Assembly: GCA_026398575.1 (NCBI GenBank)
Contig: JAPLSP010000125.1
Span: 1 to 10,668, forward strand
Source of the DNA: Candidatus Sumerlaeota bacterium
Lineage (GTDB): Bacteria > Sumerlaeota > Sumerlaeia > JADFCT01
DNA: 10,668 bases
Direction of reading: 5' to 3'
Shown here: positions 1 through 10,668 of the stretch, in pieces
How the letters are laid out: every line of letters begins with the position of its first letter
Numbering within the stretch: the stretch's first letter is position 1
Notes under the pieces: generated by a model
Seen by the model: the letters and a program-made list of their open reading frames with translations, nothing else
Databases searched by the model: none
What the model was told of the DNA's origin: nothing
Translations under genes and position numbers: made by a program

Positions 1-1645
1 CCATGCGCGCGCTGATATCTTCGATCGCGCTCTGGATCAAGCTTTCGGAACGGGCGTCCAGAGCGCTGGTAGCCTCGTCGAAAATCAGCAAATCCGGTTT
101 CCGGATGATGGCGCGAGCGATGCGCAGGCGCTGGCGCTGGCCGCCGCTCAGCCCCACGCCGCGCTCGCCGATTACGGAATCGAGGCCCTGCTCGAGCGGC
201 TCGATGAATTCCCAGGCGTTGGCGATCCGCAGCGCTTCGATGATTTCCTGCTCGGAAGCGCCGGGCGAGCCGATGGCGATATTTTCGCGGATCGTTCCGC
301 TGAAGAGGTAGCCATCCTGCGCGACAAACCCAATCCGCTGGCGCCAGGAAATCGGATCTATCTCGCGCAGGTCCACGTCGCCGATCATGATCCGCCCCTG
401 TTGCGGATCGTAGAGGCGCAGCAGCAGATCGGCCAGCGTGGTCTTGCCGCAGCCGGAAGGCCCTGCCAGCGCCGTCATGCCGCGCCGCGGGATAAAGAGG
501 CTTGCCTCGATGAGTGCGGGCTTGTCCTTGCTGTATGAAAAGGAAATTTTTTCGATCTGGATGTCGCTTTCGATGGCCGCGATGTGGCGCGTTCCGGATT
601 GCCGGCGTCGAACGAGCGGGCTTTCCATTTCGGCCTGAACGGTTCGGAGCGACGGAAGGTTGTAGAACGCCGCCAGCTGCGTGGTCAGGATCTCGTCGAG
701 CAGGCGCACGAGACGAATGGCCATCAGGGCATAAGCAATCACCGCGGGAAACATCATCCCCGTGCGCGAACCGGCGAACCGTGAGAACAGCCAGACTCCC
801 GAGACAAAGGCCACGACGATGAAGGCGTCTTGGAAATGGCGCGGAACATGAATGAGGAGGGAATGCGAGACCTGCGTCCGGGCGATGCGCCGGAGGAATT
901 CGCGCAGTTTCGCGGCCACCCATTGTTCGAGCGAGAAGGCCTTGATTTCGCGCAATCCCTGCAACGCTTCGCTGATGGTTTGCGCGGCCTGCTGATAGGA
1001 GGCCACCCGCTCTTTGCCGAGTCCGAGGACGATGCGCGTCGAAAAGCGGCTGACGAAAAAAAGAAAAATGGCCGCCGCCACGCCGAAGCCCAACGTGATG
1101 CGCCACTCGATGAGGAGCAGAAAAGAGAAATAGATGAGGCAGGAAACGGAGCTGGCCAGCAGCGTCATCATTTGCACGAGCATCTCGCGGGCGTAGTAGG
1201 TCTCATAGATGATGTTATTGGCCATCATGCCCGCGCCGCGTCCCGCGACGGCCTCGAAGCTGGCGTTGACGTAGTTGTCGAAGATATAGTTCATCCAGTA
1301 TTCGCCGACCAGATGGCTGAGGCGGTCGTTTTGCGCGTAGGTGTAGTAGGAAGCGAATCCGCGCGCGACGGCCAGGCCGGCAAAGAGCAGGCAAACAGAG
1401 CCGAGCGGCATGGTCAGGAAGGGGCGCAGCGCCGCTTCGAGAGCAGGCGGAATTGCGACGGCGCCCAATGGTCCGCCCAGCATCAGGCCGAACAGCGGGA
1501 TGATCAGCGTGACGGTGTAGCTTTCGAGCAGCGGCGCCATGAGGAAGAAACCGGCCAGAATCGCGTAGGCGCCGCGAAACGGGCGGATCATCCGCAAGAG
1601 GACGCGCAGACGGATCAGGCTTGCCTGGAAGATGTTTTCAGCCAT
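1..1645 (-). CDS. MsbA-type ABC exporter half-transporter, C-terminus cut by window edge
   Basis: This is a membrane-domain plus ATPase half-transporter of the MsbA/lipid and polysaccharide exporter type, expected to dimerise in the inner membrane. I translated it by hand: 548 codons are open, with no stop before the window edge. Hydrophobic segments lie near residues 25-55, 80-102, 157-180, 182-199, 272-290 and 297-313, the usual six-helix layout. The nucleotide-binding domain follows with Walker A GPSGCGKTT (395-403), Q-loop Gln443, signature LSGGQ (499-503) and Walker B LLIFDE ending at Asp523-Glu524, then a D-loop SALD. The H-loop histidine and the last few dozen residues are missing because the gene runs out of the window. 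The start is ATG at 1645, with AAAGG just upstream. It lies 48 nt behind the AAA ATPase gene on the same strand and is the last visible gene of the cluster. The substrate is not readable; the epimerase gene nearby hints at a lipid-linked sugar or surface lipid. Confidence 0.95.
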   Translation of the reverse strand, partial: MAENIFQASLIRLRVLLRMIRPFRGAYAILAGFFLMAPLLESYTVTLIIPLFGLMLGGPLGAVAIPPALEAALRPFLTMPLGSVCLLFAGLAVARGFASYYTYAQNDRLSHLVGEYWMNYIFDNYVNASFEAVAGRGAGMMANNIIYETYYAREMLVQMMTLLASSVSCLIYFSFLLLIEWRITLGFGVAAAIFLFFVSRFSTRIVLGLGKERVASYQQAAQTISEALQGLREIKAFSLEQWVAAKLREFLRRIARTQVSHSLLIHVPRHFQDAFIVVAFVSGVWLFSRFAGSRTGMMFPAVIAYALMAIRLVRLLDEILTTQLAAFYNLPSLRTVQAEMESPLVRRRQSGTRHIAAIESDIQIEKISFSYSKDKPALIEASLFIPRRGMTALAGPSGCGKTTLADLLLRLYDPQQGRIMIGDVDLREIDPISWRQRIGFVAQDGYLFSGTIRENIAIGSPGASEQEIIEALRIANAWEFIEPLEQGLDSVIGERGVGLSGGQRQRLRIARAIIRKPDLLIFDEATSALDARSESLIQSAIEDISARM

Positions 1646-1693
1646 GGCCTTTCGGTTAAAAGCTCTTCATGATTTTGCGAGCTGAAAAAATTG

Positions 1694-3265
1694 TCAGCAT
1701 CCTACGCAATGCGCCGTTTTGCCGCCGGGCGCCTCTGCGGTTCGCCAAAAAATCTTCTCCTCCCATGCGATATCCGGACGGCGGTCGAAGAAGACGAGCC
1801 AGCCTTCCTTGGCGCCGACCGTATCCATATAGCCAGCAAGTTGCTCAACGCCTTTTGTGATTTCCTTTTCTGTATCTCGGCGCAGGAGTTTGATCTCGAT
1901 TGGGTAAGGCCGGCCATTGAACCAGATACATAAGTCCATGCGTCCGCGTCCGGCGGCGTATTCGCGCGCGATGGTTCCTTGGGCGTTGATCACGCGCTGC
2001 AAGAAGGCGGCGAGGATCAAGTGCGGCGCGGCCTCCTTATACAGCGGCAGTTCAATCCACATTTCGCTGTTTTCGCGCCAGAACTGCTGGAATTCCTGGA
2101 GGAGTTTGCTCATATTCAGCCGGGTACCCTCAATGTAGCGAGGCGCTTTATAGGGATAGTCGCCCTCGTCCAAGCCGTCCTGAACGCGATAATTGAGCAT
2201 GCGAAGAATGACTTCGGCATAAATGGGATTGGCCGGGCAAATCGCTCCTTGCTCGCGTTTGACAAGTCCCAAGTCCGAAGCATACTGGAAATCATCATCC
2301 AAAGCATCCATCTGTCTTTCCTCGCCCAGGATGATCGGCTCGATGATTCGCTGAATGCGTTTCTCTTTCAGGCGTCTCAATAGGCTGTCTATATGGGTGT
2401 CGCGCCGCAGAATGATGTTTTGAATCGCCTGCGCGATGTGCGCTTCCAAGATGGGGCGCGAAGCATCGTCTTCCAGAATTTTCGCGACAACCTCGCGTGC
2501 AATGGCATTGACCAGCCACGGCTGCCCGCAGGTGGCGCGATCCACTGCGGCGATGACATCCAACGGAAAAACCTGTCCTGTGGCTTCCGTATGCTGAGCA
2601 TAAAGCGCGGCAATTTCCTCTTGGGTGAAACTACGCAAGGTCAGCGCTTCGGTGACGATATTGAACGGGCTGGCGCTCCGAAGCGTTTCGCTGTCGTCGC
2701 GAACCTGCCGTTTGTAATCGCGGATGTTGCGCATTCCCACCAGCGCGAGCGAATGAGGAAACGGCGAAGTGTCCCGGTTGACGTAGCCATCCCGCAATTG
2801 CCGCAGGAAGCTGATCAACGCCTCGCCGTACAGGCAGTCGGCTTCGTCGAACATGATTACGAGAGGTTTGTCCAGCCGGGCGCAATAGTCTCTCAACGCT
2901 TTTCGCAGAGCGGATTCCGGCTGCGAAAGGTCGGCGTTGCGGGCAAACTCCTTGTCTTTCAGCGCCGGATTATCTTCGATGTGATCCGCCAGGGCCTGGA
3001 GAATTACCCGAATTCCGTCCGCAACGGTTCTTGCCACCTCGGCCCGTTCCAGAGTACAATACAGCCCGTAATACTGCCCGCCGGCGTTCAAGGTTCGGAC
3101 AAAGTCTTTCAGCAGCGTCGTCTTGCCGGTTTGGCGCGGGGCATGGATGCAAAAGTATATCTGCTGCTCGACCAACGGCAGGAGCGCTGCGCAACGCGCT
3201 TGCGCCGGAAGCATATAATGCTGACCGGGGAAACAGGGGCCTGCCACATTGAAGAATTTTTTCAT
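1694..3265 (-). CDS. AAA-like ATPase with C-terminal PD-(D/E)XK nuclease-like domain
   Basis: The 523-residue protein opens with KKFFNVAGPC, a start I associate with the AAA-like (PF14516-type) ATPase family. Walker A is HAPRQTGKTT (41-50, Lys48), Walker B is LVIMFDEAD (135-143, Asp140-Glu141), and a sensor-1-like segment LVGMRN lies at 175-180. Residues about 290-350 look like a helical or winged-helix lid. The C-terminal part (about 385-500) has a PD-(D/E)XK arrangement: Glu435, Asp444 in GRGRMD, then IEIK (Glu457, Lys459) and a Gln475 helix. This domain pair is widespread in bacteria but its role is not established; defence, mobile-element or DNA-repair roles are all possible. A longer frame opens at 3322, but that start would overlap the epimerase gene. 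ATG 3265 has an AAGGAG nine bases upstream and matches the family start. The gene lies 25 nt behind the epimerase and 48 nt before the ABC exporter, so it is probably cotranscribed with both. Confidence 0.9.
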   Translation of the reverse strand: MKKFFNVAGPCFPGQHYMLPAQARCAALLPLVEQQIYFCIHAPRQTGKTTLLKDFVRTLNAGGQYYGLYCTLERAEVARTVADGIRVILQALADHIEDNPALKDKEFARNADLSQPESALRKALRDYCARLDKPLVIMFDEADCLYGEALISFLRQLRDGYVNRDTSPFPHSLALVGMRNIRDYKRQVRDDSETLRSASPFNIVTEALTLRSFTQEEIAALYAQHTEATGQVFPLDVIAAVDRATCGQPWLVNAIAREVVAKILEDDASRPILEAHIAQAIQNIILRRDTHIDSLLRRLKEKRIQRIIEPIILGEERQMDALDDDFQYASDLGLVKREQGAICPANPIYAEVILRMLNYRVQDGLDEGDYPYKAPRYIEGTRLNMSKLLQEFQQFWRENSEMWIELPLYKEAAPHLILAAFLQRVINAQGTIAREYAAGRGRMDLCIWFNGRPYPIEIKLLRRDTEKEITKGVEQLAGYMDTVGAKEGWLVFFDRRPDIAWEEKIFWRTAEAPGGKTAHCVGC

Positions 3266-3274
3266 AGTGGGCGT

Positions 3275-3280
3275 CTCCTT
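3275..3280 (-). promoter_or_regulatory. Shine-Dalgarno site that sets the ATPase start
   Basis: The minus strand reads AAGGAG here, with nine bases before ATG 3265. No comparable site precedes the upstream in-frame start at 3322. This site, the 25-nt gap to the epimerase stop and the family-like N-terminus together favour the 3265 start. Confidence 0.75.
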
Positions 3281-3290
3281 TGATAACGGT

Positions 3291-4265
3291 CTATTGGCTG
3301 TCTTTGTTGCGCTCATACGCAATCACGTCATCTATGATTTCCTCGATGGAAGCCAGACTCCCGAATTCAATGAGCCGCCGCAGGCGCGTCAGATCGGGCA
3401 CGCGGCGGTTCAGGTCCTCAAAGCCTTTGCCATAAACGTCTTCGAAGGGGACAAAGTTGATCTCCGAGGAACTCTCGGCGCGCTCAATGACCGTGCGGGC
3501 CAGATCGAGAACGGATAGTTCGACGTCGTTGCCGATGTTGACCACTTGTCCGGCCGCCGCGTCGCAATCCATCAGGGCGATGACCGCGCGCACGGTATCG
3601 CGAACGTGGCAGAAAGAACGCGTCATGCTGCCGTCGCCATAAACCGTCAGCGGCTGTCCGCACAACGCCTGGCGCACAAACCGGGGCACGACCATGCCAT
3701 AGTCGCCCATCTGGCGCGGACCGACCGTATTGAAAAACCGCGTAATGACGACCGGCAGGTCCTCCTGATAATAATAGGCCAGCGCCAGAAATTCGTCTAT
3801 GGCCTTCGAGCAGGCGTAGCACCAGCGGTTGGCGGTCGTGGGGCCGAGGATCATGTCGTCGTCTTCGCGGAAAGGAACCTTGACGGATTTCCCATAGACT
3901 TCGCTGCTCGAGGCGATGAGGACTTTTTTGCCCTTGCGCGCGGCGTGTTCCAACACGACTTCCGAGCCGCGGATATTGGTCTCGATGGTGCGCACCGGCT
4001 CGTCCACGACCAGTTTGACGCCGACGGCGGCGGCCAGATGATAAACCTCGTCGGCCTTGTCTATGAGCTCGGCCATGAGGCGCGAATCCTGCACGGCGCC
4101 AATGACATAGGAAAAAGACGGATCGGATTTCAGATGCTCGATATTGAGAATGCTTCCGGTCGAAAGATCGTCAATTACCTCGACGCGGCTTCCCTGGTCC
4201 AACAGCGCCTCGGCCAGATGCGATCCGATGAATCCACAACCTCCGGTGATCAATGCGCGGCTCAT
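3291..4265 (-). CDS. NAD-dependent sugar-nucleotide epimerase/dehydratase (extended SDR)
   Basis: The 324-residue protein belongs to the extended short-chain dehydrogenase/reductase group that acts on nucleotide sugars (UDP-glucose 4-epimerase, UDP-glucuronate decarboxylase and similar). The Rossmann glycine motif TGGCGFIG is at 8-15 and the NAD-ribose-binding acidic pair VIDDLSTG follows at about 30-37. HLAAAVGV lies near 76-83, the catalytic serine region IASSSEVYG at 118-125, and the catalytic pair Tyr150-xxx-Lys154 in CYACSK. The substrate-side motifs RFFNTVGPRQ (176-185) and VYGDGSMTRSFCHVRD (208-223) are typical of the family. Length is normal for a complete enzyme. The exact product cannot be fixed from motifs alone. 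The start is ATG 4265, with AGAGGAG six bases upstream. A winged-helix gene lies upstream and an exporter downstream, so it probably supplies a modified sugar for surface polysaccharide or lipid glycosylation. Confidence 0.93.
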   Translation of the reverse strand: MSRALITGGCGFIGSHLAEALLDQGSRVEVIDDLSTGSILNIEHLKSDPSFSYVIGAVQDSRLMAELIDKADEVYHLAAAVGVKLVVDEPVRTIETNIRGSEVVLEHAARKGKKVLIASSSEVYGKSVKVPFREDDDMILGPTTANRWCYACSKAIDEFLALAYYYQEDLPVVITRFFNTVGPRQMGDYGMVVPRFVRQALCGQPLTVYGDGSMTRSFCHVRDTVRAVIALMDCDAAAGQVVNIGNDVELSVLDLARTVIERAESSSEINFVPFEDVYGKGFEDLNRRVPDLTRLRRLIEFGSLASIEEIIDDVIAYERNKDSQ

Positions 4266-4284
4266 AAGCAGCTCCTCTTTGTGA

Positions 4285-4340
4285 GTTCACAGTTCACGGT
4301 TCACAGTTCACGGTTCACGGTTCGCGGTTCACAGTCCAAG
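4285..4340. repeat. GTTCACN heptamer array, eight units
   Basis: Eight consecutive 7-bp units fill the leader between the winged-helix gene and the epimerase Shine-Dalgarno site: GTTCACA, GTTCACG, GTTCACA, GTTCACG, GTTCACG, GTTCGCG, GTTCACA and a decayed GTCCAAG. Position 7 alternates between A and G. On the transcript strand this is a run of YGTGAAC. Short heptad arrays like this occur between genes in several bacterial groups; no function can be read from it. Confidence 0.9.
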
Positions 4341-4369
4341 GTTTGCTTCTCGCCGTTTTAGATTCATGA

Positions 4370-5056
4370 TCAGACGATCTCCTTGTATTCGATTCCTGCA
4401 AGGGCTGGATCGCCGCCGGGCGGCTGGAGGCGTGTGTAGATAAGCGCGTCGAAATCGCGACGGCGCTGTGCGATGGCTTCAAGCGGCTGGATTGGATTTC
4501 CAAAAAACGCCTCGCCGACGCCGGCGTCATCGAAGATTCCGGCGAAGCTTGCCGGGAACTCCTGCAGGCTCAGATAAGCGATTTCGGCCAGATCGCTGCG
4601 GCCCAGAAAAGCAATGCGCCGGCGGCCTTCGTTTTCGACAATCCTGGAAAACAGCCGCCGGCAACGGACGCGCGCTTCGCCATAAAACAGCGCCGAATAG
4701 CGGATGTATTCATACGTCAGGCGTGTCTTCTCGCTCATGCCCATCGGGGTCAGGTAGTAAAGCCAGCGTCGTCCGGGGGCTTGCTTGACCTTGATCCATC
4801 CCTTGCGGGCCAGGCGTTTGAGATAGGAATTGGCCAGTCCCAGCGCAATGCGCATTTCGCCGGCCACGCCGCGTTGAGTGATTTGCGAGGAGCGCTCGAT
4901 GATTTCGAGCAGTTCCAAATCGGGGCTTTTGGCAGTGACCGCCTCGTTACGGGAGGCGCCCGGCGCCGAGGCGGCAAGGGATAACGGCTGTTCGTTGCGC
5001 GTCAGGCCGGCGCCTGAAACGCTGGGATTGGGAGTGCGCGCGGAAATATTTTTCAC
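4370..5056 (-). CDS. Winged-helix (MarR-like) regulator with C-terminal Rossmann-like domain, EPS-associated type
   Basis: A winged helix-turn-helix domain spans about residues 46-106 (numbered from the GTG start): SQITQRGVAGEM, then ALGLANSYLKRLARKGWIKV and a wing ending in YYLTPMG. A helical segment TRLTYEYIRYS follows, then a Rossmann-like domain from about 147: RRIAFLGRSDLAEIAYLSLQ, FAGIFDD, and FDALIYT. This two-domain layout resembles regulators I recall beside exopolysaccharide genes; the C-terminal domain could sense a nucleotide or sugar ligand. The start is uncertain. The frame is open to a TTG at 5146 and an ATG at 5134, but both lie inside a long inverted-repeat element and neither has a Shine-Dalgarno site. 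I chose GTG 5056, just outside the element and behind a promoter-like region; it too lacks a ribosome-binding site. The stop lies 104 nt before the epimerase gene, with the heptamer array between them. It may control the cluster and itself. Confidence 0.8.
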   Translation of the reverse strand: MKNISARTPNPSVSGAGLTRNEQPLSLAASAPGASRNEAVTAKSPDLELLEIIERSSQITQRGVAGEMRIALGLANSYLKRLARKGWIKVKQAPGRRWLYYLTPMGMSEKTRLTYEYIRYSALFYGEARVRCRRLFSRIVENEGRRRIAFLGRSDLAEIAYLSLQEFPASFAGIFDDAGVGEAFFGNPIQPLEAIAQRRRDFDALIYTRLQPPGGDPALAGIEYKEIV

Positions 5057-5062
5057 GTTTTT

Positions 5063-5091
5063 ATGTTCATGAAATGAACGCGGGGAGTCAA
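5063..5091 (-). promoter_or_regulatory. Promoter-like region with palindrome, possible operator of the winged-helix gene
   Basis: On the minus strand a TTGACT (5086-5091) is followed after 17 bases by a poor -10 match GAACAT (5063-5068). Between and over them lies the inverted repeat GTTCAT-GAA-ATGAAC (5065-5079, plus-strand reading), perfect in its six-base arms. An inverted repeat overlapping a core promoter just before a winged-helix gene is the usual picture of autoregulation. The weak -10 keeps confidence low. Confidence 0.35.
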
Positions 5092-5101
5092 CCGGGATTT
5101 T

Positions 5102-5203
5102 AGAGCGTGTGCGAAAAATGAGTGTTTCCCGCATAAAAACGCCCAAGAACCGGCGCTTTTATGCGGGAAACACCTCAGATAAATGCCTTTTCGCACACGC
5201 TCT
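5102..5203. repeat. Nested inverted-repeat element A (double-stem palindrome)
   Basis: Outer arms of 16 bp (5102-5117 and 5188-5203) pair perfectly. Inside them an inner stem of 22 positions (5122-5143 with 5152-5173) pairs with a single A-C mismatch and closes on the 8-nt loop CAAGAACC. The two stems are joined by four bases on the left and by a 14-base strand beginning CTCAGA on the right. The next element, immediately to the right, has the same plan and the same core but different stem sequences. It is not a plain terminator, because no T-run follows on either strand. It may be a REP/MITE-like mobile palindrome or a structured RNA. Confidence 0.85.
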
Positions 5204-5310
5204 TGGGAGTCTGTCGGAGAACCGTGTATCTCCCCCATGAAAACGCCCAAAAACCGGCGCTTTTCATGGGGGAGATACCTCAGACAACCAAGTTCTCCGA
5301 CAGACTCCTA
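5204..5310. repeat. Nested inverted-repeat element B, diverged tandem copy of A
   Basis: Outer arms of 17 bp (5206-5222 and 5292-5308) pair perfectly and can extend by a G-T and a T-A pair to 5204 and 5310. The inner stem (5226-5247 with 5256-5278) pairs except for one extra base and closes on the loop CAAAAACC. The right-hand junction again begins CTCAGA. The shared core CGCCCAARAACCGGCG and the junction match element A, whereas the stems differ at ten paired positions that are all compensated. It abuts element A with no spacer to speak of. Confidence 0.85.
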
Positions 5311-5475
5311 GTCCTTCTCGCGACGGATATGCAGGCGCTCGAGTTCGCGCGCGTGGCGGGCCAGCCGCGGTTCGTCTGCGGGCGCCAGGGAAAGGAAGCG
5401 CGCGCCATAGCGATGGCGGAATCTGGCCATGGGCGGATTTTCGCGCGTCCGCAGGCGTCGAGAATGCCGGCAATT
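5308..5475 (-). other. Short coding-like remnant ending at element B
   Basis: This GC-rich stretch has strong G/C bias at third codon positions on the minus strand, unlike the AT-rich DNA beyond it. One frame reads MARFRHRYGARFLSLAP... and ends ...RLHIRREKD with a TAG at 5308-5310, exactly where element B begins. A second frame, slightly upstream, reads QSPKEIAGILDACGR, which also looks like protein, so the piece may be a frameshifted end of a gene. No start with a ribosome-binding site is visible and I do not recognise the family. It may be a decayed gene tail or a small hypothetical gene. Confidence 0.25.
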
Positions 5476-5559
5476 TCTTTCGGCGATTGAACGGTTTGAA
5501 AATTCTCGGAAATAGGATATTCCCCGCTGGAAATAGGCTAATAGCATACGCAGATGTTT

Positions 5560-5694
5560 ATTAGCGTTCATTAGCGGTTATCAGCGGTTTCTTGTTGTTG
5601 ACGAAGTTGCCAGGGATGTTACTGAGTTTATTTGTGTTCATAGAAATCCGCTTTCCGTTCAAGCAACCGCTAATGGCCGCTAATCAACGCTAAT
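5560..5694. repeat. Inverted repeat with 35-bp arms made of 10-bp units
   Basis: The left arm (5560-5594) contains three direct units ATTAGCGTTC, ATTAGCGGTT and ATCAGCGGTT. The right arm (5660-5694) contains AACCGCTAAT, GGCCGCTAAT and CAACGCTAAT. The arms are inverted copies of each other with five mismatches over 35 bases, separated by 65 bases. A 10-bp period would put the units on one face of the helix. Function unknown. Confidence 0.8.
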
Positions 5695-5852
5695 TTGCTT
5701 TTTCGTTTTGGAATACGGATGGGGCGGATCGGGCGAATCATCACGGATTTTCAGAAGCAAGCTCAGGAGACATGATCATGCCATCCCAATCTCTGGCGCC
5801 GCATCGCGGAATATCTTTTCATGCGAAGCATGCAAAAATTCCTAGAATCTTA

Positions 5853-5880
5853 CCACGGATTACAGGGTTACACGGATAAC
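5853..5880. repeat. CGGATTACA-type degenerate repeat
   Basis: Three related units follow one another: GGATTACA, GGGTTACA and CGGATAAC, inside the sequence beginning CCACGGATTACA. A related CACGGATT lies alone near 5741-5748. Such units are common in noncoding DNA of some genomes and often give rise to false small proteins. Confidence 0.6.
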
Positions 5881-5887
5881 AAGAAAC

Positions 5888-5901
5888 GACAACATGTTGT
5901 C
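5888..5901. promoter_or_regulatory. Perfect 14-bp palindrome, possible protein-binding site
   Basis: GACAACATGTTGTC equals its own reverse complement. It stands in noncoding DNA 150 bases downstream of the kinase gene's stop and far from any recognisable start, so its target is unclear. It could be a dimer-binding site or chance. Confidence 0.3.
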
Positions 5902-5940
5902 ATTCAGCGTGTGATAATGGCCTGTTCATCTTTTGAACAC

Positions 5941-6045
5941 TTGGAAATTCGAGATTGGAAATTCGAGATTGAGATTGGAAATTGGAAATTGAGCACTTGG
6001 AAATTGGATATTGGATATTGGATATTGATTATTGGATATTGATCA
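5941..6045. repeat. TTGGAWA heptamer array, about 15 units
   Basis: The stretch splits into 15 units: TTGGAAA and TTGGATA dominate, with variants TTCGAGA, TTGATTA, TTGATCA, one 6-base and one 8-base unit. TTGGAAA units lie mostly on the left and TTGGATA units on the right, as expected from local duplication. It ends three bases before the stop codon of the kinase gene, so any transcript of that gene runs directly into it. An open plus-strand frame here encodes a repetitive, W/K/I-rich peptide and is a product of the repeat. Confidence 0.92.
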
Positions 6046-6048
6046 CCG

Positions 6049-10320
<4,272 letters not shown>

Positions 10321-10338
10321 TTCAGTGATTCGGTTAAG

Positions 10339-10360
10339 GCTGCAACAATCGCTTTGCAGC
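10339..10360. other. Small hairpin in the leader of the kinase gene
   Basis: GCTGCAA (10339-10345) and TTGCAGC (10354-10360) are perfect inverted arms around an 8-base loop. It lies between the predicted transcription start and the TTG start codon, so it would form in the mRNA leader. A seven-pair stem can arise by chance. Confidence 0.3.
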
Positions 10361-10415
10361 TTTGCCGCTTCTCAAGCCGCAATATCATGGCATTGATTCA
10401 AGCGCGTTAAAATGA

Positions 10416-10444
10416 AGTATATCTTTCCACGGCGAAGCCGTCAA
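10416..10444 (-). promoter_or_regulatory. Predicted promoter of the TPR-kinase gene
   Basis: On the minus strand TTGACG (10439-10444) and TATACT (10416-10421) are separated by exactly 17 bases, five of six matches in each box to the housekeeping sigma consensus. The spacer carries a small inverted repeat ACGGC-TTC-GCCGT (10429-10441) that touches the -35 box and could bind a regulator. Transcription would start near 10409, giving a leader of about 90 nt to the TTG start. Confidence 0.65.
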
Positions 10445-10470
10445 TCGCTGCTTTTGCCAACGGTTTTGCA

Positions 10471-10487
10471 CAATGCGGAATGCATTG
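10471..10487. promoter_or_regulatory. Inverted repeat between divergent promoters
   Basis: CAATGC-GGAAT-GCATTG has perfect six-base arms. It lies about 26 bp upstream of the kinase -35 box and 41 bp upstream of the prepilin -35 box, where a shared regulator of both genes could bind. A direct repeat of GCTGACTC (10495-10502, 10503-10510) follows it. Confidence 0.35.
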
Positions 10488-10528
10488 GGTGGCGGCTGAC
10501 TCGCTGACTCATGTGGCATGAATATGAC

Positions 10529-10557
10529 TTGACCGTAACGCTCTGAAAGGGTATAAT
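10529..10557 (+). promoter_or_regulatory. Predicted promoter of the prepilin gene
   Basis: TTGACC (10529-10534) and a perfect TATAAT (10552-10557) stand 17 bases apart, close to the ideal housekeeping sigma promoter. Transcription would begin near 10564, leaving a leader of roughly 44 nt with a good Shine-Dalgarno site before the prepilin ATG. Confidence 0.8.
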
Positions 10558-10607
10558 TCCTCGGATTTGTAATGAAAGCGGGGTAATCTTCCATAGGGAG
10601 GCAGCCA

Positions 10608-10668
10608 ATGGCACGCCCAATCACTCGATACGGCTTTACCTTAATCGAATTGCTTATTGTGATCGCGA
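10608..10668 (+). CDS. Type IV pilin-like prepilin, N-terminus only
   Basis: The first 20 codons are visible before the window ends. After a short positively charged leader (MARPITRYG) comes the prepilin cleavage and N-methylation motif G|FTLIELLIVIA, with cleavage expected after Gly9 and the conserved glutamate at mature position 5. Such proteins are processed by prepilin peptidase and inserted in the inner membrane, then assembled into type IV pili or type II secretion pseudopili; in planctomycete-like genomes many belong to DUF1559 families of unknown role. The start is supported by GGAGG six bases upstream and a near-consensus promoter. It is transcribed away from the TPR-kinase gene. The family beyond the N-terminus cannot be told. 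Confidence 0.92.
   Translation, partial: MARPITRYGFTLIELLIVIA

Follow-up and report, generated by a model that had tools for sequence, protein, structure and literature searches.

Two palindromic elements, here termed A and B, lie side by side in the DNA of a Candidatus Sumerlaeota bacterium, and the arms of their stems differ between the two elements in a coordinated manner. This arrangement raises the question of what keeps the arms matched. An earlier note on this DNA had left two kinds of answer: either the folded form, as RNA or single-stranded DNA, is under selection, or the arms are kept alike by conversion or by transposition of a palindromic element. We therefore examined the elements within the window, which is the whole stretch of DNA analysed and comprises the entire 10,668-nt contig, and we compared them with insertion sequences (ISs) and with other genomes of the phylum.

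Layout of the two elements and their paired changes

Each element consists of a hairpin nested within a longer palindrome (Table 1). The plan proposed for both in the earlier note, comprising outer and inner arms, a loop and a right junction that begins with CTCAGA, is borne out by the coordinates and by the pairing. A and B are separated by 2 nt and align over their full lengths, with identical nucleotides in 73 of 103 columns. The inner stem of B includes 18 fully paired bp (5226-5243 with 5261-5278) and a CGCC/GGCG extension beyond the bulged C, and A- and T-tracts stand beside the GC core (AAAACGCC...GGCGCTTTT). Neither A (102 nt) nor B (103 nt) carries a transposase gene, and both are well under 600 nt. 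The flanking nucleotides are TTTA and TTGG for A and TTGG and CTAG for B, with no target duplication; CTAG occurs outside B on the right side only, and is found neither at the left of B nor at either flank of A. No empty site, meaning an insertion-free counterpart, was found for A or B.

Table 1. Positions of elements A and B, their parts and the flanking genes in the window
Feature	Positions	Strand	Description
Element A	5102-5203	.	nested double hairpin, 102 nt
A outer left arm, AGAGCGTGTGCGAAAA	5102-5117	+	16 bp, 100% paired with 5188-5203
A inner left arm	5122-5143	+	22 positions, 95% paired; left spacer before it 4 nt
A loop, CAAGAACC	5144-5151	+	8 nt
A inner right arm	5152-5173	-	single A/C mismatch
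A right spacer	5174-5187	+	14 nt, starts CTCAGA
A outer right arm	5188-5203	-	perfect inverted copy of left arm
Element B	5206-5308	.	nested double hairpin, 103 nt
B outer left arm, GGAGTCTGTCGGAGAAC	5206-5222	+	17 bp, 100% paired; IS1182-type terminal inverted repeat
B inner left arm	5226-5247	+	22 positions; left spacer before it 3 nt
B loop, CAAAAACC	5248-5255	+	8 nt
B inner right arm	5256-5278	-	one C bulged, at 5260
B right spacer	5279-5291	+	13 nt, starts CTCAGA
B outer right arm	5292-5308	-	perfect inverted copy of left arm
CTAG just outside B right end (...GACTC)	5308-5311	.	same as at IS1182 ends
Winged-helix (MarR-like) regulator gene	4370-5056	-	neighbouring gene; predicted start (228-aa form) about 45 nt from A
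Protein kinase with TPR repeats	6049-10320	-	other flanking gene

In nine of the 38 pairs compared, both nucleotides differ between A and B yet remain complementary; six of these pairs lie in the outer stem and three in the inner stem. None of the 38 pairs has changed on one side only, and no G-U pair is present. One further pair, a G-C in B, is aligned to a gap in A. Each of the 75 cells counted is a Watson-Crick pair. Thus, the ten compensated positions reported earlier become nine two-sided changes and one indel: the six outer changes stand, whereas the inner changes number three, the supposed fourth being the indel. B has a 17th outer pair (C-G) whose counterparts in A do not pair. As had been noted, the loop and the CTCAGA junction are nearly unchanged, with one difference between the elements; the seven other unpaired differences fall in the spacers.

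None of 500 shuffles reached nine two-sided changes. For each of the four folds (two elements, two strands), stability lies far outside that of shuffled sequences, with z values of -10.9 to -13.9 and no equally good fold in 200 shuffles. Furthermore, when the window was simulated 200 times with a first-order Markov model, a perfect inverted repeat of 16 bp within 110 nt never arose, and one of 12 bp arose in 28 of the 200 runs. Drawn from two sequences, this comparison demonstrates that the arms change together and does not itself demonstrate the cause of the change.

A and B are located between co-directional minus-strand genes, one for the kinase and one for the winged-helix regulator. The nearest named relatives of the regulator come from Candidatus Sumerlaeota/Sumerlaeia (53 and 56% identity), so that by this one gene the host probably belongs to that phylum. 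No relatives of the regulator were found in viral_contigs, and four other proteins of the window gave no match to locus L001 at 1e-10. An open reading frame across A (5053-5250, minus strand) has neither a Pfam match nor a relative, and one across B (5161-5490, plus strand) has no relative. On the minus strand, an 87-aa open frame (5308-5571), also with no Pfam match, takes its stop codon from the CTAG at the right end of B and could be the tail of a gene severed by insertion.

Several other repeats are present in the window. Tandem heptamers of AGTTCAC/GGTTCAC (7.4 copies, 4284-4343) lie just upstream of the start of an NAD-dependent epimerase gene, and a degenerate tandem array with units TTGGAAATTGAGATTGGAAA and ATTGGATATTGATT (5933-6043) lies between A/B and the kinase gene. 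Repeats of the ATTAGCGG type occur in both orientations about 100 nt apart, at 5558-5589 and about 5670-5695. An open frame at the end of the contig (10608-10668) translates to ITRYGFTLIELLIVIA, which we take to be a type IV pilin-like N-terminus.

Resemblance of the outer arms to IS1182 ends

The outer arms of B are of the same type as the terminal inverted repeats of IS1182-family elements, and CTAG stands outside the right arm. This assignment was made by comparison with plasmid IS1182 elements that were picked by the similarity of their transposases to one from genome G009 (G denotes a genome and L a locus), and not by their ends. Seven loci were fetched from among the 15 matches listed of 3404 matching plasmid records. 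In all seven, inverted ends that both start with CTAGGAG, that is, CTAG followed by GAG, enclose a transposase region; examples are CTAGGAGCCCGTCCGAGTAA (ISMno38), CTAGGAGCGTGTCCCGGTAAC (Roseomonas) and CTAGGAGCGTGTCTCAGTAAC (Streptomyces). An IS1182 transposase is annotated in the records of four of these elements; the corresponding region of the other three has no annotated gene. Bradyrhizobium contributes three of the seven, all closely related.

Two ISs found via their ends also encode IS1182 transposases, one in G009 (L210/L179) and the other on an IMG/VR contig (L277), with NCBIfam NF033551 scores of 377.6 and 379.1 bits against a cut-off of 270. Both carry CTAG at both ends, and their ends differ from those of B at one to three of 15 letters. 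The element in L277 is complete and CTAG-flanked (960-2598); a few kb away, at 6333-7298, this contig also carries a homologue (52% identity) of the NAD-dependent epimerase of the window. On another IMG/VR contig, a 141-nt stretch with CTAG on both flanks has the 17-nt arm of B exactly at one end and a version two letters off at the opposite end.

We aligned 15 letters of the ends of 12 elements, namely A, B, five ISs and five mini-elements. The ends of A and B differ at positions 4, 5, 9, 10 and 13, and all five of these positions vary among the five ISs as well. GAG (positions 1-3) and A15 are invariant, T8 varies in one of the 12 elements, and positions 6, 7, 11, 12 and 14 vary in some. The two ends of one element differ by 1.75 mismatches on average, compared with 4.64 between elements (0 of 20,000 permutations; A and B included), a contrast that is not independent proof because the mini-elements were preselected for carrying such ends. 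The covariation of the outer stems is thus the general behaviour of IS1182 ends, doubled because each element has two of them.

The end pattern of B is in excess over its reversed control in the 40 phylum genomes, which are 40 genomes of the phylum of G001 (Candidatus Sumerlaeota), with 50 matches versus 24; by genome, the counts are 5 versus 0 in G005, 11 versus 0 in G006 and 20 versus 1 in G007. The count for CTAG was 10 of 15, a figure biased by search patterns that themselves contained TAG or CTAG.

Terminal inverted repeats like those of IS1182-family ISs are therefore found in B, with CTAG at the right end, and the likeness of A is weaker. The end of A, GAGCGTGTGCGAAAA, differs by one letter from one end of a G001 mini-element and by five from the opposite end, and it lies one or two letters off the ends of mini-elements in G038. 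It also has GAGCGTGT in common with the IS1182 ends of L281 and L283. This type of end was found on mini-elements only, and none was found next to a transposase. Across the 40 genomes, the A pattern (at most three mismatches) occurs no more often than its reversed control (104 versus 103). It exceeds the control in G001, G006, G009 and G038; the matches in G006 are mostly to another end type. Our assignment of A to the IS1182 type relies mainly on its full-length homology with B.

Related mini-elements in the phylum

Mini-elements that combine IS1182-type outer arms with an inner hairpin exist in other genomes of the phylum, specifically in G001, G005, G006 and G038. Their spacers are unequal in the G001, G005 and G006 elements, as in A and B, and equal in the G038 element L171. 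Among 159 end-motif matches in the fetched loci (repeats counted; arms kept at no more than 4 of 16 mismatches), we counted 14 distinct inverted pairs spaced as in a mini-element; a single G006 family supplies seven of them as its copies. In 11 of the 14, the interior has a fold with z <= -2.0 (simple shuffles), and the element at L151 has no inner hairpin (z +0.6). Arm-like strings for which no partner was found occur at L150, L276 and L278, the last at the edge of its stretch. At L092 in G006, an element with degenerate ends is followed directly by another mini-element, as A is by B.

A covariance model built from A and B matched 10 of 33 hand-picked sources end to end (E up to 0.01). The matches represent eight distinct places in G038, G006, G005 and G001; the best scored 32.3 bits with an E value of 4.2e-5 over 74,481 bases, or about 0.002 scaled to one genome. 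The matched elements share their plan and their ends with A and B, but not their inner sequence. GTAG-type elements of G006 that were among the 33 sources, such as L119, L153, L161, L164 and L199, were not matched.

Inner-arm repeats resembling GTAG REPs gave 17 and 16 matches in G005 and G006 and none in the control; of five genomes searched, these two alone contain them. The repeats also stand alone and in tandem arrays, and we read the pairs in these genomes as REP-like sequences that sit inside IS1182-type ends. One array (G005:C109:3739-3811; L184, L186 and L206) consists of TGTAGTTCACACTTTAGTGTGCCGTT units at 26-nt spacing, arranged head to tail and not as inverted pairs.

One related group is a 92-nt nested-hairpin family in G006 with ends AGAGCCTATCCGAAAAC (L122, L165, L166, L167, L168, L169 and L187), of which six copies were aligned; L169 is a shortened seventh, and TTA precedes 8 of 10 ends. 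In the six copies, mean column identity is 96%; none of 36 pairs shows a two-sided change, and at 16 pairs at least one copy has a variant or broken pair. Because the six copies are close to each other, this is a weak test of compensation.

The earlier note had looked to further copies as a check on the covariation. These were sought with the covariance model, by sequence searches and among relatives; none of the A/B family was found, and the related six-copy family is uncompensated. Exact copies of the core number zero in viral_contigs and in genome_contigs, and with up to three mismatches the core gave 8 matches in the 40 phylum genomes compared with 14 in the reversed control. The covariance model gave no match over the same genomes at E up to 1, a weak null since the model matched some of these genomes' elements when they were given to it directly. 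Plasmid and phage nucleotide searches gave no match at 1e-5; plasmid matches at E up to 10 (6 and 44 records) were set aside as chance-like, the best having E 3 and none covering 80%. The paired-end pattern was absent from viral_contigs and from 50 genomes reached via other matches (50 of 79 other loci). A looser version matched 3 of the 40 phylum genomes at a shorter gap and 5 at a longer one; on our reading, elements account for a single place in G005 and a single place in G006, and the rest look like chance. Two copies are thus seen in 10.7 kb, with no third copy found in the contig, genome, plasmid or phage searches.

Origin of the matched arms

These comparisons suggest that A and B are most likely a neighbouring pair of non-autonomous mini-elements (MITEs) belonging to the IS1182 family. 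Each element would have been mobilised by an IS1182 transposase supplied from elsewhere, with cleavage at the two outer arms. Because one transposase must fit both ends, a drift or switch in its specificity would change both ends together, which may account for the six paired changes in the outer stem. That one element should land beside another would be natural, since IS1182 relatives are reported to target stem-loops. Of the possibilities raised earlier, transposition of a palindromic element is thus favoured by the resemblance of the outer arms to IS1182-type transposon ends.

End-matching explains six of the nine paired changes, and the three in the inner stem need another cause. We favour, with less confidence, template switching during replication, which would copy one arm onto the other; according to PMC8794818, this process can generate hairpin stems and restore their pairing, with compensatory changes that span several bases among the reported outcomes. 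Selection may perhaps have been added if the hairpin body brings the two ends together, which is possible given that IS1182 relatives act on DNA secondary structure. The six-copy G006 family, with no compensated pair among 36, speaks weakly against efficient correction or strong selection. We consider it doubtful that the inner hairpin itself functions in transposition. In such a scheme it would fold in single-stranded or extruded DNA, draw the IS1182-type ends close to each other and be read at the loop and CTCAGA, such that inner stem pairing would be selected in each round of transposition. If true, it would amount to a hairpin-dependent mode of DDE transposase that acts on the donor and not on the target alone.

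Nested palindromes can also be viewed as REP dimers or as TIRYT-type terminal repeats of a REP/RAYT-type system, in which a hairpin-recognising Y1 (HUH) transposase would move the element as single-stranded DNA and pairing would be selected directly. REP dimers within outer palindromes and palindromic terminal inverted repeats of tyrosine transposases have both been described (PMC3733652), Y1_Tnp genes are present in 28 of the 40 phylum genomes, and the inner hairpins of several IS1182-ended elements in G005 and G006 have arms that read as GTAG-REP-like. However, the inner arms of A and B begin with GTGT or GTAT, are not self-complementary REPs and have no GTAG tag, and the ends and right flank of B match IS1182. 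When the neighbourhoods of Y1 genes in related genomes were scanned for the outer-arm motifs (50 stretches, about 43 places of 110 matches), end motifs appeared once, unpaired and within a long open frame. We therefore regard this origin as unlikely.

Less probable still is a functional RNA or bidirectional transcription terminator, with stems selected as RNA in the 5' leader of the regulator. The very stable folds, the A- and T-tracts that adjoin the GC core and the position just upstream of the winged-helix regulator gene would suit it. Yet it is disfavoured, contrary to one option of the earlier note, by the lack of any G-U pair or one-sided change in 38 pairs, by the absence of an Rfam match in the window at gathering score (4227 families) and by terminator-like sites that are no more frequent than in shuffles (1 versus a mean of 1.5). 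In addition, the outer arm of B is found elsewhere as the end of CTAG-flanked elements. It is just as improbable that no selection acts on the stems at all, and that the palindromes are kept perfect entirely by template switching of the kind considered above for the inner stem. Such copying would give Watson-Crick pairs only, as seen, but it leaves the IS1182-like look of the outer arms unexplained, and the varying or broken pairs of the six-copy G006 family indicate that correction is inefficient there.

The interpretation of A and B as IS1182-family MITEs has partial precedents. In PMC3852290, IS1182-derived MITEs of 160 and 169 bp are described for ISMac2 of Methanosarcina acetivorans, direct repeats are listed as DR 4 and DR 0 for IS1182 MITEs, and MITEs resemble their partner IS in the borders only. 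Like these, A and B are short, have no transposase gene and carry ends of the IS1182-family type; unlike them, they are shorter (about 100 nt), nearly their whole body is a second, inner palindrome, they show no target duplication and they are known from one contig. IS1272, of the IS1182 family, is reported to target or replace stem-loops (PMC5678879, PMC4923244) and to make no target duplication (PMC5678879), and TnSha1 inserts in hairpin stems, also with no target duplication (PMC4923244). The missing target duplication at A and B is thus not decisive, given a published IS1182 MITE with DR 0 and the absence of duplication for IS1272. A and B share with IS1272 and TnSha1 the IS1182 family, the lack of target duplication and the involvement of palindromes, but the hairpin is the replaced or cut target in those systems and the body of the element here.

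REP dimers inside longer palindromes, such as A. variabilis GTAG-15 and H. neapolitanus CGTC-1 (PMC3733652), resemble A and B as palindromes within palindromes; they differ in that the inner arms of A and B are not REPs and the outer arms look like transposon ends. IS1182-derived MITEs (PMC3852290) and, for REPs, palindromes within palindromes (PMC3733652) are therefore already published. Among the titles and abstract openings surveyed, which scarcely cover subscription journals, we met no hairpin-bodied IS1182 MITE, and our literature search on Sumerlaeota insertion sequences brought up nothing beyond a paper on Caldarchaeales.

A transposon needs matching ends, and stem covariation between two palindromic elements is for that reason no sure sign of a functional RNA. 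Our findings indicate that hairpin-bodied mini-elements with IS1182-type ends occur in a little-studied phylum. Furthermore, A and B offer a concrete test of whether the donor hairpin matters in IS1182 transposition.
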